Positions 1 through 64,000 of a stretch of 64,000 nt of DNA are shown here, one piece after another. The first letter of the stretch is position 1; each line of letters opens with the position of its first letter. The stretch lies in assembly GCA_020641055.1 (NCBI GenBank), contig CP067345.1:202001-266000 (forward strand). Direction: 5' to 3'. The notes beneath the pieces were generated by a model, which was given only the letters and a program-made list of their open reading frames with translations, had not been told where the DNA came from and made no database searches. The position numbers and the translations under genes were made by a program. This stretch comes from Clostridioides sp. ES-S-0010-02. GTDB taxonomy: Bacteria; Bacillota; Clostridia; Peptostreptococcales; Peptostreptococcaceae.

Positions 1-1
1 T

Positions 2-415
2 AATCCAACAAGACCAACATTAATTGCTCAATTCCCATATCCTGAAGTACCAAAGGATTTCCCATATCCTAACTTTAATGTTGCAGGGCTAGGAAAACCA
101 GGGCCATTTGGTCCACATAACCTTCATGAGCCAATGGATAATAAACCATGGCTAGAGCAAAGAGGAGATAGAGTATATTGCTGTTATTTCCATGCAGGAT
201 TAAGGGTTTATGATGTATCAGATCCATATTACATCAAAGAGTTAGCATATTTTATACCACCAAATCCAAATAAAACGCCAGAAGAATCTTATTTCCCAGG
301 ATTCCCTGGACCACGCTTGGCAGTAACAGAAGATCTTATTGTTGACGATAGAGGTTACATCATTATAGATGCCCTAGATGATGGATTCTATATATTAAAA
401 ATGAAAGAAGATTAA
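2..415 (+). CDS. LVIVD-type repeat protein, C-terminal part (partial)
   Basis: The reading frame is open from the first bases of the window, so only the C-terminal 137 or so residues are present and the start lies upstream. The piece contains the segment YCCYFHAGLRVYDVSDPYY, which resembles LVIVD repeats (beta-propeller-like repeats found in bacterial surface or periplasmic proteins), followed by a proline-rich stretch and a last strand ending DDGFYILKMKED. It is the first visible gene of a co-directional run with the flavoprotein 26 bp downstream. No catalytic motif is visible. The family assignment rests on a single repeat-like segment and is tentative; the biochemical role is unknown. Confidence 0.6.
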   Translation, partial: NPTRPTLIAQFPYPEVPKDFPYPNFNVAGLGKPGPFGPHNLHEPMDNKPWLEQRGDRVYCCYFHAGLRVYDVSDPYYIKELAYFIPPNPNKTPEESYFPGFPGPRLAVTEDLIVDDRGYIIIDALDDGFYILKMKED

Positions 416-441
416 TAAACACTAAAGAGGGAGAGTTAAAA

Positions 442-1398
442 ATGAAAATACTAGGTATTTCTTTTGGAACAAAAAATGGAAATAATGACACCATGTGTAA
501 AGTGGCACTTAAAGGTGCTCAAGAAGCAGGAGCTGAAGTAGAATTTATTCAAATGTCATCTCTTAACATTAAACATTGTACTGGATGTTGTGCATGTGTT
601 AAGACTTTATTATCTGGAAAAGGTAGTATGTGTGTATTAAAGGATGATTTTGAATGGTTACTTGACAAAATGAAAGATGCAGATGGGATAGTAGTTTCAG
701 ACCCTATATTTGAGGAAGGAGCATCAGGTCTATTCCATACTATAATGGACCGTTTTGGACCAAGAGCAGATAGAGGAAATAATATTATAGGAATAAAAGT
801 TGCAGAAGCTACAGGAGGAAAAACTCCAGACCCAAGAATGCTTAATGATAAAGTAATATCATTCATGGGAATAGGAGGGTCAGACTGGGGTACAAGAGTT
901 CAATGTGAGCATGCTATGTTAGCATTAATACCAATGTGGAAAGTTATAGATAATGCTTGGTTCCCATGGGCAAAGGAATTAGTAATGGATGGCTCAAAAC
1001 TTGCTCAAGTTCATCAAATAGGTTTAAACATAGTTGAAGCAGCAGAAGATTTTGAAAAAGCTTTATACAAAGGAGAAGAAGGAGTCTGTCCACATTGTAA
1101 TAATAGATTATTCTACCTTGAGCCAGGTACTAAAAAATCAATATGTGCTCTATGTGGTATAGTTGGAGAATTAGATACTGCAAGTGGAAAAACTGTATTT
1201 AGTTTCCCAGAAGAGCAATTAGGTCATGCTCATGATACTTTAGCAGGTAAGTTTATACATGGTGATGATATTAAGAAAATGGAAGGTCATTATGCAGAAG
1301 TTCGTAAAACACCAGAATTTAAAGAAAGAAAAGCCGCTTACAATTTTATAGAACCATTAACCAAAGAAAAGCATGCTGAACTTTCATTAGGAGAATAA
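442..1398 (+). CDS. NADPH-dependent FMN reductase-family flavoprotein with C-terminal zinc-ribbon-like segment
   Basis: 318 residues. The N-terminus (GISFGTKNGNNDTMCKVAL) is a flavodoxin-fold FMN-binding loop as in the NADPH-dependent FMN reductase and iron-sulfur flavoprotein families. It is followed at about residues 47-52 by a cysteine cluster (CTGCCAC), at the position used by Isf-type proteins for an FeS cluster. Residues about 217-235 contain CPHC and CALC pairs that look like a zinc ribbon or rubredoxin-like knuckle, which ordinary FMN reductases lack. The start has GAGGGAGAG 10 bp upstream. It lies between the LVIVD protein and two membrane proteins, suggesting an electron-transfer role in that operon. 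The substrate is unknown. Confidence 0.75.
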   Translation: MKILGISFGTKNGNNDTMCKVALKGAQEAGAEVEFIQMSSLNIKHCTGCCACVKTLLSGKGSMCVLKDDFEWLLDKMKDADGIVVSDPIFEEGASGLFHTIMDRFGPRADRGNNIIGIKVAEATGGKTPDPRMLNDKVISFMGIGGSDWGTRVQCEHAMLALIPMWKVIDNAWFPWAKELVMDGSKLAQVHQIGLNIVEAAEDFEKALYKGEEGVCPHCNNRLFYLEPGTKKSICALCGIVGELDTASGKTVFSFPEEQLGHAHDTLAGKFIHGDDIKKMEGHYAEVRKTPEFKERKAAYNFIEPLTKEKHAELSLGE

Positions 1399-1426
1399 TT
1401 AAAATATGAAGATTCATATTTTAATT
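1397..1426. repeat. 14-bp perfect inverted repeat between operon genes
   Basis: AATTAAAATATGAA at 1397-1410 is exactly complementary to 1413-1426. The repeat overlaps the stop codon of the flavoprotein gene and sits 23 bp before the next start. There is no T-run, so it is more likely an mRNA-stabilising or attenuating hairpin than a strong terminator. Confidence 0.5.
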
Positions 1427-1448
1427 AGTGTTGTAGGAGATTTATTAT

Positions 1449-1718
1449 ATGAATGAAAAGCCACACTTTAAACAAATTGGAATTATTAATATAGTAAATA
1501 ATATCCAAATAGCACTTATCATATCGACTATAGAAGCAATTATTGCTTTAGTACCTGCATATTACAATGTTAGATTAGCTCCAGTGTTCATTGCTATGTT
1601 TATACCACTACACTTAATTTGTTTTGTAGTATCTATGATTGCAAATCCAATAACAATAAGGTTAGTGGGAATGAATCAAGCTATAGAAACTACTAATTAT
1701 AATATAGGAAATGGATAG
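1449..1718 (+). CDS. Small membrane protein, function unknown
   Basis: 89 residues with two strongly hydrophobic segments (about residues 16-36 and 42-66) and short polar ends, so it is probably an integral membrane protein with two helices. I do not recognise the family. AGGAG lies nine bases before the ATG. Its stop codon overlaps the start of the next membrane-protein gene by 8 bp, which argues for translational coupling and a possible two-component membrane complex with it. It belongs to the same operon as the flavoprotein upstream. Confidence 0.7.
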   Translation: MNEKPHFKQIGIINIVNNIQIALIISTIEAIIALVPAYYNVRLAPVFIAMFIPLHLICFVVSMIANPITIRLVGMNQAIETTNYNIGNG

Positions 1719-2223
1719 AAAGAAAAAAGAAATATTAACACTATCCATAGGGATTGCTTTACTACCTCCTTTATGGGCAGTGCTAGCACCTTATATAGGA
1801 ATAAAAACTGGAGCAGTAGCATTAATTTGTGCAGGATTATATGTAACAAATGGTAATAAACGAAAAGATGGATTAAAAATAATGTTTGGTTTTTGGTGTG
1901 GAGATTTATGGGCAGTGTTGGCTATTATAATTATGGAATACATAAATCTCAACCCAAATCTAGAATTATTTTTAACACTTGGTATATTAGGTTTTTTTGC
2001 AGTTATAATTGCATCCTTATTTGAAAAAGTAATTTTCTTACCATCATGGCTTTGTGGTTGGGCCATAGGGCTAACTATTATGACAGGTGAAAGTATTATT
2101 AACTTACAAAGTCTTTGTATTCAAGTTGCTGTGGCTATGGCAGTAGGAGTATGGTATGTAGGAGCAGGCGTAGATTTATTTACTGTATGTATTTTGGAGA
2201 AAGATAAAAAAACGGGAAATTGA
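1711..2223 (+). CDS. DUF1097-like integral membrane protein
   Basis: 170 residues with five or so hydrophobic segments separated by very short loops (about 9-27, 31-47, 62-80, 88-107, 115-160). Composition and layout resemble the DUF1097 inner-membrane family (E. coli YcdZ type); no function is established for that family. The ATG lies inside the last codons of the preceding small membrane protein (8-bp overlap), so the two are almost certainly translated together. No charged pore or transport motif is visible. Confidence 0.65.
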   Translation: MDRKKKEILTLSIGIALLPPLWAVLAPYIGIKTGAVALICAGLYVTNGNKRKDGLKIMFGFWCGDLWAVLAIIIMEYINLNPNLELFLTLGILGFFAVIIASLFEKVIFLPSWLCGWAIGLTIMTGESIINLQSLCIQVAVAMAVGVWYVGAGVDLFTVCILEKDKKTGN

Positions 2224-2260
2224 AAGCATATGAATATAATTTGATTATAGGAGAATGTTT

Positions 2261-3109
2261 ATGGGATTTGAATTTAAAATAATGAGAAGTTTAATATATG
2301 TAGGACTTGCTAAGGAAGAGTATAGACCTAAATTAATGGACTGGTTATATCGCTACCATATTCCAGATAGTATTAGTAATTTTGGGCCATATTGTACTAA
2401 ATATGCTTTTTATCAAGCATATCCTACACCAGATGAAGGCGAACGTTTTGGTGTACGTAAGATGCAATTAACAGAGCATTATTGGATTGTAGATGAACAT
2501 ATGCCTGAAATGGCAAATAGAATTATGACAGAATACATGCCTATGGATGTTCTCCGTTGGCAAGGGTGTATACCAGATGTGGAGAATAAAAAAGTTCATG
2601 AGAATGCAGAAAGTGGAGATGCAGGACGTGCAGTAGGTGGGGATAATGGATGTCCACCATTTATATTTGCTTTTATTCCAATAAACTGGGAAGAAGATTT
2701 TAGAGGAAAAGGACGTACTGTACAAGATGGACCAAACTATCGTTGGCAATTTATGATTAAGTACCCAGATGGAATTTCTAAAGAAGAAGGAGAAGGATGG
2801 TTCTATGATGAGGTAGTTCCATACTTTACAAACTGCTGTTATGTTAATCGTTTTGTAAGTAGTAAAATCATGATTAACTATGGAGCAACTGCCTTTGATC
2901 GTGTAGTAGAACTATGGTTTGAAGGAGAAGAAGAATGGTATAAAGCTGTGGTTGAGGGGACAAAATCATTTATCAAAAAGCCAGAATGGGCACAAGAAGA
3001 AGAGTTCCCATATTTAAAACCACAATTTAATATTGCCTCAGTATTCTTAGGCGATATAGCAACTATGGACGCATATTCACAGTATCGTGGATATATTCCA
3101 ATGAGATAA
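2261..3109 (+). CDS. EthD-like duplicated ferredoxin-fold protein, function unknown
   Basis: 282 residues from the ATG at 2261. An earlier in-frame ATG at 2255 lies only one base after AGGAG (2249-2253), whereas 2261 has ideal 7-base spacing. The protein looks like an internal duplication: residues about 5-90 (RSLIYVGLAKEEYRPKLMDW through the HYWIVDEH segment) and about 160-245 (YRWQFMIKYPDGISKEEGEG through VVELWFEGEEEW) have the same strand-helix-strand order as dimeric alpha-beta barrel (EthD-type) domains. It closes the operon of flavoprotein and membrane proteins. EthD-like proteins often act in aromatic or quinone metabolism, but no substrate can be read from the sequence. Confidence 0.6.
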   Translation: MGFEFKIMRSLIYVGLAKEEYRPKLMDWLYRYHIPDSISNFGPYCTKYAFYQAYPTPDEGERFGVRKMQLTEHYWIVDEHMPEMANRIMTEYMPMDVLRWQGCIPDVENKKVHENAESGDAGRAVGGDNGCPPFIFAFIPINWEEDFRGKGRTVQDGPNYRWQFMIKYPDGISKEEGEGWFYDEVVPYFTNCCYVNRFVSSKIMINYGATAFDRVVELWFEGEEEWYKAVVEGTKSFIKKPEWAQEEEFPYLKPQFNIASVFLGDIATMDAYSQYRGYIPMR

Positions 3110-3299
3110 AATCAAGAAGTTCCTTTTATGATGACAAATAGTTAAAATAATAAAACTGTTATCATGAAGGGAACATTTTTGTGTCTAGAAAAACTTTTGA
3201 AGTAAAAGTTAAATATGTGAGAGTGTATCTTAAAGGTAAAGAATCATTGTTAGATACATGTAGATAATATAATATTTACAACGTATCATATTAATAAGT

Positions 3300-3434
3300 T
3301 TATACTTGAGTTATGAAGTAAAAAGAGTAATTCCAAAGATTACAAATGGTATGATGATTGTGATACTTCAAGTTTTAGAAGGTGTTGGAATTGTTAATAG
3401 GAAGAAATTTAATGAACATGAAGAACTTATATAA
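3300..3434 (+). pseudogene. HxlR/winged-helix regulator remnant
   Basis: An open stretch without a start codon reads KRVIPKITNGMM followed by VLEGVGIVNRKKFNE. This matches the pattern of the recognition region of HxlR regulators (KRxIPxITxxML...LEExGIVxRxxYxE). It stops at 3432-3434, before the end that such proteins have. The upstream half of the gene is absent or unreadable. Decay is inferred; the similarity is by eye only. Confidence 0.35.
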
Positions 3435-3449
3435 CAGTAGGAGGATACA

Positions 3450-3691
3450 ATGTATACAATTGGACAGTATCTAAATTTTTAGGAATATCTAGAGACACGC
3501 TAAAATTTTATGAGGATAAAGGATTAGTAAATCCTAAGAAAAATGATGAAAATGGATATAGAAAATATAATCAGTTTGATATATATGATATTACAACAAT
3601 AAATTTTTATAGAGAGATTGATATCGAAATTAAAAAAATTCAAGAAATAAGAAAAAGCAAGAGTATAAGCAATTTAGAACTTTTACTATAA
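3450..3691 (+). pseudogene. MerR-family regulator pseudogene
   Basis: AGGAGG at 3439-3444 precedes ATG at 3450, which reads MYTIGQ and then hits TAG at 3480. If one base is restored after 3467, the frame continues as VSKFLGISRDTLKFYEDKGL and NGYRKYNQFDIYDITTINFY, the classic MerR winged-helix DNA-binding domain. The restored frame then meets in-frame stops at 3689 and shortly after, where the linker helix should continue. The gene is therefore broken by a one-base deletion near codon 7 plus later nonsense changes, and no effector domain remains. Confidence 0.7.
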
Positions 3692-3919
3692 GAGAAAGAA
3701 CAAACTCTTTAAGAATGTAAGGGATAATCATATGCTAAGTGAGTGATATGATTATCTCTTATTTATTAATTGAATTTAAGTAAAAATTACTTGTAGATAT
3801 TCTCTTAAGCTGGAGCCTAGTTTTAATAGGTTTTTCACAATAAAAATTTATAGGCTAATATTTACTTTTATAGTAAAATATAAAGAAATTATTAGAGTAA
3901 CATTCAAGGAGGAATAGGT

Positions 3920-4441
3920 ATGGTTTTATTAATTGTTGATACACAAAAACTAATAACAAATGAAAAATTATATAAATTTCATGAATTTGTAGTAAATATA
4001 GAAAGCTTAATTGATACAGCAAGAAAAAATAATATAGAAGTAATCTATGTCCGTCATGATGATGGAGTTGAAAATGAGTTGACTAAAGGTAAAAACGGAT
4101 TTGAAATATATGAAAAATTTAAACCATGTGATGAAGAAAAAATCTTTGATAAAGAAGTAAATAGTGCTTTTAAGGGAACAGGCTTATTAGAATACTTAAA
4201 AAGTACTAGTGAAAAAAATATAATTATTGCTGGACTTCAAACAGATTACTGTATTGATGCTACTATAAAATGTGGATTTGAACATGGGTTTAATATAATA
4301 GTCCCAGCTTATGCAAATACAACTGTTGATAATTCATTTATGTCAGCAGAACAATCATATAAATACTACAATGAATTTATCTGGAATGAAAGATATGCAG
4401 AATGTATTTCAGTAGACGAAACACTTAGAAGGATGAAATAA
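3920..4441 (+). CDS. Isochorismatase/nicotinamidase-family cysteine hydrolase
   Basis: 173 residues, the usual length for the family. The catalytic triad is visible: Asp7 in MVLLIVDTQ, Lys78 in FDKEVNSAF and nucleophilic Cys111 in GLQTDYCIDAT, with the usual hydrophobic strand IIIAG before it. Family members hydrolyse amides or vinyl ethers (nicotinamide, isochorismate, carbamoyl compounds); the substrate here cannot be decided. AGGAGG lies ahead of the ATG. It appears to be a single-gene unit, bounded upstream by regulator remnants and downstream by a hairpin at 4618-4652. Confidence 0.85.
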   Translation: MVLLIVDTQKLITNEKLYKFHEFVVNIESLIDTARKNNIEVIYVRHDDGVENELTKGKNGFEIYEKFKPCDEEKIFDKEVNSAFKGTGLLEYLKSTSEKNIIIAGLQTDYCIDATIKCGFEHGFNIIVPAYANTTVDNSFMSAEQSYKYYNEFIWNERYAECISVDETLRRMK

Positions 4442-4935
4442 ATATAGATTATTACATAAGAAAAAACTTAACTTACTTAGTCTAAAATATTAAAATCATA
4501 AGGAACATAGACTGTGACATTTATATTTACATAAGTTGATTTCAAATTTAAGTTCCAACAAAGGATGTTAAATTCCAAATTAAAAATCAGACTTAACATA
4601 TTAGAGTTATATATAAGGCACATCAATTTTATTTTGAATTAATGTGCTTTTTAGTTGTAGTAATTTATTCATAATCAATATAATTTTTATTATTTAAATC
4701 AATTTTTCTTGTGTTTCTTTATTTAAGAAACTCTTTTTTTATCTATAGAATCTATACATGTATTATAGTTTGTATTTTAGATAAGTTTAATTTTTGTCTT
4801 AATCTAAAACAAAAGTTAGACTTAAATGAAATTGAAAAGGCTAAAATTATCAAATAAAATAAATATTGTGGAGGTGATGAAAATCTAGTGATAATACAAA
4901 GACTAATCTTAACAAGAAAGTAGGGATTAATAGAA
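4442..4935. other. Intergenic stretch before the PTS operon
   Basis: No convincing gene. It holds a weak terminator (4618-4652) and, at 4870-4923, a strong GGAGGTG motif followed by short open segments discussed as a separate finding. The rest is AT-rich sequence in which I see nothing. Confidence 0.6.
4618..4652 (+). terminator. Rho-independent terminator
   Basis: GCACAT (4618-4623) pairs with ATGTGC (4642-4647), partly extended inward through CAATT/AATTA, and is followed by TTTTT. It lies 180 bp after the cysteine hydrolase gene. Confidence 0.5.
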
Positions 4936-7017
4936 GTGGATAAAGAAATTGTATCAATTCTTCAGGTTTTATTAAATAGCACATTGATTACAGCTGACGA
5001 ACTACAAGAAGAATCTAATGCATCAAAGAGGCAAATTACTTATAGAATAAATAAAATCAATGACATACTTAAAGTAAAAAAAGTACCACTTATATATTTA
5101 AGAGCTGATAAAGATATTATTGTTAAAAAAGATACAAAAGATGCAATTAGAGAAATCCTCGAAAAAAACTATTCTAAGAATACTTACTATTTTAGCAAAA
5201 CAGAAAGACTTTTATATATGTATTTAATGCTTTTTATTAATCTGGAGGATATTTCAATTAATCATTTTATAGATTCTATAAAAGTAAGTAGGTCTACTGT
5301 AAATCTTGATTTTAAAGATTTGATACCAGAACTTGAAAAAAAGAACATTAAAGTTAAGAACAATCGTATAAACGGATATTACCTAGTCGGGAATGAGATG
5401 GAAATTAGAAGAGTACTTATTAAAAACATTATAGAAACTCTATCTAATGAGAAAAGTTCAAGAGTATTTGATATTTTTATTGAAGAGTATAAGTTAGATA
5501 GTTTTGAAGAAGCTAAAAAAATTATATTAAAGCTTGTAAAAAAATATGAAATTACTTTTGTTGAAGATAGATTAATAGAGTTTATATATATCTTTATCTT
5601 TCTAAAAGCAAGAATGTATTCAAATAGAATAGTTATTCAAGAAAATATAGATATTCCTAATATTGCAGTCATGAGTTCGATGAAGGAATACAAATTTGCT
5701 AGGGAGTTATTAGAAGTATATGAGAGTAAAGAGAAGATAAAATCTCATAATATAATGTATATTAGTGCTTGGATTTTAGGTATATCAGTAGGAAATGATG
5801 ATGAAGATACAGAAGATAGAGCTGTTATTTCAAAAATTGTAAATAAAATGATGACAAATTTTGGATATTTAAGTGGAGTTTATTATATAAGTCAAGAAAA
5901 AATATTTAAGAGACTATATTCTCATTTTAGACCAGCCTATTACAGACTTTTATTTAAATTACCTATTTATAATCCAATTTGTGAAAAGGTAAAAGAAGAA
6001 TATAGATTAGTTTATAGAATTGTGAGTAATGCAATGAAAGAGTTTTGTGGGCTATTTGGAGAAGACATTCAAGAAGAGGAATTGGCATATTTAACTATGC
6101 ATTTTGCAACCCTTTTCTCAGATAAAAAAGAGTTTGATGGACCTAGAAAAAGGAGAGCATTGATAGTTTGTTCAAATGGTGTTGGCAGTTCAGCTATTTT
6201 ACATGCAGAACTTACAAGCTTGTTCCCTGATTTGCATTTTCTACCAATACTAGAATTCTCTGAACTGGGAAATATTAGTGAATCTGTAGACATTGTGTTT
6301 ACAACTAATTATAAGGCGGAGGGTTTAAAAACAGATGTGCCAGTGATTAAAGTTAGTCCTGTTATGACCCCAAAAGAAAAATATAAGGTTACACGTGAAG
6401 TGTACATTCAATTGGGTGATATTTTTTTAAGGCAACCTAAAATCGATGAGGTTATGGATATAATAAAAAAATATGCGAAAGTAACTTCTGAAAGTATGCT
6501 TTCAAGTGAGTTATTAGCCTATTTTACACAGATAGAAAATTTTACGTCTAAGGAAGGAGAAGGACCTATGCTAAGTGACATTACTAATGAAACGCTAATA
6601 AAACTAAGGATAAAAGCTAAAGATTGGGAGGAAGCTATTAGACAGTCAGCTTCTGTCTTAGTTGAAAATAATAAAGTAACTGAAGCCTATGTAGATGCTA
6701 TGGTTAATTCAGCAAAAGCGTCTGGACCATACATAGTAATTACAAAACATGTGGCACTTCCACATGCTAGACCAGAAGCAGGGGCAAAAGAAATTGCAAT
6801 AGGGATTGCTACTTTAGAAAATCCTGTTGAATTTGGAAATGATAATAATGACCCTGTAAAATATGTATTTTGCTTAAGTGCAATAGATAATAATAGTCAT
6901 TTACGTGCTATGTCAGAGTTAGTTGAACTATTGGAAGAAGAAGAATTCTTTAGAGTTTTGGATAATGCTAAGGAAGCTAATGAAATTATTGATTTTATAA
7001 AAACACATGAATTATAA
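4936..7017 (+). CDS. PRD-containing transcriptional regulator with fused PTS EIIB and EIIA domains (BglG/MtlR type)
   Basis: 693 residues, GTG start. Domains in order: N-terminal helix-turn-helix regions (about 5-60 and 80-150, including VSRSTVNLDFKDL), two PTS regulation domains (about 170-395), a galactitol/ascorbate-type EIIB domain with Cys412 in ALIVCSNGVGSS, and a mannitol/fructose-type EIIA domain (about 550-690) with the phosphoryl histidine His610 in VALPHARPE. Such proteins activate PTS operons according to their phosphorylation state. No separate EIIA gene exists in the operon, so this EIIA domain may also feed the transporter. The Shine-Dalgarno of the chosen GTG (TAGGG, 4921-4925) is weak; a much stronger one lies at 4870-4876. 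Confidence 0.85.
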   Translation: MDKEIVSILQVLLNSTLITADELQEESNASKRQITYRINKINDILKVKKVPLIYLRADKDIIVKKDTKDAIREILEKNYSKNTYYFSKTERLLYMYLMLFINLEDISINHFIDSIKVSRSTVNLDFKDLIPELEKKNIKVKNNRINGYYLVGNEMEIRRVLIKNIIETLSNEKSSRVFDIFIEEYKLDSFEEAKKIILKLVKKYEITFVEDRLIEFIYIFIFLKARMYSNRIVIQENIDIPNIAVMSSMKEYKFARELLEVYESKEKIKSHNIMYISAWILGISVGNDDEDTEDRAVISKIVNKMMTNFGYLSGVYYISQEKIFKRLYSHFRPAYYRLLFKLPIYNPICEKVKEEYRLVYRIVSNAMKEFCGLFGEDIQEEELAYLTMHFATLFSDKKEFDGPRKRRALIVCSNGVGSSAILHAELTSLFPDLHFLPILEFSELGNISESVDIVFTTNYKAEGLKTDVPVIKVSPVMTPKEKYKVTREVYIQLGDIFLRQPKIDEVMDIIKKYAKVTSESMLSSELLAYFTQIENFTSKEGEGPMLSDITNETLIKLRIKAKDWEEAIRQSASVLVENNKVTEAYVDAMVNSAKASGPYIVITKHVALPHARPEAGAKEIAIGIATLENPVEFGNDNNDPVKYVFCLSAIDNNSHLRAMSELVELLEEEEFFRVLDNAKEANEIIDFIKTHEL

Positions 7018-7032
7018 AAGGGGGATTTAATT

Positions 7033-7320
7033 ATGTATAAAATTTTAATCGCATGTAGAGCAGGAGTTGGCTCAAGTTTGATGTTAAAAATAAAGACTCA
7101 ACAAATTATTAAGGAAAATAATTTTCCAATTGAAGTAGAGCATGGTTCATTAGACTCCTTAAATGGATTCAATGGAGATGCTGTAGAAACATTAATTGAT
7201 GTTGCTGAAGAGTTAAAAAATAAAAATTTGAAATTTGATATAATTGGAATTCACAACATTGTTGACCGTAATGAAATTAAAACAGCATTAGAAAAATTTC
7301 TTGCATCAAAAGAAAAATAA
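7033..7320 (+). CDS. PTS sugar-acid transporter, EIIB component (Ula/Sga type)
   Basis: 95 residues. The N-terminus MYKILIACRAGVGSSLMLKI carries the P-loop-like phosphocysteine motif of lactose/ascorbate-type EIIB proteins, with Cys8 as the phosphorylated residue. Length equals the family norm. It is 15 bp downstream of the regulator gene, whose own EIIB domain has the same motif, and 27 bp upstream of EIIC. It would receive phosphate from an EIIA domain and pass it to the substrate carried by the EIIC protein. Confidence 0.88.
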   Translation: MYKILIACRAGVGSSLMLKIKTQQIIKENNFPIEVEHGSLDSLNGFNGDAVETLIDVAEELKNKNLKFDIIGIHNIVDRNEIKTALEKFLASKEK

Positions 7321-7347
7321 AATTTAATAGAATAAGGAGGGCTATTT

Positions 7348-8619
7348 ATGGAGTTTATTATTAGTTTATTGAGTACGCCAGCTGTTTTACTTGGTGTAGT
7401 TGCATTTATAGGATTGATTCTTCAAAAGAAACCAGCTGTTGAAGTATTTACTGGAGCTTCAAAAACACTTATAGGTTTCTTGATATTTGGTATTGGTGCT
7501 TCAGCTATGACTGGAGCATTACAGAACTTCAATAAATTATTTCAACAAGGTTTTGGAATTACAGGTGTTATAGCTTCACCAGAAGCAGCTACTGCACTTG
7601 CACAAGGTACATATGGTTTTGCGGTTTCATGTACATTGATTCTTGGATTCATATTAAACTTAGTTTTTGCACGTATTACAAGATTCAAAAATATTTTCTT
7701 TACAACAGGTCATAGTTTATTCTTTTCTTGTGTATTAGTTTTGATTATGAAAGCACATGGATTCGATAACACAATTACTATTTTAGTGGGTGGTACTATC
7801 TTAGGATTTATGTCTGCTGCATTACCTCAATTCTGTCAACCATTTATGCGTGAACTGACAGGTGGGGATGAACAAGCTATTGGTCACTTCAACATGATTG
7901 GTTATGGCTTATCAGGTTATATTGGTCGTTTATTTTCAAAGCATAAAGAAGAAACAACAGAAACGATTAAATTTCCTAAGTGGTTATCAATATTTAGAGA
8001 TTTCTTAATGGGTCTGTCTATAGTTATGTTAATCTTATTCTATGTAGCAACTTTAAAAGCTGGACACTCATTTACTCAGGAACTTGCTGGCTCAACACAT
8101 TGGTTAGTATTCCCTCTTATAGAAGCATTTACATTCGTAGCTGGTATGTCAATATTAATGTCTGGTGTTCGTATGTTCTTGGCTGAAATAACTGCAGCAT
8201 TCGTAATTATTTCAGAAAAATATATTCCAGGTTCACGTCCTGCATTAGATGTACCAACAGTATTTCCATACGCACCAAATGCAGTTATTATTGGATTTAT
8301 CTCAGCATATGCTGCTGGTCTATTAGCAATTGTTATTATGGCATCATTTCCTAATATATTCCCTGTAGTAATTATTCCAGCTGCTCATATATGTTTCTTC
8401 TCAGGTGGTACAGCTGCGGTATTTGGTAATGCATCAGGAGGATGGAGAGGAGCTATTGTTGGCTCATTCGTTGTAGGATTATTTCTTGCATTCTTACCAG
8501 TTATACTATATCCAGTTTATGGAACACTTGGTATAGAAGGAGCAACTTTCCCTAATATTGATTATAACGTGGTTGGTTCAATATTACATAATATTTTACA
8601 ATTTATAAAACCTATCTAA
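7348..8619 (+). CDS. PTS EIIC permease, ascorbate (UlaA/SgaT) family
   Basis: 423 residues with about ten hydrophobic segments, starting with MEFIISLLSTPAVLLGVVAF and LIGFLIFGIGASAMTGAL, typical of the UlaA/SgaT branch of EIIC permeases rather than the glucose or mannitol type. It forms the membrane channel that takes up and releases the phosphorylated substrate. Neighbouring genes do not include the lactonase or the decarboxylase/epimerase of ascorbate catabolism, so ascorbate is unlikely; a sugar acid or aldonate is a better guess. AAGGAGGG precedes the ATG. Confidence 0.85.
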   Translation: MEFIISLLSTPAVLLGVVAFIGLILQKKPAVEVFTGASKTLIGFLIFGIGASAMTGALQNFNKLFQQGFGITGVIASPEAATALAQGTYGFAVSCTLILGFILNLVFARITRFKNIFFTTGHSLFFSCVLVLIMKAHGFDNTITILVGGTILGFMSAALPQFCQPFMRELTGGDEQAIGHFNMIGYGLSGYIGRLFSKHKEETTETIKFPKWLSIFRDFLMGLSIVMLILFYVATLKAGHSFTQELAGSTHWLVFPLIEAFTFVAGMSILMSGVRMFLAEITAAFVIISEKYIPGSRPALDVPTVFPYAPNAVIIGFISAYAAGLLAIVIMASFPNIFPVVIIPAAHICFFSGGTAAVFGNASGGWRGAIVGSFVVGLFLAFLPVILYPVYGTLGIEGATFPNIDYNVVGSILHNILQFIKPI

Positions 8620-8682
8620 AACATATTAATATTATACAAGGATAATAGGTATTCCTATTATAATTTTAAGGAGGATAAATCT

Positions 8683-9285
8683 ATGGTAGAAAATACATTA
8701 CCTGTATTTCTAGAGAATCTATCTAATGAAGTTGCAACGTTCATTGCTTCAATAGATGAAGTATCTATAAACAAAGCATGTGATTTAATTTTCGAAGCAG
8801 AAAGAAGTTATGGACGTGTGCATGTAACTGGTATTGGTAAACCAGGTCATGTATCAGGGTATATTTCTTCATTACTTTCATCTACTGGAACACCAGCATA
8901 TGTATTGCATGGTACAGAAGCAGTACATGGGTCAAGTGGTCAAGTACTTGAGGGTGATGTTGTTATTGCAATATCGAATAGTGGTGAAACTCAAGAATTA
9001 AAAGCAACTGTTGAAACATTAAAAGCAAATGGAGCAAAAATAATTGGGGTGAGTGGTAATGTTGATTCATACTTAAAAAATTCTTCTGATATATTCCTAT
9101 TTGCAGGCGTTAAACAGGAAGGAGATTGCCTTAATAAGGCTCCTCGTGCATCAATTCTTGCTGAAACTATAGTATTACAATCATTAAGTGTTGCACTTCA
9201 GTACGCTAAAGGTCTTGATGCAAAGCAGTATTTAAAGTGGCATCCAGGAGGAAGTCTTGGAAAGTCTATTAGAGAGGGAATATAA
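8683..9285 (+). CDS. SIS-domain phosphosugar isomerase (KdsD/GutQ-like, no CBS domains)
   Basis: 200 residues forming one SIS domain. Visible motifs are GIGKPGHVSGYISSLLSSTG, the sugar-phosphate loop SNSGETQEL, and the C-terminal LKWHPGGSLGK that marks arabinose-5-phosphate isomerase-like proteins. It stops where E. coli KdsD continues into two CBS domains. In this operon it would interconvert an aldose and ketose phosphate made after PTS uptake; KDO synthesis is not expected in this Gram-positive context. AAGGAGG lies before the ATG. The stop is followed almost immediately by the lyase gene. Confidence 0.8.
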   Translation: MVENTLPVFLENLSNEVATFIASIDEVSINKACDLIFEAERSYGRVHVTGIGKPGHVSGYISSLLSSTGTPAYVLHGTEAVHGSSGQVLEGDVVIAISNSGETQELKATVETLKANGAKIIGVSGNVDSYLKNSSDIFLFAGVKQEGDCLNKAPRASILAETIVLQSLSVALQYAKGLDAKQYLKWHPGGSLGKSIREGI

Positions 9286-9289
9286 TTTT

Positions 9290-10195
9290 ATGAAATATAA
9301 AGGTATTATATGTGCAATGATAACTCCATTTGATGAAAATCAAAATATCAATCCACACGCAACATGTGAATTGATTGATTATCTAATTGATAGAGGAATC
9401 TATGGATTATTTATTTTAGGAACTAATGGTGAATGTCATGTGCTTACAGATGATGAAAAGGTTGAATTTGCAAAGATTGTTATCAATCACACTAACAATC
9501 GTGTACCTGTTTTTGTTGGAACAGGAGGTAATTCAACTCGTGAAGTTATAAGTTTATCCAAGAGAATGGAAGAAATAGGTGCAAGTGCATTATCAATTAT
9601 TACGCCATATTTTGTAACACCAACACAACAGGAATTAATTTTACATTATAAAACTATTGCTAATGCAGTTAACTTACCAATTATGATGTATAACATGCCA
9701 AGTAAGACTGGAATTAATATTGAACCTGAGTCAGTACATGAATTATCTAAGGTAAAGAATATTGTTGGAATAAAGGATAGTAGTGGTAAGCTTGATAATA
9801 TAAAAGCTTATATTGAAATAACTAGGAATGAAGACTTTAGTGTATTTTCAGGTTCAGATTCCCTTATTCTTGATACTTTGAAATCTGGTGGGCAAGGTGC
9901 TGTAGCAGCCACAGCAAATTTTTTAACAGAGATTGATATTGCTATTTATAATAAATTCATGAAGGGTGATTTAAGAGCAGCTCAAAAAGCTCAAAATAGT
10001 ATTGAAGAACTTCGTCGTATCCTAAAATTTGGGACTATTCCATCTGTTATAAAGAAAACTGTTGTCTTGAATGGAATTAATGTTGGGACTGCACGACTTC
10101 CTGTAATTGAGCCAATGGGAGAATTGCTTGAAGAAATTAAGCAAGTAGTTGAAAATTATAAAACTTTATTCAATAAAAACTGTGAGAATAGATAA
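9290..10195 (+). CDS. Dihydrodipicolinate synthase-family aldolase/lyase
   Basis: 301 residues from the ATG at 9290, chosen because GAGAGGG lies about ten bases upstream and MKYKGIICAMITPF is the usual N-terminus; an in-frame upstream start at 9257 would overlap the isomerase gene. Family residues are present: GTNGE (44-48), Tyr134 in MMYNMPSKTG and the Schiff-base Lys162 in GIKDSSG. The fold is shared by DapA, N-acetylneuraminate lyase and 2-keto-3-deoxy-sugar-acid aldolases. Within a sugar-acid PTS operon with a KDPG-type aldolase, a 2-keto-3-deoxy acid is a likelier substrate than lysine precursors, but this is inference. Confidence 0.8.
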   Translation: MKYKGIICAMITPFDENQNINPHATCELIDYLIDRGIYGLFILGTNGECHVLTDDEKVEFAKIVINHTNNRVPVFVGTGGNSTREVISLSKRMEEIGASALSIITPYFVTPTQQELILHYKTIANAVNLPIMMYNMPSKTGINIEPESVHELSKVKNIVGIKDSSGKLDNIKAYIEITRNEDFSVFSGSDSLILDTLKSGGQGAVAATANFLTEIDIAIYNKFMKGDLRAAQKAQNSIEELRRILKFGTIPSVIKKTVVLNGINVGTARLPVIEPMGELLEEIKQVVENYKTLFNKNCENR

Positions 10196-10300
10196 CACAG
10201 ATAGTGACATCACATTGACATATAACTAATATAGTATTGTAAAATGGGATTGGAATTAATGAAGAATCAAAATGCTTTGATGAATGTAGAGGTGAATGGT

Positions 10301-10933
10301 ATGAAAAAGATGAATATAACTAAAAGAATGGTAGAATGTGGAGCTCTAGCAATTGTAAGAGTGGAAACACTTGAGCGTGCATGTGAGATTGCTGAAGGCT
10401 GTATTAAAGGTGGAGTACCAGTTATAGAAATGAGTTATACCTTGAATAATGCTGGAGAAATCATTCAAGGGCTTAGCAAAAAGTATGGTAAAAGACTTTG
10501 TGTGGGTGCTGGAACAGTTTTGGATAGTGAAACAGCTCGTCATGCCATTTTACATGGAGCTCAGTTCATTATTGCACCGAATTACAATGAAGGTGTAGCA
10601 AAAACTTGTAATAGATATCAAATTCCTTACGCACCAGGGTGTACATCACTAACAGAAGCAGTAGATGCATTGAGTTTAGGAGCTACCTTTATCAAAGCTT
10701 TTCCAATATCAGATTTCTATGGACCTAAACTAGTAAAGGTATTTAAAACACCAATACCTGATATGCCAATATTGGCAAGTGGTGGAATTACTCTTGATAA
10801 CTTGCATATATGGTTGGAAAATGGTGTTGATGTGTGTGGATTTGGTGGGTTATTAACCAAGGGTAGTGTTGAAGATATTGCTGAAAATGCCAGAAAGATT
10901 CGTGAAACAATTAAAAATATAAGAAAAGCTTAA
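10301..10933 (+). CDS. KDPG/KHG-type aldolase (Eda family)
   Basis: 210 residues from the ATG at 10301, which has AGGTG at 10290-10294 and gives the normal family length; an upstream in-frame start at 10244 would add 19 non-family residues. Catalytic residues are recognisable: Arg20 (LAIVR), Glu43 (VIEMSYT), GAGTV (69-73) and Schiff-base Lys132 in FIKAFP. Eda-type enzymes split 2-keto-3-deoxy-6-phosphogluconate or 4-hydroxy-2-ketoglutarate to pyruvate plus an aldehyde. It is the last gene of the PTS operon, before the terminator at 10940-10986. Confidence 0.82.
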   Translation: MKKMNITKRMVECGALAIVRVETLERACEIAEGCIKGGVPVIEMSYTLNNAGEIIQGLSKKYGKRLCVGAGTVLDSETARHAILHGAQFIIAPNYNEGVAKTCNRYQIPYAPGCTSLTEAVDALSLGATFIKAFPISDFYGPKLVKVFKTPIPDMPILASGGITLDNLHIWLENGVDVCGFGGLLTKGSVEDIAENARKIRETIKNIRKA

Positions 10934-10939
10934 AGTTAG

Positions 10940-10986
10940 AGCTGTTGATGAACAATTATAAATTGATGTGTAACAGCTTTTTTTTA
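10940..10986 (+). terminator. Terminator of the PTS operon
   Basis: AGCTGTT (10940-10946) pairs with AACAGCT (10972-10978), with further partial pairing inside, followed by a run of eight or nine T. Confidence 0.8.
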
Positions 10987-11034
10987 CGAAGAGTAGCTTA
11001 TTTTCAAGAAATAAATTTCATTTAAAATTCCAAA

Positions 11035-11102
11035 AAAGGAGTTGAATTTAAAATTTGATTAGAAAAAAATCAATTTTAAGGCAACTCCTTTATTATTTTT
11101 TT
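11035..11102 (+). terminator. Hairpin terminator, possibly bidirectional
   Basis: AAAGGAGTTG (11035-11044) pairs with CAACTCCTTT (11082-11091), and AATTTAAAATTTGATT-type partial pairing lies inside. T-rich sequence follows. It lies 50 bp after the first terminator and may block antisense or readthrough transcription. Confidence 0.6.
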
Positions 11103-11215
11103 ATTTGAAATGTAGATAAATTCAGCAATGCAACTAATAGTTAACATGGTGCAACTATATAAGTCTTGTGAATAAATCAATAAATAAATATAATTTAAAT
11201 TGAGATGAGGTGATT

Positions 11216-11641
11216 ATGTTGAACTTGGGGGAAAGTTTAAAAAGACTAAGAAAAGAAAGAAATCTATCACAAGAACAACTTGCTGAAATGCTAAATGTAT
11301 CTAGGCAAGCTATATCAAAATGGGAATCCAATAAAACATATCCAGATATAGAAAATTTAATACTATTAAGAAATCTATTTAATGTAACTTTAGATGATTT
11401 GATAGTTAATACAAATAAAACTGAAGCTGAAGATACGATTGTACCAGGTAAATTACCTACTGATAATATCGCAGATTATGATAAAAATGAGGAAGAAAAT
11501 GACCCATCAGATAATTTAATTATAGGTGGTTTTATAATTGGCATCTCAATTGGATTTGTCACAAGTAATTTTATGTGGGGGATAGTTGGTAGTTTTATAG
11601 GTATGGGAATTAGTTATATACTGGACTATATAAAAAAATAG
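11216..11641 (+). CDS. XRE-family regulator with C-terminal membrane segments
   Basis: 141 residues from ATG 11216, preceded by GAGGTG. Residues about 5-60 form a Cro/cI helix-turn-helix (LRKERNLSQEQLAEMLNVSRQAISKWE, the common SinR/XRE signature). An acidic linker follows, then two hydrophobic glycine-rich segments at about 98-135 (LIIGGFIIGISIGFV and MWGIVGSFIGMGISYIL). This is therefore a membrane-anchored DNA-binding protein, a layout seen in several clostridial regulators. It stands alone between two terminator regions, so its targets cannot be inferred from context. Confidence 0.85.
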   Translation: MLNLGESLKRLRKERNLSQEQLAEMLNVSRQAISKWESNKTYPDIENLILLRNLFNVTLDDLIVNTNKTEAEDTIVPGKLPTDNIADYDKNEEENDPSDNLIIGGFIIGISIGFVTSNFMWGIVGSFIGMGISYILDYIKK

Positions 11642-11858
11642 AATAAATTAAATTTTAAAAAAGTTAAACCTACAGATTTACTTTTAGTTGAAGATTGAGG
11701 TAGTTTTTCTGATGCTATATTAGATAATAATTATCTAGGTATAACCACTTACTTTTTAATTATTGATAAGAAAGAAAATAAATTTATTAAACAATTTTAG
11801 TACATTTACTGTAGTACACTTAAAAATAAAACTTTATAATAATGAATAATTAACATAG

Positions 11859-11893
11859 ACCATATAAGATAATTACTTATGTGGTTATTTTTT
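11859..11893 (+). terminator. Rho-independent terminator
   Basis: ACCATATAAG pairs with CTTATGTGGT (one G-T pair) around a short AT-rich loop and is followed by TATTTTTTA. It lies 220 bp after the XRE gene. Confidence 0.65.
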
Positions 11894-11902
11894 AGTGAAG
11901 AA

Positions 11903-11941
11903 ATTACTTATAGTATAGCAAATAACTATACTATAAGTAAT
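11903..11941. repeat. 16-bp perfect inverted repeat
   Basis: ATTACTTATAGTATAG at 11903-11918 is exactly complementary to 11926-11941 around the 7-base loop CAAATAA. No T-run follows, so it is not a typical terminator. Confidence 0.8.
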
Positions 11942-12415
11942 AGATACAGTTTTTATGTGTATAGTATATAACATAGAATAAAAAACAAAGAATATATTTA
12001 ATTGATATTAAAAAGAATTTAAGAATAGATAGTATCTCTAAGTTTAAAAAAATGAATATTAATATATAATTAACTCGAAAAACATATAGTTTTATAAGAT
12101 AATTTAGAAGAATATTTAAAAATACGTATTAAAAATAGCAATGGTCAATCAGACTTGTAGAGTTAATACAAAACACTGTAGATAGTATATTTAAATTGAT
12201 ATGATTTTCTATTATTTTTTCCATAATTTCAATGGTTTTATCTTATTTTTCTATTTAGAAAAGGACTGATTTAAAGTTCAAGTTATGATATAATTTCATT
12301 AAAAGAAGGCAAATTTTAGATAAATATCAGAAAATTATGGTTAAGAAACAATAAGTTCCACCCTATATATAAAATTAATCAAGTTTTGTTTGCAATAAAT
12401 CAAACCTATTGCCTA

Positions 12416-12511
12416 AATTAGAAGAAATCAATTTGTATAATTTTTGAAGTTGTAGCATTAGGGAAATCAACAATAGCCATACCTTTAGCATTCAAGCTGG
12501 ACGATGTGTGA
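12416..12511 (+). pseudogene. P-loop kinase-like gene fragment
   Basis: A start-less open segment reads KKSICIIF, then EVVALGKSTIAIPLAFKL, and ends at TGA 12509-12511. It looks like the first strand and Walker A motif (GKST) of a P-loop kinase or AAA protein with the glycine-rich loop damaged. Nothing recognisable precedes or follows. Confidence 0.3.
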
Positions 12512-12553
12512 AAATTTAAAAGTTAAATAAAACAATATTGTAAATAAAATAAT

Positions 12554-12582
12554 TTGACACACTGATTATTCACTTTTATCAT
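12554..12582 (+). promoter_or_regulatory. Sigma-A-type promoter of the diguanylate cyclase gene
   Basis: TTGACA (12554-12559), 17-base spacer and TATCAT (12577-12582), about 60 bp before the start codon. Confidence 0.6.
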
Positions 12583-12639
12583 TATGCTAATTAGCACAAT
12601 AGATTAGAAGTGGGTATAAAGAGAGGAGGATAATTAAAA

Positions 12640-15150
12640 ATGAAGCAAGAAGATACTGGGACACATCGAATGTGTAAAGAAGAGAAAGTAACAAATAATG
12701 AAGTTATTTCAGAGGACATGCTAAAAGCTATGGATATTGGAGTTAGTAAGCATATTTTAGATGATTCATTTACAATTATCTGGGGAAATACAGCTTTTTA
12801 TCAGTTGTTGGGATATACAGAGAAAGAATTTTTGTCTCATTTTTCTAGTCTTAGACATTATTATGAAGATAATCTTTATCATTTTGAAGCTATGAAAAGT
12901 CATTTTTTAGATGCTTATCAGAATGGTAAGAAAAGTGTAGAATATCAAACTTGCATTCCAGTAAATCATGGAGAATATGTTTGGGTAATAATGACTGGTA
13001 TATTAGTTGAGCCACAGGAGGATGGAAAAGCAATAGTCTATATCATATATTCAAATATTGATGAGTTAAAAATTAGACAGAATGAACTATATGAGATGGA
13101 AAAAGAAAGTACAGAGAGTTTTAAGTGGATGATGTCAGAGTATGCTGGAAATGTATATATAAGTGATATGGATACATATGAGTTGTTGTACGTAAATAAA
13201 CAGTCATGTAATACTCTACAGGCATCAGCAAATGAGGTGATTGGGAAAAAATGCTATGAGGTAATTCAAGGTAGAACTTCCCCATGTCCATTCTGTACCA
13301 ATTCATGTTTAAAAAAAGATGAGACATATGAATGGGAGTTTTACAATTCCAAGTTGAAGCGAACATTTATGATTAAAAATCGTATGATAAATTGGGAAGG
13401 ACACAGAGCACGCATAGAGTTGTCTTATGATATGTACAGTTCTGAGTATAAACTTGCAAAAAAAGATCAGGAAAGAGAATCAATCCTGAAAACTATTCCA
13501 GCAGGAATGATTCGAATGGATGCAAGGGATTATCTTACAATACTCTGGTATAATGATATATTTCTGAATATGATTGAATATACAAAGGAGCAGTTTAAAG
13601 AGGAACTTAATAGCCAATGTTTATATTTATATCCTGAGGATTATAAGCGTGCGAAGATGATGGCGCAAGATTTAAAAGAGTCTGGAGATAATGTTGTATT
13701 TGAAGCAAGAGCATATACGCGCTCAAAAGAAGAACGTATATGGACTATCACTCTATGTTATATTAGTGGAGAAGACAGTTGGGATGGAATACCATCTTTT
13801 TATAGTGTAGGACTTGATATTACAAAAGAAAGAAAACAGATTGAGAAATTGCAATACATAGCAGAGAAAGATGCATTGACAGGAATTTATAATCGTGCTG
13901 AAACAGAAAAGCAGATTAAGGAATATGTTGAACAAAATTTAGATGCTATGGGTGCGCTATTTATGATTGATACAGATAATTTCAAACATATTAATGATAC
14001 AGAAGGTCACATGATTGGAGACATAGTGCTCACAGAGATGGCATCAGGCATGAAAAAAATAATGCGCGATAGTGATGTTGTTGGCAGAATAGGTGGAGAT
14101 GAGTTTGCAATTTTTATGAAGAACATTTCTTCAACTAAAGATGCAGAAAAGAAAGCAGAAGAATTGCTGTATATGTTCCGTCATCTATTTCAGAAAGAAA
14201 AAAGCTCTGTAAAAGTAACCTGTAGTATTGGAATCTCTATATATCCGAAAGATGGTAATACATTCAAGGAAATGTATACAAGAGCTGATAAGGCTTTATA
14301 TCAGGCAAAAAGTTTGGGTAAAAACAATTATGTCATCTATAATCATGATGCCTTTAAAGGCTTGGAAGAATTGAATTACTCTTCTCTTGGGACAGCTATT
14401 GATTCAGAAAAAAAATACGTCGAATCTTCTGATAATCTTACACGTTATATATTCCGTGTCCTTTATCAGACCGATAATATAGACCAGACGATTAATATGA
14501 TACTTGAAATTATTGGTAAGCAGTTTAATGTGAGTCGTGCTTATATCTTTGAAAATTCAGAAGATGGTCGATACACTTCTAATACTTATGAATGGTGTAA
14601 TGAGGGAATCATTCCTCAAATAGAATACTTGCAAAATGCTGATTATGAGGACTATGGAGATTATGAAAAACTCTTTGAAGATGATTCTGTTTTCTATTGT
14701 CGTGATGTACATACATTAAGTCCTGAATTAGAGGAATTGTTTTCTAGTCAAGACATACATTCCACACTTCAATGTGCATATAGAGAAGATGAGGTATTCA
14801 GAGGATTTGTTGGATTTGATGAATGTACTGGTCTACGTCTATGGACACAAGAAGAAGTCAGTACATTAGCTTTGATTTCTCAAGTTCTATCAATATTTTT
14901 GCAACGTAAGAAAAAGAAGAAATTAAATCAACAGATGCAGCAATACCAGGCTATTATAGATAGTATTGATCAATGTATTTATGTTGTTGATAAGGAAGAT
15001 AATTTGTTATTGTATGGAAATAAAAGATTTAAGAGTACATATCCTAAATTACATATTGGGCAGTATTGTAATTATGACTCTATAGATATTAATAAGACTC
15101 TTATAACATGGAATCAAAAGGAAGCATATTTATGTGTCAGTATGATTTAG
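12640..15150 (+). CDS. PAS-GGDEF-GAF diguanylate cyclase, C-terminus probably shortened
   Basis: 836 residues. PAS-like domains occupy about 28-150, 160-265 (with GKKCYEVIQGRTSPCPFC) and 280-400. A GGDEF domain follows at about 410-570 with the intact active site GGDEF at 485-489 and the inhibitory-site motif RDSD at 476-479, so cyclic-di-GMP synthesis with product inhibition is expected. A GAF-like domain (about 600-745) follows, then the start of another PAS domain that breaks off at the stop. No EAL domain is present. GAGGAGG lies before the ATG and a sigma-A-like promoter at 12554. No membrane segments are obvious, so it is probably a cytosolic sensor. Confidence 0.88.
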   Translation: MKQEDTGTHRMCKEEKVTNNEVISEDMLKAMDIGVSKHILDDSFTIIWGNTAFYQLLGYTEKEFLSHFSSLRHYYEDNLYHFEAMKSHFLDAYQNGKKSVEYQTCIPVNHGEYVWVIMTGILVEPQEDGKAIVYIIYSNIDELKIRQNELYEMEKESTESFKWMMSEYAGNVYISDMDTYELLYVNKQSCNTLQASANEVIGKKCYEVIQGRTSPCPFCTNSCLKKDETYEWEFYNSKLKRTFMIKNRMINWEGHRARIELSYDMYSSEYKLAKKDQERESILKTIPAGMIRMDARDYLTILWYNDIFLNMIEYTKEQFKEELNSQCLYLYPEDYKRAKMMAQDLKESGDNVVFEARAYTRSKEERIWTITLCYISGEDSWDGIPSFYSVGLDITKERKQIEKLQYIAEKDALTGIYNRAETEKQIKEYVEQNLDAMGALFMIDTDNFKHINDTEGHMIGDIVLTEMASGMKKIMRDSDVVGRIGGDEFAIFMKNISSTKDAEKKAEELLYMFRHLFQKEKSSVKVTCSIGISIYPKDGNTFKEMYTRADKALYQAKSLGKNNYVIYNHDAFKGLEELNYSSLGTAIDSEKKYVESSDNLTRYIFRVLYQTDNIDQTINMILEIIGKQFNVSRAYIFENSEDGRYTSNTYEWCNEGIIPQIEYLQNADYEDYGDYEKLFEDDSVFYCRDVHTLSPELEELFSSQDIHSTLQCAYREDEVFRGFVGFDECTGLRLWTQEEVSTLALISQVLSIFLQRKKKKKLNQQMQQYQAIIDSIDQCIYVVDKEDNLLLYGNKRFKSTYPKLHIGQYCNYDSIDINKTLITWNQKEAYLCVSMI

Positions 15151-15305
15151 TAGTAAAAGAAGTACTATGTTGGACATAAATTAAATTTTACTTTAGACAA
15201 AATATTTTCGTTGACTATAGGAAATATTAGAGTTCTTATTTAAGGAATTAGGTAAATTTTGTAATGATATTGAAATATCAATTTATAAAAAATAGTATTA
15301 GTTTT

Positions 15306-15342
15306 AAAAGCAGTTGATTATAACAGATTGACTGTTTTTTCT
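15306..15342 (+). terminator. Rho-independent terminator
   Basis: A short stem with AGCAGT pairing to ACTGTT, followed by a T-run at 15334-15343, about 160 bp after the diguanylate cyclase gene. Confidence 0.55.
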
Positions 15343-15470
15343 TTTATAAATATTTAAAACTATAAGTACAAGGCTATATTTGTCAATATAAGTATAATGT
15401 GGTATCATATAGGCTCAAAAGAAATTTTATATATTTAAAAATAAAATTAAAAATAATAAATGGAGGACAT

Positions 15471-15821
15471 ATGAATATGGAAAATTTGCCAAATTGCCCG
15501 AAATGTAATTCAGAATATACTTATGAAGATGGAACTCTTCTAGTTTGCCCAGAATGCTCTCATGAGTGGACTTTAGAACTAGATACAGAAGAAGATACAA
15601 ACATTATTAAAGATGTAAATGGAAATGTGTTAAATGATGGAGATGCTGTGACAGTAATCAGAGACCTTAAAGTAAAAGGAAGTTCATCATCTATAAAAAT
15701 AGGAACAAAAGTAAAAAGTATACGTTTAATTCATGACCCATCTGATGGGCATGATATAGAATGTAAAATAGATGGTTTTGGAGCTATGAAACTAAAGTCT
15801 TCTGTTGTCAAAAAAGCATAG
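15471..15821 (+). CDS. YjdM (PhnA)-family zinc-ribbon protein
   Basis: 116 residues from ATG 15471 (GGAGG 4 bases upstream; ATG 15477 with 10-base spacing is an alternative giving 114). The N-terminus [16 protein letters not shown]...CPECSHEW is the characteristic zinc ribbon of the alkylphosphonate operon protein PhnA/YjdM family, followed by the conserved beta domain [25 protein letters not shown]. Despite the historical name, no phosphonate genes are nearby and the biochemical role is undefined. Any longer upstream reading lacks family similarity. It is a monocistronic unit. Confidence 0.9.
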
Positions 15822-15925
15822 TATAAAAAATTTGTGGTATTTATGAAATAATCTATATAGCTATTATACAAATATAAATTTAAGACTTTAATGTAGTAAT
15901 AGAAAATTCATTAGGAGGGTAACGT

Positions 15926-16165
15926 ATGTGTTATTTTTTAAAAGGTGAAGAACAAGATTATTATGTAAATAAAGTAATGGAAGAAATGAAAAAAGTAGTA
16001 CCTATAGTATACAGATGCTGTGAAGATAGTGAAGATGGAGAAGCAGTAGTTGGGTGTGACGAAAATGGGGAAGCAAAGTTATGGATAACATTTGGCCCAA
16101 ATGAAAGATTAGAAATGGATAAACACATAGAAAAAGGTACATTACTAGAATATATTATTGGTTAA
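15926..16165 (+). CDS. Small conserved-looking hypothetical protein
   Basis: 79 residues, acidic, with Cys-Cys in YRCCEDSEDGEA and a C-terminal beta-like part. GGAGGG stands seven bases before the ATG, and a perfect 12-bp terminator begins in its stop codon, so it is clearly an expressed unit. I do not recognise the family and see no membrane segment or signal peptide. Confidence 0.65.
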   Translation: MCYFLKGEEQDYYVNKVMEEMKKVVPIVYRCCEDSEDGEAVVGCDENGEAKLWITFGPNERLEMDKHIEKGTLLEYIIG

Positions 16166-16198
16166 GAAAGAAATCTTATGATTTCTTTCTTTTTTTGT
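16164..16198 (+). terminator. Strong Rho-independent terminator
   Basis: A perfect 12-bp stem, AAGAAAGAAATC/GATTTCTTTCTT, with a TTAT loop and a T-run, starting within the stop codon of the 79-residue protein gene. Confidence 0.9.
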
Positions 16199-16515
16199 GA
16201 CAAATTTAGATTATATATTTAAAAAGAAAATTAATGATGCAATACAAACATCAATTCACATTGGAGAATAAAAAGCGAAAAATTTTTAGTTTATTCTGCA
16301 ATGTGTAATATTAGACTATTGTGGATGCAAAAACTATTGGCATGAAAAAGGCATTGTCACAAATATTAATATTGATAGATTACTGTATACTATTGGAATA
16401 AAGGACACTTTAACTTATAATTAAGAAGAAGTAATTTTGTATAAATAGTTTAAAAATGACTTGTTAATAAATATTAATTTATATTATAAAATGTAAAAAT
16501 AAAAGGAGAGTAAAT
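16199..16515. other. Intergenic region with an imperfect inverted repeat
   Basis: Apart from the 16-bp inverted repeat at 16257-16305, I see no gene or clear signal in this stretch. Confidence 0.5.
16257..16305. repeat. 16-bp inverted repeat (one mismatch)
   Basis: CACATTGGAGAATAAA at 16257-16272 matches the complement of 16290-16305 at 15 of 16 positions, around a 17-base loop. There is no T-run. It may be a remnant terminal repeat or a small structured RNA. Confidence 0.6.
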
Positions 16516-17382
16516 ATGAAAGCTATACATAGAGATACATATAATAATCAATTATTTAAAGATTTAAAAATTGATTGTGAAAAGTGCTTTGGACTTTGTT
16601 GTGTGGCACTTTATTTTTCTGCTTCAGAAGGTTTTCCTGCTGATAAGGAATCAGGTAAGCCATGCACTAACTTACAATCAGATTTTAAATGTTCTGTACA
16701 TAAAAATCTTAGAAATCAAGGATTTAGAGGCTGTACTACGTATGATTGCTTTGGTTCGGGTCAAAAGGTAGCACAGGTAACATACAAGGGAAAAAACTGG
16801 ATACAAGAGCCAGAATTAGCAAACCAGATGTTTGAAGTATTTTTAATTATGAGGCAGTTACATGAAATGTTATGGTATCTTAAAGAAGCATCTACATTAG
16901 ATATACCTAATTCAATCAAAGAAAAACTCAATCTAATAATTGAAGAAACTGATGAGCTAACTAATATGAGTCCAGAACAACTAATAGATTTAGATATAAT
17001 ATCACATCGAACAAAAGTTAATTCATTATTGTCACAAGCTAGTGACTTTGTACTAGAAAAAGCTAAATCCTTTGTAAAGACTTCTAATTTTAAAAATAAG
17101 AAAAAATTAAGTAAAAGTATAGATTTAATAGGAGTAGACCTTAGAAAAACAAATTTAATAGGAGCAGATTTAAAAGGTAAATTTCTTATAGCGGCTAATT
17201 TAAGGGAAACAGATTTAAGTGGTGCTAATTTGATAGGGGCAGATTTAAGAGACTGCGATATTAGAGGGGCAAATCTTAAAAATAGTGTATTCCTTACACA
17301 ATTACAGATTAATACTGCAAAGGGAGATTCTAATACGAAGTTACCAGATACACTAGTACATCCTAAATACTGGGATAAATAA
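16516..17382 (+). CDS. Cysteine-cluster protein with C-terminal pentapeptide repeats
   Basis: 288 residues. The first 90 carry a cysteine-rich region (DCEKCFGLCCVALYF, KPCTNLQ, FKCSVHKN, GCTTYDCFG) resembling YkgJ-type metal or FeS-binding domains. A helical middle part follows, and then from about residue 205 pentapeptide repeats of the A(D/N)Lxx type (GVDLRKTNLIGADLKGKF, AANLRETDLSGANLIGADLR). Pentapeptide repeats form a rigid right-handed beta helix. The fusion has no assignable enzymatic role. GGAGAG precedes the ATG. It appears to be a single-gene unit. Confidence 0.85.
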   Translation: MKAIHRDTYNNQLFKDLKIDCEKCFGLCCVALYFSASEGFPADKESGKPCTNLQSDFKCSVHKNLRNQGFRGCTTYDCFGSGQKVAQVTYKGKNWIQEPELANQMFEVFLIMRQLHEMLWYLKEASTLDIPNSIKEKLNLIIEETDELTNMSPEQLIDLDIISHRTKVNSLLSQASDFVLEKAKSFVKTSNFKNKKKLSKSIDLIGVDLRKTNLIGADLKGKFLIAANLRETDLSGANLIGADLRDCDIRGANLKNSVFLTQLQINTAKGDSNTKLPDTLVHPKYWDK

Positions 17383-17498
17383 TTAAATTATTACATAACT
17401 TTACAAAATATGAACCTTTTTGACTCCAGTTCATAGTATATATTAGAGATTCTTTAGAGGAATTTCTTAATATATAATATAATAGGAGAGATATAAAA

Positions 17499-17903
17499 AT
17501 GAGTTGTCAAAATTGTAAATGTGAAAAAAATTATATGTATGAGGATTATAAATATAATAAGTGTAATAAGTGCTATAATGACTATGAAGAAATGACACAT
17601 GTCCATGAATACTCAGAAAGTGTTAAATTAGCAGAAGAATGTGAAGATAGACATAATCATCGTGCTGCAGGAGTTACAGGTGAAGTTATACCAATAAATG
17701 GCGGAACAAATCATGTTCATAAAATAAATGATAATGTAGATTTTCTTGACCATTTCCACAAGATATGTGTTACAACAGGTCCAGCAATTAATATACCAGG
17801 AACTAATAAGCATGTTCACTTAGTATGTGGAAATACTACTGTTAGTGATGGTCATTGCCATAAATTCCTTTTTACTACTCAAATAGAAGCACCTTTAGTA
17901 TAA
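17499..17903 (+). CDS. YmaF-family histidine-rich protein
   Basis: 134 residues. Residues about 35-134 match the YmaF layout: HVHEYSESV, HNHRAAGVTGEVIPINGG, HVHKI, DHFHKICVTTGPAINIPG, KHVHLVCGNTTVSDGHCHKF, that is, repeated HxH motifs likely to bind metal. Ahead of it is a short cysteine-rich segment (CQNCKCEKN...CNKCYND), so the protein has two potential metal sites. The function of YmaF proteins is unknown; sporulation or coat association has been considered for Bacillus homologues, but nothing here proves it. Confidence 0.85.
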   Translation: MSCQNCKCEKNYMYEDYKYNKCNKCYNDYEEMTHVHEYSESVKLAEECEDRHNHRAAGVTGEVIPINGGTNHVHKINDNVDFLDHFHKICVTTGPAINIPGTNKHVHLVCGNTTVSDGHCHKFLFTTQIEAPLV

Positions 17904-17984
17904 ACTAAGGTAAATTATTGTAGCAAATTTATTGAATGTAAGTAAAGTATAAAAGTGTATTATATACAATGTTTAAACTTAATG

Positions 17985-18016
17985 AGGACTATGATATTAG
18001 CTTTCATAGTCCTTTA
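17985..18016 (+). terminator. Hairpin terminator
   Basis: AGGACTATGA pairs with TCATAGTCCT around an 8-9 base loop, followed by a short T-rich stretch. It lies downstream of the YmaF-family gene. Confidence 0.6.
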
Positions 18017-18217
18017 TAACTTCTATCTTTGATAAAAAAGAATATTCATTTATAAGTATCAGAGGCATTTTAACTAGTATTCAACAGTGAATTTATTTGC
18101 CCAAAATACATGATTATAAATTATAATAAACTATTTACAAAATAAAATTTTATTGTGATTATACTTAACATAAGGTTGTACTATGTAATTAAAATATACT
18201 ATGGAGAGGAGACTATT

Positions 18218-18667
18218 ATGAGCTCTGAAATAGTTTTTGAAGTTAAACAAAGGAGTGCAAAAGAGCTTCAAGAGATGTTACAAATTTGGGAATCATCAGT
18301 AAGAGCAACACATGATTTTTTGACAAAAAAAGATATTGAATCTTTGAAGCCAGTAGTTAAAATTGGTTTGACACAAGTAGAAACTATGGTTTGTTTAAAA
18401 GTTGATAACATGATTAAAGCTTTTATGGGAATAGATAAAGATAAAATTGAAATGTTATTTATAAAAGATGAATATAGGGGTAATGGTATTGGAAAAAAAC
18501 TAATATTATATGCTATAGATAAATACAATATAAAATATGTTGATGTAAATGAACAAAATAAAAAAGCAGTGGGATTTTATATTCACTTAGGATTTAAAGA
18601 GTTTGATAGGTCTGAAATAGATGGGCAAGGGAATCCATTTCCAATATTACATATGAGGCTAAGTTAA
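18218..18667 (+). CDS. YjaB-like GNAT N-acetyltransferase
   Basis: 149 residues from ATG 18218 (GGAGAGGAG upstream). GNAT features are clear: acetyl-CoA loop DEYRGNGIGKKLI and the C-terminal NEQNKKAVGFYIHLGF. The run IWESSVRATHDFL, LFI, VNEQN..AVGFY and RSEIDGQGNPFPILHM follows E. coli YjaB closely, so I assign it to that subfamily; the acceptor substrate is not established. The longer upstream in-frame reading to 18155 has no ribosome binding site. Confidence 0.88.
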   Translation: MSSEIVFEVKQRSAKELQEMLQIWESSVRATHDFLTKKDIESLKPVVKIGLTQVETMVCLKVDNMIKAFMGIDKDKIEMLFIKDEYRGNGIGKKLILYAIDKYNIKYVDVNEQNKKAVGFYIHLGFKEFDRSEIDGQGNPFPILHMRLS

Positions 18668-18720
18668 TATAGATATAGTTAAATGAAAAAATATGCATAT
18701 GAAAATATAAATATGCATAT

Positions 18721-18867
18721 AGAGAATTATACAACTTAAATAAAATTGTAATTGTCCTAATCTATTTGGGTAAATATGATACTATATTTGCTACAGAACT
18801 TACAAATGATAATACACTAAAATATGACTGTAAAGAAGGAAGAAAGTTATATTTAGTTATTGTTTGA
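18721..18867 (+). pseudogene. Start-less coding remnant, family unknown
   Basis: This is an open segment of 48 codons ending at TGA 18865-18867, reading GKYDTIFATELTNDNTLKYD then CKEGRKLYLVIV. Composition looks protein-like, but there is no start codon with a ribosome binding site. A strong terminator 140 bp downstream may have belonged to the lost gene. Confidence 0.3.
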
Positions 18868-19003
18868 TATGTCCAATAAAATAATATTATAAAATGATAG
18901 ACCTTATAATTTTAATTCTATCAATTAAATTTGAAAATAATTTATTTTATTTTCTATAGATTCAGCACTATATTAAATATATAAGCAAATACAAGTTAAT
19001 AGT

Positions 19004-19040
19004 AAAAAGCACTTTCTTAAGAAGAAGAAAGTGCTTTTTT
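19004..19040 (+). terminator. Strong Rho-independent terminator
   Basis: AAGCACTTTCTT pairs perfectly with AAGAAAGTGCTT, extended by A-run/T-run pairing, and is followed by TTTTTT. No intact gene directly precedes it. Confidence 0.9.
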
Positions 19041-19159
19041 ATTTGTGAATAGTTGTAAATATAATAATTTGAGAGATATTAAATTATAAATTATTAAAAG
19101 ATAATATATATTTAAGTGATTTACAGGTTAAAATATAATAAAAAGATTAAGGGGATATC

Positions 19160-20995
19160 ATGAAAAAGAAAGTTTTAAATAATTTTATAAAATTGGTGAA
19201 ATATAACTGGAGTACATTAATTCTATTTGAGCTATTTCATAAAGGATTAGCTTTGTTGATTATATTACCATCAATCAAACTTGTATTAAGTAGTTCTATG
19301 AAAAGTGCAAATATAGTGTATTTAAGTACTGATAACATAGGAGAAATATTAACGAATCCTCTATCAATAATATTAGCCATACTGTCAATTATAATATTGG
19401 CGTTTTATATGTTTTTTGAATTTACTTCAGTGATTATTTGTTTTGATAAATCACGAATTTCTGAAAAAATTACTTTGTTTAAACTTATTAAATTATCCTT
19501 AAGAAAATCTATAAACATATTGAATCCTAAAAATATATTATTATTTGTGTTTGTATTACTAATAGTTCCATTAACGAATATAGCCCTAACCTCAGGCTTT
19601 ATAGGGAAAATAAAACTTCCTGAATATATATTGGATTATATAAGTTCTAATATTGTTCTGAATATAATTTATATGGTTTTAATTTTAATATTATATATAT
19701 CAGTCATTAGATGGATTTTTAGTATACATGAGGTAACTCTAAATACAAATAGTTTTAAAGAAGCAAGGAAAAAAAGTGCTAGCCTTACAAAAGGAAAAGC
19801 AATAAAATTAATACTTTATTCCTTAGGATTATCTCTAATAATTACTGTTATGGGGTATATAATTTATCATGTTATTATTATATTGATAGGAATATGGACT
19901 AAAAATTACACAAATGCAAACTTTTTAAAAGATATATTTATTAGTAGATGCATTATGTTTAATGATTATGCAGCATTTATTTCATCAATAGCTATATTTA
20001 TAATTAGTACTGGATTTATTTCTGCATTTTATTATGAATATAATGACATTTGTGTCTATAAAAAGAATCTAGAAAAACAAAAAAACTCAATAAAGTCAGT
20101 ATTAAAAGTTACTTTGAAAATAGTAGTAATTTTATTTATCTTACATATTGAGTCAATGATGTACTCTTTAAATAATGATATTTTATTTAATACTTCATTT
20201 TTTTACAACACAACAGCAACGGCTCACAGGGTTTCAGCGTTGGTTGCTCCAGAAAACACTATAGCAGCATTTAAAGAAACCTTCATAACTCAAGCTGAAT
20301 ATGCTGAAATTGATGTTCAAGAAACTAAAGATGGAGAGTTGATTTTATTTCATGACTCTAATTTTGAAAGAGTCGCTGGTGTAAATAAAAATGTTTGGGA
20401 AGTGAATTATGATGAAATTAAGACATATGATGTAGGAAGTCATTTTAGGTCAGATTTTGCTGGGGAGAAAATACCAACTCTTGATGAGGCAATGAAGTAT
20501 TCTAAAGGCAAAATAAAATTGCTAATAGAAATAAAGCTTAATGGTCATGAAAAAACTGATGTAGAAAAAAGAGTATTAGAGCTAATTAAATCAAATAGAA
20601 TAGATAATCAATGCGTTTTAGCATCCATGAATAAAAATGTATTAAAAAGGGTTAAAAAATTAAATCCCAATATGGTAACTTGTTATTTAACAGCAGTTGC
20701 ATATGGGAATTTTTATGACTGGGACTATGTTGACATATATGGAATAGAGTCCACCTTTATAAATAAAAAGGTAGTAGATAACATACATCAAAAAGGAAAA
20801 CAAGTTTTTGTATGGACTATTAATAGCAGTAAATTAATGAAAAAAATGATTATTTTAAATGTAGATAGTATAATTACAGATAATCCATTTTTAGTAGATG
20901 ATGCAATTTATTGGCAGAAAAATGGATTCATAAATAGAGTAGCTAATTATTTATTTAGGCATGATTCTGATAAAGATATAATTGAAGTGTATTAG
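19160..20995 (+). CDS. Membrane-anchored glycerophosphodiester phosphodiesterase
   Basis: 611 residues. Residues 1-350 carry about seven hydrophobic segments (a YciC/GDPD membrane-domain layout); residues about 352-600 form the GDPD TIM barrel. Visible catalytic elements are His356-Arg in TAHRVSALVAPENTIAAF, the EIDVQ metal-binding segment, LFHDSNFERV and LLIEIKLNG. The usual HRG is HRV here. It should hydrolyse glycerophosphodiesters or lipoteichoic-acid-type glycerophosphate polymers outside the membrane. AAGGGGA precedes the ATG. It is terminated by the bidirectional hairpin at 21051-21088. Confidence 0.88.
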   Translation: MKKKVLNNFIKLVKYNWSTLILFELFHKGLALLIILPSIKLVLSSSMKSANIVYLSTDNIGEILTNPLSIILAILSIIILAFYMFFEFTSVIICFDKSRISEKITLFKLIKLSLRKSINILNPKNILLFVFVLLIVPLTNIALTSGFIGKIKLPEYILDYISSNIVLNIIYMVLILILYISVIRWIFSIHEVTLNTNSFKEARKKSASLTKGKAIKLILYSLGLSLIITVMGYIIYHVIIILIGIWTKNYTNANFLKDIFISRCIMFNDYAAFISSIAIFIISTGFISAFYYEYNDICVYKKNLEKQKNSIKSVLKVTLKIVVILFILHIESMMYSLNNDILFNTSFFYNTTATAHRVSALVAPENTIAAFKETFITQAEYAEIDVQETKDGELILFHDSNFERVAGVNKNVWEVNYDEIKTYDVGSHFRSDFAGEKIPTLDEAMKYSKGKIKLLIEIKLNGHEKTDVEKRVLELIKSNRIDNQCVLASMNKNVLKRVKKLNPNMVTCYLTAVAYGNFYDWDYVDIYGIESTFINKKVVDNIHQKGKQVFVWTINSSKLMKKMIILNVDSIITDNPFLVDDAIYWQKNGFINRVANYLFRHDSDKDIIEVY

Positions 20996-21050
20996 ACTAA
21001 AAAATGTGCAAATTGCAAAATAATAATATATTTATTTTATAATATTTTTA

Positions 21051-21088
21051 AATAACCGTATCATAGTGAAGAGATACGGTTATTTTTA
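21051..21088. terminator. Bidirectional terminator
   Basis: AATAACCGTATC pairs perfectly with GATACGGTTATT around a 10-base loop, with T-runs on both strands. It separates the convergent GDPD and HxlR genes and partly overlaps the 3' end region of the latter. Confidence 0.88.
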
Positions 21089-21412
21089 TTTGTTAATAAC
21101 TTTGTGTCTGTAATCATTTCCCCATTCATGCATTGAATTTAGAACTGGCTCAAGACTATAACCAGTTTCTGTTAGAGTATATTCTACCTTTGGAGGAACT
21201 TCTGGATAAACTTTTCTAGTTACTAAGTCACTTTCTTCCATAGACCTTAAGTTTGATGTTAAAACTTTTTGAGTTATATCTCCAATAGATTTTTTGATTT
21301 CACCAAATCTTTTAGTACCATCTAATAGCTCTCGTATAATTAATACCTTCCATCGATTACTGATGAGTTGTAAAGTAATCTCTACAGGACATTCAGGTAA
21401 ATCTTTTTTCAT
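21086..21412 (-). CDS. HxlR-family transcriptional regulator
   Basis: 108 residues, normal for the family. The winged helix is recognisable: CPVEITLQLISNRWKVLIIRELLDGTKRFGEIKKSIGDITQKVLTSNLR and the wing YPEVPPKVEYTLTETG. The conserved N-terminal cysteine (DLPECPVE), used by some HxlR/YodB proteins to sense thiol-reactive species, is present. It is divergent from the PPOX-type gene at 21645, and a palindromic element at 21539-21570 lies between them, so it probably controls that gene and itself. Confidence 0.9.
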   Translation of the reverse strand: MKKDLPECPVEITLQLISNRWKVLIIRELLDGTKRFGEIKKSIGDITQKVLTSNLRSMEESDLVTRKVYPEVPPKVEYTLTETGYSLEPVLNSMHEWGNDYRHKVINK

Positions 21413-21538
21413 AAATCACAACATCCTTTCTTTAATAATCTTCTTTAAAGTATTATATCATTTTAGGGAATATGTATAAAAATTTCTTTTAAATATATAA
21501 GTATTAAAAAAATAAACTGTGCCAATAGTTTCTATTAG

Positions 21539-21570
21539 GTAACTATAGTACTTTAAAGTGCTTACTATAC
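21539..21570. promoter_or_regulatory. Candidate HxlR operator between divergent genes
   Basis: The core GTACTTTAAAGTGC is nearly palindromic and is flanked by related ACTATA/TACTATAC segments. Position between the HxlR and PPOX-type genes fits an operator; the exact binding sequence is inference. Confidence 0.45.
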
Positions 21571-21644
21571 AATAGATACTAATGAGTTTATTATATTATT
21601 AAAGAAATAAAAAATACAACAAATTATTTTAGGGGGTAGATGAA

Positions 21645-22049
21645 ATGAATGAAGTAGTAAAATTTTTAAAGGAAAATCCAGTTCAATATTTTGCAACAAT
21701 AGGAGCGGATGGAAAGCCAAAAGTTCGCCCATTCCAATTTATGATTGAAGAATGTGGAAAATTATATTTTTGTACAAGTAATGAAAAAGATGTATTTAAA
21801 CAAGTTAAAAAAAGTCCATATGTAGAAATAACTACGTCAACTCCTGAATTTGCTTGGATAAGACTATGTGGAAAAGTCATATTCTCAGACAATAAGGATA
21901 TAAAGAAAAAAATAATTGAATCTAGTGAACTTGTTAAATCAATCTATAAGAATGAAGATAATCCTACTTTTGAAATATTTTATCTTGAGGACGCTAAGGC
22001 TGTAATCTCAGATTTTTCAGGCGAGCCACCAAAAGAATATAGTATTTAA
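21645..22049 (+). CDS. Pyridoxamine 5'-phosphate oxidase-like flavin-binding protein
   Basis: 134 residues. The split-barrel fold is visible: FLKENPVQYFATIGADGKPKVRPFQFMIEECGKLYFCTSNEKDVFKQ, typical of small FMN- or F420-type PPOX-like proteins and clostridial nitroreductase-like NimA relatives. It lies divergently from an HxlR regulator with a palindrome between them, the usual arrangement for a redox- or electrophile-inducible reductase. GGGGG at 21632-21636 precedes the ATG. A substrate cannot be named. A terminator follows at 22214-22258. Confidence 0.85.
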   Translation: MNEVVKFLKENPVQYFATIGADGKPKVRPFQFMIEECGKLYFCTSNEKDVFKQVKKSPYVEITTSTPEFAWIRLCGKVIFSDNKDIKKKIIESSELVKSIYKNEDNPTFEIFYLEDAKAVISDFSGEPPKEYSI

Positions 22050-22213
22050 TACAAAAAAATAATTAATATCAAGAGCTAGCAATATTATTTTAACAACATT
22101 AAAATAGAATTTAAGTTAGATGATAATATTATCCTTATTTTAACATAATTAATTTTAAGAAATAAAATAAATGTTTAAAAATCTTATACAAATCCATCAC
22201 ATTACAAATAGAT

Positions 22214-22258
22214 AAGAGAGTCATATTATATGAAATTAAATGATTCTCTTGTTTATTT
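22214..22258 (+). terminator. Rho-independent terminator
   Basis: AAGAGAGTCAT pairs with ATGATTCTCTT (one G-T pair) around a 15-base AT loop, followed by GTTTATTTGT. Confidence 0.7.
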
Positions 22259-22273
22259 GTATAAGTTTATATA

Positions 22274-22302
22274 TTGACATTGACGCTACGTAATTCTATA
22301 TA
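22274..22302 (+). promoter_or_regulatory. Sigma-A-type promoter
   Basis: TTGACA (22274-22279), 17-base spacer, TATATA (22297-22302), just upstream of the AAAGGAGAT ribosome binding site of the DUF2268 gene, so the leader is very short. Confidence 0.65.
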
Positions 22303-22327
22303 CTTTATTTTAAAGGAGATGATAAAA

Positions 22328-23236
22328 ATGAATATTGTAGAGGTACGCTCAGATAAAATATATAAAAAAATAATGAATGCACCTGCAAATAAGAAAGAGG
22401 ATATATACAGATATGAGTTGATGAAGCCTTTTGAGTTTAAATGGATGTGTATAAATGTTCCAATCACTGCAAAACAAGAAGGTGGATATGATGTAATTAT
22501 GGCAAGTGATATGATGGGGGTTTTATCTCCAAAAGATATTAATGAAAGTCAAATAAATAACATAGATATTCTATCCAATGACAAACTTTGGAACAAGTGT
22601 AAAGAAACTATTGAAAGTTCCATAAAGCCTTTTATAAAAGAGGGGTATAAATTGAACACTGAGGAGTATAAATTTTCAATATTATTAGCAAATCCAGAAA
22701 ACCCTTATACAATATTAAGTGATGGATATTTTGGTGATGGTGGAATTCCAGGATATATATTTTTATCAATAGTCCCAAATGAGTATACTATTAATAGGTT
22801 ACCAGCAGCACTAGCACATGAATGTAATCACAATATTCGATTTCAATTTATAAATTGGAGTAATAACATAACTTTAGAAGAAATGATGATAAATGAAGGT
22901 CTTGCAGAAAACTTTGCAACATGGATGTTTGGGGATGATATGGTAGGGCCTTGGGTTAGTAAAACTGACATTGAAACACTGAATAGCTATATAAAGCCAA
23001 TAATCAAAAGTGGCTTAAAAGAAACTGGATTTCAAAATATAATATCATATCTTTATGGTGATGATATAGCTAAAATGCAAGGATATTTTCCAGTAGGACT
23101 ACCTTATTGTGCAGGATATGCCTGTGGTTACTATATGATTAAGTATTATTTAGAAAAAACAAACAAGTCAATAGTGGAGGCTACTTTATTACCATATAGT
23201 GAAATCATAGAGGAAGTAAGGAAATTTTGGGATTAA
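22328..23236 (+). CDS. DUF2268-type zinc metalloprotease-like protein
   Basis: 302 residues from ATG 22328 with AAAGGAGATGA upstream; the longer in-frame reading to 22274 runs through the promoter. The zinc-protease motif HECNH (164-168) lies in LPAALAHECNHNIRFQ and is followed 30 residues later by NEGLAENFATWMFG, whose glutamate is the probable third ligand, as in DUF2268/gluzincin-like predicted proteases. There is no signal peptide, so the protein is cytosolic. Its promoter and terminators are its own, and its target is unknown. Confidence 0.85.
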   Translation: MNIVEVRSDKIYKKIMNAPANKKEDIYRYELMKPFEFKWMCINVPITAKQEGGYDVIMASDMMGVLSPKDINESQINNIDILSNDKLWNKCKETIESSIKPFIKEGYKLNTEEYKFSILLANPENPYTILSDGYFGDGGIPGYIFLSIVPNEYTINRLPAALAHECNHNIRFQFINWSNNITLEEMMINEGLAENFATWMFGDDMVGPWVSKTDIETLNSYIKPIIKSGLKETGFQNIISYLYGDDIAKMQGYFPVGLPYCAGYACGYYMIKYYLEKTNKSIVEATLLPYSEIIEEVRKFWD

Positions 23237-23245
23237 ATCTATAAG

Positions 23246-23285
23246 TTGCATAATCTAAAAAAGATTATGCAATTATTCTATTTTT
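23246..23285 (+). terminator. Rho-independent terminator
   Basis: TTGCATAATCT pairs perfectly with AGATTATGCAA around AAAAA, followed by TTATTCTATTTTT. Confidence 0.85.
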
Positions 23286-23709
23286 GAGAAAAATAAATTG
23301 ACAATGATTTGTAAAAAATATACAATAATATATATAAAGAAATATTTCAATGATAAAATTTTGAAGATTTCATATCTAGTGTATCTAATACTACATGCTA
23401 GTTTCTTATTACTTATCTAAATATTATGTATTTCATAGTTACCTGTAAACTTACTATAAAAATATGAAATACACTAAATAATCGACTGAAAAATGAAATA
23501 TTAATTAAATAAAATTCAAACTATAAAGATTAAATGAATATAATTAAAGTAAACATATGAGATTGAGTATAATAATCAACTTTTAATAGATTGTTAAATT
23601 TTAATTATACTTTGCACAATATAACTTATATCATATTGATACTTAAAGAATCAGTATAATTATAGATATAATTTAATCTGTAAAATTTATATGAAATGGA
23701 GATGATGCT
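23286..23709. other. Intergenic region upstream of the antiporter gene
   Basis: GTATTTCATA (23428-23437) is complementary to 23463-23472, with outer AGTGTAT/ATACACT pairing, so an RNA hairpin is possible. No gene or known riboswitch pattern is visible. Confidence 0.45.
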
Positions 23710-25122
23710 ATGACAGAATTGATGATTGTAAGTGGATTAGTACTATTGATTTGTATAACCTCAAGTAAGGTATTATATAAATTTGGAGTACCAATATTAT
23801 TGATTTTTATCTTATTGGGTATGTTATTTGGGTCTGATGGAATGGTAGGAATCTATTTTGATAACTATGAGTTAACAAAACAATTATGTTCTATTGGATT
23901 GATATTTATAATGTTTTTTGGAGGATTTGGAACAAACTGGAATATGGCTAAACCAGTTGCAGTACCTTCTATACTGATGTCTTCATTAGGTGTAATAATT
24001 ACAGCAGGTGTTACAGGTATATTTTGTTACATGGTAATAGGAACTACTTTATTTGAAGGTTTGTTAATTGGAGCAATTGCAGCTTCAACAGATGCTGCAT
24101 CTGTATTTGCAGTATTACGTTCTCAAAAACTAAACCTAAAAGGTTCTCTTGCTTCATTATTAGAAGTTGAAAGTGGAAGTAATGACCCAATAGCATATAT
24201 GTTAACATTAATTATTTTGACATTGATGAATAATTCTGGTGTAGAACTTATTATTCCAATGGTAATAAAACAAATAACTTTTGGGTTGGCAATAGGATTT
24301 ATATTGGCAAAATTATCTGTTTATATTTTGAGAAATTCAAATTTTGAGATAGAAGGATTTTATACTATATTTATTACAGCTATTGCGTTACTTTCTTATG
24401 CACTTAGTGAATATGTTGGGGGAAATGGATATTTAAGTGTATATATTTCAGGTATTATTATAGGCAATAGTAAGATACCTCATAAAAGGAGTCTAGTTCA
24501 TTTCTTTGATGGAATTTCATGGATTATGCAAATAATGTTATTCTTTATGTTAGGATTGTTATCCTTCCCTTCAAAACTACCAAGTGTATTTGGTATAGCA
24601 ATGGCCATATCTGTATTTATGATAATTATTGCAAGACCATTAGCCACATTTATAACTCTAGCAAAATTTAAATTTTCAAACAGAGAAAAATTGTTTATAT
24701 CATGGGTAGGTCTTAGAGGTGCTGCATCAGTAGTTTTTGCAATTTATGCAGTTACTCAAGGAGTAGTCATAGAGAATGATATATTTCATATAATATTTTT
24801 CATAGCGTTACTTTCAGTAGGACTACAAGGTACGTTGATACCAACTGTAGCAAGGAAGTTAGACTTAGTTGATGATAATACACCTGTATTAAAAACATTT
24901 AATGACTATGATGGTGAAATTAGTTCTAAACTTATAGAAGTAAATATAGATGATGATAATAAGTGGGTTAACAAGAGTATAATGGATTCTAATATACCAG
25001 AAGAGATATTAATAGTTATGATAAAACGAAAAGAGCAGGTTTTAGTACCTAAAGGGTCAACTGTTATAAAAAGAGGGGATATTTTAGTATTAAGTGGAGA
25101 CAAAATTGAAGAATTAATATAA
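23710..25122 (+). CDS. CPA1-family potassium or sodium/proton antiporter with C-terminal TrkA-C domain
   Basis: 470 residues. About twelve transmembrane segments fill residues 1-390, with the conserved antiporter core AASTDAASVFAVLRSQKLNLKGSLASLLEVESGSNDP, whose acidic residues bind the cation in CPA1 proteins. Residues about 400-470 form a TrkA-C (RCK C-terminal) domain (KLIEVNIDDDNKWVNKSIMD..VLVPKGSTVIKRGDILVLSGD). This layout is that of NhaP2/CvrA-type K+/H+ antiporters. AAATGGAGATGATG precedes the ATG. The MerR gene 80 bp downstream has its own promoter. Confidence 0.88.
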   Translation: MTELMIVSGLVLLICITSSKVLYKFGVPILLIFILLGMLFGSDGMVGIYFDNYELTKQLCSIGLIFIMFFGGFGTNWNMAKPVAVPSILMSSLGVIITAGVTGIFCYMVIGTTLFEGLLIGAIAASTDAASVFAVLRSQKLNLKGSLASLLEVESGSNDPIAYMLTLIILTLMNNSGVELIIPMVIKQITFGLAIGFILAKLSVYILRNSNFEIEGFYTIFITAIALLSYALSEYVGGNGYLSVYISGIIIGNSKIPHKRSLVHFFDGISWIMQIMLFFMLGLLSFPSKLPSVFGIAMAISVFMIIIARPLATFITLAKFKFSNREKLFISWVGLRGAASVVFAIYAVTQGVVIENDIFHIIFFIALLSVGLQGTLIPTVARKLDLVDDNTPVLKTFNDYDGEISSKLIEVNIDDDNKWVNKSIMDSNIPEEILIVMIKRKEQVLVPKGSTVIKRGDILVLSGDKIEELI

Positions 25123-25139
25123 TTATAATTTATTTAATA

Positions 25140-25170
25140 TTGACTTTGACCTAAGGGTAAGGTTTAAACT
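25140..25170 (+). promoter_or_regulatory. MerR-type promoter with 19-bp spacer and dyad operator
   Basis: TTGACT (25140-25145) and TAAACT (25165-25170) are 19 bp apart, the hallmark of MerR-controlled promoters. Within the spacer the dyad ACCT N7 AGGT (25049-type spacing, at 25149-25163) is the expected operator. The downstream MerR gene is probably autoregulated. Confidence 0.65.
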
Positions 25171-25203
25171 TAAATTAATCAAATCTAATGCGCAGGTGAT
25201 GAG

Positions 25204-26016
25204 ATGTTTTCTATAGGAATGTTTTCTAAAATAAATAAAATAACTACAAAGACATTAAGGTATTATGAAGATATAGGGCTGTTAGAGCCAGAATACGTAG
25301 ACGAATTTACAAAATACAGATACTATACAACAGAACAATTGCCAAAATTGCATCAAATAATCACCTTAAAACAAATGGGCATATCACTAGTTGAAATAAA
25401 AGAAATAATAGAAAAGCCTGAAGAAGTGGAAAGGATTTTAATAAACAAAGAAAAAGAGATATTAGATGTAATGAGGAATGAAGAATATAAGCTTATTAAA
25501 CTACGTAATTACCTTAAAAACTTAAAAGGAGAAGTCGATATGAATAATGTAATTATTAAGTCTCTACCAAAAGTTAAAATTGCTTCTATGAGAAAAGTAT
25601 TAAAGAATTATGATGAGCTTTTCAATTTGTTTCCAAATGTAATGGCTGGAGAAATGATGAAATCAGGGTGTACATGTATGGTTCCAGACTATTGTTTTAA
25701 TATATATCATGATGGTGAATATAGAGAAACAGATATGGATGTTGAGATGTGTCAGGCGATAAATGACCTAAAAGAAGACACAGATTTATTAAAATTTAAA
25801 GAAATAGACGAAGTTGAAAATGCAGTTTGTATATTGCATAATGGACCATATTCAACATTAGGAAAAACTTATGCAGATGCATTTAAATGGATACAAGATA
25901 ATAAATATGAAGTAATAGGGCATTTTAGGGAATCTTATATAGATGGTATATGGAATAAAGAAAATGAAGAAGAATGGTTAACAGAAATCCAGATACCTGT
26001 GAAACATATTTTATAG
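25204..26016 (+). CDS. MerR-family regulator with GyrI-like effector-binding domain
   Basis: 270 residues. The N-terminal MerR domain (MFSIGMFSKINKITTKTLRYYEDIGLLEPEYVDEFTKYRYYT) is followed by a linker coiled coil to about residue 110, then a GyrI/BmrR-like ligand-binding domain (KVKIASMRKVLKNYDE..LFPNVMAGEM to the end). This is the BltR/BmrR architecture that binds amphipathic drugs or peptides. Its promoter carries the 19-bp spacer and dyad operator of autoregulated MerR genes. No efflux gene is adjacent on the same strand except the upstream antiporter. Confidence 0.88.
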   Translation: MFSIGMFSKINKITTKTLRYYEDIGLLEPEYVDEFTKYRYYTTEQLPKLHQIITLKQMGISLVEIKEIIEKPEEVERILINKEKEILDVMRNEEYKLIKLRNYLKNLKGEVDMNNVIIKSLPKVKIASMRKVLKNYDELFNLFPNVMAGEMMKSGCTCMVPDYCFNIYHDGEYRETDMDVEMCQAINDLKEDTDLLKFKEIDEVENAVCILHNGPYSTLGKTYADAFKWIQDNKYEVIGHFRESYIDGIWNKENEEEWLTEIQIPVKHIL

Positions 26017-26046
26017 TAAATTAAAATAATATATAAGTAATTAAGT

Positions 26047-26084
26047 AAGGTCTGTCTAAATAAAAAGATAGACCTTATTTTTAT
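26047..26084 (+). terminator. Rho-independent terminator
   Basis: AAGGTCTGTCT pairs with AGATAGACCTT (one G-T pair), followed by ATTTTTATA. Confidence 0.75.
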
Positions 26085-26224
26085 ATTTAATATATTTTAC
26101 TAGATTTTTATGTATTAAAATATGTAATTTTAAATAGAGTTTTATACAACTAAGCTTGGAAAAACTGGTCTAACATAAGAAATACAATTAATTGTTTAAT
26201 TTTAATTAATTAATGATAGGATAT

Positions 26225-26286
26225 GAAAATATACAACTTTATAAATAAAATATATTGATATTTTATTTATAAAGTTGTATATTTTC
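26225..26286. repeat. 29-bp perfect inverted repeat abutting a ribosome binding site
   Basis: Bases 26225-26253 are exactly complementary to 26258-26286 around the 4-base loop ATTG (arm begins GAAAATATACAACTTT). The right arm ends five bases before the GAGGTG of the next gene. No T-run follows. Confidence 0.9.
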
Positions 26287-26300
26287 GTTGAGGTGATAAA

Positions 26301-26906
26301 GTGGAAAAATATAAAGTATTAACTGATAAAGTAAAACAAGTATTTAATGGATTTTATATTGATTATGAAAATGAAGATTTACCATATATAGATTTAGATA
26401 GGACTGACAAGATAATACTAAATGAAAGGTATTTTAAAATAGATAGTTTTCCTAAAACGATGGATAAGGAATCTCCACATAGTATCCTTGATGTATTTTG
26501 GGATTTAGATAAAGTAAAGGATAAGTATTTTATACAGGAAAATAAGTTTTTAAGAGCACTATTAATTATAATGAGTTACAGTAAAGAAATAATAATTGTA
26601 AGTGAATATTTTGTAAGTGAAAATAAAAAACATATAAAAAGAGTACTAAGTAAAAAGGAGAGTACATATCTAGAACAATTAAGCGATACCTTATTTGATT
26701 TTAAAGAAATAGGGTATAATTACTATATAATTGATGCTCTTATGAAGTTGGCACTAAGAGAAAGAGTTTATTTCTCTATATATATGTTGGATTTGGGAAT
26801 AGGATTAGAAATAAATGGATTATTTAGCAATGTATATATAGGGTTAAATGGAAGTATAGATATAGTTAAGTATATTTGCAATGTAGAGGGCTTGTATGTA
26901 AGATAG
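26301..26906 (+). CDS. Hypothetical protein downstream of a long palindrome
   Basis: 201 residues, GTG start with GAGGTG seven bases upstream. No recognised domain. The sequence is rich in Ile, Lys, Tyr and Asp with a moderately hydrophobic segment near residues 92-107 (LRALLIIMSYSKEIIIVS), and seems to be a soluble alpha/beta protein. It is separated by 47 bp from the DUF488 gene, so the two probably form an operon. The exact 29-bp inverted repeat directly ahead of its ribosome binding site suggests special control of expression. Confidence 0.65.
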   Translation: MEKYKVLTDKVKQVFNGFYIDYENEDLPYIDLDRTDKIILNERYFKIDSFPKTMDKESPHSILDVFWDLDKVKDKYFIQENKFLRALLIIMSYSKEIIIVSEYFVSENKKHIKRVLSKKESTYLEQLSDTLFDFKEIGYNYYIIDALMKLALRERVYFSIYMLDLGIGLEINGLFSNVYIGLNGSIDIVKYICNVEGLYVR

Positions 26907-26953
26907 ATTATCAATTGTATAAAATAGTAATTTTAAGAATAGTAGGTGATTGT

Positions 26954-27571
26954 ATGGAAATATTTGCAATAGGTCATTCAAATTATCCATTTGATAAGCT
27001 TATTAATATGATAAAAAAATATAATATAAACTGTGTAGTTGACATTAGAGAAACACCATATTCTAAATATAATATTCAGTATAATAGGGAGGCATTCAAT
27101 GAATCCCTGAGAAAGGCTGGATTTGTATATATATACATGGGCAAGGAATTTGGGGCAAAAAGAACTAATAAAGATGTATATACAAAAGAAGGTTATGCAG
27201 ATTTTGAAGAGGTAATAAAGGAAGAAGTATTTTTAAAAGGAATCGAAAGATTAAAAAAGGGATGTCAAATGGGTTATAAAATAGTTTTATTAGGTGCAAT
27301 GCAAGAGCCTATAAGGTGTCATAGAAGTATTTTACTAGGAAAAATATTAAATAAAGAAGGTTTCAATGTAAAATATATAATGCATGAAGGACATTTAGCA
27401 TCTCAAGAAGATATAGAAGAGTCATTATTAGATAAGTATTTTAGTGATAGAAAACAACTGAGTATTGATAATTTATTAGGAAATGCATTAACAAGAGAAG
27501 ATATGATACAAGAAGGCTATAGATTAGCTAATAAAGAAATAGGATATAGAACAGAAAAAATAGGTAAGTAA
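26954..27571 (+). CDS. DUF488-family protein
   Basis: 205 residues from ATG 26954 (TAGGTGAT upstream). The DUF488 signature is complete: FAIGHSNYPFDKLINMI, VVDIRETPYSKYN, FNESLRKAGFVYIYMGKEFG and the cysteine motif EPIRCHRSILLGKIL near residue 133. DUF488 proteins are widespread with no settled function. The extra upstream in-frame residues (to 26876) overlap the preceding gene and lack a ribosome binding site. It follows the unknown 201-residue protein in the same orientation. Confidence 0.87.
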   Translation: MEIFAIGHSNYPFDKLINMIKKYNINCVVDIRETPYSKYNIQYNREAFNESLRKAGFVYIYMGKEFGAKRTNKDVYTKEGYADFEEVIKEEVFLKGIERLKKGCQMGYKIVLLGAMQEPIRCHRSILLGKILNKEGFNVKYIMHEGHLASQEDIEESLLDKYFSDRKQLSIDNLLGNALTREDMIQEGYRLANKEIGYRTEKIGK

Positions 27572-27631
27572 AATATATGAACTACCCAAAAACTTAAACA
27601 CCATTTGATAAGAAAAATTATTATAAATTTG

Positions 27632-27733
27632 TAACAGTTAAACATGATGTACTAGCTAAGGTTTTTATGTTAAATTAATATCATTATCTAAAAGGTTACA
27701 TTGTTTTAAATAGCACATCATGTTGTACTGTTA
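27632..27733. repeat. 23-bp imperfect inverted repeat flanking 56 bp
   Basis: The arms 27632-27654 and 27711-27733 match at 20 of 23 positions after complementing (core AACATGATGT). The right arm reaches into the stop codon of the convergent Staygreen gene. It could be a shared terminator or small-element ends. Confidence 0.65.
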
Positions 27734-28183
27734 AAAAATAAAATCTCTAATATTACCATAATCAACTGTTCTATTAAGAGTAGGATGGCTAGATATAAAT
27801 CTAACTGTAATTTTTGAGTTTAATAAACAAGGATTCGAAGTTAAAAACACTCTGTCTCCATTGACAATAGAAGTAATAGCCACTGGTAAAATATCAACAA
27901 ATGTATCATATCTACTTTTAGCAATTTGATAAGGATAGTTTCCTACAAAAACAAATAGATTTAAGTCATATATATCATCAACGAACCAAGCCCATTGACC
28001 ATAAACTTTGTCAATACTTACTGTACCTAAACCAAGTGTATCAAAGTATGTTGCTATAGTTAAATAAATATTTTCCATGTTTTCTAAGTATGAAACAGTA
28101 TATCTTCTGAAACGTATAGGTGCTGTGGCAGAAATAGGGTAAACCATATTTACATTTAAATTATTCGCATTCAAATTAACCAA
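27731..28183 (-). CDS. Staygreen-family protein
   Basis: 150 residues. The pattern NLNVNMVYPISATAPIRFRRYTVSY.. followed by NIYLTIATYFD, GQWAWFVDD, YQIAKSRYDTFVDILPVAITSIVNGDRVFLTSNP and KITVRFISSHP matches the Staygreen family by eye. In plants this family removes magnesium from chlorophyll a; bacterial members can show dechelating activity, but a clostridial substrate is unknown. It is the full domain without extensions. It is convergent to DUF488, with a shared inverted repeat at the 3' ends. No pigment genes are nearby. Confidence 0.7.
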   Translation of the reverse strand: MVNLNANNLNVNMVYPISATAPIRFRRYTVSYLENMENIYLTIATYFDTLGLGTVSIDKVYGQWAWFVDDIYDLNLFVFVGNYPYQIAKSRYDTFVDILPVAITSIVNGDRVFLTSNPCLLNSKITVRFISSHPTLNRTVDYGNIRDFIF

Positions 28184-28694
28184 AGTATCACATCCTAAAA
28201 ATAGTCTATAAGATACAATATTTAAATTGATGTGATTTTGTTACAGATATCTTATAAGATTTTATAAATGATTAGAATTAGGATACAAAGTGAATTAACA
28301 AGCCTAATAAGATATTCTACACTAATAGGTACAGGTTGGTAATAGTGTCAAATTGTTATTACAGGACTTATATGTGATAATATTATGAAATTGTTATTAT
28401 TGTACAATAGTGGTACAATATTATCGAAATACAGTGATTGCGTTTGATGTCCAGCTATATTAACTGGTTAATTTAACTCATAAATATTTTAAATCTAGTA
28501 TCCATAAAGAATAATAAACATAAGATAATTATAAAGATATACTGTGTTCAAATGATATTAAACAAGATTTATATTATTTGAATACAGTATATTATAACGT
28601 TGAAAATACAATTCTAAACCTTATGATATCAATTCATAGTTTGATAAACTAATTAAAAATTAAATTTATATAAAGAGGGAAAAGAGGAAAAGGA
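28184..28694. other. Divergent intergenic region with hairpins
   Basis: No gene is visible. TATAAGATA/TATCTTATA pairing near 28204-28259, GATAATATTAT repeats near 28377-28430 and a 22-bp hairpin at 28537-28592 make it unusually rich in inverted repeats. It must hold the promoters of the Staygreen and MATE genes. Confidence 0.5.
28537..28592. repeat. 22-bp inverted repeat (two G-T positions)
   Basis: ATATACTGTGTTCAAATGATAT (28537-28558, shown to 20+ only as position range) pairs with 28571-28592 at all positions if two G-T pairs are allowed; loop of 12 bases. No T-run follows; it lies about 100 bp upstream of the MATE start. Confidence 0.7.
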
Positions 28695-30053
28695 ATGTTT
28701 ATAAGGAAGAATGTTATAAGATTAGCAATTCCTATAATGATAGAGCAGACATTTGTTATGCTTTTAGGGGTATTTAATACAATGATGGCAGGTCATATTG
28801 GGGAAGAGGCTGTATCTGCAGTTGGAATGGTTGATTCAATCAACAATATATTTATATCTGTATTTGCTGCGCTATCTGTTGGTGCTACTGTTGTTGTAGC
28901 TCAACAAATAGGGAAAAGAGATAATGAAAAAGTAAATGAAACTATCAAGCAAGCATTAATATCTGGTGTAATATTATCATTTACAATAACAGTATTAATG
29001 TGGATTTTTAGAACAGGTGTAATCAATTTGTTTTATGGTTCAGCAGAAGAATTGGTAAAATCAAATGCAAAACTATACATAGAGTTTACATTATTCACCT
29101 ATCCATTTATTGCAACACAGCAGATAGCAAATGGTATTCTAAGGGGTTGTGGAGATGTAAAGAAACCTATGTATGTGACTATGTTTATGAATATAGTAAA
29201 TGTAACATTAGGATATATACTTATATATGGTGTTGATTTAAATACTTTAGGAATAAATTTACAGACACCTTCTTATGGCATAACAGGAGCAGCTATGTCT
29301 ATTGCCATAGCCAGAATAATCGGATGTATAGTTATTGTAAGGGCTTTGTTTAAAGGGAATGAATTTATATCTATAGGTAAAATATTTCCATTTAAGATTG
29401 ATGTTGAAACTCAAAAATCTATATTCAATATAGGTATACCAGCAGGGGTTGAACAATTACTTTTTAATGCAGGTAAATTGATTGTTCAAATATTTATAGT
29501 TACTATGGGAACATCAGCGATTGCATCAAATGCAATAGGAATGTCAATTGCATCTATTATAAATGTAATTGGAAATGCATTGGCCTTGTCTGCTACGACT
29601 TTGGTGGGTCAATATATAGGACGGGGAGACATCAAAGGGGCTAAGAGTACTTTATTGTATCTAACTAAATTTGCAACGGTTTGCTTATTTGCAGTAGGTG
29701 CTATATTTATACCAATTGCACCATGGATTTCAAGCATGTATACTCAAAACTCGAATGTAATTGATGTATCAACACAATTGATTCGAAGTGATTGTTTAGC
29801 TATGGTAATATGGCCTATATCCTTTGTATTATCAGCAGGGCTGAAAGGTGCTGGAGATACTAGATATACAATGATGACAGCCGTAATAGGAATGTGGATT
29901 TTTAGAATTTTTACAGGTTACGTATTAGGGGTTGTATTAGAATTTGGAGTGCTAGGAATTTGGATAGGTATGTATACAGATTGGCTTGTTAGAGGAACAT
30001 TATATTGTTTGAGATTAAGAGGAACGAAGTGGCTAAAACACAAAGTTGCATAG
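28695..30053 (+). CDS. MATE-family multidrug efflux transporter
   Basis: 452 residues and about twelve transmembrane segments in two halves, each opening with the MATE pattern (VIRLAIPIMIEQTFVMLLGVFNTMMAGHIGEEAVSAVG and IFNIGIPAGVEQLLFNAGKLIVQIFIVTMG). It resembles the NorM/DinF class that exports cationic drugs using Na+ or H+ gradients. GAGGAAAAGGA precedes the ATG. It is transcribed alone and ends at a strong terminator (30061-30105). No regulator is adjacent. Confidence 0.9.
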   Translation: MFIRKNVIRLAIPIMIEQTFVMLLGVFNTMMAGHIGEEAVSAVGMVDSINNIFISVFAALSVGATVVVAQQIGKRDNEKVNETIKQALISGVILSFTITVLMWIFRTGVINLFYGSAEELVKSNAKLYIEFTLFTYPFIATQQIANGILRGCGDVKKPMYVTMFMNIVNVTLGYILIYGVDLNTLGINLQTPSYGITGAAMSIAIARIIGCIVIVRALFKGNEFISIGKIFPFKIDVETQKSIFNIGIPAGVEQLLFNAGKLIVQIFIVTMGTSAIASNAIGMSIASIINVIGNALALSATTLVGQYIGRGDIKGAKSTLLYLTKFATVCLFAVGAIFIPIAPWISSMYTQNSNVIDVSTQLIRSDCLAMVIWPISFVLSAGLKGAGDTRYTMMTAVIGMWIFRIFTGYVLGVVLEFGVLGIWIGMYTDWLVRGTLYCLRLRGTKWLKHKVA

Positions 30054-30060
30054 AATATAT

Positions 30061-30105
30061 AAAATCACTTTTAGATAGTAAATTCTATTTAAAAGTGATT
30101 TTTTA
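30061..30105 (+). terminator. Strong Rho-independent terminator
   Basis: The 18-bp arms 30061-30078 and 30085-30102 pair with one G-T, followed by TTTTATTT. Confidence 0.9.
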
Positions 30106-30325
30106 TTTAGAGAATATCATAATTATAAGTATGATATATAGAAAAATTAAAATATGTAAATTAAGTATATAATTATATGGACACTATAAATTATATACTG
30201 TAGAGAATTACATAATTTGGCGACAAATATTAGAAATATATATCTATATTTAATAATATATATGGGTATATTATTAAATATAAAAAATATTAGATATTTA
30301 TTTAATAATAAAGGTGGGTATTTTT

Positions 30326-30706
30326 ATGATAAATAAAATAGGAAAAATAACTCTCTATGTAAATAATCAAGAGGATGCAAAATTGTTTTGGACAGAAAAA
30401 TTAAATTTTGTGGTAACTTATGAAAAAGAAATGGGTCCAGATATGAAATGGGTGGAAGTAGCACCAAGTAAAAATGAATTTACAACATTTGTATTGTATG
30501 ATAAAAATCTGATGATGAAGCAAAATCAAGATGTAAATTTATTGCATCCATCAATAATTTTAAGTACAAGAGATATTCATGGAACTTATGAACAGATAGC
30601 AAAGAATAAAGTTGAAGTAGGGGAATTAATGGAGATGCCTTATGGAAGAATGTTTTCTTTTAAAGACCAAGATGGAAATTCTTACTTAGTCAGAGAAGAT
30701 AAATAA
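30326..30706 (+). CDS. VOC-family (glyoxalase-like) protein
   Basis: 126 residues from ATG 30326 (AAGGTGGG seven bases upstream). Two beta-alpha-beta-beta-beta modules are visible (KITLYVNNQEDAKLFWTEKLNFVVTYEKEMG.. and HPSIILSTRDIHGTYEQIAKNKVEVGELMEMPYGRMFSFKDQDGNSYLVRE), as in single-domain VOC proteins close to bleomycin or fosfomycin resistance-like members. The metal ligands cannot be assigned safely, so enzymatic activity is uncertain. Confidence 0.85.
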   Translation: MINKIGKITLYVNNQEDAKLFWTEKLNFVVTYEKEMGPDMKWVEVAPSKNEFTTFVLYDKNLMMKQNQDVNLLHPSIILSTRDIHGTYEQIAKNKVEVGELMEMPYGRMFSFKDQDGNSYLVREDK

Positions 30707-30830
30707 TTTTGTAAAGTGTTAAATTTACTCAATATCTGATATAATTAGATACAATAATTATTATAATTTAGTATTAAACGATAATTATATAATTAAAAAT
30801 CAATTGTAAAATTTGAGTAGAGGTGATAAA

Positions 30831-31031
30831 ATGTTTAAGAAAATGGCAGTACTAAAAGATATAGCAACTAAAATAGGACGTAAAAAAGCGTATGAATTAT
30901 TAGAAATGGTTGAAGGTAATGACGCTTTTGTAGCTGAAGTAAAAATAAAAAAGAATGGGATTGAATCTAAAAAAGAAGAAATCATGTTAAAAGATAATCA
31001 AAAAATAATATTAGAGTATATAGAAGGTTAA
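30831..31031 (+). CDS. Small hypothetical protein
   Basis: 66 residues from ATG 30831, preceded by GAGGTGAT. It is lysine- and glutamate-rich with an N-terminal amphipathic helix and a beta-rich second half. I recognise no family. A good ribosome binding site and a dedicated terminator 40 bp downstream make it a credible gene. The nine extra upstream codons that are also open overlap the ribosome binding site. Confidence 0.6.
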   Translation: MFKKMAVLKDIATKIGRKKAYELLEMVEGNDAFVAEVKIKKNGIESKKEEIMLKDNQKIILEYIEG

Positions 31032-31069
31032 TTTTTAGATACATATATAATTAAATAATACTGATTTTT

Positions 31070-31102
31070 AAAGATGAGTTATGAAAACTCATCTTTTTTA
31101 TT
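31070..31102 (+). terminator. Rho-independent terminator
   Basis: AAAGATGAGTT pairs perfectly with AACTCATCTTT around ATGAA, followed by TTTATTTTTT. Confidence 0.9.
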
Positions 31103-31225
31103 TTTTCATAACTTTGTTTTATATTTAATATATATTTTATCCCTTAGAGTTGCTGAGATATAAAAAGTACTGATATAATAAAAGAATGGATATAAATGTA
31201 ATATTTTACAGAAAAGAGGGGTATT

Positions 31226-31954
31226 ATGCTTGAAATAAAAAATCTTTCCTTTAATGTTGAGTCTAACAATGAGGAGCTAGGAATAATAAATGATGTTAGC
31301 CTTTCATTTGAAAAAGGCAAACTTATTGTTATCACAGGACCAAATGGTGGAGGAAAATCCACAATTGCTAAGCTTATTATGGGAATTGAAAAAGCCACTA
31401 GCGGTCAAATACTTTTAGATGGAGAAGATATAACTAATCTTAGCATCACAGAAAGAGCAAAAAAAGGAATAGGATATGCATTTCAACAACCACCAAGAAT
31501 AAAAGGTATGACAGTTGAAAACCTGCTTACTCTTGCTCATGGAAAACCATTGTCTACTGATGTGTGTTGTCAATATCTTACAGATGTTGGATTGTGCTCA
31601 AAAGACTATTTAAATCGTGAAGTTGATAACTCTCTTTCTGGAGGGGAAATGAAAAGAATCGAGATAGCAACTCTTTTTGCTAGAGATTTAAAGGTTTCTA
31701 TATTTGATGAACCTGAAGCAGGTATAGACCTTTGGAGTTTTGGAAAGCTTAATGAAAGTTTTAAGAAAATTCATGGGGAATCTGACCAAACTATAATCAT
31801 AATTTCTCACCAAGAAAGAATACTAGAGTTAGCTGATGAAATAATTGTTTTACAAGATGGTTCAGTAAAAAGCCATGGAACAAAAGATGCTATATTACCT
31901 GAAATCATGTGCCAAGTTAATTCAAACTGTGAATTAATGAAAGATATGAATTAA
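31226..31954 (+). CDS. SufC-like ABC ATPase
   Basis: 242 residues. Walker A GPNGGGKST (38-46), signature LSGGEMKR (137-144) and Walker B VSIFDEPEAGID with Asp161-Glu162 are intact, and the spacing fits SufC of FeS-cluster assembly rather than a transporter ATPase (no membrane partner nearby). It is 21 bp upstream of a SufB/SufD-like gene, and the pair forms a two-gene SufBC-type scaffold. GAGGGG precedes the ATG. There is no adjacent SufS, SufU or SufE, so sulfur must come from elsewhere. Confidence 0.85.
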   Translation: MLEIKNLSFNVESNNEELGIINDVSLSFEKGKLIVITGPNGGGKSTIAKLIMGIEKATSGQILLDGEDITNLSITERAKKGIGYAFQQPPRIKGMTVENLLTLAHGKPLSTDVCCQYLTDVGLCSKDYLNREVDNSLSGGEMKRIEIATLFARDLKVSIFDEPEAGIDLWSFGKLNESFKKIHGESDQTIIIISHQERILELADEIIVLQDGSVKSHGTKDAILPEIMCQVNSNCELMKDMN

Positions 31955-31975
31955 TTAGAAAGGAAGGCAAATTAA

Positions 31976-32893
31976 ATGAACAAAATAGACTTAAATCTTT
32001 TAGAAAAAGTTGCTGAACTTCGTGGAACTCCATTAGGAGCATACAATATACGTAAAAATGGACAAGGTATAGAAAGACATTCAACTGAAAATGTAACTAT
32101 AGCTCCAAAGACTGATAAACCTGGAATTGATATTATAGTAAAACCAAACACTAAAGGAGAAAATGTTCATATACCAGTAATAGTAACAGAAGCTGGTGTA
32201 CAAGACATGGTTTATAATGATTTTGAAATTGGAGAAAATGCAGATGTTGTTATAATTGCTGGTTGTGGTATACATAATTGTGGTAATGATGACAGTGAAC
32301 ACAATGGAATACATAGATTCTTCTTACATAAAGGAGCTCGTCTAAAATATGTGGAAAAACATTATGGCGAAGGTGATGGAGAGGGAAAAAGAATTTTAAA
32401 TCCAGTTACGATTGTTAATATGGGTGAAGATTCATATTGTGAAATGGAAACAATTCAGATTAAAGGCGTTGATTCAACTAAAAGAGAAATGGATGCCACT
32501 TTAGGTAAAGGAGCAAAGATAGTTGTATTTGAAAAGTTGTTAACTCATGGAAATCAAGTTGCAGAATCTAATATGAAGGTTATATTGGAAGGTGAAAATT
32601 CTTCTGCTCAAGTAATTTCTCGTACAGTTGGTCAAGACAACTCTAAACAAAAATTTAATCCTTGTGTTATTGGGGATTCTCTTTGCTCTGCACATGTTCA
32701 ATGTGACTCAATAATTATGGGAAATTCTCAAATTAGTGCTATACCTGAAATTGCTGCAAACCATCCAGATGCTCTTTTAGTACATGAAGCAGCAATTGGA
32801 AAGATTGCAGGAGACCAAATTTTAAAGATGATGACATTAGGACTTACAGAAGAAGAAGCAGAACAACAAATACTAAATTGTTTTTTAAAGTAA
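31976..32893 (+). CDS. Short SufB/SufD-like scaffold protein
   Basis: 305 residues, clearly shorter than canonical SufB (about 470). The SufBD beta-helix core is recognisable in EIGENADVVIIAGCGIHNCG, the C-terminal ISAIPEIAANHPDALLVHEAAIGKIAGDQI and the closing helix of TEEEAEQQILNCF. Several cysteines lie in the core (GCGIHNCG, NPCVIGDSLCSAHVQCDS). With the SufC-like ATPase it forms a minimal SufBC unit as found in anaerobes and archaea. Possible cluster ligands are visible, but none is proven. A 13-bp terminator follows. Confidence 0.85.
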   Translation: MNKIDLNLLEKVAELRGTPLGAYNIRKNGQGIERHSTENVTIAPKTDKPGIDIIVKPNTKGENVHIPVIVTEAGVQDMVYNDFEIGENADVVIIAGCGIHNCGNDDSEHNGIHRFFLHKGARLKYVEKHYGEGDGEGKRILNPVTIVNMGEDSYCEMETIQIKGVDSTKREMDATLGKGAKIVVFEKLLTHGNQVAESNMKVILEGENSSAQVISRTVGQDNSKQKFNPCVIGDSLCSAHVQCDSIIMGNSQISAIPEIAANHPDALLVHEAAIGKIAGDQILKMMTLGLTEEEAEQQILNCFLK

Positions 32894-32942
32894 GTCCAAG
32901 TTTTTATTTAATTTAATATAATTAATATAGTATAATATAATG

Positions 32943-32982
32943 AATAAGTCTAAAATTTTTTTATTTTTAGACTTATTTTCTT
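32943..32982 (+). terminator. Rho-independent terminator
   Basis: AATAAGTCTAAAA pairs perfectly with TTTTAGACTTATT, followed by TTCTTTA; ends the SufC/SufB pair. Confidence 0.8.
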
Positions 32983-33035
32983 TATGTAAGATAAAACTAT
33001 TAGAGAAATTATACTGTAATTAGGATGTGGAATAA

Positions 33036-34220
33036 ATGAAAAACTTACTTATAAGAAATGGCACAATAATATCTCCAAAAGATGGTATCAAATTTGAGAA
33101 AAGAGATATCTTGGTTTTACATGGAAAGATATGTGATATTGGATTAAATCTTAAAGAAATGATAAGAAAAGAAAAAATACTCATAAACAAAGAGTTTGAG
33201 ATAATAAATGCTAACAACATGTATATTTCTCCTGGATTTATAGATGTTCATACCCATTGTTATAAGAGAAAATTACCTACAGGTATGGATTCTGATTCAA
33301 TTGGAATTGAAAAAGGTTCAACAGTTATATTTGATGCAGGTACAGCAGGTCCTGTAAATTACTACGATTTTAAGAAAAAATATATGGATGAATGTAAGAC
33401 TGAAGTGTATTCATTTTTAAATGTAACTAATGAGGGATTAAATATATTGAATGAATCAACATCTTTAGATGTTATAAATTTTGATAACATTGAGTCTATT
33501 GTAGAAAAAAACATGGAAAAGATAAAAGGTATAAAAGTAAAAGCAAGTAAATTTCAATCTAGTACAGATGGTATAGATATAATTAAGAAGTCAAAGCAAA
33601 TTGCAGAAAAATTAAATTTACCATTAGTGGTATATATAGGGGAGTATCCATCATATATAGATGAAGTAATGAATATTTTGGGAAAGGGAGATGTAGTTAC
33701 GCCTGTATATGGAAATAGCACAAATGGAATATTTAATGAATCTGGCAGTTTGAGAGAATCTGTATTAAATGCAAAAGATAAAGGTGTATTATTTGATGTA
33801 TGCCATGGATTAGAGCAGTTTGATTTTGAAGTCTTTAAAAAAGCAGTAAATCAAGGATTAGAGCCAGATTTAATAAGTACAGATATGCATATAAAAAATA
33901 TGAAAGATATACATTATTCTCTTTTAAATGTTGTAAATAAAATCATGGAACTTGGTATACCTCTAGAAAAATGTATAGAAAAAGTAACTGAATATCCAAC
34001 AAAAGTTTTTAATTTACAAGGAAGTCAAGGTAGGATAAAAATTGGTGGAGAAGGTGATTTTACAATATTTACAATAGATGATAGTGAAGAAATTATAACA
34101 GATTATAATAATAATGAACTAATGCTAAATAAAAAATTGAACTTACAATATACTATAAAATCATGGATGAAAAGTAGTGAAGTTTATAGACATTCGTATG
34201 ATGGCACTGTAATAAATTAA
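33036..34220 (+). CDS. Amidohydrolase/deacetylase-family metallohydrolase
   Basis: 394 residues. The amidohydrolase metal motif is in PGFIDVHTHCYKR (HxH at about 71-73), with the candidate bridging lysine in GIKVKASKF and the late aspartate region EPDLISTDMHIK. It resembles the EF_0837-type dihydroorotase-like subgroup by layout (DAGTAGPVNYYDFKK). Members are poorly characterised, and some deacetylate amino-sugar or amino-acid derivatives. The ribosome binding site is weak (TAGGATG). Its context, between the SufBC pair and a ferredoxin, does not reveal a pathway. Confidence 0.8.
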   Translation: MKNLLIRNGTIISPKDGIKFEKRDILVLHGKICDIGLNLKEMIRKEKILINKEFEIINANNMYISPGFIDVHTHCYKRKLPTGMDSDSIGIEKGSTVIFDAGTAGPVNYYDFKKKYMDECKTEVYSFLNVTNEGLNILNESTSLDVINFDNIESIVEKNMEKIKGIKVKASKFQSSTDGIDIIKKSKQIAEKLNLPLVVYIGEYPSYIDEVMNILGKGDVVTPVYGNSTNGIFNESGSLRESVLNAKDKGVLFDVCHGLEQFDFEVFKKAVNQGLEPDLISTDMHIKNMKDIHYSLLNVVNKIMELGIPLEKCIEKVTEYPTKVFNLQGSQGRIKIGGEGDFTIFTIDDSEEIITDYNNNELMLNKKLNLQYTIKSWMKSSEVYRHSYDGTVIN

Positions 34221-34318
34221 GTTATATTGAAAAAAAAGGAAAAATATGTTTAAATTAGTATATATTGGATAAATATGTAATGGAACAATAATTATAATTT
34301 TAGGGGAGGTATTTTAGT

Positions 34319-34507
34319 ATGAAAGCATTTGTTGATAAAGATGTATGTGTAGCTTGTGGAGCGTGTATAGGAACATGTCCAGACGTTTTTAGTATGAGTG
34401 ATGAAGGACATTCAGTTGCAATTGAAGGAGAAATACCAGCAGAATTACAAGATTTATGTAAAGAAGCAGAAGAAGGATGTCCAGTTTCAGCTATAACAGT
34501 TAAATAA
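34319..34507 (+). CDS. Single [4Fe-4S] ferredoxin
   Basis: 62 residues. Cluster ligands are visible as CVACGACIGTCP (Cys10, 13, 16, with Cys20) and Cys54 in GCPVSA; Cys20 and Cys47 could form a disulfide, as in Thermotoga or Desulfovibrio-type monocluster ferredoxins. It is a small acidic electron carrier of the cytosol. GGGGAGG precedes the ATG, and a perfect terminator follows, so it is monocistronic. Confidence 0.93.
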   Translation: MKAFVDKDVCVACGACIGTCPDVFSMSDEGHSVAIEGEIPAELQDLCKEAEEGCPVSAITVK

Positions 34508-34557
34508 GACTGTTTAGATTTAGTTTCAAGACAACATATAAGATTTGATTATTATTT

Positions 34558-34601
34558 AAGCTATAGTATTAGATTAAGATTCTATTACTATAGCTTTTTA
34601 A
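34558..34601 (+). terminator. Rho-independent terminator
   Basis: AAGCTATAGTA pairs perfectly with TACTATAGCTT, with TTAGA/TCTA extension inside, followed by TTTTT. Confidence 0.9.
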
Positions 34602-34657
34602 AATATATAAACTCAAAAGATAATATATTATTTTTATAAAAAGTGGAGGACTTATAT

Positions 34658-35308
34658 ATGAAGAAAAATTATGAAATAGTGCTGTTTGACCTAGATGGAA
34701 CACTTACAGACCCTAAAGAAGGAATAACAAAGTCTATTCAATATTCTTTAAATAGTTTTGGTATAGAAGAAGAATTGGATAACTTAGAACAATTTATAGG
34801 GCCACCCCTACATTCTACTTTCAAAGACTATTATAAATTTGAAGATGAAAAGGCAACAGAAGCTATTGAAAAATATAGAGAATACTTTTCTGACAGAGGA
34901 ATATTTGAAAATAAAATCTATAAAGACATAAAGGAGACTTTAAAAATACTTTATGAGAATGGGAAAACATTATTATTAGCTACTTCTAAACCAACAGTTT
35001 TTGCAGAAACCATACTTAAATATTTTGGTATAGATAGTTATTTTAAATATATCGCAGGTAGTAACCTTGATGGTACAAGAGTAAATAAAAATGAAGTTAT
35101 AGAATATGTGTTAGATTTGTGTGGTGTAACAGATAAAGATAAGGTCATTATGATTGGTGATAGAAAATACGATATAATTGGAGCTAATAAAATAGGTGTA
35201 GATTCTATAGGGGTATTGTATGGATATGGTTCTTTTGATGAAATTAGTAAGAGCAATCCTACCTATATTGTCGAAAGTGTTAAATCTATAAAAGATATTT
35301 TGCTATAA
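34658..35308 (+). CDS. HAD-superfamily phosphatase (phosphoglycolate phosphatase-like)
   Basis: 216 residues from ATG 34658 with GTGGAGG upstream; an earlier GTG at 34643 is inside the ribosome binding site. HAD motifs: FDLDGTLTD (nucleophile Asp), LATSKP (motif II), the lysine in RVNKNEV and MIGDRKYDIIGA (motif IV), with a helical cap between 16 and 85, as in Gph/PpaX-type enzymes. Substrate is probably a small phosphomonoester. Its last codons form the left arm of a perfect 16-bp inverted repeat (35285-35322). Confidence 0.88.
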   Translation: MKKNYEIVLFDLDGTLTDPKEGITKSIQYSLNSFGIEEELDNLEQFIGPPLHSTFKDYYKFEDEKATEAIEKYREYFSDRGIFENKIYKDIKETLKILYENGKTLLLATSKPTVFAETILKYFGIDSYFKYIAGSNLDGTRVNKNEVIEYVLDLCGVTDKDKVIMIGDRKYDIIGANKIGVDSIGVLYGYGSFDEISKSNPTYIVESVKSIKDILL

Positions 35309-35322
35309 ATATCTTTTATAGA
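35285..35322. repeat. 16-bp perfect inverted repeat spanning a stop codon
   Basis: TCTATAAAAGATATTT (35285-35300) is exactly complementary to 35307-35322; the HAD gene stop codon lies in the loop. It lacks a T-run and may act as a weak terminator or mRNA end-protecting hairpin. Confidence 0.7.
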
Positions 35323-35410
35323 CAAAAACAATACAAAATGGTGTAGCATATTTAAAAATATGATATTATAATTAAGGAAGCCATTTAAAAAAGAGGAGGA
35401 TGCACTTGAA

Positions 35411-36349
35411 ATGAAATCTATTTTAATCATGGGTGGAAGCGACTTCATAGGTTCTGCACTTGCTAAGCGTTTAATTAAATGTGGGTATCAAATAGATATA
35501 CTTACGAATGGTAAAAAGGAAATAGATTATAAAGGATTTAGAGAGCACTTAATTTGCGATAGAAAAGTACGCAAAGATATGGAAAACATTATCAATGGAA
35601 GACAGTACGATTACATATATGATATGACAGCATATACAAAAGAGGATGTTGGTAATCTTATTGATTTTGTGAACTTAGATAGCTTAAAAAAATACATAGT
35701 ATTGTCAGCAGGAGCCGTATACAAAGATAGTGGAAGAAATGTAAAAGAAGATAATGAAAAAGGTGAAAATGAAAACTGGGGTAAATATGGACTTAACAAA
35801 AAAGAAACAGAAGATTTTGTTATAAATAGTTCTATACCATATATAATTATTAGGCCAACTTATATATATGGTGAAAATAATAATTTGTATAGAGAATACT
35901 ATTTCTTTGAAAAAATAGAAAAAAACGAAAAAATACCAGTACCTAAAGGAAAACAAGTAAGCAATCAATTTATATATATTGGGGATTTAGTAAAAGTGTT
36001 AGAAAGTGTAATGAAAAATTCTCATGTGAGAGAAGCGTATAATGTAACAAATCCACAGTTAATATCTTGGGATGAACTTATATATACATGTGGAGAAGTT
36101 ATTGGGAAGGAACCTATTATAAAATATGTAGACATGGAAAAAGTTGAGTTTAGAGAGAGAACTTACTTCCCATTTAGAAATATAGACTTTAATCTAGATA
36201 TAAATAAGCTTATTGAACATGGTCTTTATATACCAAATGTTTTATTAAAAGAAGGCCTTACAACAACATATAAATGGTTCTTAGCCAATAAACCAAAATT
36301 ACATGATAGAAAAATGGATAAAGTTGAGTCTGTAATGCAAATAGTTTAA
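35411..36349 (+). CDS. NAD-dependent epimerase/dehydratase-family protein
   Basis: 312 residues. The Rossmann motif is MGGSDFIGSALAKRL at the N-terminus; VLSAGAVYKDSG and a YGLNKKETE (YxxxK) segment provide the short-chain dehydrogenase catalytic pair. The overall pattern is like atypical extended SDRs (CSP41/isoflavone reductase-like) rather than classic UDP-sugar epimerases. AGAGGAGG is upstream. The metallophosphoesterase starts 25 bp downstream, so the two are likely co-transcribed. Substrate unknown. Confidence 0.82.
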   Translation: MKSILIMGGSDFIGSALAKRLIKCGYQIDILTNGKKEIDYKGFREHLICDRKVRKDMENIINGRQYDYIYDMTAYTKEDVGNLIDFVNLDSLKKYIVLSAGAVYKDSGRNVKEDNEKGENENWGKYGLNKKETEDFVINSSIPYIIIRPTYIYGENNNLYREYYFFEKIEKNEKIPVPKGKQVSNQFIYIGDLVKVLESVMKNSHVREAYNVTNPQLISWDELIYTCGEVIGKEPIIKYVDMEKVEFRERTYFPFRNIDFNLDINKLIEHGLYIPNVLLKEGLTTTYKWFLANKPKLHDRKMDKVESVMQIV

Positions 36350-36374
36350 GATAATAAATAAGTAGGTAGATACT

Positions 36375-37226
36375 TTGAAATTAAAGATAAAGCGTTTTTT
36401 AAAATTTTTTATATTGATATTTGTTTTAATTTTTATATACTCAGTTGCAATAGAACCGAGTCTATTAATTGTGAAAAAATATAATATAAATGAAGATGGA
36501 AACATGATTAAAGAAGATATAGTAAAAAATGAGAATGAGATTATAAAAGTAGTTCAGATTTCAGATACTCAAATAGGCAGTTTTTATTCGACTAATAAAC
36601 TTAAAAAAGTAGCTAATAAGGTGAATGCCTTAAATCCAGATATATTAGTATTTACTGGAGATTTAATTGATTATTCTAATAAAAATCCAGATATAGATGA
36701 AATTACAAAGATTTTATCTAGTATGAATGCAAGGTTAGGAAAGTTTTCAGTATTTGGTAATCATGATTATATGTATAAACTTCCTAGGTATTATAGACAA
36801 ATTATGAAAAACTCTAACTTTCATCTTTTAGTTAATGAAAATAAGAAAATAAGACTTGAAGACAATAAGTATATTAATATACTTGGAGCTGATGAGATAT
36901 TAAATGGTAATCCAAATATACGAGATTTGGAAAGCAAAACTGATTATAATAGTTTTAATTTATTATTAGCACATGAACCAGATTTGGTAGATATGCTCAA
37001 TAAAGATACAATGAATTTAGTTTTATCTGGACATAGTCATGGTGGTCAAATAAGGTTGCCTTTCAAGGGTGCTTTAGTTACTCCTCCATATGGAAGGAAA
37101 TACACTAAAGGATTTTATGATATAAAGGGAAATCATCTATATGTGAGTTCTGGTCTTGGAAGTACAAAGTTGCCATTTAGATTTTTTAATGTACCAGAGA
37201 TAGTCGAATTTAATATTCTAATCTAG
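36375..37226 (+). CDS. Membrane-anchored metallophosphoesterase
   Basis: 283 residues, TTG start with TAGGT seven bases upstream. Residues about 8-27 form one hydrophobic N-terminal anchor (FFILIFVLIFIYSVAI). The calcineurin-like signature is complete: ISDTQIG, FTGDLIDY, FGNHDYMY, LLAHEPD and LSGHSHGGQ, with two-metal ligands. The type is YkuE/YaeI, which acts on UDP-sugar-lipid or phospholipid-like substrates at the membrane. It overlaps functionally with no neighbour and shares transcription with the upstream epimerase-like gene. Confidence 0.86.
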   Translation: MKLKIKRFLKFFILIFVLIFIYSVAIEPSLLIVKKYNINEDGNMIKEDIVKNENEIIKVVQISDTQIGSFYSTNKLKKVANKVNALNPDILVFTGDLIDYSNKNPDIDEITKILSSMNARLGKFSVFGNHDYMYKLPRYYRQIMKNSNFHLLVNENKKIRLEDNKYINILGADEILNGNPNIRDLESKTDYNSFNLLLAHEPDLVDMLNKDTMNLVLSGHSHGGQIRLPFKGALVTPPYGRKYTKGFYDIKGNHLYVSSGLGSTKLPFRFFNVPEIVEFNILI

Positions 37227-37401
37227 TATAAAATATTGTTTTTATGAAATATAGAGGGATAGAAATTTTAAGAATAAATTGAGTTAAGAATATAAAAAGT
37301 TTAAGTTATAGTTAATACATTTATTAGAATTGATAATAATATTAATAACTATTAAAATATAGATATAAAAAATAATAAAAATATAAAAGATTATAATATA
37401 G

Positions 37402-37452
37402 CAAGATTGTATCAATTATAAATAGAGAGTATTTATAATTAATACAATCTTG
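37402..37452. terminator. Bidirectional terminator hairpin
   Basis: 23-bp arms (37402-37424, 37430-37452) match at 22 positions around GAGAG. It lies between the convergent phosphoesterase and TtcA-like genes, and T-rich sequence follows on the plus strand. Confidence 0.65.
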
Positions 37453-37518
37453 TGTTTCTTTATATAAAGATATTAATTTTTATACAATGTATGAAAATGA
37501 TTTAATGTTATATTTAAA

Positions 37519-38259
37519 TTACTTTAAATAAATATTTTTTATATTTTCCTTATCCCATATAAAAAGTTTTTCTGAATTATTTAAAGCTCCAAATACATTT
37601 CTTTTAAAATCTGGCATTTCTTTATTTAAATTCGCAATAAGGTTTTTTATGTATTCTCTCCTAGTATGGCCATTTGCAGGACATGGGTTTGCTATGATAG
37701 GATAGTTACACTCCTTTGAAATCTTCTTAGTCATATATTCTTCTATGTAAATCATTGGTCTTATAACAGTTAAATCTTGTCTATCTAAGTATGTTTTTGG
37801 CGAAAAACAATTAACTCTTCCTTCATAAAACATAGACATTAAAAATGTCTCAATAGCATCATCCTTATGGTGTCCAAGAGCTACTTTGTTGCACCCAAGT
37901 TTCTTTGCGTTGTCATTTAAAGCACCTCTTCTTAAATTAGCACATAGTGCACAAGGATTTTTTTCTTTTCTTATATCAAATACAATTTCTTTTATATTAG
38001 TTTGAAATTCATAAAAAGGTACATTTATTTCCTCACATAATTTGTTTAATGGTGAGTTATCAATTCCACCAGTATTTAGAGTTACAGCTATTAATTCAAA
38101 CTTTTGTGGAGAAAATCTTTGATAATTTTTAAGTATATGAAGTAATGTCAAACTATCTTTTCCACCAGAAAGGCCAACTGCAATTTTATCATTTTCTTGT
38201 ATCATATCAAAGTCTTGTATAGCCTTACGAGCTTTACTAAGAAGTTTTTGCATAGACAT
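37519..38259 (-). CDS. TtcA/TtuA-family tRNA thiolation enzyme
   Basis: 246 residues from the ATG whose first base is 38259; another in-frame ATG at 38271 directly abuts the AAAGGA motif and is less likely. The PP-loop SGGKDS (31-36) binds ATP; CALC (Cys103, Cys106) plus a cysteine in NPCPANGHTRRE make the three-cysteine FeS site of TtcA-type enzymes, which 2-thiolate cytidine 32 in tRNA. The group also includes other thiolases, so the target is not certain. It is divergent from the VanY-like gene; the region between them carries four phased ACTTAA repeats. Confidence 0.85.
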   Translation of the reverse strand: MSMQKLLSKARKAIQDFDMIQENDKIAVGLSGGKDSLTLLHILKNYQRFSPQKFELIAVTLNTGGIDNSPLNKLCEEINVPFYEFQTNIKEIVFDIRKEKNPCALCANLRRGALNDNAKKLGCNKVALGHHKDDAIETFLMSMFYEGRVNCFSPKTYLDRQDLTVIRPMIYIEEYMTKKISKECNYPIIANPCPANGHTRREYIKNLIANLNKEMPDFKRNVFGALNNSEKLFIWDKENIKNIYLK

Positions 38260-38290
38260 TTTTAGCACCATCCTTTATTTGAAAATATAA

Positions 38291-38329
38291 ACTTAAGAAT
38301 AACTTAAGGTTTACTTATAAAATACTTAA
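38291..38329. repeat. Four ACTTAA-type direct repeats at exact 11-bp period
   Basis: ACTTAA at 38291, ACTTAA at 38302, ACTTAT at 38313 and ACTTAA at 38324 are each 11 bp apart, and a further ACTTAT is at 38331. Repeats of this period are typical binding sites of OmpR/PhoB-type response regulators. They lie about 60-90 bp upstream of the VanY-like gene. Confidence 0.7.
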
Positions 38330-38383
38330 AACTTATACTCTAAAATTAACGTTAATAAACATAACGAAGGAGACGATTCAACC

Positions 38384-39100
38384 ATGAAAAAATTAAAATT
38401 GATGTTAGGCATTATAGTAGTAGTATTTATAAGTATGTTTATAGTTAAAGATAAAATTCTGAAAGATGAAGAACCAACTGGAGCTGCTCAATTTGCTTCA
38501 TCTCAAGATGTTGAAACAGATTCTCAGAAAAAAAATCACTCAAATAGTATAGCAGATAATATATTATTGGTAAACAAGACAAATGAACTTAGTAAAGATT
38601 ATATGCCGAAAGACATTACTAAGGTAAATATAGAATTTGTTCCAGAAGCTACTGAAGAGGAAAAACAAATGGCAGGAGAACCTGCAAAAGCAGTAGAAGA
38701 CTTAGTTAGACAAGCTAATGAAGAAGGAATACAGTTTTTAGGGTCTTCAGCATATAGGTCTTATGAGACTCAACAAGATACTTATACAAGAAGAGTAAAT
38801 TCTCAAGGTCAGGAAAAAGCTGATGCATATGTAGCAAAACCTGGACATAGTGAACATCAATCTGGACTGTGTATTGACTTGACAAATCCAGAGAGATGGT
38901 TTGTTGGAAGTACAAAAGAAGCTATATGGTTGGCAGAAAATGCTCATAAATTTGGATTTATAATAAGATATCCTAAAGGTAAAGAAGATATAACAGGTAC
39001 AGCATATGAGCCATGGCATATTAGATATGTGGGTAAGGATGTTGCTGAGGAAATTTATTCAAAAGGGTTAACCTTGGAAGAATATTTGCAAAACAAATAA
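38384..39100 (+). CDS. VanY-type D-alanyl-D-alanine carboxypeptidase
   Basis: 238 residues. One N-terminal hydrophobic segment (about 5-22) anchors the protein or acts as signal; a Ser/Gln/Asn-rich linker follows. The peptidase M15B domain shows SAYRSYETQQDTY, the zinc motif SEHQSGLCIDLT (SxHxxGxAxD variant) and EPWHIRYVG with the last zinc-binding His. It removes terminal D-Ala from peptidoglycan precursors outside the membrane. AAGGAG precedes the ATG. It lies upstream of the RolA/RolB pair. No van ligase or dehydrogenase genes are nearby. Confidence 0.9.
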   Translation: MKKLKLMLGIIVVVFISMFIVKDKILKDEEPTGAAQFASSQDVETDSQKKNHSNSIADNILLVNKTNELSKDYMPKDITKVNIEFVPEATEEEKQMAGEPAKAVEDLVRQANEEGIQFLGSSAYRSYETQQDTYTRRVNSQGQEKADAYVAKPGHSEHQSGLCIDLTNPERWFVGSTKEAIWLAENAHKFGFIIRYPKGKEDITGTAYEPWHIRYVGKDVAEEIYSKGLTLEEYLQNK

Positions 39101-39231
39101 TAAAACAACATAACATAAATTGTATGATATTACTAAATGTAATATAAATAAATTTGATACTAGACTACTTTAAGTATAGTATAATTTTAGATGAGTAAAA
39201 ACTATATTAAAGTAAGTTAGGATGTGAAAAA

Positions 39232-39924
39232 GTGAAAGATACAATTCTTGTTGTGGATGATGAAAAGGAAATAAGAGACCTTGTAGAGATATACCTTTTA
39301 AATGATGGATATAATGTAATTAAGGCTAAAGATGGACAAGAAGCTTTAGATATTTTAGAAAAAGAAAATATTCATCTGATGGTATTGGATATAATGATGC
39401 CAAAGATGGATGGGATAGAAGTTTGTAGAAGAGTTAGAGTAAGTTTAAATATACCAATACTTATGTTGAGTGCCAAATCAGAGGATATGGATAAGATACA
39501 AGGAATAATGACAGGTGCAGATGACTATCTAACAAAGCCATTTAATCCACTTGAACTTACTGTGAGAGTAAAAGCATTACTTAGAAGAGCGTATTATTTT
39601 AGTGGTACTAACAAAGAAAATAAAGATGTCATAGAAGTTGGAGTGGTATTAATAGATAAGGAAAAGCATAGTGTAACAGTAGCTGGAAAGGATATATTTT
39701 TGACATCGAGAGAATTTGATATCTTGTATTTACTAGCAAATAATAAAGGTAGAGTATATAGTACAGAAGAGATATTTGAAAAAGTATGGAAAGAACAATA
39801 CTACCAATCTAACAATACTGTAATGGTTCATATGAGTAGGATAAGAGATAAAATTGAAAAGTATACAGATGGAGAAAAAATAATTCATACTGTATGGGGG
39901 GTAGGATATAAAATTGAAAAATAA
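39232..39924 (+). CDS. rolA: OmpR-family response regulator (VanR-like), RolA
   Basis: 230 residues, GTG start. The receiver domain has the acidic pair VVDDEKE (Asp9-Asp10), phosphoacceptor Asp53 in LDIMMPKMDG and the conserved Lys in LTKPFNPLE; the winged-helix DNA-binding domain follows (LTSREFDILYLLANNKGRVYSTEEIFEKVW). Sequence and neighbours match the regulator described upstream of luxS in C. difficile and named rolA; it also looks like VanR. Its last 11 bases overlap the histidine kinase start. Candidate targets are the phased repeats at 38291-38329. Confidence 0.9.
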   Translation: MKDTILVVDDEKEIRDLVEIYLLNDGYNVIKAKDGQEALDILEKENIHLMVLDIMMPKMDGIEVCRRVRVSLNIPILMLSAKSEDMDKIQGIMTGADDYLTKPFNPLELTVRVKALLRRAYYFSGTNKENKDVIEVGVVLIDKEKHSVTVAGKDIFLTSREFDILYLLANNKGRVYSTEEIFEKVWKEQYYQSNNTVMVHMSRIRDKIEKYTDGEKIIHTVWGVGYKIEK

Positions 39925-41098
39925 GAGTGTATTAAATTATATGTTTCGTCCTATAGTAGACTTTATAATAAGCTGTATTATAACCCTAATTATTATGTTA
40001 ACAAGTGCATATATAATAAAGATATTATATATAAGAACTACTTTATCTACAATTAATTACTTTATGCTTAGTTTAAGAAATATTAGATCTGTTATAGGAG
40101 ACAGCACATTATATTCAGTTTTATTTCTGACAGCATCATTATCAATTTATTCATTAATGTCATACAAGAGAAATAAAAAACTTGTAAATTTTCTAAAAGA
40201 TACTGATAACAAAAATAAAAAACTAGAAATTATCATGGATGCTGTAAACTCAATGGAGGAAGGCGATTTAGAAAAAAGTATAGATATTGAGTATGAGTCA
40301 AATGGATTAAGTGATAAAAAAATTGATGAGATTGATGAACTTGCAAATAAAATCAATAGTATAGTTTATCAACTTAGAAATATAACTGTTGAAGAAAGAC
40401 AGGCTCAACAAACTAAGACAGATTTAATAACAAATGTTTCACATGACCTAAGAACTCCTTTAACCTCAATAATGGGTTATCTAGGATTGATAGAAGATGG
40501 TAAGTATAAAGATGAAGTTCAGTTGATGTATTATGTTAATATTGCATATGAGAAATCAAAAAGTTTAAATATACTTATAAATGATTTATTTGAACTTACA
40601 AAAATGCAAAATAATACAATAAGATTAAAAAAAATAGACATAAACTTGGTAGAGCTATTAAGCCAAATAGTATCTCAACTTGGATTTTATTTTAAAAAAG
40701 AATTTATGGTTAGTAGAGTTAATTTCAATGAAGAAAAATTAATTATAAATGCTGACCCAAATAAATTGGTGAGAGCTTTTGAAAATCTTATAACTAATGC
40801 TATGAAATATGGAAAAGAAGGAATTTATGTGGATATAGTAACAGCAAAAAAAGGAAATATGGCTATTGCAAAAGTTATAAATTATGGAGAACCCATTCCA
40901 GTATTAGATTTACCAAATATATTTGATAGATTCTATAGAGTTGAAAAATCAAGAAATAGCAATGATGGAGGTTCTGGATTAGGTCTTGCAATTACAAAAA
41001 ATATTGTGAATTTACATGGTGGGGAAATTACTGTTTCAAGTAATATACATCAAACTGTATTTGAGGTACAACTACCAATAATACAAGAAACTGTGTAA
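39914..41098 (+). CDS. rolB: Sensor histidine kinase (VanS-like), RolB
   Basis: 394 residues, TTG start overlapping the regulator gene by 11 bp, so translation is coupled. Two transmembrane segments (about 14-37 and 57-75) enclose a short external loop, then a HAMP-like linker, HisKA domain with His177 in TNVSHDLRTPLTS, and a GHKL ATPase domain with N-box ENLITNAMKYG, FDRFYRVEKS and GGSGLGLAITKNIV. The short external part suggests sensing at or in the membrane, as in VanS-like kinases. It is named rolB in C. difficile literature by position upstream of luxS. Confidence 0.9.
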   Translation: MKNKSVLNYMFRPIVDFIISCIITLIIMLTSAYIIKILYIRTTLSTINYFMLSLRNIRSVIGDSTLYSVLFLTASLSIYSLMSYKRNKKLVNFLKDTDNKNKKLEIIMDAVNSMEEGDLEKSIDIEYESNGLSDKKIDEIDELANKINSIVYQLRNITVEERQAQQTKTDLITNVSHDLRTPLTSIMGYLGLIEDGKYKDEVQLMYYVNIAYEKSKSLNILINDLFELTKMQNNTIRLKKIDINLVELLSQIVSQLGFYFKKEFMVSRVNFNEEKLIINADPNKLVRAFENLITNAMKYGKEGIYVDIVTAKKGNMAIAKVINYGEPIPVLDLPNIFDRFYRVEKSRNSNDGGSGLGLAITKNIVNLHGGEITVSSNIHQTVFEVQLPIIQETV

Positions 41099-41146
41099 TA
41101 AGATAAAAGTATGATTTAGATACACAAATATTTATAGCATAAAGTG

Positions 41147-41175
41147 TTTACAAAAATAAAAAAGTAATATATAAT
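41147..41175 (+). promoter_or_regulatory. Sigma-A promoter of the luxS operon
   Basis: TTTACA (41147-41152), 17-base spacer, TATAAT (41170-41175); predicted transcript start about 41182, so the leader of about 195 bases contains the element at 41197-41331. Confidence 0.75.
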
Positions 41176-41196
41176 TTAAGTCAGTTTAATAAGATA

Positions 41197-41331
41197 CTTA
41201 TCAAGAATTAGGGGAGAGAGTTAGCTCAGCGATCCTATACCAACCTTTTATTAGGTGGTCCTGCTAACAACGATGAGATGATTGGAAATAATATACTCTT
41301 CTTATCAATAGTGGATAGGGGGAGTTTTTTT
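41197..41331 (+). promoter_or_regulatory. Riboswitch-like leader with terminator, possibly S-box (SAM) related
   Basis: CTTATC (41197-41202) pairs with GATGAG (41272-41277) as a closing stem after which AAGA follows, as in SAM-I riboswitches. Inside are GTTAGC/GCTAAC (41220-41225, 41263-41268) and ACCAACCT/AGGTGGT (41239-41246, 41253-41259). A terminator, 41295-41306 with 41314-41325 plus seven T, follows. Its left arm contains CTTATC again, which can pair with GATGAG instead, giving mutually exclusive structures. Compared with canonical SAM-I, the CCGGCAACC core is only partly kept and no normal P4 is seen. Ligand assignment is inference from gene context and partial likeness. Confidence 0.55.
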
Positions 41332-41378
41332 ATAGATTTAAAGTAATAAATTTTTAAGTGATGATGGAGGATTCAAAA

Positions 41379-41834
41379 ATGGAAAAAGTAGAAAGTTTTA
41401 AATTAGATCATACAAAAGTTAAAGCTCCTTTTGTGAGAAAGTGTAGTGTACTTGATGGAGTTAAAGGAGATAAAATAACTAAATTTGACTTGAGATTTTT
41501 ACAACCAAATGTAGAAAGCTTTGGAACTGCTGCTATGCATGGTTTAGAACATTTATTAGCAACTTATTTAAGAGAGACATTAGATGGAGTGATAGATTTA
41601 TCTCCAATGGGGTGCAGAACAGGATTTTATTTAATATTATGGGGAGATATAGATGCTAAAACAGTTAAAGATGGCTTAGAAAAGGCATTAAAGAAAGTAA
41701 TTGAATCTGATAAAATGCCAGCTGCTACAGCTTTAGAATGTGGAAATTATAGAGACTTATCTTTATTTGGAGCAAAAGAATATGCAAAAGATGTTTTAGA
41801 TAAAGGATTTTCTCTTAATATATATGGAGAATAA
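41379..41834 (+). CDS. luxS: S-ribosylhomocysteine lyase LuxS
   Basis: 151 residues from ATG 41379 (GGAGG upstream), the usual LuxS length. Zinc motif His54-xx-Glu57-His58 (MHGLEHLLATYLR), catalytic Cys79 in SPMGCRTGFY and zinc ligand Cys121 in LECGNYRD are all present. It cleaves S-ribosylhomocysteine to homocysteine and the precursor of autoinducer-2. It is the first gene of a unit with the MetH reactivation protein and metH, with an 11-bp overlap to the next gene, so its metabolic role in homocysteine recycling is emphasised here. Expression is probably controlled by the leader at 41197-41331. Confidence 0.97.
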   Translation: MEKVESFKLDHTKVKAPFVRKCSVLDGVKGDKITKFDLRFLQPNVESFGTAAMHGLEHLLATYLRETLDGVIDLSPMGCRTGFYLILWGDIDAKTVKDGLEKALKKVIESDKMPAATALECGNYRDLSLFGAKEYAKDVLDKGFSLNIYGE

Positions 41835-42549
41835 TGTAATTGAAAGAGAACGTATAAGCATAAATCAAAGTGAGGTTCTAAGGTATTTACAATATAAAGG
41901 ACAAGAAATAGATAAAGAACTTAAAGAAACTATTGATGAATGTATAGAAATAGCCAAAAACAAGATAAATCCTAGATATATATCTAGGATTTATCCTATC
42001 AAAATAAATAAAGATAAGATTGTAGAACTAGAGGGAACAAATTTAACCTTAAAAAGTAAGGATATATATGAACTTCTAAAAGACTGTGATGAATGTGTAA
42101 TTATGGCAGCTACTTTGGGAATAGAGGTAGAAAAGGAAATAAAAAGATACTCTTACTCAGACTTAACAAGAGGACTAATAATTGATTCATGTGGAACAAC
42201 AGCAATAGAAGAAGTATGCGATATTGTTCAAAATGATATAGAAAAGGTTTTTTTAAAACAAAACAAATTTATAACTATGCGATATAGCCCAGGATATGGG
42301 GACTTACCAATAGAGAAAAATATAGATATATTAAATGTTTTAAATGCTCAAAAACAAATAGGACTCACAATTACATCAAATGGGATTATGATACCAAGAA
42401 AATCAGTAGTAGCTATTATAGGCATTTCTAATTTGAAAATAGATAAATCAAAGAAAGAAAAATCGTGTGAAAATTGTAAAAACTACAGAAATTGTACATA
42501 TAGAAAAGGAGCGAATTCTTGTGGAAATAAGACAATATCTAAAGGATAA
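41824..42549 (+). CDS. Stand-alone MetH reactivation-domain protein
   Basis: 241 residues, starting within the luxS end (11-bp overlap). It corresponds to the C-terminal activation domain of cobalamin-dependent methionine synthase, visible in MAATLGIEVEKEIKRY and the SAM-binding RYSPGYGDLPI, with a cysteine-rich C-terminus (CENCKNYRNCTYRKGANSCG). It should rebind SAM and reduce inactive cob(II)alamin to restore MetH. It lies immediately before metH, whose own product lacks this domain, and overlaps it by 29 bp. Confidence 0.88.
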   Translation: MENNVIERERISINQSEVLRYLQYKGQEIDKELKETIDECIEIAKNKINPRYISRIYPIKINKDKIVELEGTNLTLKSKDIYELLKDCDECVIMAATLGIEVEKEIKRYSYSDLTRGLIIDSCGTTAIEEVCDIVQNDIEKVFLKQNKFITMRYSPGYGDLPIEKNIDILNVLNAQKQIGLTITSNGIMIPRKSVVAIIGISNLKIDKSKKEKSCENCKNYRNCTYRKGANSCGNKTISKG

Positions 42550-44902
42550 TATATTAATATTTGATGGTGCAATGGGAACAATGCTTCAACAAAAGGGGTT
42601 AAAAATAGGTGAAAATCCAGAAGTATTTGGTCTTCAAAATCCAGAAAAACTTATAGAGATACATACATCATATTTAGAAGCAGGATCAAATGTAATTCTT
42701 ACAAATACTTTTGGGTGTAATGAATTAAAATTAGATAGTGAATATACAGTAGAAAAAGTTATCGACAATGCTATTTTAGTGGCTAGAAAAGCTATAGAAA
42801 ATGTAGATAACACTAAACCTAGATATGTAGCACTAGATATTGGTCCTATAGGAGAAATGTTAGAGCCTATGGGAACTTTAAGCTTTGACAGAGCATATGA
42901 GATATTTAAAAGACAAGTATTACAGGGAGTTAAATCTGGAGCTGATGTAATAGTAATAGAGACTATGATGGATTTATATGAAGCTAAAGCAGCCGTTTTA
43001 GCGGCTAAAGAGAATTCTGACTTACCTGTTTTCTGTACTATGACATTTGATGAGAGTGGGAGAAGTTTTACTGGATGTATGCCAGAAAGTATGGTTGCCA
43101 CAATAGAAGGTCTGGGAGTTGATGCAATAGGAGTAAACTGTTCATTAGGTCCTAAACAGCTTTTGCCAATAGTCAAAAAAATTGTGTCAAGAGCTTCAAT
43201 ACCTGTAATGGTTCAAGCAAATGCAGGTTTACCAAATATAGTTGATGGAGAAGCTATCTATGATGTTGATGCAAAGGAATTTTTTGAGGGAGTCAAAAAA
43301 TTTGTTGAAGCTGGAGCAACTATAATAGGCGGGTGTTGTGGCACAAATCCAAGCTTTATAAAAGAAATATCTGAAAATATAAGTTCTGTTAAAAAGGGAA
43401 GTACCGAAAAGATTGATAAATGTGTAGTTTGTTCGCCCTCAAAATTTGTGGAAGTAGAATCACCTACAGTTGTCGGAGAAAGATTAAATCCAACTGGTAG
43501 AAAATCTTTACAAGAAGCTTTAAAAAATGAAAATTTAGATTATGCAATAAATTTGGGGTTGGAACAAGTAAGTGCTGGTGCACAAATATTAGGCGTGAAT
43601 GTTGGTTTGCCAGAAATAAATGAAAAGAAATTAATGCCAAAGTTGATAAAAGAGATTCAAGCAGTAGTAGATACACCATTACAAGTCGATTCTTCCAATG
43701 TAGAGGCTTTAGAACAAGGTCTTAGATATTATAATGGTAGAACAATTGTAAACTCTGTAAACGGCAAAGAAGAGTCCTTAGAAAGCATATTACCAATAGT
43801 TAAAAAGTATGGTGCATGTGTGGTTGGTCTTGCATTAGATGAAAAAGGTATACCTAAAAGAGCTGAGGAAAGATTTGAAATAGCAAAAAAAATAGTTGAT
43901 AGAGCAGTTTCTTATGGAATAAAACCAAAAGATATATTTATAGATTGTTTATCACTAACTGTTTCAGCACAACAAGAGGAAGCAATAGAAACTATAAGAG
44001 CCATAACAATGGTTAAGACATTAGGGGTAAAAACTATACTAGGTGTTTCAAATATTTCATTTGGACTTCCAAATAGAAAAGCACTTAATGCTTCTTTTTT
44101 AACGTTAGCTTTAGGAGCAGGGCTTGACTTAGCAATTATAAATCCAAACGAATATAGTATGATGGAGGCTATTAATTCTTTTAGAATCTTAAATAATACA
44201 GATAAAGGCTGCGTAGATTATATAAATCAATATAGTAATATGAATAATTCAAAACAGTCTGATTCCACTATTAAAGCTAATAAAGACTTATCACTAGATG
44301 TTTTAGTTGAAAGGGGATTAAAAGAAGAAGCCAAAAATGAAACGTTGAATCTTTTAAAAGAGAAGGATGAAAATTATATATTAGATAAAATTTTAATTCC
44401 AGCTCTTGATAGAGTAGGAAAGAAATATGATAGTGGAGACATCTTTTTACCACAACTTATTCAATCAGCAGAAACAGTGAAAACTGCACTAAATACAATA
44501 AAAGAAACCTTAATAAGTAGAAGTAGTGATAATGTATCTAAAGGAAAAATAATAGTTGCTACAGTAAAAGGAGATATTCATGATATTGGAAAAAATATAG
44601 TAAAAATAATGCTAGAGAATTATGGATATGAAGTTATAGACTTAGGAAAAGATGTTCCAATTGAGGAAGTAGTAGAGGTTGCTAAAAAAAGAGATATAAA
44701 GTTAGTAGGGTTAAGTGCACTTATGACTACAACTGTTCAAAGTATGAAAGATACAATTCAAGCATTAAGAGATAATGAAATAAATGCAAAAGTATTTGTA
44801 GGTGGTGCTGTTTTGACAGAAGAATATGCTGAGGAAATGGGAGCTGACTATTATTCAAAGGATGCAAAATCTGCTGTTGAGATAGCAAAGCTAAATTTTT
44901 AG
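42521..44902 (+). CDS. metH: Cobalamin-dependent methionine synthase without activation domain
   Basis: 793 residues from GTG 42521, chosen for AAAGGAG nine bases upstream and the typical start EIRQYLKDNILIFDGAMGTMLQ; earlier in-frame codons back to 42467 overlap the previous gene. Domains: homocysteine methyltransferase (1-300) with zinc cysteines in GVNCSLG and GGCCGT; methyltetrahydrofolate pterin-binding domain (about 325-580, from VVGERLNPTGRKS); cobalamin cap and binding domain (about 600-793) with GDIHDIGKN, His687 being the axial ligand. The activation domain is a separate gene upstream, a split form. A terminator follows at 45049-45092. Confidence 0.95.
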   Translation: MEIRQYLKDNILIFDGAMGTMLQQKGLKIGENPEVFGLQNPEKLIEIHTSYLEAGSNVILTNTFGCNELKLDSEYTVEKVIDNAILVARKAIENVDNTKPRYVALDIGPIGEMLEPMGTLSFDRAYEIFKRQVLQGVKSGADVIVIETMMDLYEAKAAVLAAKENSDLPVFCTMTFDESGRSFTGCMPESMVATIEGLGVDAIGVNCSLGPKQLLPIVKKIVSRASIPVMVQANAGLPNIVDGEAIYDVDAKEFFEGVKKFVEAGATIIGGCCGTNPSFIKEISENISSVKKGSTEKIDKCVVCSPSKFVEVESPTVVGERLNPTGRKSLQEALKNENLDYAINLGLEQVSAGAQILGVNVGLPEINEKKLMPKLIKEIQAVVDTPLQVDSSNVEALEQGLRYYNGRTIVNSVNGKEESLESILPIVKKYGACVVGLALDEKGIPKRAEERFEIAKKIVDRAVSYGIKPKDIFIDCLSLTVSAQQEEAIETIRAITMVKTLGVKTILGVSNISFGLPNRKALNASFLTLALGAGLDLAIINPNEYSMMEAINSFRILNNTDKGCVDYINQYSNMNNSKQSDSTIKANKDLSLDVLVERGLKEEAKNETLNLLKEKDENYILDKILIPALDRVGKKYDSGDIFLPQLIQSAETVKTALNTIKETLISRSSDNVSKGKIIVATVKGDIHDIGKNIVKIMLENYGYEVIDLGKDVPIEEVVEVAKKRDIKLVGLSALMTTTVQSMKDTIQALRDNEINAKVFVGGAVLTEEYAEEMGADYYSKDAKSAVEIAKLNF

Positions 44903-45048
44903 CATGTAAATCGAAATAAAGGTTTTACTAAATAGGATATTTTATATATAATATAAATATAAGTTTTAGAAACTTATGTCCAAAATAATAGGAATTAATC
45001 TATAATAATGAGATTAATTAATATAAAAAAATATTTATCATCAACATT

Positions 45049-45092
45049 AAAAAGGGCTGGGAAGTCTGGTATAACTTCCGTCAGCCCTTTTT
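45049..45092. terminator. Bidirectional terminator
   Basis: AAAAAGGGCTG pairs with CAGCCCTTTTT, with GAAGT/ACTTC pairing inside; it separates convergent metH and the aminopeptidase gene. Confidence 0.85.
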
Positions 45093-45105
45093 AGTATAAA
45101 AACAC

Positions 45106-46335
45106 TTAAAAAGCCCAATTGCCATCTTTAAAAATCTGTATATGTTTTCCATCATGAGTTTCTCCGACAATATCCATATCTGAAGAACCAACCATAAAGT
45201 CAACATGTGTTAGACTATCATTTACTCCATACTCATCTAATTCTTCATCTTTCAAATCATTTCCACCATCTAAGCAAGTCTTATATGCAGAACCAATTGC
45301 AAAGTGGCAAGAAGCATTTTCATCATATAAAGTATTATAAAAAATAATATTTGTATCAGATATTGGAGAGTTATATGGAACAAGAGCAACCTCTCCTAGA
45401 TAATGAGAACCCTCATCTGTTTCAATAAGTTTCTTTAATGTTTCTAGTCCCTTTTCAGCAGAGAAATCTACTATTTTACCATCTTTGAAAGTCAAAGAGA
45501 AATTATCAATTATATTTCCTCCATAAACAAGGGGTTTAGTGCTGTATACAGTTCCATTGACCTTAAACTTGTGTGGCATTCCAAAAATCTCTTCAGTTGG
45601 AATGTTAGGATTAAAACTTACTCCGTTAGGGTCTTTAGATGCTCCACTTAACCAAATATGACCTTTTGGTAAATCTAAAGTTAAATCAGTTTTTGAAGAT
45701 TTATACTTTAAAGTTTTAAAATTACTTTCATTTAAAAAATCCATTTTAGACTTTAGATTTTCATTATGTTCTTTCCATGCTTTTATAGGGTCTTGTCCAT
45801 CAACTCTTGAACACTTAAATATGGCATCCCATAATTTATCTATTGCTTCATCTTCTGATAAACTTGGAAATACTTTTTTTGCCCAATCTTTTGTTGGTAC
45901 AGAAACTATACTCCATTTACATTTATCTGTTAGCGTATAAGAACGCCACTCTTTTAAAGCCTTTCCAGAAGCTTTTTGAAAGTTAGCAACTTTCTCAGGG
46001 TCAACATCTTTTAATAAATCAGGGTTTTGAGCATATACTGATAAAAATGCTCCACCTTCTTTAGCTATATCTACATATTGATCTGCTGTCCATTTTGGAA
46101 ACTCATGAAATGCTTCGTTTGGAGCATATAAATATTTAATGAGAGTACTTTCTTCATCAGACCATTCTATATATACATTTTTAGCTCCACATTTATATGC
46201 TTCCCTCAGTGCATTTCTTGCAAAATCAGCACATTCGATTGGTGATTTTATAAGTAAAGTTTGATCTGGCTGTATGTTAACTCCGACCTTAATTGCTAAC
46301 TCAGCATATTTTTCTAAATTTTTATTGAAATCCAT
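45106..46335 (-). CDS. M29-family aminopeptidase (AmpS type)
   Basis: 409 residues, full length for the family. Recognisable parts are the N-terminal domain (LEKYAELAIKVGVNIQPDQTLLIKSPIECADFARNALREAYKCGAKNVY) and the metal-binding C-terminal part (DEGSHYLGEVALVPYNSPIS, ENASCHFAIGSAYKTCLDGG, SLTHVDFMVGSSDMDIVGE), whose Glu, His and Asp residues bind two metals. It is a cytosolic peptidase releasing N-terminal residues. AGGAGG precedes the ATG on the minus strand. Transcribed alone. Confidence 0.92.
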   Translation of the reverse strand: MDFNKNLEKYAELAIKVGVNIQPDQTLLIKSPIECADFARNALREAYKCGAKNVYIEWSDEESTLIKYLYAPNEAFHEFPKWTADQYVDIAKEGGAFLSVYAQNPDLLKDVDPEKVANFQKASGKALKEWRSYTLTDKCKWSIVSVPTKDWAKKVFPSLSEDEAIDKLWDAIFKCSRVDGQDPIKAWKEHNENLKSKMDFLNESNFKTLKYKSSKTDLTLDLPKGHIWLSGASKDPNGVSFNPNIPTEEIFGMPHKFKVNGTVYSTKPLVYGGNIIDNFSLTFKDGKIVDFSAEKGLETLKKLIETDEGSHYLGEVALVPYNSPISDTNIIFYNTLYDENASCHFAIGSAYKTCLDGGNDLKDEELDEYGVNDSLTHVDFMVGSSDMDIVGETHDGKHIQIFKDGNWAF

Positions 46336-46703
46336 ATCTATCCTCCTGTATTTTTAACATTAAATAACTTATAAATATTATATCATTACTTAGATTTTGG
46401 GTCATATTTAAAATATTTATACTTAATAGACTGAGAAATAAAAAATATGTATTTTAATTAAAATAGATTGTTTAGATATATAATTGTAACTAAGACGTTA
46501 TTTTTTGTTGATAATAGTATTAAAGTAGAAATAAAAATACTTTTTTAGTGAAAGGCTATACAAGAATACCGAAAAAAACTTATAATATAATAATGAGATA
46601 GATATTTATAATGAAATAAAAAATTTTCTGGCAAAGCTTATATATGTTTAAATATAGTAGTTTTATATATTATGAACAGAAGATTTCAGTTAGGAGGGCA
46701 TAA
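46336..46703. other. Divergent promoter region
   Basis: This 368-bp AT-rich stretch lies between the aminopeptidase (minus) and nitroreductase (plus) genes. Several TATAAT-like boxes (for example near 46580-46590) are present, but no clear gene, repeat or riboswitch. Confidence 0.5.
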
Positions 46704-47621
46704 ATGGAGCTTTATGAAGCCATTTTTTATAGAAAATCTGTAAGAAATTTTTCCAGTACAAAACTAAAAAAGCCATTAATGGAAGAAATAAAAAGAAGTT
46801 GTAAAAATTTAGAATACTTAAATGAAGATTTAAATATTAAAGCACATGTTGTTGATAGAGGTCATATAATACACTTTTTAATGGGGAAAGAGTGTAAAGT
46901 AAAAGCACCTCATTATATAGTAGTCACATCAGATAAGGGAAAAGACTATTTACAAAATATAGGTTTTGCTACTGAAGGTATAGTATTACGTCTTACAACA
47001 TTAGGAGTAGCTACTTGTTGGCTGGAGTCCACATTAAAAAGAGAAGATATCTTGGAATTTGTAGATATTGGAAACAAAGACCCAAGAGAAGATGAAGAAG
47101 ACGATTTAGATTATTTAGCTGGAATAAAAACAGAAGAAGAAGATGAAAACAAAATAGAAAATCCATATATAATAATAGCTTTTGGATATCCGGCAAAAAA
47201 TGAAGATTTATTTAGGACAAGATATGCTAGACCTGATAGAAAACCAGTAAAAGATATTATAAATAAAATAAATAGAAATAGAAAATGGAAAGAAATATTA
47301 GAATTTACAAGAAGAGCTCCATCTGTGAAAAACTCTCAACCTTGGTATTTTCACAAAGATGAACGAGGTCTTCATCTATTTGAAAAGAAACCTAAGAAAC
47401 ATTGTGAATATATGAATAAGGTTAGCTTAGGTGTAGGTTTAAGACATTTTGATATAGCATGTATAAAAAATAAAATAGATGTTTCATATGAAAAACTTCC
47501 TATAAAGAATAAAATAGGAAAATCATATTTTATAACTGTAGTTGAACATGTAAAACCAGAAGAAGAAGAAACTCAAGATGAAAATTTAAGTTTGGAAAAA
47601 GAAGAATCACAAAATGAATAA
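46704..47621 (+). CDS. Nitroreductase-family protein (TM1586 type) with acidic insert
   Basis: 305 residues. It begins with ELYEAIFYRKSVRNFSSTKLKK, the FMN-binding start of nitroreductases, continues with GFATEGIVLRLTTLGVATCWLEST, and ends with the second half RRAPSVKNSQPWYFHKDERG, as in the duplicated putative TM nitroreductase group. An acidic insert lies at about 130-148 (DPREDEEDDLDYL...EEEDEN) and a glutamate-rich tail ends the protein. AGGAGGG precedes the ATG. The DUF1847 gene starts 23 bp downstream, so the pair forms an operon. The substrate is unknown. Confidence 0.85.
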   Translation: MELYEAIFYRKSVRNFSSTKLKKPLMEEIKRSCKNLEYLNEDLNIKAHVVDRGHIIHFLMGKECKVKAPHYIVVTSDKGKDYLQNIGFATEGIVLRLTTLGVATCWLESTLKREDILEFVDIGNKDPREDEEDDLDYLAGIKTEEEDENKIENPYIIIAFGYPAKNEDLFRTRYARPDRKPVKDIINKINRNRKWKEILEFTRRAPSVKNSQPWYFHKDERGLHLFEKKPKKHCEYMNKVSLGVGLRHFDIACIKNKIDVSYEKLPIKNKIGKSYFITVVEHVKPEEEETQDENLSLEKEESQNE

Positions 47622-47644
47622 AATTTTGAGAGGGGATAGTAGAC

Positions 47645-48280
47645 ATGTATAAGTGTGGGAAATGTAATCTTAGAGGCTGCTCAGATGGAGATATGGATAA
47701 GCTAATGAAGATATGCCCAACTAGGGAAGTTGAGTTACAAGAAAAAGCAAAAAAACTTTATGAAGAGGAAGAAAATAGAAAAATAGCTTATAATGCTGGA
47801 TTAATTGAAACAGAGGGATACTGTCAATATACTAGGTTAAAAGAGATTATAGAGTTTGCTAAAAAATGTGACTATAAAAAAATTGGTATAGCATTTTGTA
47901 TTGGTTTAAAAAGAGAAATGCAAACAGTACAAAAGGTATTTGAACATCATGGATTTGAAGTGTTTTCTGTTATATGTAAAAATGGAGCGATTCCTAAGAC
48001 TACAGTTGGATTGAAGCCATCACAAACAATATCAAAATGTAAAGATGAAATAATGTGTAATCCAATAGGGCAAGCTTTATTTTTAAATGAGGCTAAAGTT
48101 GACCTTAATATAATTCTTGGATTATGTGTTGGTCATGATACATTAGCCATGAAATATATGGAAGCTCCTATAACAACTCTAATTGTCAAAGATAGAGTAA
48201 CTGGGCATAATCCAGCTGCTGCTATATATAATGCAGAGTCTTATTTTGAAAAAAAATTATTTGATAAAGATGAAGAATAA
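47645..48280 (+). CDS. DUF1847 metal-binding protein
   Basis: 211 residues. The cysteine-rich N-terminus (MYKCGKCNLRGCSDGD..MKICPT) and later cysteines (AFCIGLKREMQ, VICKNGAIPK, CKDEIMCNPIGQA, GLCVGHDTL) are the signature of DUF1847, a predicted metal- or FeS-binding family in anaerobes. It follows the nitroreductase-like gene directly, suggesting a redox partnership. Function is not known for any member that I can name. The promoter of the pyrF operon begins 13 bp downstream. Confidence 0.85.
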   Translation: MYKCGKCNLRGCSDGDMDKLMKICPTREVELQEKAKKLYEEEENRKIAYNAGLIETEGYCQYTRLKEIIEFAKKCDYKKIGIAFCIGLKREMQTVQKVFEHHGFEVFSVICKNGAIPKTTVGLKPSQTISKCKDEIMCNPIGQALFLNEAKVDLNIILGLCVGHDTLAMKYMEAPITTLIVKDRVTGHNPAAAIYNAESYFEKKLFDKDEE

Positions 48281-48292
48281 TTCAAAGACTTA

Positions 48293-48321
48293 TTGACATA
48301 AAAAGCAATTAGTGGTTTAAT
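48293..48321 (+). promoter_or_regulatory. Promoter of the pyrF-carAB operon
   Basis: TTGACA (48293-48298), 17-base spacer, TTTAAT (48316-48321); start predicted near 48328, upstream of both attenuators. Confidence 0.6.
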
Positions 48322-48400
48322 TATAAAAAAGATGAAACTTTAAAATATCCTTAAGATACATAAAGTTATATAAATAAAGAAAAAATATTATGACTAAATT

Positions 48401-48479
48401 CCTTAAACTAGTCCAGAGAGACTAAAGGGTTATAGATAGTGTTAATATATAACCTCTAGTAAATCACCTAGAGGTTTTT
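48401..48479 (+). promoter_or_regulatory. PyrR-dependent attenuator 1
   Basis: The PyrR-binding loop AGTCCAGAGAGACT sits in a CCTT/AAGG-closed hairpin (48401-48429). GGGTTATA can pair with TATAACCT as antiterminator, which excludes the terminator AACCTCTAG/CTAGAGGTT (48451-48476, then TTTTT). UMP-loaded PyrR would favour termination. Confidence 0.85.
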
Positions 48480-48515
48480 GATGAGTATAAAATAAAAAAT
48501 TTAAATATAATAAAG

Positions 48516-48624
48516 TCTTTTAAACTAGTCCAGAGAGACTGGGAAAGATATCTCATAGCTAATTAATATCAAAGTTATGTATAGATAAAATCCTTGTGCC
48601 TCTTTTGGTGTAAGGATTTTTTTA
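48516..48624 (+). promoter_or_regulatory. PyrR-dependent attenuator 2
   Basis: A second identical AGTCCAGAGAGACT loop (48527-48540) in a TCTTT/AAAGA-closed hairpin is followed by the terminator AAAATCCTT/AAGGATTTT (48587-48620, extended by G-T pairs inside) and a T-run. Two tandem units give steeper control. Confidence 0.85.
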
Positions 48625-48660
48625 TGAGGATTTAGGCTTTATTAAAAAGGAGATATAAAA

Positions 48661-49377
48661 ATGATAAATGGTAAAGAGAAGCTAATAGTTGCAATTGATA
48701 CTGACGAATTTGATAAAGCTAAAGAACTAATAGACAAATTGGAAGATAGTGTAGATATATTTAAAGTAGGACTAGAACAATATGTGGCTACAAAAGGAAA
48801 GACAATAGACTATTTAAAAGAAAAAGGTAAAAAAATATTTCTAGACCTTAAATTCCATGATATTCCAAATACTATGAAAAGTGCAGTAAGAGCTGCAGTA
48901 AGAGATAATGTTTGGTTAATGACAATTCATGTATCAGATATGGAAGGGATGAGACAATGTGCACTAGTTGCTAAAGAAGAAGCAGAGAGATTAAATATAG
49001 AAAAACCTTTGGTGGTTGGAGTAACAGTTTTAACTTCATTAAGCAACCAAGACTTACAAGATATAGGATGTAATATGACAACAGAAGAATTGGCTATAAA
49101 GAGAGCTAAATTAGCAAAAGAATCAGGAATAGATGGAGTTGTTTGCTCAGCTCAAGAAGTAGATAAGATAGTAGAGGCATGTGGAACTGATTTTATAACA
49201 GTTTGCCCAGGGATAAGACCTAAGTCAGCAGAAGTTGGAGACCAAAAAAGAGTTGTTACTCCATCAGATGCAATAAAAAGAGGAGCTCATTATTTAGTTG
49301 TTGGAAGACCTATAACAAAAGCAGAAAGTCCAAGAGAATCAGCTATTAATATTGTAAAAGAAATAGAAAATGCTTAG
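48661..49377 (+). CDS. pyrF: Orotidine-5'-phosphate decarboxylase
   Basis: 238 residues, normal length of the bacterial TIM-barrel enzyme. The catalytic tetrad is in IFLDLKFHDIPNTMKSAV (DxKxxD), and the phosphate site is near VCPGIRP and LVVGRPI. It converts OMP to UMP, the last step of de novo pyrimidine synthesis. AAAAGGAGAT precedes the ATG. It is the first gene after two PyrR attenuators, with carA 25 bp downstream; the other pyrimidine genes are outside the window. Confidence 0.96.
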   Translation: MINGKEKLIVAIDTDEFDKAKELIDKLEDSVDIFKVGLEQYVATKGKTIDYLKEKGKKIFLDLKFHDIPNTMKSAVRAAVRDNVWLMTIHVSDMEGMRQCALVAKEEAERLNIEKPLVVGVTVLTSLSNQDLQDIGCNMTTEELAIKRAKLAKESGIDGVVCSAQEVDKIVEACGTDFITVCPGIRPKSAEVGDQKRVVTPSDAIKRGAHYLVVGRPITKAESPRESAINIVKEIENA

Positions 49378-49402
49378 ATAAAACATTTGGGAGGTAGCTT
49401 AT

Positions 49403-50446
49403 ATGAAGGGGAAATTAATTTTAGAAGATGGAACAGTATTTGAAGGAAAAGCATTTGGATATTTAAAGGAAGCTGTTGGTGAAGTTGTGTTTAATACTTC
49501 AATGGCAGGATATGGTGAACTACTGACAGATGCAACTTATTATGGACAAATAGTGACAATGACATATCCACTTATAGGGAACTATGGAATAAATTTAGAA
49601 GATGTTGAATCAAATAAAGTACAAGTAAAAGGACTTATAGTAAGAGAAAAAAGTGACAACCCAAATAATTTTAGATGTGAAATGGATATAGACACATATC
49701 TAAAGCAAAACAAAGTAATTGGACTTGAAGGAATAGATACAAGAGCATTGACTAAGATTATTAGAAATAATGGAACAAAAAAAGGTATTATAACTTTAGA
49801 AAATGTATCATTACAAGAAATTCAGTCTAAATTAACAGAGTGTTGTAATAAAGATTCTGTTAAAAGTGTTACAAGAAAAGAAATTGAAAATATTAAAGGG
49901 ACTGGTGTTAAAGTCGTAGTTGTAGACTTTGGTGTTAAAAATAGTATATTAGACTCACTGAAAGCTTGTAACTGTGACATAATGGTAGTACCAGCAATGA
50001 CTACTTCAGAAGAAATTTTAAATATAAACCCTGACTTGATATTATTATCTAATGGACCAGGTAATCCAGAAGATATAAATGATATAGTTGAAAATATAAA
50101 GAAATTAGTAGGCAAAAAACCACTAGCAGGAATCGGTTTAGGACATCAAATTTTGGCATTAGCATTAGGTGGAAAAACTTCAAAACTTGCATTTGGACAT
50201 AGAGGAGGAAATCATCCAGTTAAATGTTTAGAAACAGGAAAAGTATTTATAACTTCTCAAAATCACGGATACAATGTTTCAGAAATGCCAGAAGATACAG
50301 AGATAACTCATGTAAATTTAAATGACAATACTATAGAAGGAATGAGACATAAGGAATTACCAATATATAGTGTTCAGTACATTCCAGAATACACAACAAA
50401 AGAAGATTTAGATTGTATATTTAATAAATTCTTAGCATTAATATAG
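49403..50446 (+). CDS. carA: Carbamoyl-phosphate synthase small subunit, glutaminase site lost (copy 1)
   Basis: 347 residues. The N-terminal CarA domain is intact (KLILEDGTVFEGKAFGYLKEAVGEVVFNTSMAGYGELLTD). The class I glutaminase domain is damaged at the active site: the nucleophile position in GIGLGHQ is Gly245 instead of Cys, and the catalytic His position in VQYIPE is Ile327, while Glu329 remains. The copy at 53963 has Cys245 and His327. Glutamine hydrolysis by this subunit is therefore not expected; it may support ammonia-dependent synthesis or only assemble with CarB. It lies between pyrF and carB under PyrR control. GGGAGG precedes the ATG. Confidence 0.93.
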   Translation: MKGKLILEDGTVFEGKAFGYLKEAVGEVVFNTSMAGYGELLTDATYYGQIVTMTYPLIGNYGINLEDVESNKVQVKGLIVREKSDNPNNFRCEMDIDTYLKQNKVIGLEGIDTRALTKIIRNNGTKKGIITLENVSLQEIQSKLTECCNKDSVKSVTRKEIENIKGTGVKVVVVDFGVKNSILDSLKACNCDIMVVPAMTTSEEILNINPDLILLSNGPGNPEDINDIVENIKKLVGKKPLAGIGLGHQILALALGGKTSKLAFGHRGGNHPVKCLETGKVFITSQNHGYNVSEMPEDTEITHVNLNDNTIEGMRHKELPIYSVQYIPEYTTKEDLDCIFNKFLALI

Positions 50447-50498
50447 ATTTAGTATTATTTACAGATAGTAAAAACCATTTAGATAAGGAGAAAAATTT

Positions 50499-53400
50499 AT
50501 GCCTAAATTAGATAGTATAAAGAAAACTTTAGTATTAGGGTCAGGACCAATAATAATAGGTCAAGCGGCAGAATTTGACTATTCAGGAACTCAAGCATGT
50601 CAATCTTTAAAAGAAGAAGGAATTGAAGTTGTATTAATAAATAGTAATCCAGCTACAATAATGACTGATAAAGAAGTGGCAGATAAAATATATATAGAAC
50701 CATTAACAATAGAATTTATAGAAAAAATAATAGAAAAAGAAAGACCAGATAGCTTACTTGCAGGTATGGGTGGACAAACAGGATTAAACTTAGCAGTTGA
50801 GCTTTATGAAAAAGGCATACTAGATAAATATGGAGTAAAAATAATAGGTACTTCAGTAGAATCTATTAAAAAAGGTGAAGACAGAGATATATTTAGAGAT
50901 GTAATGAAAGAAATAAATCAACCTGTAATAGTTAGTGATATAGTTACAGATTTACAAGCAGGTCTTGATTATGCACTTACAATAGGGTATCCAGTAGTTG
51001 TAAGACCAGCATATACATTAGGTGGAACTGGTGGAGGTATCGCTGATACTGAGGAAGAATTAAGAGAGATACTTTCACATGGATTGCAATTAAGCCCAGT
51101 TGGACAAGTATTAATTGAAAAAAGTATAAAAGGTTGGAAAGAAATAGAATATGAAGTAATAAGAGATTCAAAAGGAAACTGTATAGTTGTATGTAACATG
51201 GAAAATATAGACCCAGTTGGAGTTCATACAGGAGATAGTATAGTTGTTGCTCCAACACAAACTCTAAGCAATAAAGAATGTGCGATGCTTAAAAAAGCAT
51301 CTTTAGATATATTAAATGCAGTAGAAGTTCAAGGTGGATGCAATGTTCAGTTTGCATTAAACCCACATAGTTTTGAATATGCAGTTATAGAGATAAATCC
51401 AAGAGTTAGTAGATCATCAGCATTAGCATCAAAAGCTACAGGATATCCAATAGCAAAAGTTTCATCAAAAATAGCTTTAGGATATACTTTGGATGAAATA
51501 GAAAATGCAGTAACTAAAAAAACTTATGCTTGTTTTGAGCCAACTATAGACTATGTAGTTGCTAAGATACCAAAATGGCCATTTGATAAATTTAAAAAGG
51601 CAAATAGAAAATTAGGAACTAAGATGATGGCAACTGGTGAAATAATGAGTATAGGAAGTAACTTTGAAGCTGCTATTCTTAAGGGAATAAGATCACTAGA
51701 AACAGGAAAATATTCATTAGTTCATGCTCCATCAGAAGAGAGAAGTATTGAAGCGTTGAAGAAAAGAGTTGTAGTACCTGATGATGAAAGATTGTTTGAT
51801 TTAGCTGAAATGATAAGAAGAGGCTATAAAGTAGAAATGATAGAACAAATCACAGGAATAGACAAATGGTTTATAAATAAATTTAAATGGATAGTTGAGC
51901 AAGAAGAAAAATTAAAAGTTATGAAGATTGAAGACTTAACTAAAGATTATCTTCTTGAGTTAAAGAAAAAAGGATTCTCTGATAAAGGTATATCTGACTT
52001 AATGAAGATAAGCCCAGAAAAATTATACGAATTAAGAAGTCTATATAACATAAAACCAGCATACAAAATGGTTGATACATGTGCAGGAGAAATAGATGCG
52101 ATATCTCCATATTATTACTCAACTTATGAGCAATATGATGAAGTAGTTGTAAGTGATAAGAAAAAAGTAATAGTGTTAGGCTCTGGACCAATAAGAATAG
52201 GTCAAGGTATAGAATTTGACTATTGTTCAGTTCACTGTGTAAAATCTTTGAGAAAGATGGATATAGAAACTATAATCATAAACAATAACCCTGAAACAGT
52301 AAGTACAGATTTTGATACATCAGATAAACTATATTTTGAACCATTAACAGAAGAAGAAGTTTTAAGTATAATTGAAAAAGAAAAACCAGAAGGTGTAATA
52401 CTACAATTTGGAGGACAAACAGCTATAAAACTAGCTAAGTTCTTACATGAGAAAAATATACCTATATTGGGAACTGATTTTGATGATATAGATGCAGCGG
52501 AAGATAGAGAAAAATTTGATGATTTATTAGAGAGATTAGATATAAATAGACCAAAAGGAAAAGGTGTATGGTCACTTAATGAAGGTATTGAAGTTGCTAA
52601 TGAATTAGGTTATCCAGTATTAGTTAGACCATCTTATGTACTTGGTGGTCAAGGTATGGAAATAACTTACAATGAAGAAAAATTATCTCAATACCTACAG
52701 GATGCATTTGATAGAGACCATAAGAATCCAGTACTTATAGACAAGTATTTAACTGGTAGAGAAATAGAAGTAGATGCCATATGTGATAAAGAAGATATAT
52801 TAATACCTGGAATAATGGAACACTTAGAAAGAGCTGGAGTTCACTCTGGAGATAGTACGACAATGTATCCAAGCCAAAATATATCTGATAAGATAAAAGA
52901 AAAGATAGTAGAATACACTAAAAAAATAGCTTTAGACCTTAATGTAATTGGTATGGTTAATATACAATTTATAGAATTCCAGAATGAATTATATATAATA
53001 GAGGTTAATCCTAGAGCCAGTAGAACAGTACCATATATAAGTAAAGTGAGTGGGGTACCAATAGTTGATTTAGCTACTAAATGTATGTTAGGAGCTAAAT
53101 TAAAGGATTTAGGATATGGTACAGGAGTTTATAAAGAGCCTAAACTAGTATCAGTAAAAGTGCCAGTATTCTCAATGTCTAAATTAGCTAAAGTTGAAGT
53201 AAGTCTTGGACCTGAAATGAAATCTACAGGAGAAGTTTTAGGTGTAGGAGAAAACCTAGAAGAAGCTCTATATAAAGGATTCTTGGCTGCAGGTAGACAT
53301 ATGTCTGACGAAAGAGGAGTAGTACTTGCTACTGTTAATAATAACGATAAAGATGAGTTTATAGCAATAGCAAAAGATATGAAAGAGTTAGGATACACTT

Positions 53401-53705
53401 TTGTTGCTACAGAAGGTACAGCTAAGAGTCTAAGAGAAAATGGAATAGAAGCTGATATAGTAAATAGAGTGGAAGAATCTAGACCAAACATACTAGATGC
53501 TATAAGAAATAAACAAGTTGATATAGTAATAAATACACCTACTAAAGGTAATGACTCAACAAGAGACGGATTTAAAATGAGAAGAACAGCTATTGAATTT
53601 TCTACTGAAATAATGACATCTTTAGATACACTAAAAGCTCTAGTAGAGGTTAAGAAAAAACACCTAAACAAAGATAAGTTAAAAGTTTACAATATAGCTG
53701 AATAG
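50499..53705 (+). CDS. carB: Carbamoyl-phosphate synthase large subunit (copy 1)
   Basis: 1068 residues, close to the usual length of about 1070. Two ATP-grasp halves are visible, each with its phosphate-binding opening ([27 protein letters not shown] at the N-terminus, [26 protein letters not shown] near 555) and [12 protein letters not shown] / [12 protein letters not shown] loops; the oligomerisation part lies between, and the allosteric MGS-like domain is C-terminal (about 935-1068). It makes carbamoyl phosphate from bicarbonate, ammonia and two ATP. TAAGGAG precedes the ATG. Long stretches are nearly identical in DNA to copy 2. Confidence 0.96.
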
Positions 53706-53754
53706 AAATTAAGTTGATTGTATAGTTTAAGAATTTAATCATTAAATTAAAAAG

Positions 53755-53806
53755 AAGAAGTTATTTTTTCTATGAGTTTTTACTTTTGAGATAACTTCTT
53801 TTTTTT
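53755..53806 (+). terminator. Terminator between the carAB copies
   Basis: AAGAAGTTAT pairs with ATAACTTCTT around a long loop and is followed by eight T. It ends the pyrF-carA-carB transcript, so copy 2 needs its own promoter (TATAAT at 53819-53824 is a candidate -10 box). Confidence 0.85.
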
Positions 53807-53962
53807 AAGAAATTTGTAGTATAATAGAAAAAGATAAAAAATAAATGTAAATAAGTATAAAACTAGAATGTAAAAGTGAAAAATAGATATAGATATTTAA
53901 AAGATTATATTTAGTTAATGTTCTTTAGTTTGCCTAAAGAGAATTATAGGAGGTACTGTAAT

Positions 53963-55012
53963 ATGAAAGCAAGGTTAATATTAGAAGATGGGACAGTTTT
54001 TATAGGAAAAGCATTTGGATATTTAGAAGAAAGTGTAGGAGAAGTAGTATTTAACACTTCGATGATAGGATATGGTGAAGTTTTAACAGACCCTTCTTAC
54101 TATGGTCAAATAGTTACTATGACTTATCCTCTTATAGGAAATTATGGTATAAATTTATCATCAGCAGAATCTGAAAAAGTGCAAGTGAAAGGATTTATAG
54201 TAAGAGAAAAAAGTGATTCTCCAAGTAATTTTAGATGTGAGATTGATATAGACCAATATTTAAAGCAAAATAAAGTGATAGGACTAGAAGGAATAGATAC
54301 AAGAGCTTTAACTAAGATACTTAGAAATAATGGGACAATGAAAGGTATAATTACATTAGAAGATAGCAAGTTAGAAGATGTTAAACATAAATTAGATAAG
54401 TTTTCAAATACAGAAGCAGTTAGAACGGTTACAAGAAAAGAAGTAGAGCATATAGAAGGAAATGGACCAAAAGTAGCTGTTATGGATTTTGGAGTTAAAA
54501 GAAATATCTTAAGATCATTTATAGCTCGTGGATGTGATATAACAATATTCCCAGCTACAACATCTCCAGAAGATGTATTAAGTATAAACCCTGATTTAAT
54601 ATTTTTATCAAATGGGCCTGGAGACCCAGAGGATTTAGAAGATGTTATAGAAAATATAAAAGCTCTAATTGGTAAAAAGCCTATAGTTGGAATATGCTTA
54701 GGGCATCAGCTTTTAGCCCTAGCTCTTGGAGGAAAAACTGCTAAACTTAAATTTGGACATAGAGGTGGAAATCATCCAGTTAAAGATTTAGAAGAGGGAA
54801 AAGTATTTATAACTTCTCAAAATCATGGATATTATGTTTCAGAAGTTCCTGAACAAATGAAAGTGACACATATAAATTTAAATGATAATACTGTTGAGGG
54901 AATGAGACATGAGAAGCTAGATGTATACAGTGTTCAATACCACCCTGAAGCTTGTCCAGGGCCAAAAGATAATGACTATATTTTCGATAAGTTTTTAGAG
55001 TTCGTAAAATAA
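53963..55012 (+). CDS. carA: Carbamoyl-phosphate synthase small subunit, intact (copy 2)
   Basis: 349 residues from ATG 53963 with AGGAGG (53948-53953) upstream; the open codons before it lack a ribosome binding site. Both domains are normal. The glutaminase triad is present: Cys245 in GICLGHQLLALA, His327 and Glu329 in VQYHPEACPGP, plus the oxyanion-type SNGPGDP. It releases ammonia from glutamine and channels it to CarB. Compared with copy 1, protein similarity is clear but many positions differ, in contrast to the almost equal CarB pair. No PyrR-type loop is seen upstream, so regulation differs. Confidence 0.95.
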   Translation: MKARLILEDGTVFIGKAFGYLEESVGEVVFNTSMIGYGEVLTDPSYYGQIVTMTYPLIGNYGINLSSAESEKVQVKGFIVREKSDSPSNFRCEIDIDQYLKQNKVIGLEGIDTRALTKILRNNGTMKGIITLEDSKLEDVKHKLDKFSNTEAVRTVTRKEVEHIEGNGPKVAVMDFGVKRNILRSFIARGCDITIFPATTSPEDVLSINPDLIFLSNGPGDPEDLEDVIENIKALIGKKPIVGICLGHQLLALALGGKTAKLKFGHRGGNHPVKDLEEGKVFITSQNHGYYVSEVPEQMKVTHINLNDNTVEGMRHEKLDVYSVQYHPEACPGPKDNDYIFDKFLEFVK

Positions 55013-55196
55013 ATAATATCAATATATATAATATATAACTAAAAATAAGACTAACTTAAATCAAAAAAATATTGGTTTAATTAATATAGATATAATAAAT
55101 AATCTCAAATTTAATATGGAATAAAATAATTAAAATTGATTGTATAGATTATGAAGATAGAAACTGTGAAAATTGTTTAGATAAGGAGAAAGAGTT

Positions 55197-58100
55197 ATGC
55201 CTAAATTAGATAGTATAAAGAAAACTTTAGTATTAGGGTCAGGGCCAATAATAATAGGTCAAGCAGCAGAGTTTGACTACTCAGGAACACAGGCCTGCCA
55301 AGCATTAAAAGAAGAGGGAATAGAAGTTGTATTAGTAAATAGTAATCCAGCGACGATAATGACTGATAAAGAAATTGCAGATAAAATATATATAGAACCA
55401 TTAACAATAGAATTTATAGAAAAAATAATAGAAAAAGAAAGACCAGATAGCTTACTTGCAGGTATGGGTGGTCAAACAGGACTAAACTTGGCTGTAGAAT
55501 TACATGATGCTGGTATACTAGATAAATATAATGTAAAAGTTATAGGTACATCTATAGAGTCTATAAAAAAGGGTGAGGATAGAGATTTATTTAGAGAAGT
55601 AATGAAAGAAATAAATCAACCTGTAATAGTTAGTGATATAGTTACAAACCTAGAAGCAGGTCTTGAATTTGCAAGTAAAATAGGATATCCAGTGGTTGTA
55701 AGACCAGCATATACACTAGGTGGAACTGGCGGAGGTATAGCTGATACTGAGGAAGAATTAAGAGAGGTACTTTCACATGGATTGCAATTAAGTCCAGTAG
55801 GTCAAGTTCTTCTTGAAAAGAGTATAAAAGGTTGGAAAGAAATAGAATATGAAGTAATGAGAGATGGGAATGGAAACTGTATAACTGTATGTAACATGGA
55901 AAATGTAGACCCAGTTGGAGTTCATACAGGAGATAGTATAGTTGTTGCTCCAAGTCAAACTTTAAGTGATGAAGAATACCAACTACTTAGAAAAGCATCA
56001 ATAGATATAATAAATGCAATAGAAGTTCAAGGTGGATGTAATGTTCAAATAGCTTTAAATCCACATAGTTTAGAATATGCAATAATAGAAATAAATCCAA
56101 GAGTTAGTAGATCATCAGCGCTAGCATCAAAAGCTACAGGATATCCAATAGCAAAAGTGGCAGCTAAGATAGCCTTAGGATATACTTTGGATGAAATAGA
56201 AAATGCAGTAACTAAAAAAACTTATGCTTGTTTTGAGCCAACTTTAGATTATGTAGTAGTAAAAATACCAAAATGGCCATTTGATAAATTTAAAAAGGCA
56301 AATAGAAAATTAGGAACTAAGATGATGGCAACTGGTGAAATAATGAGTATAGGAAGCAACTTTGAAGCTGCTATTCTTAAGGGAATAAGATCACTAGAAA
56401 CAGGAAAATATTCATTAGTTCATGCTCCATCAGAAGGTAGAACGTTAGAAGAGCTAAAGAAAAGAGTTGTAGTACCTGATGATGAAAGATTGTTTGATTT
56501 AGCTGAAATGATAAGAAGAGGCTATAAAGTAGAAATGATAGAAGAAATCACTGGTGTTGATAAGTGGTTTATAAATAAATTTAAATGGATAGTTGAGCAA
56601 GAAGAAAAATTAAAAGGTCTTAAAATAGAAGATTTAGATAAGGAATACTTACATGAATTAAAGAAAAAAGGATTCTCTGATAAAGGTATATCTGACTTAA
56701 TGAAGATAAGCCCAGAAAAATTATACGAATTAAGAAGTCTATATAATATACAACCAGTTTATAAAATGGTTGATACATGTGGAGGAGAATTTGAAGCTCT
56801 ATCTCCATATTACTACTCAACTTATGAGCAATATGATGAAGTAGTTGTAAGTGATAAGAGAAAAGTTGTAGTATTAGGTTCTGGACCAATAAGAATAGGT
56901 CAAGGTATAGAATTTGACTATTGTTCAGTTCACTGTGTAAAATCTTTAAGAAAAATGGGTATAGAAACTATAATTGTAAACAATAACCCTGAAACAGTAA
57001 GTACAGATTTTGATACATCAGATAAACTATATTTTGAACCATTAACAGAAGAAGAAGTTTTAAACATAATTGAAAAAGAAAAACCAGAAGGTGTAATACT
57101 ACAATTTGGAGGACAAACAGCTATAAAACTAGCTAAGTTCTTACATGAGAAAAAAATACCTATATTGGGAACTGATTTTGATGATATAGATGCAGCAGAA
57201 GATAGAGAAAAATTTGACGACTTATTAGAGAGATTAGATATAAATAGACCAAAAGGAAAAGGTGTGTGGACAACTAATGAAGGTATTGAAGTTGCTAATG
57301 AATTAGGTTATCCAGTATTAGTTAGACCATCTTATGTACTTGGTGGTCAAGGTATGGAAATAACTTATAACGAGGAAAAATTAACTCAGTATTTAGATGA
57401 TGCTTTTGCCAGAGACCATAAGAATCCAGTACTTATAGATAAATATCTAACTGGTAGAGAAATAGAAGTAGATGCTATATGTGATAAAGAAGATATATTA
57501 ATACCTGGAATAATGGAACATTTAGAAAGAGCTGGAGTTCACTCTGGAGATAGTACGACAATGTATCCAAGCCAAAATATATCTGATAAGATAAAAGAAA
57601 AGATAGTAGAATACACTAAAAAAATAGCTTTAGACCTTAATGTACTTGGTATGGTTAATATACAATTTATAGAATTCCAGAATGAATTATATATAATAGA
57701 GGTTAATCCTAGAGCCAGTAGAACAGTACCATATATAAGTAAAGTGAGTGGGGTACCAATAGTTGACTTAGCTACTAAATGTATGTTAGGAGCTAAATTA
57801 AAGGATTTAGGATATGGTACAGGAGTTTATAAAGAGCCTAAACTAGTATCAGTAAAAGTGCCAGTATTCTCAATGTCTAAATTAGCTAAAGTTGAAGTAA
57901 GTCTTGGACCTGAAATGAAATCTACAGGAGAAGTTTTAGGTGTAGGAGAAAACCTAGAAGAAGCTCTATATAAAGGATTCTTGGCTGCAGGTAGACATAT
58001 GTCTGACGAAAGAGGAGTAGTACTTGCTACTGTTAATAATAACGATAAAGATGAGTTTATAGAAATAGCAAAAGATATGAAAGAGTTAGGATATACTTTT

Positions 58101-58403
58101 GTTGCTACAGAAGGTACAGCTAAGAGTCTAAGAGAGAATGGAATAGAAGCTGATATAGTAAATAGAGTTGAAGAGCCTAGACCAAACATACTAGATGCTA
58201 TAAGAAATAAACAAGTTGATATAGTAATAAATACACCTACTAAAGGTAATGACTCAACAAGAGACGGATTTAAAATGAGAAGAACAGCTATTGAATTTTC
58301 TACTGAAATAATGACATCTTTAGATACATTAAAAGCTTTAGTAGAAGTTAAGAAAAAGCATATAAATAAAGATAAATTAAAAGTTTATAATATAGCAGAA
58401 TAA
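55197..58403 (+). CDS. carB: Carbamoyl-phosphate synthase large subunit (copy 2)
   Basis: 1068 residues, same length as copy 1, from ATG 55197 with TAAGGAG. All CarB domains are present as in copy 1 (two ATP-grasp halves, C-terminal allosteric domain). The DNA around the start (the first 40 codons), in the middle (about 56218-56450) and across about 57540-58320 is almost base-for-base the same as copy 1, including third codon positions, while other parts carry many synonymous and some amino-acid differences. It follows the intact carA by 184 bp. Confidence 0.96.
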
Positions 58404-58422
58404 AAAACAAACTGATATTTAG

Positions 58423-58468
58423 ATTAATTAAAGGCGTTAGTTCCTAGGAGCTTTCGCCTTTAATTAAT
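58423..58468. terminator. Bidirectional terminator-like hairpin
   Basis: ATTAATTAAAGGCG (58423-58436) is exactly complementary to 58455-58468. It lies between convergent carB copy 2 and the minus-strand gene at 58534. T-richness comes from the arms themselves. Confidence 0.7.
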
Positions 58469-58533
58469 ACTCTATAATTATTTTCTTATGTGAACTAAAA
58501 TAAATATCAATCTTGATACTATCAGTTTTTTCT

Positions 58534-58911
58534 TTAATCATTAGATAGAGGATAAGAGTGGTAGTCATGAATTTCTTCATGTATAAGATTTTCATATTTA
58601 TCATAATAGTATTTAATTGTAACAACTATTTTATCTCCTTTAGATACATTTCTATAGAGTTTTTTATTTTTAATAGAGTAGACCTCATCTTTATATATGG
58701 CATTAACTATAAAAATTTCTGACTCATAATCAAATGTTCCCATTACTGGATTATAGTGTTTTGAATCTTCTTTATAGCAGAAGCTTTCAACAGTCATTAT
58801 ATAAGTTCCAAATGAAATCCATTTGGTACCTTTAAATAAATTTACTTTCTCATTAATATATGAAACGCCTGGCGTATCAAGAATTTTTTCTAATAATATT
58901 TTTTTCTCCAT
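58534..58911 (-). CDS. Hypothetical protein
   Basis: 125 residues from the ATG whose first base is 58911 (AAAGGAG nine bases upstream on the minus strand; the upstream TTG at 58917 is less likely). The sequence alternates beta-type stretches (KVNLFKGTKWISFGTYIMTVESF, VNAIYKDEVYSIKNKKLYRNVSKGDKIVVTIKYYYDKYENL) and looks like a small soluble beta-rich protein. No family is recognised, and no membrane segment or signal peptide is seen. Confidence 0.6.
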   Translation of the reverse strand: MEKKILLEKILDTPGVSYINEKVNLFKGTKWISFGTYIMTVESFCYKEDSKHYNPVMGTFDYESEIFIVNAIYKDEVYSIKNKKLYRNVSKGDKIVVTIKYYYDKYENLIHEEIHDYHSYPLSND

Positions 58912-58994
58912 ATACAAAAACTCCTTTCATAGTACCTATTAATATCGTAGTACTTACTCGTATAAATAAAACAAAACTATATTTATTAATGTGA

Positions 58995-59444
58995 CTACAT
59001 AACATAATCATTTTCTATTTCTTTCTTTAATCTATTAATTATAATGCTTAAAATTATCAATATAACTACTACAATTATCAAAGCTATAATCAACCAAGGT
59101 GGAACTATGTGACCAAAACCTCTATTGGCTGTAAATGCAGCAGCTGCAACAAGCCATCCAAATAAATTTAAAAATAAGAGCCTTGAATTTGATAATCTTC
59201 GCAATAAAACTTTTTTAGGTTCTATTTTTTGTTTAAACATTGAGCGTAATTCTACTGACATCTCACCATCACCATCAAATCTTTCAATTGCCTTATTTTG
59301 TGCTTCATCTATTTTATATCCATTTTCAATAAATTCATTTGCAGATGTTGTTAGATGTTCTCTTAGCTCTTCTTTTAAATCTTGAATTTCTTTGTTATTT
59401 TCACTCTTATATAGTGTTTCTAAATACTCTTCTATTATTTTCAT
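58995..59444 (-). CDS. DUF1700/permease-prefix-like membrane protein paired with PadR
   Basis: 149 residues. The N-terminal helical part (IEEYLETLYKSENNKEIQDLKEELREHL..AQNKAIERFDGDGEM) is the permease-prefix/DUF1700-type domain, and two transmembrane helices follow (about 88-108 and 117-140). Such genes sit directly after PadR regulators; here the PadR gene ends 4 bp upstream on the same strand. The domain is thought to sequester or assist membrane targets, but no function is proven. The next gene on this strand does not look connected. Confidence 0.8.
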   Translation of the reverse strand: MKIIEEYLETLYKSENNKEIQDLKEELREHLTTSANEFIENGYKIDEAQNKAIERFDGDGEMSVELRSMFKQKIEPKKVLLRRLSNSRLLFLNLFGWLVAAAAFTANRGFGHIVPPWLIIALIIVVVILIILSIIINRLKKEIENDYVM

Positions 59445-59448
59445 AAAT

Positions 59449-59778
59449 CTAATCCCCCTTCTTTAGAAACTTGTTCATAATATCTTGTATAAAGTACCAC
59501 TCTTGCATTTTTACTTCTAAGCTGTCCTTTCCATCATCTGTTATATTGTAATACTTTCTCCTGCTTCCTACGCCTTGGTCATTTCCCCAATAAGATTTTA
59601 TCAAGCCCTTAGATTCTAATCTTTTAAGAGACACATAGAGTGTACTTTCTTTTAATTCAAATGTAGTTTCATCTCTAACTACTTTTGCTATTTCATATCC
59701 ATATGAATCTCCTTTGCTTAGTATTGATAATATTAAAGTATCAATATGACCTTTAAGCACTTCTTTGTTTAAGTCCAT
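59449..59778 (-). CDS. PadR-family transcriptional regulator
   Basis: 109 residues, the small PadR-s2 type. The winged helix is evident: KGHIDTLILSILSKGDSYGYEIAKVVRDETTFELKESTLYVSLKRLESKGLIKSYWGNDQGVGSRRKYYNITDDGKDSLE, followed by the C-terminal dimer helix. It is coupled to the membrane protein gene 4 bp downstream. The palindrome at 59802-59826, 24 bp before its start, is the probable autoregulatory operator. Confidence 0.9.
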   Translation of the reverse strand: MDLNKEVLKGHIDTLILSILSKGDSYGYEIAKVVRDETTFELKESTLYVSLKRLESKGLIKSYWGNDQGVGSRRKYYNITDDGKDSLEVKMQEWYFIQDIMNKFLKKGD

Positions 59779-59801
59779 AAATTCACCTACTTTATTTTAT
59801 C

Positions 59802-59826
59802 ATATACCTCGTAATATAAGGTATAT
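59802..59826. promoter_or_regulatory. Candidate PadR operator
   Basis: ATATACCT N9 AGGTATAT, a perfect 8-bp dyad just upstream of the padR-type gene and within its promoter region. Confidence 0.6.
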
Positions 59827-59891
59827 AGATATATAATAAAACATTTCATATTATTTTCCAAGTCTAAACTATAAAATTTTAATTATTATTT

Positions 59892-59943
59892 AAAAAGGGC
59901 ATTCCATTTATGATTTAAAAATCATTTGGAAACGCCCTTTTTA
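59892..59943 (-). terminator. Terminator of the minus-strand MerR unit
   Basis: AAAAAGGGC pairs with GCCCTTTTT, with TTCC/GGAA and ATGATTT/AATCAT pairs inside; on the minus strand it follows the MerR gene stop, with a T-run. Confidence 0.85.
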
Positions 59944-59953
59944 TAATACCTGA

Positions 59954-60811
59954 TTATACTAGACATCTTAAATCAATTTCTCTCTTTTTAACCTGTATCT
60001 GAATTTCGGTTAGAAGTTCATCTTCATTGTTTGTAGATAGAGGGTCTATTATAGGTATCTCATATATATAATTTTCAATAGGTATCCTTTTATAATCAAC
60101 ATAATCAACTAACTTTTTAAAAGCAGTATAATTTTCTCTGTAAGAGCCTTTATATGTCATACAAATAAAATCACCAGCTGAAATTTCAGATATATATTTT
60201 TGAGACTTAGCATCAAATAAATCTCTTTCAACATTTACAAAGCTATTTTCATAGATGACTTTATCTTCCTTTAAGAATTTATCTATAGATACAAGACCAC
60301 TTACTCCACCATAAAACACAGAGATATTATCTTCTAGTATATTTGCTATTTGTCTTCTGGAAAGCTCCATAGTTTCTTCATTACTTAAACCTTCTTCATA
60401 TTCTATGGATAAAATACTTCTTCTTGGAATATGTTTTCTTACTATTTTACCTACTTCATCTACTCTCATACCTTTTTCCATTGTTTCTTTTTTTGTACTT
60501 AATACTTTTTTTATAAGTTCTAATTCTTTAATTTTTTCATCTACGATATTAATCTTATTGGTTAATAATTTTAGAATTTCTTCATTGTTTTCATCTAATT
60601 TTTCTTTGATTTCTTTTAATGGCATACCTAGATACTTTAAGTATTTTATAATATCCAATTGTGAAAATTGGTCAATTGAGTAATATCTGTAATTGCTTTC
60701 TTGGTCAACATGAACAGGTTTAAATAAATCTATTTGGTCATAGTATCTTAGCGTTTGTATGCTTATTTTGTGAAGTTTTGACATTTCGCCTATTGAAAAC
60801 TTTTTACTCAT
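59954..60811 (-). CDS. MerR-family regulator with ligand-binding domain
   Basis: 285 residues. N-terminal MerR helix-turn-helix and wing (KFSIGEMSKLHKISIQTLRYYDQIDLFKPVHVDQESNYRYYSIDQFSQL), coiled-coil linker (about 75-115), then a BmrR/GyrI-type effector domain to the end (IPRRSILSIEYEEGLSNEETM..LTEIQIQVKKREI). GAGGTGATT precedes the ATG. It starts 21 bp after the pseudouridine synthase stop, so it may be expressed with that upstream pair. Targets are unknown. Confidence 0.88.
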   Translation of the reverse strand: MSKKFSIGEMSKLHKISIQTLRYYDQIDLFKPVHVDQESNYRYYSIDQFSQLDIIKYLKYLGMPLKEIKEKLDENNEEILKLLTNKINIVDEKIKELELIKKVLSTKKETMEKGMRVDEVGKIVRKHIPRRSILSIEYEEGLSNEETMELSRRQIANILEDNISVFYGGVSGLVSIDKFLKEDKVIYENSFVNVERDLFDAKSQKYISEISAGDFICMTYKGSYRENYTAFKKLVDYVDYKRIPIENYIYEIPIIDPLSTNNEDELLTEIQIQVKKREIDLRCLV

Positions 60812-60831
60812 ATAATCACCTCATTTGAGAT

Positions 60832-61497
60832 TTAGAATATATTCCATGGATATTTATCAGGTGGAGTACATATAAATTCCATTTTTTCTTTTGTTGTTGG
60901 ATGGCAAATTTCTATTTTATTAGACCAAAGAGAAATCTGTTGTCCAATTTTATTTACTTCTTGGCCATATCTTTGGTCACCATATAATGGGTGTTTTCTA
61001 GTTGCAAATTGAACTCTTATCTGATGAGAACGACCAGTTTTTAAGTTTACTTGAACTAAGCTTAGATTTTCTTTAAAACCCAAAACTTTGTAACTAAGTT
61101 CAGCTTCTTTAGCATCCTTATGGTTTTTTTTCACAACACTCACCATATTTGTTTTTTTATTTTTATATAAAAAATCTTTTAATATGTCTGAATCGGATTT
61201 CATTTTACCATGAACAACTGCCATATAGGTTTTTTTGAATGTCTTATTTCTTACTTGTTCAGACAATCTTGAGGCAGCTTTTGATGTTTTGGCAAAAACC
61301 ATGACTCCACCCACTGGTCTATCCAGTCTATGTACCAAACCAATATATACATTTCCAGGTTTATTGTACTTTGTTTTGATATAGTCTTTTAAAAGATTTA
61401 CCATGTCCTTATCATTGGTATCATCTCCTTGAGATAATACATTTACAGGTTTATCTACAACTAATAAATGGTTATCTTCATATATGACTTTTATCAT
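60832..61497 (-). CDS. RluA-family pseudouridine synthase
   Basis: 221 residues from the ATG at 61497, which shares bases with the upstream stop codon (TAATG), a translational coupling. Motifs: YEDNHLLVVDKPVNVLSQGD, catalytic Asp in VHRLDRPVGGVMVFAKT, KTYMAVVHG and LKTGRSHQIRVQFA, all standard for RluA-type enzymes that isomerise uridine in rRNA or tRNA. No S4 domain is attached. The extra upstream reading (to 61530) lies within the methyltransferase gene. Confidence 0.9.
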   Translation of the reverse strand: MIKVIYEDNHLLVVDKPVNVLSQGDDTNDKDMVNLLKDYIKTKYNKPGNVYIGLVHRLDRPVGGVMVFAKTSKAASRLSEQVRNKTFKKTYMAVVHGKMKSDSDILKDFLYKNKKTNMVSVVKKNHKDAKEAELSYKVLGFKENLSLVQVNLKTGRSHQIRVQFATRKHPLYGDQRYGQEVNKIGQQISLWSNKIEICHPTTKEKMEFICTPPDKYPWNIF

Positions 61498-62369
61498 TAT
61501 TTTTTCTCCCATCTTCCAAATATACCACAAGGAAGTATTTTACCATCCCTAGAAGCTGGTATTCCTAATTCTCCACCATAGATTTCGCCATTGTTTGCCT
61601 TTTTACCTATTGTTGTAGACAGTACATTTTCTAGAACTATTGGAGAAAATCCTGTTGTATAAGAATTAATTAGAAAGAATAAAGGATTATCAGATAAAAC
61701 ACCCATACATAAATCCACAAAGCTATATAATTTTTCTTCTATTTGCCATACTTCTCCTTTAGGTCCTCTCCCATAAGAAGGAGGGTCCATTATTATTGCA
61801 TCATATTTCTTACCTCTTCTTATTTCCCTTTCAACAAACTTTACAACATCATCTACTATAAATCTTACTGTTTGATTTTTAAGTCCTGATAACTCTATAT
61901 TTTCTTTTGCCCAGTTGACCATACCTTTTGCAGCATCAACATGACATACTTCTGCACCAGCGGATGCACATGCTACTGTAGCTCCTCCTGTATATGCAAA
62001 AAGATTTAATACTTTTATAGGTCTGTCAGCTTTTTTGATTTTATCCATCATCCAGTCCCAATTGGCTGCTTGTTCTGGGAATAATCCAGTATGTTTAAAT
62101 CCAGTTGGTTTAATGTGAAATTTTAAGTTTTTGTAATTTATAGTCCATTGTTCTGGATATCTTTTTTTGTGTTCCCACTGACCTCCACCTTTATTACTTC
62201 TATGATAATGTCCGTGAGGGTTTTTCCATAGAGCCCATTCAGACTCCATTGGCCATACAACCTGTGGGTCTGGTCTTCTAAGTACATACTTACCCCAACG
62301 CTCTAATTTTTCTCCATTTCCCATATCTATAAGTTCATAATCTTTCCATTTATCTGCTAATAATAACAT
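61497..62369 (-). CDS. Class I SAM-dependent methyltransferase (RlmI/RlmK-like)
   Basis: 290 residues. After an N-terminal part of about 120 residues (WKDYELIDMGNGEKLERWGKYVLRRPDPQVVWPM) comes the Rossmann SAM motif VLNLFAYTGGATVACASAGAEVCHVDAAKGMV and the base-flipping/catalytic segment IIMDPPSYGRGPKGEVW. It resembles rRNA cytosine/guanine methyltransferases of the RlmI/RlmK type but lacks a PUA domain. AGGAGG precedes the ATG. It is overlapped by the pseudouridine synthase gene, giving an RNA-modification pair. Confidence 0.88.
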   Translation of the reverse strand: MLLLADKWKDYELIDMGNGEKLERWGKYVLRRPDPQVVWPMESEWALWKNPHGHYHRSNKGGGQWEHKKRYPEQWTINYKNLKFHIKPTGFKHTGLFPEQAANWDWMMDKIKKADRPIKVLNLFAYTGGATVACASAGAEVCHVDAAKGMVNWAKENIELSGLKNQTVRFIVDDVVKFVEREIRRGKKYDAIIMDPPSYGRGPKGEVWQIEEKLYSFVDLCMGVLSDNPLFFLINSYTTGFSPIVLENVLSTTIGKKANNGEIYGGELGIPASRDGKILPCGIFGRWEKK

Positions 62370-62537
62370 ATCTTTCCTCCTATAAAATAACTCTCAATCC
62401 TATGTATTATACCACAAAATCAGTCATTTTTTGCTGTTTTAGATACTTTCTATTCTTTACATTTATTGTTAACATTATTACTCTTTTAAACATATTATAT
62501 AGTATCTGATTTTTTTAATAAGAGGAGGAGAGTTTTA

Positions 62538-63281
62538 ATGGAAAATTATCAAGCTACAAATACTTGTACATATAACATATTATATGTGCAGTTTAACGAA
62601 GACTTTGGCAGAAGCAAATACTTTTCATATGATGTAAAATATCCTATTCTGTACAATATTAGAAATCAATCCACCTATGTAAATCCGCCTATTTTAAACA
62701 ACATAAATTCTGCTGTAAAGATGACTGTAAATAATTTTAAGCTTGGGTTGCAAGAAGAAGAACAAGAATATAATAATGCAGCTTCTCAAAATTCACTTCC
62801 AAAACAAAGTTACTGGGTTTCTACTAATTATGCAGTTACTTTCAGTAAAAACTATGTACTAAGTATGATATTAAATCTTATGGGATTTGCTAGTAGTTCT
62901 GGACCTAAGTACAATACATTAAATAATTACAATATAGACTTAACAAATGGAAAAGAACTTTTACTAGGTGATATTTTTAGAGATGGAGTTGACTATATAA
63001 ACATAATAACTGATTATATAAAAGCTGAAATTAATGAAAACAGAGAAATGTATTACTCTAATGTAGAGTTAGTTATACCTGAAGATCAGGCATTTTATAT
63101 TACAGATGATGGGATTGTTATCTATTTTGGTGTAGATGAGATAGCACCTGAAAGCTTTGGAATCCCTAAATTCAAGATAAGATTTTCTGATTTTGGAAAT
63201 TTTATAAATCAACGTTTCTATTGTATCTCTCCAGACATATATGTTCAATCAAGAGGAAGAACTAAGCATTTTATGGTATAA
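62538..63281 (+). CDS. DUF3298/DUF4163-type protein
   Basis: 247 residues. The pattern YFSYDVKYPILYNIRN..YVNPPILNNINSAVKMTV (DUF4163-like), VSTNYAVTFSKNYVLSMILNLMGFASSSGPKYNTLNNYNIDLTNGKELLLGDIF and the C-terminal FYITDDGIVIYFGVDEIAPESFGIPKFKI (DUF3298) is that of PdaC/RsiV-related extracytoplasmic domains. However, no signal peptide or transmembrane segment is visible here, so the protein seems cytosolic or spore-associated. AGGAGGAG precedes the ATG. Function unknown. Confidence 0.83.
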   Translation: MENYQATNTCTYNILYVQFNEDFGRSKYFSYDVKYPILYNIRNQSTYVNPPILNNINSAVKMTVNNFKLGLQEEEQEYNNAASQNSLPKQSYWVSTNYAVTFSKNYVLSMILNLMGFASSSGPKYNTLNNYNIDLTNGKELLLGDIFRDGVDYINIITDYIKAEINENREMYYSNVELVIPEDQAFYITDDGIVIYFGVDEIAPESFGIPKFKIRFSDFGNFINQRFYCISPDIYVQSRGRTKHFMV

Positions 63282-63300
63282 AAATATAGATAATTCTGAG

Positions 63301-63338
63301 CCCTATTTTAGTATATCAAGATTTATGCTGGAGTAGGG
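63301..63338. terminator. Wobble-rich hairpin after the DUF3298 gene
   Basis: CCCTATTTTAGT can pair along its whole length with GCTGGAGTAGGG (several G-T pairs). It lies 20 bp after the stop and lacks a T-run. Confidence 0.4.
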
Positions 63339-63506
63339 TTAAGATTTATCTATCTTAAAAACATAATTTAAACAGTACTATTTGTATATGTTAGTTATAT
63401 AGACTCAGACCTACTGATAAACATTTATATAGTACAATTAATTTGTATTAAAAGTTTTAACTTTTGACTCAACAAGAAGATTATATTATTATATATATTT
63501 AAGTTG

Positions 63507-63734
63507 TTATTTTTTTTTATACATTTGCTGATAAGCAGAATTTTTATTGATTACTTCTACCTTTAAATTGGGATTACTTACTACTTCATACAAAAAAAGT
63601 TTTCCTAATTTTAACCTGATGTTCATCTCCAACCTGTTCCATTCATAGCCTTTGAACAATTCTTTTAATAAAAAAACTTCTCCGCAATGGATGTTTTTTA
63701 ACTCATCTATTGCATCATTTAACAGACTATTCAT
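63507..63734 (-). CDS. DUF1413-family small protein
   Basis: 75 residues. The sequence LLNDAIDELKNIHCGEVFLLKELFKGYEWNRLEMNIRLKLGKLFLYEV..NSAYQQMYKKK agrees with DUF1413, a single winged-helix-like domain common on plasmids, conjugative elements and prophages of Firmicutes. GGAGGAA precedes the ATG on the minus strand. It is divergent from the recombinase start at the window end, with palindromic sites and a promoter between them; this suggests an accessory or control protein of a mobile element. Confidence 0.8.
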   Translation of the reverse strand: MNSLLNDAIDELKNIHCGEVFLLKELFKGYEWNRLEMNIRLKLGKLFLYEVVSNPNLKVEVINKNSAYQQMYKKK

Positions 63735-63785
63735 ATTATTTCCTCCAATTTGTATAATTTCATTAACTTCATTATATTGTTAATT

Positions 63786-63800
63786 TTTGACATAGTCAAA
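63786..63800. promoter_or_regulatory. TTTGAC-ATA-GTCAAA palindrome
   Basis: A perfect 6-bp dyad with 3-base centre, 50 bp before the DUF1413 start. Related GTGTCAA (63824-63830) and TTGACAC (63843-63849) form a second dyad, the latter on the -35 box of the next promoter, so a repressor could control both directions. Confidence 0.55.
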
Positions 63801-63842
63801 CAAATTATAAAGGAATTATAATGGTGTCAAAAGTTAACAGTA

Positions 63843-63871
63843 TTGACACTAAAAATTCGTTTTAGTAAAAT
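63843..63871 (+). promoter_or_regulatory. Sigma-A promoter toward the recombinase gene
   Basis: Consensus TTGACA (63843-63848), 17-base spacer, TAAAAT (63866-63871), about 60 bp before the recombinase frame. Confidence 0.75.
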
Positions 63872-63932
63872 GTATAAAGACAAGTAGATACAGATATCTA
63901 CAAATTCCTGCATTAAATATTTACGTTAGGAA

Positions 63933-64000
63933 GTGATTATTATTATATATGGATATTGCCGTGTCAGTACAAAGAACCAGACAGATAACAATAGTTTGTA
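63933..64000 (+). CDS. Resolvase-type serine recombinase, N-terminus (partial)
   Basis: From GTG 63933 the frame reads IIIIYGYCRVSTKNQTDNNSL and is open to the window end. YGYCRVSTKNQ is the characteristic start of resolvase/invertase recombinases, the serine of RVST being the catalytic residue. The start codon is uncertain: AGGA (63928-63931) is too close to the GTG, and a non-standard start a few codons later is possible. A second frame from ATG 63949 is also open but has no family likeness. Only 20 or so codons are in the window. Confidence 0.5.
   Translation, partial: MIIIIYGYCRVSTKNQTDNNSL

Follow-up and report, generated by a model that had tools for sequence, protein, structure and literature searches.

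The first of two carAB pairs in the genome of Clostridioides sp. ES-S-0010-02 is likely to encode an ammonia-dependent carbamoyl phosphate synthetase (CPS) for pyrimidine synthesis, judging from sequence comparisons with its relatives. Bacterial CarAB enzymes are annotated as glutamine-hydrolysing, and a CPS that works on ammonia alone and carries an inactive glutaminase domain has, to our knowledge, been described from vertebrates. A search of open papers found no report of a bacterial CarA lacking the catalytic cysteine, subscription papers lying outside its scope, so that prior notice is possible; in their accessible parts, the Clostridioides difficile papers found held no carA data, one of them listing pyrBKDE transcripts. 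If ammonia use is true, many bacteria of the phylum would have the wrong nitrogen source for pyrimidines, and in some cases for arginine, in their annotation and metabolic models, and the repeated events described below would form a natural series for studying substrate switching in a tunnelled enzyme. The two-copy arrangement of C. difficile would moreover allow ammonia-fed and glutamine-fed pyrimidine synthesis to be compared directly within a single cell.

Within the window, that is the whole 64,000-nucleotide stretch of DNA analysed, the genes concerned all lie on the forward strand. The gene for orotidine-5'-phosphate decarboxylase, pyrF (48661-49377; NF001273, 271.5 bits, cut-off 193), is followed by carA1 (49403-50446), encoding a CPS small subunit with a dead glutaminase site, and, after a gap of 52 bases, by carB1 (50499-53705), encoding a large subunit that keeps the catalytic and gate residues and in which Ala262 and Lys265 replace Gln and Arg. 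The second pair consists of carA2 (53963-55012, for which the listed reading frame opens earlier, at 53918), whose Cys245, His327 and Glu329 are intact by alignment, and carB2 (55197-58403), which keeps Gln262 and Arg265. The gap between these two (55013-55196) is, at 184 bases, long compared with that between carA1 and carB1, and has no convincing Rfam match. CarA1 and CarA2 are 71% identical, and CarB1 and CarB2 93%. The preliminary description placed carA1 under PyrR control, and a PyrR-binding RNA (attenuator) was indeed found at 48513-48625 on the forward strand, 5' of pyrF-carA1-carB1 (RF00515, 60.1 bits, gathering score 54), possibly the second of a tandem, with a sub-threshold match on the same strand at 48397-48482 (RF00515, 32.8 bits, E 0.015, gathering score 54). 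Around carA2 (53600-55250) neither a PyrR RNA nor an Rfam leader was detected, and a scan for promoters and terminators over 48200-58600 gave nothing exceeding shuffled expectation. Elsewhere in the same genome lie pyrBKDE and argCJBDF clusters, named from reading frames and family search.

The carA1 reading frame is intact, as first described, and translates to 347 amino acids with no internal stop. Aligned to E. coli CarA, codon 245 (GGT, 50135-50137, forward strand) gives Gly at the site of the nucleophile Cys269 and codon 327 (ATT, 50381-50383, forward strand) gives Ile at the site of His353, whereas the third triad residue is retained (Glu329 for E. coli Glu355); CarA1 thus fails two of three triad tests, those for Cys and His, and passes that for Glu. 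Both replacements were already reported in the preliminary description, as was a second CarA 4.6 kb downstream with Cys245 and His327, which starts 4.56 kb on and has kept both residues. Despite Gly245 and Ile327, CarA1 scores 423.1 bits against the NCBI 'glutamine-hydrolyzing' model TIGR01368, above the curated cut-off of 307.35. Beyond these earlier observations, Asn221 replaces E. coli Asp244, Ala44-Thr45 replace Pro46-Ser47, of which Ser47 is presumably a glutamine-contact residue, and the loop Pro358-Gly359-Pro360-His361 is reduced to T-(gap)-K-E. Also retained are the E. coli tunnel residue Gly293, as Gly269, and Gln249, Asn287 and Gly289, which we take to be part of the glutamine-binding shell. 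The AlphaFold model of CarA1 has a mean pLDDT of 90.8, and in it strand 241-244 and helix 246-254 flank residue 245, which thus sits at the place of the nucleophile elbow; the closest solved folds are E. coli CarA (including 1c30, C269S, and 1m6v, G359F) and then human CPS1. With Glu329 and the fold kept, one could suppose that CarA1 hydrolyses glutamine or another amide donor by means of a different nucleophile. This is extremely unlikely in our view, as Cys and His are both gone and as the two columns with Cys in more than a quarter of Cys-less CarA rows hold it in fractions of 0.77 and 0.27, against 0.77 and 0.64 in Cys-bearing rows; a replacement nucleophile was rejected, since no column holds Cys preferentially in the Cys-less rows.

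Alignment of orthologues at positions 245 and 327 had been set as a test beforehand, and Gly245 with Ile327 was found in the CarA1 of 8/8 genomes of the genus, on which ground a sequencing error or strain-specific decay was rejected. Cys and His are kept in the CarA2 of all seven genus genomes where it was found; in G009, a draft of 390 contigs, no CarA2 was found. A family search of 71 genomes gave 82 CarA rows, 71 of which keep Cys and His, the 11 that have lost Cys being the CarA1 of the eight genus genomes, one CarA each of G031 and G033 (Gly, Ile) and that of G038 (Ser, Asp). The last of these genomes has one CarA and one full CarB, both in a pyrF-carA-carB locus headed by a PyrR RNA. In a wider scan, among the best 80 of 332 loci, Gly occurs in four C. 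difficile CarA1, and Cys and His are present in the remaining 76.

The second check proposed, dN/dS (Nei-Gojobori, mean dN over mean dS across pairs), gave 0.088 for carA1 over seven genomes, with 0.063 for residues 1-150 and 0.107 for residues 169-347, the dead glutaminase half; comparison values were 0.040 for carA2 and 0.026 for pyrF (seven genomes each) and 0.016 for carB1 and 0.033 for carB2 (four genomes each). As the ratio is low throughout, carA1 and even its dead domain are maintained, and pseudogene status was rejected. Protein change in carA1 is about twofold faster than in carA2, as is its dN/dS, and the glutaminase half changes faster than the N-terminal half, which is what might be expected if CarA1 were in recent decay towards a pseudogene. 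We find this hardly credible, however, given a ratio far below 1 even in the glutaminase half, an open frame with the same two replacements in eight of eight genomes, and a Cys-less lineage that groups with the Cys-less CarA of another genus, that of G031 and G033 (support 99, trait columns removed).

For a census of the CarA nucleophile, 149 genomes were drawn evenly from this single phylum, our own included, and 130 CarA rows from 107 genomes were scored among the matches listed (to about 80 bits), excluding the window's genome and six fragment or half rows in G159 (two), G101, G078, G100 and G097. Cys and His are both present in 106 rows and Gly stands at the nucleophile in 19, while four have Cys but a His place that is unreadable or non-standard and one (L206) falls short of the site. 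The replacement is thus Gly in 19/19 Cys-less rows of the phylum, and since many other single changes are possible from TGY, it looks selected. Glycine suits a strained nucleophile elbow. The place of His in these 19 rows reads H in five, D in three, N, R, I and Q in two each and L in one, with two gaps, one of which (G215) reads Phe in the full-length frame; uniform Gly beside a variable His place fits selection for an elbow glycine over random decay. Against ammonia use, several Cys-less CarA are very divergent and 5/19 keep His. As a separate observation, CarA at L298 and L353 (G082) and at L216 (G183) retain Cys while the catalytic His is replaced by Tyr or Leu, and are possible intermediate or parallel losses; the CarB row L353, partner to a CarA with Tyr for His, reads Lys262/Lys265.

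A Gly-CarA is present in 18 of the 107 CarA-bearing genomes, and 14 of the 107, ten of them at least 90% complete, have a Gly-CarA with no Cys-bearing copy among the matches listed. These genomes bear on the choice that the preliminary description left between free ammonia and the borrowing of CarA2 by CarB1. In the latter case CarB1 would use the CarA2 glutaminase in mixed complexes and CarA1 would be a dispensable or regulatory passenger, and cross-assembly is indeed plausible from the similarity of CarB1 and CarB2, which are homogenised in their C-terminal thirds, with CarA2 intact. Borrowing nevertheless seems improbable to us. It predicts free decay of CarA1, which was not seen, carA1 being under purifying selection in the seven genomes compared; CarB1 departs from CarB2 at positions 262 and 265; and the option is inapplicable to genomes without a Cys-bearing CarA. 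Purifying selection, the 14 Gly-only genomes and correlated changes in CarB together better support the use of free ammonia, in parallel with CPS I, as the probable role of CarA1-CarB1.

The correlated changes lie largely at CarA Pro360 and CarB Gln262 and Arg265, which we take to be wall of the ammonia tunnel. In CarB partners of Cys-less CarA the residues checked as invariant, presumably the catalytic ones, and the gate residues Cys232, Ala251 and Ala314 are kept in 18/18 rows. Gln262 is departed from in 11/21 such partners (and retained in 10/21) against 3/97 partners of Cys-bearing CarA, and Arg265 in 6/21 against 2/97, counts in which close relatives make up many of the 97 rows used for comparison, CarB1 and the G031 and G033 partners are probably one event, and four rows are not included (a duplicate, L353 and two copies from second genomes). 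In CarA, where full-length frames were used for the Cys-less rows and other rows ending early were dropped (4/143 at position 360), Pro360 is departed from in 19/23 Cys-less rows against 4/139 others, second after the nucleophile itself, and His353 in 18/23 against 2/141. The positions tested in both subunits were chosen after inspection of the data, CarB 262 being picked post hoc as the most departed of 346 conserved columns. With kinship taken into account, about 6 of 11 independent pairs go the same way at CarB 262 (median p 0.03, range 0.016-0.22) and about 5.6 of 7 at CarA Pro360 (median p 0.03, range 0.03-0.22; 0.06 with cut-off rows), while for CarA Ser47 the median p is 0.125; the statistics for correlated change are thus modest once relatedness is counted.

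Ser47 bears on another possibility, that CarA1 is a regulatory pseudo-subunit which, for example, restrains CPS when glutamine is bound unhydrolysed. Part of the glutamine-binding shell is kept (Gln249, Asn287 and Gly289) and selection persists over the dead domain, both of which would suit such a role. It is a very improbable one, however, as Ser47 is changed in CarA1 and in 16/23 Cys-less rows against 0/143 others, and as the Gly-only genomes still have pyr operons, which require carbamoyl phosphate.

We propose that CarA1 would be a folded but glutaminase-dead protein, remaining bound to CarB1 in a structural and perhaps also an allosteric role, and that CarA2-CarB2 would remain the glutamine-dependent enzyme. 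Free ammonia would reach the carboxyphosphate site of CarB1, probably via a lateral opening between CarA and CarB in the altered part of the tunnel wall, that is at the 332-335 loop of CarA1 and residues 262 and 265 of CarB1. Fermentation of amino acids releases ammonia, which may favour an ammonia-fed CPS, and we infer this rationale together with the ammonia activity and the side entrance. E. coli-type CPS is a poor user of free ammonia, so that ammonia must be plentiful or the Km of CarB1 lower. In E. coli CPS with Cys269 replaced, ammonia use is kept and glutamine use lost, and Kim and Raushel in 2004 reportedly perforated the E. coli tunnel by mutating CarA Pro360 and His361 and CarB Arg265, with ammonia use surviving and glutamine use lost. 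The natural changes described here hit sites of E. coli laboratory mutations (CarA 269 and 359-360, CarB 265), of which CarA 360 and CarB 265 are presumably those of the 2004 study. According to the accessible part of one paper, E. coli CPS with a blocked or perforated tunnel has normal activity on external ammonia, and human CPS1 retains the glutaminase domain with the catalytic Cys replaced by Ser294, and carries Gln318 at the E. coli tunnel position Gly293 (PMC4655335).

As in vertebrate CPS I, the glutaminase domain of CarA1 is present with its catalytic Cys replaced, and ammonia would be the nitrogen source. Unlike vertebrate CPS I, which belongs to the urea cycle, CarA1-CarB1 is encoded in a pyrimidine locus, its two parts are on separate chains, Gly rather than Ser has replaced Cys, His is also lost, and the tunnel glycine, Gly269, has not been replaced by Gln as in human CPS1. 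By descent CarA1 is a CarA and does not belong to vertebrate CPS I. E. coli CarA is nearer to it in sequence than CPS1 is, and its model also matches CPS1 structures. A likeness to vertebrate CPS I in function that evolved separately and repeatedly would be the best explanation. With E. coli CarAB the pair shares fold, subunits and the catalytic and gate residues of CarB, but the glutaminase site of CarA1 is naturally dead and conserved in that state. A PyrR leader and a pyr gene beside carAB are also found with Bacillus-type PyrAA-PyrAB, the pyrimidine-specific CPS under PyrR; those known to us keep the Cys, whereas of the two copies here it is the pyrimidine one that lacks it. Finally, the pair would resemble the small CPS of Methanobrevibacter smithii and the carbamate-kinase-like CPS of Pyrococcus, described in the accessible part of one paper as architectures without a CarA subunit (PMC6022934), in making carbamoyl phosphate without an attached active glutaminase.

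Repeated origin of the Cys-less state is shown by the trees. Cys-less changes of state numbered 13 (at least 6 forced) in one CarA tree, 10 (at least 7 forced) in another that left out ten long or fragmentary rows, 8 (at least 7 forced) in a third of 49 chosen rows with trait columns removed, and 12 (at least 11 forced) in a CarB tree of 65 chosen rows, where forced changes are those required by well-supported branches and the counts are of state changes, allowing regain of the triad, which is unlikely, and including long branches. A single Cys-less CarA clade was rejected (log-likelihood 517.55 lower, p-AU 0.000334), in a test that takes the group to have been defined in advance, ours having been named after an earlier tree; the spread of a single old Cys-less paralogue by transfer was rejected with it. 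As a minor point, the CarB of L082, whose record is named Lutibacter sp. B2 (Bacteroidota by name), falls among clostridia, and the record is perhaps mislabelled.

The whole-length CarB tree pairs CarB1 with CarB2, unlike the CarA tree, in which copy 1 joins G031 and G033. In a tree of CarB residues 1-400, CarB1 groups with G031 and G033 at moderate support (86) and CarB2 with Metaclostridioides; residues 1-250 alone left the placement of CarB1 unresolved, and the last third places CarB1 with CarB2. Over bases 2601-2800, carB1 and carB2 of the same genome are up to 100% identical in DNA in the window and in G004, and 96% in G010, against 92-93% for orthologues. We read these patterns as gene conversion between carB1 and carB2 in the last third, with no sign of it over the first 400 codons, stopping short of the ammonia-receiving half, and it is this conversion that would explain the conflict between the CarA and CarB trees over copy 1. 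For the phylum as a whole we lean slightly towards the view that ammonia-dependent CPS evolved many times, nearly always by Cys-to-Gly replacement, accompanied by His loss and by a reshaping of the tunnel wall (CarA 358-361, CarB 262/265) in which a former leak site becomes an entrance for bulk ammonia, the pyrimidine copy of Clostridioides included, where conversion would have made the distal part of CarB uniform and selection would have preserved the difference in the half that receives ammonia.

The neighbourhoods of Cys-less CarA were read at 20 places in 19 genomes. CarB adjoins 18 of the 20, the exceptions being G200 and G134, which have CarB matches on other contigs, the Cys-less CarA of G134 lying at the end of its contig. 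Clear pyr genes are near 12 of the 20 (G031, G033, G038, G096, G085, G090, G196, G134, G179, G215, G131 and one copy in G076) and arg genes near four (G113, G105, G110 and the other copy in G076); weaker neighbours are PyrK-like matches in G102 and G144 and an ArgD-like match in G162, and G200 has neither pyr nor arg genes. A PyrR RNA reached the gathering score in 6/10 loci searched (L113, L115, L242, L243, L244 and L248), lying 5' of pyrF-carA in the first five.

In a second genus, that of G031 and G033, a Cys-less CarA also accompanies a distant Cys-bearing CarA (L142, L143, L165, L166), and the Cys-bearing copy groups with other families in the tree. These two genomes hold one transcarbamoylase-family gene each, an aspartate transcarbamoylase (ATCase; 76-77% to the PyrB of our own genome), and no ornithine transcarbamoylase was found in either, so both CPS copies should feed pyrimidines, a content that fits a choice between nitrogen sources more readily than a division of labour between pathways. 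A general division of the copies between arginine and pyrimidines was rejected on this ground and because Gly-CarA also occurs among arg genes, from which it follows that the switch is not confined to pyrimidine enzymes. Four such Gly-CarA (L257, L258, L259 and L260) lie amid arginine genes in an argCJB-carAB-argF type of arrangement, and in G076 the pyr-operon and arg-operon CarA (L226, L227) both have Gly for Cys.
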